From contig JBBIVP010000088.1 of NCBI GenBank assembly GCA_037439705.1, positions 1 to 8,523 of the forward strand: a stretch of DNA of 8,523 nt, read 5' to 3'. The DNA is from JBBIVP01 sp037439705 [NCBI: bacterium]. Its GTDB lineage: Bacteria > JBBIVP01. Positions 1 to 8,523 of this stretch are shown here, in pieces. How positions within the stretch are numbered: the stretch's first letter is position 1; each line of letters starts with the position of its first letter. The notes under the pieces were generated by a model, which saw only the letters and a list, made by a program, of their open reading frames with translations, made no database searches and was not told where the DNA came from. Position numbers and translations under genes: made by a program.

Positions 1-436
1 AAACATTTATTATGCTTCCTCCCCCATTTTTCTCCATAATTGGAGCCACTTCCTTGCACAGAAAAAATGGTCCCTTCAGATTTACCTCAAATATCTTATC
101 CCACACCCCTTCATCAGCAGTTATTACAGGACCAAAATGTGGATTGGTTCCAGCATTATTTACAAGAATGTCTATTTTTCCAAATAGTTCAACCGCATGA
201 TTAACGAGTTTTTTAATATCTTCAATCTTTCCTGTGTGAGCGGGGAATGGATAAACCTCATATCCTTTCTTTTTTAACTCTTCTGCTGCGCTTCTAATTC
301 CATCCTCCTTTCTCGAACACATCAAAACCTCTGCACCTGCTTCTGCCAGTCCTTCAGAGATTGCCTTTCCTATTCCGCGGGAAGCACCTGTAACTATTGC
401 ACATTTTCCCTTCAGACTTATTCTATCGAGCCACAT
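1..436 (-). CDS. Short-chain dehydrogenase/reductase (SDR), partial, C-terminus off the left edge
   Basis: The minus-strand reading from the ATG at 434-436 is open to the window edge (145 codons). It begins MWLDRISLKGKCAIVTG and carries the Rossmann NAD(P)-binding motif TGASRGIG (about residues 16-23) and the structural NNAG motif (about residues 94-97), followed by an NPHFGPV segment and a VNLKGPFF helix. This order is typical of classical SDRs; the NPHFGP segment recalls the DHRS4/FabG-like branch. The catalytic Ser and YxxxK would lie beyond the edge, so the substrate cannot be assigned; an NAD(P)H-dependent carbonyl or 3-oxoacyl reductase is the likely activity. A TAA lies in frame two codons before the ATG, fixing the start. 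There is no clear Shine-Dalgarno. It sits 16 bp after the regulator gene on the same strand, so the two are probably co-transcribed. Confidence 0.88.
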   Translation of the reverse strand, partial: MWLDRISLKGKCAIVTGASRGIGKAISEGLAEAGAEVLMCSRKEDGIRSAAEELKKKGYEVYPFPAHTGKIEDIKKLVNHAVELFGKIDILVNNAGTNPHFGPVITADEGVWDKIFEVNLKGPFFLCKEVAPIMEKNGGGSIINV

Positions 437-452
437 CTTTTAGGAGAAAGAT

Positions 453-839
453 TCACTTCTTCTTTCTTTCCTTTATGTAGGAGGAAACAAGAGCCAGGGT
501 TTCTTCTTTAATTTCCTCAGGAACTGTAGATAGAACTTCAAGAATTTTCCACTCGGGTTCACCTTCCTTCACGAACCTGTTCTTGAATGTAAATCCCTTT
601 TCCCTTCCTTCTTTCGTCTTTTTTCCCGTTTCACCCGTGAGGATCCATTCAACACTTACTCCGAAGGTTTCAGCCATTTTGAGAATTACATCAATTGGTG
701 GAAAAACTATGCCCTTTTCGTAGGCGCATATAGCATCCTGCGACTTCTTGAAGAACTTTCCGAATTCAGCCTGGGTCATCTTGCCCCTCAGTGCCTTCAC
801 TCTTTCTCCTATTTCTGCTTTTAGTTTCTTTTTGTTCAT
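453..839 (-). CDS. XRE/Cro-CI family helix-turn-helix regulator
   Basis: The 128-residue product has an N-terminal Cro/CI-type helix-turn-helix domain (about residues 8-68). The recognition unit is visible as TQAEFGKFF, KKSQDAICAYEKG and the closing FPPIDVILKMAETFGVSVEWILTGE, which is the standard five-helix HTH_3 pattern. After a lysine-rich linker (about 71-90) comes a short C-terminal helical segment (WKILEVLSTVPEEIKEETLALVSSYIKERKKK in two parts), probably for dimerisation; no ligand-binding domain is recognisable. I chose the ATG at 837-839. The frame continues upstream to a TTG at 858-860 (135 residues), but those seven residues precede the domain and neither start has a good Shine-Dalgarno. 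It lies upstream of the SDR gene in the same direction and is divergent from the MBL gene at 1042, so the shared intergenic region is its most likely target. The effector is unknown. Confidence 0.88.
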   Translation of the reverse strand: MNKKKLKAEIGERVKALRGKMTQAEFGKFFKKSQDAICAYEKGIVFPPIDVILKMAETFGVSVEWILTGETGKKTKEGREKGFTFKNRFVKEGEPEWKILEVLSTVPEEIKEETLALVSSYIKERKKK

Positions 840-1041
840 GTCTATAAATATCTTAACCAAAAAAAATTAAAAATCAAATTTTTTTCAATTTTCGTATTTC
901 CAATTTTTCATTTTAAACCATCCTTATTTTAAGTCTGAAAAGGGGAGTATTTGATTTTGAAATTTGAAGGAATAAAGTAATAACAAGTACATGAAAGTTA
1001 GCACAAGATGGATTATATAATTCAGATATTGCCAAATAAAC
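840..1041. promoter_or_regulatory. Divergent intergenic region between the XRE regulator and the MBL gene
   Basis: This very AT-rich stretch holds no gene. On the plus strand a perfect TATAAT lies at 1016-1021, about 20 bp before the MBL start at 1042, with only a weak -35-like ATGAAA at 991-996 (19 bp spacer). The MBL start has no Shine-Dalgarno and would have a leader of about 14 nt. On the minus strand a weak candidate reads TTGATT, 16 bp, TAAGAT, ending just before the regulator's ATG. The heptamer CAATTTT occurs twice at 886-892 and 901-907, 15 bp apart, on the regulator side. The spacing is not an integral helix turn but such direct repeats could be operator half-sites for the regulator. 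No dyad strong enough to call was seen. Confidence 0.4.
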
Positions 1042-1617
1042 ATGCTAAAACCTTTTGAACATGAAGGTGTGAAATGCGTAAAATGTGGCACTGAAGTGGA
1101 TGGGAAAGTTCTTTACTGGGTTCATTTCTATCTTTTTAAAGGGATATTGTTTGATAGCGTGTGTCCGAACATTTCTAATGAAGTGGCTGAGTTTGCTTTA
1201 CAAAGCAATGTAAAAACTATCCTGGTGACGCACTATCACGAAGACCATATAGGTGGTGCCATAGCTTTACAAAGGATGGTACCTGTTTTTGCTCCAAGAA
1301 AATCTATTGATATTCTTTTTAACCCTCCGAACATTCCGGAATACCTAAAAACAGTCTGGGGACAGCCAGCATCATTAAAAGCGAAACCTTTAGATGAAAT
1401 TAATCTTGAAGATATTAAGGTGATGGAAACACCAGGACATACTTTTGACCATACTTCTTTTCTTGTGGAAGATAGAGTTTTCGCCGGAGACCTGATCATC
1501 AGGCCGGGACAGATGGTCATTTTCTTGACTTTTACTTTTTACAATTTTAGAATCAATTTAAAACATAAAAAAGGGAGTTTAAAATGGCTGTGCAAAAAAT
1601 CAAAGAGGGGATTTTAG
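1042..1617 (+). pseudogene. MBL-fold metallohydrolase, 3'-truncated; frame runs into the fprA promoter
   Basis: The first ~160 codons are a clear metallo-beta-lactamase fold. They hold the HxHxDH metal motif as THYHEDHIGG (about residues 63-72), the third histidine in ETPGHTFDH (about 129-137) and the bridging aspartate in VFAGDL. After GDLIIRPGQMV (near 1520) homology stops. The remaining ~30 codons (IFLTFTFYNF..., ending in a run of K/R) are non-coding sequence read through: they span the -35/-10 promoter and Shine-Dalgarno of the flavodiiron gene and overlap its first 34 nt. Family members usually continue for another ~70-80 residues with a GHG motif that gives the last metal ligand; that is missing. 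A KCVKC pair near the N-terminus is unusual and may be incidental. The residual protein is probably inactive. A small stand-alone protein is less likely. Confidence is high for the fold and moderate for loss of function. Confidence 0.75.
1525..1553 (+). promoter_or_regulatory. Sigma70-type promoter of the flavodiiron/rubrerythrin operon
   Basis: TTGACT at 1525-1530 and TAGAAT at 1548-1553 are separated by exactly 17 bp; each differs from consensus at one position. Transcription would start near 1560, giving a leader of about 24 nt before the Shine-Dalgarno AAGGGAG (1571-1577) and the ATG at 1584. It lies inside the read-through 3' end of the truncated MBL frame. No FNR-, PerR- or NsrR-like palindrome was recognisable around it. 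Confidence 0.7.
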
Positions 1618-2771
1618 CGGTAGGGGTTCGACACTGGGAGAGAAGACTTTTTGATGAATTAATTCCCCTTCCTGATGGGACCAGCTATAATTCTTACCTT
1701 GTAATAGGTTCTGAAAAGGTCGCGCTTATAGACACTGTAGATCCTTCAAAAACAGAAAAACTCGTCGCAAATCTGAAAGAGGCAGGAGTGGAAAAAATAC
1801 ACTTTATAGTTGCCAACCACGCAGAGCAGGACCATTCTGGTTCTGTTCCTGAAATTCTTTCCCTATATCCAGAATCAAAGGTGGTGACAAATGAAAAGGG
1901 CAAAACTTTTCTTTCGGACCTTTTGCATATTCCTGATGAGAAATTCATAACTGTTAAAGATGGGGAAACAATAAAGCTCGGAGGAAAGACCCTAAAATTT
2001 GTTTTTACACCATGGGTTCACTGGCCTGAAACAATGGTAACTTTTCTTGTAGAAGAAAAAATTTTATTTTCCTGTGATTTCTTCGGCTCCCATTACGCAA
2101 CTTCTTCACTCTTTGCCCGAGGAGATGAAAGAATTCTTGAAGATGCCAAAAGATATTATGCAGAAATCATGATGCCATTCAGGGTTCAGATAAAGAAAAA
2201 TATTGAAATTGTTGAATCACTTTCTCCCGAAATTATTGCTCCAAGCCATGGTCCGGTTTGGAGAAATCCGTCCTTTATAATTAATGCATATAAAGACTGG
2301 GTTTCTGAAAATTTTGAAAATAAAGTTTTAATTCCCTATGTATCCATGCATGATAGCACAAAAAAAATAGTAGATTATCTTACAGATTTGTTGATAAAAC
2401 TTGGAATAGAAGTAAAACCATTCAGCCTTCCTTTTGTGGATATTGGTGAATTTGCGATAGAAATTGTTTCTGCCCCAACAATTGTGATAGGAACACCCAC
2501 TGTCCTTGCAGGTGCTCATCCAGTTGCTATTTACGCTGCTTATCTTGTGAATGCATTAAGACCAAAGTTAAAATTTGCAAGTGTAATAGGCTCCTACGGA
2601 TGGGGCGGTAAAGCAGTAGAGCATATTCAGGCGCAACTTTCCAGTCTTAAAATTGAATTTCTTGAACCTGTCTTAATCAAGGGTTTACCCAGCGAAAAGG
2701 ATTACAGTTCGTTAGATAAACTTGCCAGTCTTATTCTTGAGAAACATAAAGAGATTGGATTAATAAAGTGA
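1584..2771 (+). CDS. fprA: Flavodiiron protein (A-type: MBL diiron domain + flavodoxin domain)
   Basis: This cytoplasmic enzyme reduces O2 to water and/or NO to N2O at a diiron centre, using FMN and electrons from a rubredoxin-type donor. The 395-residue length is that of the minimal two-domain class. The MBL domain has the full ligand set: H79-x-E81-x-D83 in [10 protein letters not shown]146 in WVHWPETM, D165 in SCDFFGSH and H222 in APSHGPVWR. The C-terminal flavodoxin domain (about 248-390) shows the phosphate-binding loop SMHDSTKKI, the [11 protein letters not shown] loop and GSYGWGG, all expected FMN contacts. O2 versus NO preference cannot be read reliably from motifs. It is the first gene after the promoter at 1525 and has a Shine-Dalgarno AAGGGAG six bases before the ATG. 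The rubredoxin domain of the next gene's product is a candidate electron donor, since no separate rubredoxin is present here. Confidence 0.95.
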
Positions 2772-2784
2772 AGAAGGTGCTAAA

Positions 2785-3315
2785 ATGAAAAAGATGACAG
2801 AAAAATCCCTGTCTGAAGCCTTTGCTGGTGAGTCAATGGCTCATATAAAGTACCTCATTTTCAGTGAAGTGGCTGAAAGTGAAGGCTTTCGGAATGTGGC
2901 TCGTCTCTTTAAGGCAATAGCATTTGCTGAATTTGTCCATGCCAAAAATCATGCTAAAAATCTTGGATATGGAAAAAGCACAAGAGAAAATCTCCAGAGT
3001 GGTATAGATGGTGAAAATTTTGAGGCTACAGAGATGTATCCTGCTTACAATGCTATCGCAGAGCTTCAGGATGAAAAGGATGCAAAGCTTTCAATACATT
3101 ATGCCCTTGAAGCAGAAAAAATTCATGAACAGCTTTACAGAATTGCAGAAGAAAATGTGGCCATAAATAAAGACATTGAAATGAAAGAAATCCATATATG
3201 CCCTGTCTGCGGATATACTTACATGGGAGAAAAACCACCTGAAAAATGCCCTATTTGTGGTGTATCTAAGGAAAAATTTGTGAAGTTTCGATTAAATTTG
3301 AAAGGGAGGAGATAG
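2785..3315 (+). CDS. rbr: Rubrerythrin (diiron peroxidase with C-terminal rubredoxin domain)
   Basis: The product reduces hydrogen peroxide to water in the cytoplasm, a main peroxide defence in anaerobes. The N-terminal ferritin-like four-helix domain (about residues 1-130) supplies diiron ligands E16 in FAGES, E49/H52 in EFVHAKNH, E83 in TEMYP, and the E-x-x-H pair E111/H114 in AEKIH. The C-terminal rubredoxin-like domain binds one iron through C139-P-V-C142 and C155-P-I-C158. At 176 residues it is slightly shorter than the ~190-residue Desulfovibrio type but complete. The ATG follows GAAGGTG closely and lies 13 bp after the flavodiiron stop. The TAG stop abuts the ATG of the next gene with no spacer, so it is part of the operon. 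It probably receives electrons from NAD(P)H via a rubredoxin reductase not seen here. Confidence 0.95.
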
Positions 3316-4646
3316 ATGGAATACCCATTCTGGTATGTCCCATTTATTGGCTCTCCAATGTTAATTCCCGGGGTTGCCCTTTTACATGTCATTGTTTCCC
3401 ATTTCGCTGTTGGCGGAGGAATCCTTTTGTGGCTTGGAATTACAAAAGCATACAAACAAAATGACAGAGAATTTCTTAATTATTTAAAATCCCTTACACG
3501 ATCGGAGCCATAACAGGAGTTGGTATATGGTGGACAATAGGTTTGTCCAGCCCTCAGGCAACCTCAACTCTCATACATACCTTTGTATTTGGATGGGCTA
3601 CTGAGTGGGTGATGTTTGTAATTGAACTGGCCTCAGCCTTTGGGCTTTTCTATTTCTGGGATAAATTTTCGCAAAACTCTCATAAAACTGTTGCTTTCAT
3701 CTATGCCATTTTCGCATGGCTTTCTCTTGTAGTTATATCTGGTATAACAAGTTTTATGGCCACAAGTGGCAAGTGGATTGAGACCAAAAATTTCTGGTAC
3801 GGATTTATAAACCCAACATTTTTACCCACTATTGTAACAAGAACCGGTGGAGCACTGGCAATTTCTTCTCTCTACATTCAGCTCCATCTAAGTTTTTATA
3901 AAGCCCAAGAAAGCGTAAAGAAAAATGTAATAAAGTGGACAAGCAGATGGGGAATAGTTGGCTTCATATTGGTAAGTCTGGGAGGTTTGTGGTGGTTTGG
4001 AGTAGTTCCTGATTTTATAAAAATAAAAGTTCAGACTGCTACTGTTGTAATAATTTTCATTACAATTGTAGTGTTTTTAATAATCGCTTTATCTTTAACA
4101 TTGATTGCAGGACCCATAAGAAATCCCGCCTGGCTCTCACCACCACTCTCTGTTCTCTTACTGGTTCTTGGAGCAGGAGGAATGGTGGCAGGAGAATTTA
4201 TAAGGGAAGGAACAAGAAAGCCCTATGTGATAGAGGAATATCTTTATTCCAACAACATTTATTCTGACAGAGTGGAAAATATAAGGGAAAATGGGTATCT
4301 GAACGAGGCAAAATGGGTAAAATTTTACCTATCAAAAATTGTTCCAGGGCTATATAAAGAGGACGGAAAGGTTAATGAAGATAAAATTGAAAACTTATCG
4401 GACTCAGAAAAATATCTAATAGGAGAATCTATCTTCCATCATCAATGTGGTACATGCCATACAACCCGTGGTTACAACGGAATTTTAGATAGACTTAAGG
4501 GAATTGACAGGGAACTTCTTCATGAAATGATTAAAAATCTTGATGGGGTGAGTAATGCTATGCCTCCATTTGCTGGTAAGGATTGGGAGATTGATGCTTT
4601 AACAGAATATTTTGAAAAATGGCATACTAAGGAGGTGGTAAAATGA
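3316..4646 (+). pseudogene. Cytochrome bd-superfamily subunit I with C-terminal cytochrome c domain (OR-C-like), frameshifted
   Basis: Two reading frames together encode one multi-helix membrane haem protein. Frame one (3316-3513, 65 aa) gives the N-terminus with LHVIVSHFAVGGG in helix 1; H24 probably corresponds to the active-site haem histidine of CydA. The continuation lies in the -1 frame, open from 3480 to the stop at 4646, starting IGAITGVGIWW, then IHTFVFGWATEWVMF with a helix glutamate, and REGTRKPYVI, which resembles the conserved E-x-G-R-x-P-W segment of CydA. After the last helix a periplasmic cytochrome c domain follows: CGTCH haem site (codons 4446-4460) and AMPPFAG as likely axial Met. 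There is no CydA quinol loop, so electrons probably arrive through haem c. About nine residues at the start of helix 2 seem missing relative to relatives as I remember them, which fits a ~25 bp deletion. The TTG at 3543 is not a credible start. Confidence 0.72.
3483..3489 (+). other. T TTA AAA slippery heptamer in the frame overlap of the cytochrome gene
   Basis: In the upstream frame the codons read TAT TTA AAA TCC, so T TTA AAA fits the X XXY YYZ pattern for -1 ribosomal slippage. The downstream coding frame is exactly the -1 frame; it opens after a TAA at 3477-3479, and the upstream frame stops at 3511-3513, so the heptamer lies in a 34-nt overlap. A possible 5-bp hairpin (CCATA 3508-3512 with TATGG further on) lies about 18 nt downstream, too far for an ideal stimulator. 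No internal Shine-Dalgarno was seen upstream. The heptamer may be chance in AT-rich DNA. Confidence 0.35.
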
Positions 4647-5734
4647 CCCCAATTCCTTCCTTTGACCCATTGGGACTACCTGCTCCAGCAGTAGTAAATC
4701 TTGTTCTTAAAGTCTTCGGGTTCTGGGTTCACTGGTTCTTTATGGGGATGTGGTTTAGTGGTATGTTAATTTCTCTAATCCTGATCAGATTAAACAATGA
4801 AACTCTCTCAATTACTGGCTGGAGAATTCTCAAAACCATGCCTGTTTTCATTGCCTTTGGCGTAAATGCTGGAATTGTTCCTCTTCTCTTTATCCAGGTC
4901 CTTTTTCCCAACTTCTTTTATCCTTCCACAATTCTTCAAGCCTGGTTCTGGTTTACCATCCTGGGTTTTCTTCTTGTTGCCTATTACGGAATTTACTATT
5001 CAATTTTTAATTTTGAAAAGAATAAACTTCTCGCCTACGGAACTGGCTGGATATCTTCTTTTATTTTTCTAATGCTTGGTCTGATTTTTTCCAGTGAAAT
5101 GAAATTAATGGTCTCTCCAGATTCATGGTATAAATATGTTTCTTTTGGACCGGGCGGAACAATATTAGGAATAGCACTTGCCATTTCTCCTCAATCAATT
5201 CTCAGATATTTTATAGTATTTGGTCTTTCCACAGTGAGTCTTTCCGGATATATTTTATTTGATAATTATTTCATTAAAGGAGAAACACAATTAAAAGAGG
5301 AAGTCAAAAAATTGTCTCTCGGGCTAATGATTTTGGGAATTATAATATTTGGGCTCTCTGCTTTAAAATATCTCGGGTACATTAACCCTTATCTGAAGGA
5401 TTTTGTTTTGTGGAAATATCTGCCCGGAGTTCTGCCTGTGCTTACCCTTATAATGGCGATTATGTTTTATCTAAAACCATCAAAAACTTTTTCTCTTCTC
5501 ATATTTCTTGGAGCTCTAATCTCTTTGCTCGTCAACAGCATCTCAAGACAGATAGTACAGATCAAAGAGTTAGAACCATTTTTGAAAATCAAACATTTGC
5601 CTTTAAGAATACAGCTTTCACCTATCTTGCTATTTCTCATTACTCTGATTATCGGACTTTTTGTACTCGGATATCTATTAAAAGTTTATTTTATAGAAAC
5701 AAGGAGGTGTAGAAATGTTCTACAAGGTTCATGA
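4643..5734 (+). CDS. Integral membrane partner subunit of the cytochrome bd-like/cytochrome c complex
   Basis: This 363-residue, very hydrophobic protein has about eight or nine transmembrane segments (roughly residues 15-48, 66-88, 100-121, 134-151, 187-208, 225-244, 258-277, 282-300 and 326-348). The N-terminus, DPLGLPAPAVVNL followed by FGFWVHWFFMGMW, resembles the second membrane subunit paired with cytochrome c-containing members of the bd superfamily. H30 in the first helix is a candidate haem ligand. No cytochrome c motif, quinol loop or soluble domain is present. It overlaps the preceding gene by four bases (ATGA) with GGAGGTG at 4631-4637, so it is translationally coupled to the haem c subunit and probably forms a heterodimer with it. 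If that subunit is broken, this intact gene would be orphaned. It could be described as a CydB/CydA-prime analogue; the exact family name is not certain. Confidence 0.72.
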   Translation: MTPIPSFDPLGLPAPAVVNLVLKVFGFWVHWFFMGMWFSGMLISLILIRLNNETLSITGWRILKTMPVFIAFGVNAGIVPLLFIQVLFPNFFYPSTILQAWFWFTILGFLLVAYYGIYYSIFNFEKNKLLAYGTGWISSFIFLMLGLIFSSEMKLMVSPDSWYKYVSFGPGGTILGIALAISPQSILRYFIVFGLSTVSLSGYILFDNYFIKGETQLKEEVKKLSLGLMILGIIIFGLSALKYLGYINPYLKDFVLWKYLPGVLPVLTLIMAIMFYLKPSKTFSLLIFLGALISLLVNSISRQIVQIKELEPFLKIKHLPLRIQLSPILLFLITLIIGLFVLGYLLKVYFIETRRCRNVLQGS

Positions 5735-6824
5735 AATTGGTAAAAGGTTTTATCTTTTAAGAAGTGATGAACCGGACTTTCACAGAAACATTTATGTAAA
5801 AATCTTCAAAAATGGTAATAAAACTGTAAATATGATTATGGACCCAGGGTCAAGACTTGATCTTGAACCTCTTACTAACTCTCTTGAAGAGCTAATTGGA
5901 GGAATAGATAAAATAGATATAATATTTTTATCTCATCAGGACCCTGATGTCTCTTCGTTGACTCCACTCCTACTGTCAATAGCCCAAAAAGCCATTGTTC
6001 TTACCTCACAGGATACCATAAGGTTGATAAAAATGTATGGAATACCAGAGAACAGACTAAAATCTGTAGAAGATTTAAAAAGTGAAACAGTCAAAATAAA
6101 GGATACAGGGCACAGAATAAAAATTATTCACGCATATTTCTGCCATTTCAGGGGAGCCATTATGTGTTATGACATTGAAAGTAAAGTCTTATTCACAGGA
6201 GATTTTATGGGAGGTCTTAATACCGTAGAGGGGAAGCCCGTATATGCCACTGAAAAAGCCTGGGATGGAATACTTTTATTTCATACAATCTACATGCCAT
6301 CTAATCTGGCCCTCAGAAAAACAATTGATAGAATAGGGCTTTTAAATCCATTTCCGGAGGCCATAGCTCCTCAGCATGGATATGTTGTGAAGTCCGACCT
6401 CGTTGTGGAATTCATGAGCAGACTTTCTCAATTAAATGTCGGTATGGACCTTCTTACTTCCAAAGAACCAACTCATGAACAATTTCTTCTTGCCATAAAC
6501 GATTTTAAAGAGAAGGTTAAAAAGGATTACCCAGATATTTATCCAAAAATTTATGATAGAATAAGAGCACCTGGAAGTTTCACTTCTCCGTTTATTATGA
6601 AGGGAGATGAAATAGTCCAGACAAAAATTCTCCCATCTGACGCTTTAAGTTTCGTCCTTAATGTTCTTGAAGATGAAACTGAAGGACCTGAATTATCAAA
6701 ATTAAAGACACTTCTTTTGCTGAGTTTAGAAAAGTTTAATGTTTCTCATCTTCTTCATATGCTTCCACCAGAAGATGTCAATGGTAAACCGTTGGATATC
6801 AGTGATATTTTTGGAGAAGAATAA
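5715..6824 (+). CDS. Flavodoxin-less diiron MBL protein, ODP-like (oxygen-binding diiron family)
   Basis: The 369-residue product has the diiron metallo-beta-lactamase core of flavodiiron proteins without the flavodoxin half. Ligands are H74-x-D76-x-D78 in LSHQDPDVSS, H144 in FCHFRGA, D163 in TGDFMGG and H221 in APQHGYV. The first acidic ligand is Asp rather than the Glu of the flavodiiron protein upstream, as in ODP-type proteins that bind O2 in chemoreceptor systems. The last ~130 residues (about 240-369) are charged and helical, contain DYPDIYPKIYDRIRAPG, and match no domain I recognise. Lacking FMN, it would need an external electron donor to act as a reductase, so O2/NO binding or sensing is a reasonable inference. 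The ATG has AGGAGG at 5702-5707 and lies inside the previous gene, overlapping it by 20 bp, which implies tight co-expression with the membrane complex. Confidence 0.85.
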   Translation: MFYKVHEIGKRFYLLRSDEPDFHRNIYVKIFKNGNKTVNMIMDPGSRLDLEPLTNSLEELIGGIDKIDIIFLSHQDPDVSSLTPLLLSIAQKAIVLTSQDTIRLIKMYGIPENRLKSVEDLKSETVKIKDTGHRIKIIHAYFCHFRGAIMCYDIESKVLFTGDFMGGLNTVEGKPVYATEKAWDGILLFHTIYMPSNLALRKTIDRIGLLNPFPEAIAPQHGYVVKSDLVVEFMSRLSQLNVGMDLLTSKEPTHEQFLLAINDFKEKVKKDYPDIYPKIYDRIRAPGSFTSPFIMKGDEIVQTKILPSDALSFVLNVLEDETEGPELSKLKTLLLLSLEKFNVSHLLHMLPPEDVNGKPLDISDIFGEE

Positions 6825-6835
6825 AAATTAAAAAT

Positions 6836-6841
6836 GGAGGG
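6836..6841 (+). promoter_or_regulatory. Shine-Dalgarno GGAGGG of superoxide reductase, pointing at an ATA codon
   Basis: GGAGGG is followed by TTAAA and then ATA AAA GAA CTG. The spacing of five bases is right for initiation at 6847, exactly where homologous proteins begin M-K-E-L, but the codon is ATA. The ATG at 6834-6836 overlaps this site, is in another frame and stops after three codons. Confidence 0.6.
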
Positions 6842-6846
6842 TTAAA

Positions 6847-7236
6847 ATAAAAGAACTGATTCAGACAGGTGACTGGAAGGCAGAAAAACATGTCCCTTCC
6901 ATAGATGTGATCGGGTAACCCAGGAAAGGTGAAAAAGTTGAGCTCAAAGTTGGAGTGGAAAAAGAAATTCCACATCCCAACACCTCTGAGCATCACATAA
7001 GCTGGATAGAGGTTTATTTCCATCCTGAAGGGGAAAAATTTCCTTACCTCCTTGGAAGGTTTGAGTTTGTCTCCCACGGTGAATCAACCCAGGGACCAAA
7101 TACATCCACTGTTTACTCTGAACCCTGGGTAACAATAGTTTTTAAAACGGAAAAAAGCGGAACAATACACGCCCTCTCTTATTGTAATATTCATGGTTTA
7201 TGGGGAAATTCTGTAGCTCTTAAAATTAAAGGCTAA
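6847..7236 (+). pseudogene. sor: One-iron superoxide reductase (neelaredoxin), start codon lost and interrupted by TAA
   Basis: Read through, the frame from 6847 encodes a complete ~129-residue neelaredoxin-class superoxide reductase, which reduces superoxide to peroxide in the cytoplasm. Fe-site residues are all visible: E and H in WKAEKHVP, two histidines in HPNTSEHHISW, a further conserved block HGES, and the Cys/His pair in YCNIHGLW. Two lesions interrupt it: the expected start is ATA (6847-6849), and TAA (6916-6918) replaces a residue between IDVIG and PRKGEKVE. Length across the TAA matches relatives, so it is a substitution and not an indel. The longest intact piece starts at GTG 6955 (93 aa) and lacks the first His ligand and the EKH segment, so it should not be active. 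TAA is the normal stop of the preceding gene, which argues against a reassigned codon. It is the last operon gene, 22 bp after the ODP-like gene. Confidence 0.88.
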
Positions 7237-7512
7237 TTAATTTATATTGTTTTAGGTGACAGCGGATAAATCGGGTGAGAAAGGGAAACTACTTTTCTTA
7301 TAGAATTAATTTTTCGCTCTTATATTGAAGATAATTGCTATATATCAATTTTTCGTGTCTACAGGGTGGATTACCTCTTTTTATTTTTTTTAAATCCTGA
7401 AACCTTTAAATCCTGCTTCTTTCACAGCAACTTCTGCTACCAAAATAGAAGCATTTTCATCTAGTTACACTTTTTCAACTTATGATCTTTTCTGTTTCAT
7501 CCGAAGAAACCT
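7237..7512. other. Convergent intergenic gap between superoxide reductase and norB
   Basis: No intact gene is visible. The 11-mer GAAACCTTTAA occurs at 7399-7409 and again at 7506-7516, the second copy covering the norB stop. TTTAAATCCTG is repeated at 7389-7399 and 7405-7415. On the minus strand 7390-7464 reads LDENASILVAEVAVKEAGF followed by KGFRI and TAA, which looks protein-like but is closed upstream by a stop; it may be the end of a lost gene. A TTGATA/TATAAG pair with an 18-bp spacer lies on the minus strand (7319-7348) but points into the broken gene and is not called as a promoter. Confidence 0.4.
7363..7391 (+). terminator. Possible weak intrinsic terminator of the plus-strand operon
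   Basis: AGGGTGGATTACCT can fold as a short bulged stem (AGG-T with ACCT) and is followed by a T-rich run, CTTTTTATTTTTTTT to 7391. The stem is only four to five pairs with few GC pairs, so termination efficiency is uncertain; the position, 127 bp after the last operon gene and before the convergent norB, fits. Confidence 0.3.
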
Positions 7513-8523
7513 TTAAGAACTTTCTTTACCAAGTTTGAAAAAGTTAATTACAAATATAACTGCTCCGATTAGGAACCCAACACCAAATATTCCTCTTAAT
7601 ATCCAGAACCAGAGGTTATAATTTGTCTTTACTGCTACATAATCAAGACCTACAACCCTCTCCATATATGTCTGAACTATTCCTGCTCCAGTAATTGTGA
7701 GCACAATAAATATCATTGAAATAGTCATCCACCAGAAAGACTGATAAACCCTTGATGTGGAGAATTCTTTTACTCCCCTTATCACTGGCAGGCTTACATA
7801 TATCATAGAAATAACGAGGAGAACATATGCACCATAGAAAGCAAGATGCCCATGGGCAGTGGTAATCTGAGTACCATGGGTCCATTTGTTAACCTGTGGA
7901 AGAGTATGTATCACTCCCCAGAGTCCTGCCCCTACAAAGTTAAATATAGCATGAGCTACAGCATAAAATAGTCCCACTTTGTTTGTGACTGTTCTGTATT
8001 CTCTTGTAGATCTGAAAGCATCCCAGACCATTACAATGAGAGGGATAGGTTCGAGAGAACTAAATATTCCTCCTATCCAGAGCCAGTATTCAGGAGTCCC
8101 TATCCAATAATAATGGTGACCTGTTCCAAGAATTCCTGTAAAGAGCACAAGTGCTACTTCTAAATACATCCATTTTTCCACCACATCCCTTGATACATTG
8201 ATGGTTTTCATAAGCATAAAAGCGAGGAGAGCTCCTGCTATGACTTCCCGAGCCCCTTCAACCCATAAATGAATAACCCACCACCACCAGTACTGGTCTT
8301 TTACCATATTTTTAGTGTAAAACATTACGGGGAGGTACATAAGAACGAGAAAGGTTAATCCGGCCAGAAGAGTACCTTGAATCCCTGTCCATTTTTTTGT
8401 TTTTATCACAGTAACAAAGTTGTTGATGAGAAATAGTATAGCTGAAATAGCAATCAGGATGTCTGCCCACCTGGGCGCTTCTATATATTCCCTTCCTTCA
8501 TTAAGTATCCCTGTTCCAAATAA
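7513..8523 (-). CDS. norB: Nitric oxide reductase catalytic subunit NorB, partial, N-terminus off the right edge
   Basis: NorB reduces two NO to N2O at a haem b3/non-haem iron site in the cytoplasmic membrane. The frame is open to the right edge (336 residues visible, first in-window residues LFGTGILNEGKEYIEAPRW), so an internal GTG at 8407-8409 is not the true start. Non-haem iron ligands are H85 in VIHLWVEG and H136/H137 in GTGHHYYW; the glutamates are E89 in the same VEG segment and E158 in FSSLEPIPL; the haem ligands are H224 and H226 in AHGHLAFYG. Spacings between these residues match the Pseudomonas cytochrome c-dependent enzyme (offset about 122), so about 120 residues, including the first haem-b histidine, are missing. 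Whether it is the cNOR or the fused quinol type depends on sequence beyond the edge. It converges on the O2-defence operon and so has its own regulation. Confidence 0.95.
   Translation of the reverse strand, partial: LFGTGILNEGREYIEAPRWADILIAISAILFLINNFVTVIKTKKWTGIQGTLLAGLTFLVLMYLPVMFYTKNMVKDQYWWWWVIHLWVEGAREVIAGALLAFMLMKTINVSRDVVEKWMYLEVALVLFTGILGTGHHYYWIGTPEYWLWIGGIFSSLEPIPLIVMVWDAFRSTREYRTVTNKVGLFYAVAHAIFNFVGAGLWGVIHTLPQVNKWTHGTQITTAHGHLAFYGAYVLLVISMIYVSLPVIRGVKEFSTSRVYQSFWWMTISMIFIVLTITGAGIVQTYMERVVGLDYVAVKTNYNLWFWILRGIFGVGFLIGAVIFVINFFKLGKESS

What the first reader, a model, noticed from the sequence alone, without database searches (positions are those of the whole stretch)
3477..3540. 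Cytochrome bd-like/cyt c gene switches to the -1 frame beside a T TTA AAA heptamer
The upstream frame ends at 3513 and the downstream frame opens at 3480; T TTA AAA at 3483-3489 lies in the 34-nt overlap in the right register and direction for -1 slippage, and the slipped product would read LNYLKIPYTIGAITGVG, still giving a plausible 19-residue helix 2. Against recoding, my memory of relatives has about nine more hydrophobic residues here, so a 25-bp deletion after TCC CTT ACA CG is an equally good explanation. The two readings predict different things: regulated production of a short peptide plus full enzyme, or a dead enzyme.
Basis: partly seen in the sequence, partly recalled or inferred. 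Interest (0 to 1): 0.6.

Follow-up and report, generated by a model that had tools for sequence, protein, structure and literature searches.

The report
Oxidase gene broken by small deletion
A gene for a cytochrome bd-like respiratory oxidase lacks 25 bases that nearly every relative compared here has, so it is split into two frames; the "slippery" motif beside the break is most likely a coincidence, and two neighbouring genes look damaged too.

Summary
The frame break is real in this record. ORF 3316-3513 (frame 1) and the frame-3 ORF 3480-4646 overlap by 34 nt, and T TTA AAA lies in register at 3483-3489. Together they encode one protein: subunit I of a cytochrome bd-like oxidase with a C-terminal cytochrome c domain. 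Of 67 non-redundant relatives aligned, 66 have exactly 25 nt more than the window between the two homologous parts. Frame-0 homology runs past the heptamer in 41 of 67 alignments and frame-3 homology starts at 3501-3504 in 52 of 67, so the break lies at about 3499-3503, not at the heptamer. Slippage would give a protein lacking eight residues of conserved transmembrane helix 2. The heptamer occurs at the same codons in a relative with an uninterrupted gene (L013) and in register in two intact window genes, at about chance frequency overall; no unusual structure follows it. The MBL gene (3' truncated) and superoxide reductase gene (ATA at the start position, in-frame TAA) are also broken. Verdict: a 25-nt deletion, most likely a recent pseudogene in a decaying oxygen-defence cluster; assembly error is the main rival. 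Programmed frameshifting is not supported. Ordinary.

The parts
3316..3513 (+). 5' part of the bd-like oxidase subunit I gene (65 aa: helix 1 and the stretch leading to helix 2), frame 1, ends at TAA 3511-3513
   Evidence: aligns to the N-termini of uninterrupted relatives; SD-like gggagg upstream
3480..4646 (+). 3' part of the same gene in frame 3: rest of helix 2, remaining membrane part, and C-terminal cytochrome c domain with CGTCH
   Evidence: PF13442 E 1.1e-6; up to 41% identity with full-length relatives; two of these match PF01654; homology starts at residue 8-9, i.e. 3501-3504, in 52 of 67 alignments
3499..3503 (+). site of the missing 25 nt; 5 nt stand where relatives have 30 nt
   Evidence: 66 of 67 relatives give exactly 25 nt
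3483..3489 (+). T TTA AAA, in register for -1 slippage; judged coincidental, made by Tyr-Leu-Lys codons
   Evidence: (same heptamer in uninterrupted L013)
4643..5734 (+). subunit II-like membrane protein, open frame; a relative lies beside subunit I in 14 of 18 loci compared
1584..2771 (+). flavodiiron protein (flavorubredoxin-like), open frame
2785..3315 (+). rubrerythrin, open frame; its stop codon abuts the oxidase ATG
5715..6824 (+). ODP (oxygen-binding diiron) family protein with C-terminal extension, open frame
6847..7236 (+). superoxide reductase (neelaredoxin) gene, broken: ATA at the start position behind GGAGG, in-frame TAA 6916-6918
   Evidence: (E 1e-48, homology in one frame on both sides of the stop)
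1042..1617 (+). metallo-beta-lactamase-fold gene, 3' truncated: homology ends near 1521
   Evidence: profile 17-156 of 196; relative in L085 has 270 aa

Best explanation
The two frames are pieces of one gene for subunit I of a cytochrome bd-like oxidase carrying a C-terminal cytochrome c domain. A deletion of 25 nt at 3499-3503 removed eight codons plus one base from the start of transmembrane helix 2 and put the rest of the gene in the -1 frame. Translation stops at 3513 after 65 residues, most of the membrane part and the cytochrome c domain are not made, and the oxidase is dead. The lesion looks recent, because the downstream frame is still open and its cytochrome c motif is kept. With the truncated MBL gene and the doubly broken superoxide reductase gene nearby, it fits relaxed selection on an oxygen/superoxide/NO defence cluster. 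Shown: homology, size and place of the missing DNA, and the lesions in the neighbours. Inferred: that the deletion is in the genome and not only in the assembly, its age, the loss of function, and the relaxed selection.
For: 66 of 67 non-redundant relatives (from 92 ORF hits at E<=1e-20) have exactly 25 nt more, and in all 67 a match to both pieces lies in one open frame; the exception to the 25 nt (L010) is remote and its first piece aligns only to residue 33. Frame-0 homology ends at residue 61-63 in 41 of 67 BLAST alignments (the heptamer's last codon is 58), while the frame-3 piece starts at residue 8-9 in 52 of 67, which puts the switch near 3499-3503. The missing positions are conserved: F 58/67, F 54/67, T 53/67, V 65/67. 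Two other genes in the window are broken. In a simulation the downstream frame took a median of 14 random substitutions before a stop appeared.
Against: No close relative was found (about 42% identity at best over the full downstream piece, higher only over parts), so the ancestral sequence and the exact breakpoints are not seen. No reads and no own genome are held, so an assembly error cannot be told from a true deletion. The 1.1 kb of downstream frame still open is also what a gene in use would show. In 26 of 67 alignments the first piece ends at residue 33-59, and in 14 of 67 the frame-3 piece starts already at residue 1-6; these do not themselves place the break downstream of the heptamer.
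Confidence: 0.79

Rival explanations
1. The 25 nt are missing only from the assembled record (assembly or sequencing error, or a minority strain variant); the gene in the organism is intact.
For: No reads or second assembly available. The rest of the gene is open and keeps its cytochrome c motif. A survey of frame breaks in prokaryotic genomes expects singletons supported by BLAST to be sequencing errors rather than true indels (PMC3711429, passages read).
Against: 25 nt is an unusual size for a sequencing error (general knowledge), no direct repeats of 8 nt or more are left around the site (a repeat of which one copy was lost would not show), and two neighbouring genes carry lesions of other kinds, while five other complete genes are open.
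Confidence: 0.18
2. Programmed -1 ribosomal frameshifting at T TTA AAA makes a 65-aa peptide plus a full-length oxidase.
For: The heptamer is in the right register and direction inside the 34-nt overlap; the slipped product is open to 4646; and bacterial elements that use frameshifting do not always use efficient motifs (PMC4066793, passage read).
Against: It explains the frame but not the 25 missing nt. The 67 relatives are uninterrupted here, and one has the same heptamer at the same codons (L013). Heptamers are at chance level. The downstream structure is ordinary (z -0.49). The most proficient E. coli heptamers are X_XX.A_AA.G (PMC4066793, passages; no value for U_UU.A_AA.A was seen). The product would lack eight residues of helix 2.
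Confidence: 0.02
3. The two pieces are made as separate polypeptides by reinitiation and assemble into a split oxidase.
For: The frames overlap and could be coupled.
Against: The first in-frame ATG/GTG/TTG of frame 3 is TTG at 3543, with no clear SD-like sequence before it, and it lies at the end of helix 2; together the pieces would lack most of that helix.
Confidence: 0.01

Closest known systems
Cytochrome bd oxygen reductase superfamily, OR-C type
   Same: Two relatives tested match PF01654 (E 9.4e-17 and 1.1e-16) and PF13442 at the C-terminus; a profile of ten relatives matches the bd oxidase subunit I of 5doq (E 4.9e-12); a second membrane subunit gene lies beside it in 14 of 18 loci
   Different: In the window the subunit I gene is broken; the clade within the superfamily was not tested by a tree
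Bacterial pseudogene by frameshifting deletion
   Same: Open frame in relatives, out-of-frame deletion, lesions in neighbouring genes
   Different: No intact close relative seen, so age and fixation are unknown
Programmed -1 frameshifting on X XXY YYZ heptamers (dnaX recalled; IS1 and IS3 families, PMC4066793, passages read)
   Same: Heptamer in register in an ORF overlap
   Different: No conservation of the frame break, no unusual downstream structure, 25 nt of coding sequence missing

Membership tests
Cytochrome bd-like oxidase subunit I with cytochrome c domain (OR-C type) | CydA-like membrane domain | tested here: met
   By way of relatives: PF01654 in the L052 and L001 proteins, 5doq by profile; the window pieces align to them but do not match PF01654 on their own
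Cytochrome bd-like oxidase subunit I with cytochrome c domain (OR-C type) | C-terminal cytochrome c domain with CXXCH | tested here: met
   PF13442 E 1.1e-6; CGTCH in the translation
Cytochrome bd-like oxidase subunit I with cytochrome c domain (OR-C type) | Placement in the OR-C clade of a tree | not tested
   No tree was built; the 2021 superfamily paper is not held
Programmed -1 ribosomal frameshifting | In-register slippery heptamer in the overlap | tested here: met
   T TTA AAA 3483-3489
Programmed -1 ribosomal frameshifting | Frame break and heptamer conserved in relatives | tested here: not met
   In all 67 relatives a match to both pieces lies in one open frame (in L010 the first piece only in part); 1 of 67 has T TTA AAA at the place and 1 has T TTA AAG, both uninterrupted. 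All are distant, about 42% identity or less over the full piece
Programmed -1 ribosomal frameshifting | Shifted product collinear with homologues | tested here: not met
   25 nt, eight codons plus one base, missing
Programmed -1 ribosomal frameshifting | Downstream stimulatory structure | tested here: not met
   Fold of 3490-3580 z -0.49; 54 of 200 shuffles fold at least as well; pseudoknots were not examined
Pseudogene | Disabling lesion relative to intact homologues | tested here: met
Pseudogene | Lesion present in the genome, not only in the assembly | not testable with these tools
   No reads, no own genome

The most novel reading that the evidence does not exclude
Low-level slippage at T TTA AAA, on top of the deletion, rescues a shortened-helix oxidase, so that a damaged gene stays in use by recoding.
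Probability: 0.02. Interest if true: 0.5.

Novelty: already known. Interest (0 to 1): 0.12.

Why it matters
It matters little: a slippery heptamer beside a frame break is easily taken for recoding, and here alignment to relatives points to a deletion instead. If the lesions are in the genome, the cluster records a lineage losing oxygen-consuming and superoxide-removing enzymes while its flavodiiron protein, rubrerythrin and ODP genes stay open.

Tried and rejected
Own-genome and relatives searches were not possible (no genome held). The search for related loci in viral contigs gave no relative. Plasmids: four distant homologues of the downstream piece and no near-identical DNA. PDB by sequence with the downstream piece alone: only weak cytochrome c matches, best E 0.21. 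Downstream RNA structure: nothing unusual. Rfam: no match. Promoter and terminator scan of 6700-7600: at chance level. Direct repeats of 8 nt or more around the break (3400-3600) as a trace of the deletion mechanism: none. The ODP protein as a marker of the cluster in ten of the genomes with an oxidase match: a match in 1 of 10, so the cluster as a whole is not shared there. A 24-residue minus-strand stretch within 7237-7512 that might be a gene remnant: no Pfam match. Paper search for ribosomal frameshifting with cytochrome bd: one paper, a Campylobacter Ribo-seq study, listing seen only; this does not show that nothing is in print. No structure prediction was run; helix 2 is placed by alignment to 5doq and knowledge of CydA.

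Full report
What is there. The window carries, on the + strand, an MBL-fold gene (1042-1617), a flavodiiron protein (1584-2771), a rubrerythrin (2785-3315), the split oxidase gene (3316-4646), a second membrane protein (4643-5734), an ODP-family protein (5715-6824) and a superoxide reductase gene (6847-7236). On the - strand lie part of a COX1-family protein (7513-8523, PF00115 E 9.3e-47), a helix-turn-helix regulator (453-839) and part of a short-chain dehydrogenase-like gene (2-436, named by inspection only). No genome is held for the window, so its organism is unknown.

Frame 1 ends at 3513, frame 3 is open from 3480, and T TTA AAA at 3483-3489 is in register for -1 slippage.

One gene, not two. 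In relatives the 65-aa piece and the frame-3 piece align to one uninterrupted protein. The two relatives scanned match Cyt_bd_oxida_I (PF01654, E 9.4e-17 and 1.1e-16) and Cytochrome_CBB3, and a profile of ten relatives matches the bd oxidase subunit I of 5doq (E 4.9e-12). A relative of window 4643-5734 lies beside subunit I in 14 of 18 loci compared (L001-L004 and L052-L065, counted); it was not found in L003, L004, L053 and L054, of which L004 ends close behind the gene.

The missing 25 nt. Relatives were sampled from four groups reached through L001-L004: 90 of 396 genomes, 27 of 197, 12 of 39 and 53 of 297 have a match to the downstream piece at E <= 0.001. Those lists concern the downstream piece only; some matches in them carry stops or lie in two frames at other places (G130, G517, G744, G533), and these were not fetched. 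Only the best matches became loci. From all loci then held, 92 stop-to-stop ORFs of 200 aa or more matched the downstream piece at E <= 1e-20, of which 67 are non-redundant, and all 67 also matched the 65-aa piece in the same open frame under lenient BLAST settings. In 66 of 67 the distance between the two homologous parts is exactly 25 nt longer than in the window. The exception, L010, is remote: its match to the first piece stops at residue 33 and it gives 43. Five nucleotides (3499-3503) stand where relatives have ten codons. The lost positions include strongly conserved ones (F 58/67, F 54/67, T 53/67, V 65/67) in what is helix 2 of CydA by alignment.

Why not slippage. First, slippage would change frame at the heptamer, but the frame-0 piece still matches relatives to residue 61-63 in 41 of 67 alignments and the frame-3 piece starts at residue 8 or 9 in 52 of 67. 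Against this, 26 of 67 first-piece alignments end at residue 33-59, and 14 of 67 frame-3 alignments start at residue 1-6, so the place of the break rests on the majority. Second, slippage would leave the product eight residues short in a conserved helix. Third, none of the 67 relatives has the break, and L013 has T TTA AAA at exactly the homologous codons in an uninterrupted gene (L048 has T TTA AAG): the heptamer is one way of writing Tyr-Leu-Lys in AT-rich DNA. Fourth, in-register slippery heptamers occur 11 times in 3921 nt of four intact window genes, two of them T TTA AAA, so about 0.1 would be expected in a 34-nt overlap; TTTAAAA occurs 12 times against 9.3 expected. Fifth, the RNA downstream folds no better than shuffles (z -0.49); pseudoknots were not examined. 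A survey of prokaryotic frame breaks requires a conserved site to call programmed frameshifting and treats most singletons as indels or errors, while allowing that an orphan gene may use recoding (PMC3711429, passages). In E. coli the most proficient heptamers are X_XX.A_AA.G, although genes that use frameshifting do not always use efficient motifs (PMC4066793, passages; no value for U_UU.A_AA.A was seen).

The surroundings are damaged too. The superoxide reductase gene aligns to solved superoxide reductases along one frame (E 1e-48; query typed with X at the stop), but has ATA at the start position behind GGAGG and an in-frame TAA at 6916-6918. The MBL gene's homology ends near 1521, covering positions 17-156 of the 196-position profile, where a 270-aa relative covers the profile to its end. 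The flavodiiron, rubrerythrin, subunit II and ODP genes and the helix-turn-helix gene are open. Three broken genes in one cluster fit relaxed selection better than one programmed signal; this is inference. The oxidase lesion seems recent: its 1140-nt downstream frame is open, while random substitution gave a stop after a median of 14 changes (90th percentile 44). That openness is equally expected if the break is only in the assembly.

Verdict. A 25-nt deletion, most likely a recent pseudogene (0.79), with an assembly or strain artefact as the main rival (0.18). Programmed frameshifting (0.02) and a split enzyme (0.01) are very unlikely. The first figure was 0.80 in the returned version and was lowered only so that the four add to one.

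Noticed in passing
window 6847-7236: Superoxide reductase gene with ATA at the start position and an in-frame TAA at 6916-6918, otherwise well conserved.
   Followed up: partly
window 1042-1617: MBL-fold gene whose homology ends near 1521; its 3' end seems to be missing up to the leader of the flavodiiron gene.
   Followed up: partly
window 5715-6824: ODP-family protein whose match to solved ODPs ends near residue 247 of 369, leaving a C-terminal extension of about 120 residues without a Pfam match at E 0.001.
   Followed up: no
L001 4737-7383; also L062 7429-10043 and L063 5378-7978: Two adjacent copies of the oxidase subunit I gene, both with matches to the window's two pieces, with a subunit II-like gene beside them.
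   Followed up: no
L003 4119-7358: A rubrerythrin frame lies directly upstream of an 866-aa subunit I-like frame, echoing the window's order.
   Followed up: no
G533:C130:4816-5936: A relative whose two matches lie in different frames with a break near query residues 178-194, at another place than the window's.
   Followed up: no
window 7237-7512: Stretch without a long frame, with a short open minus-strand piece (LDENASILVAEVAVKEAGFKGFRI) that might be a gene remnant; no Pfam match.
   Followed up: partly
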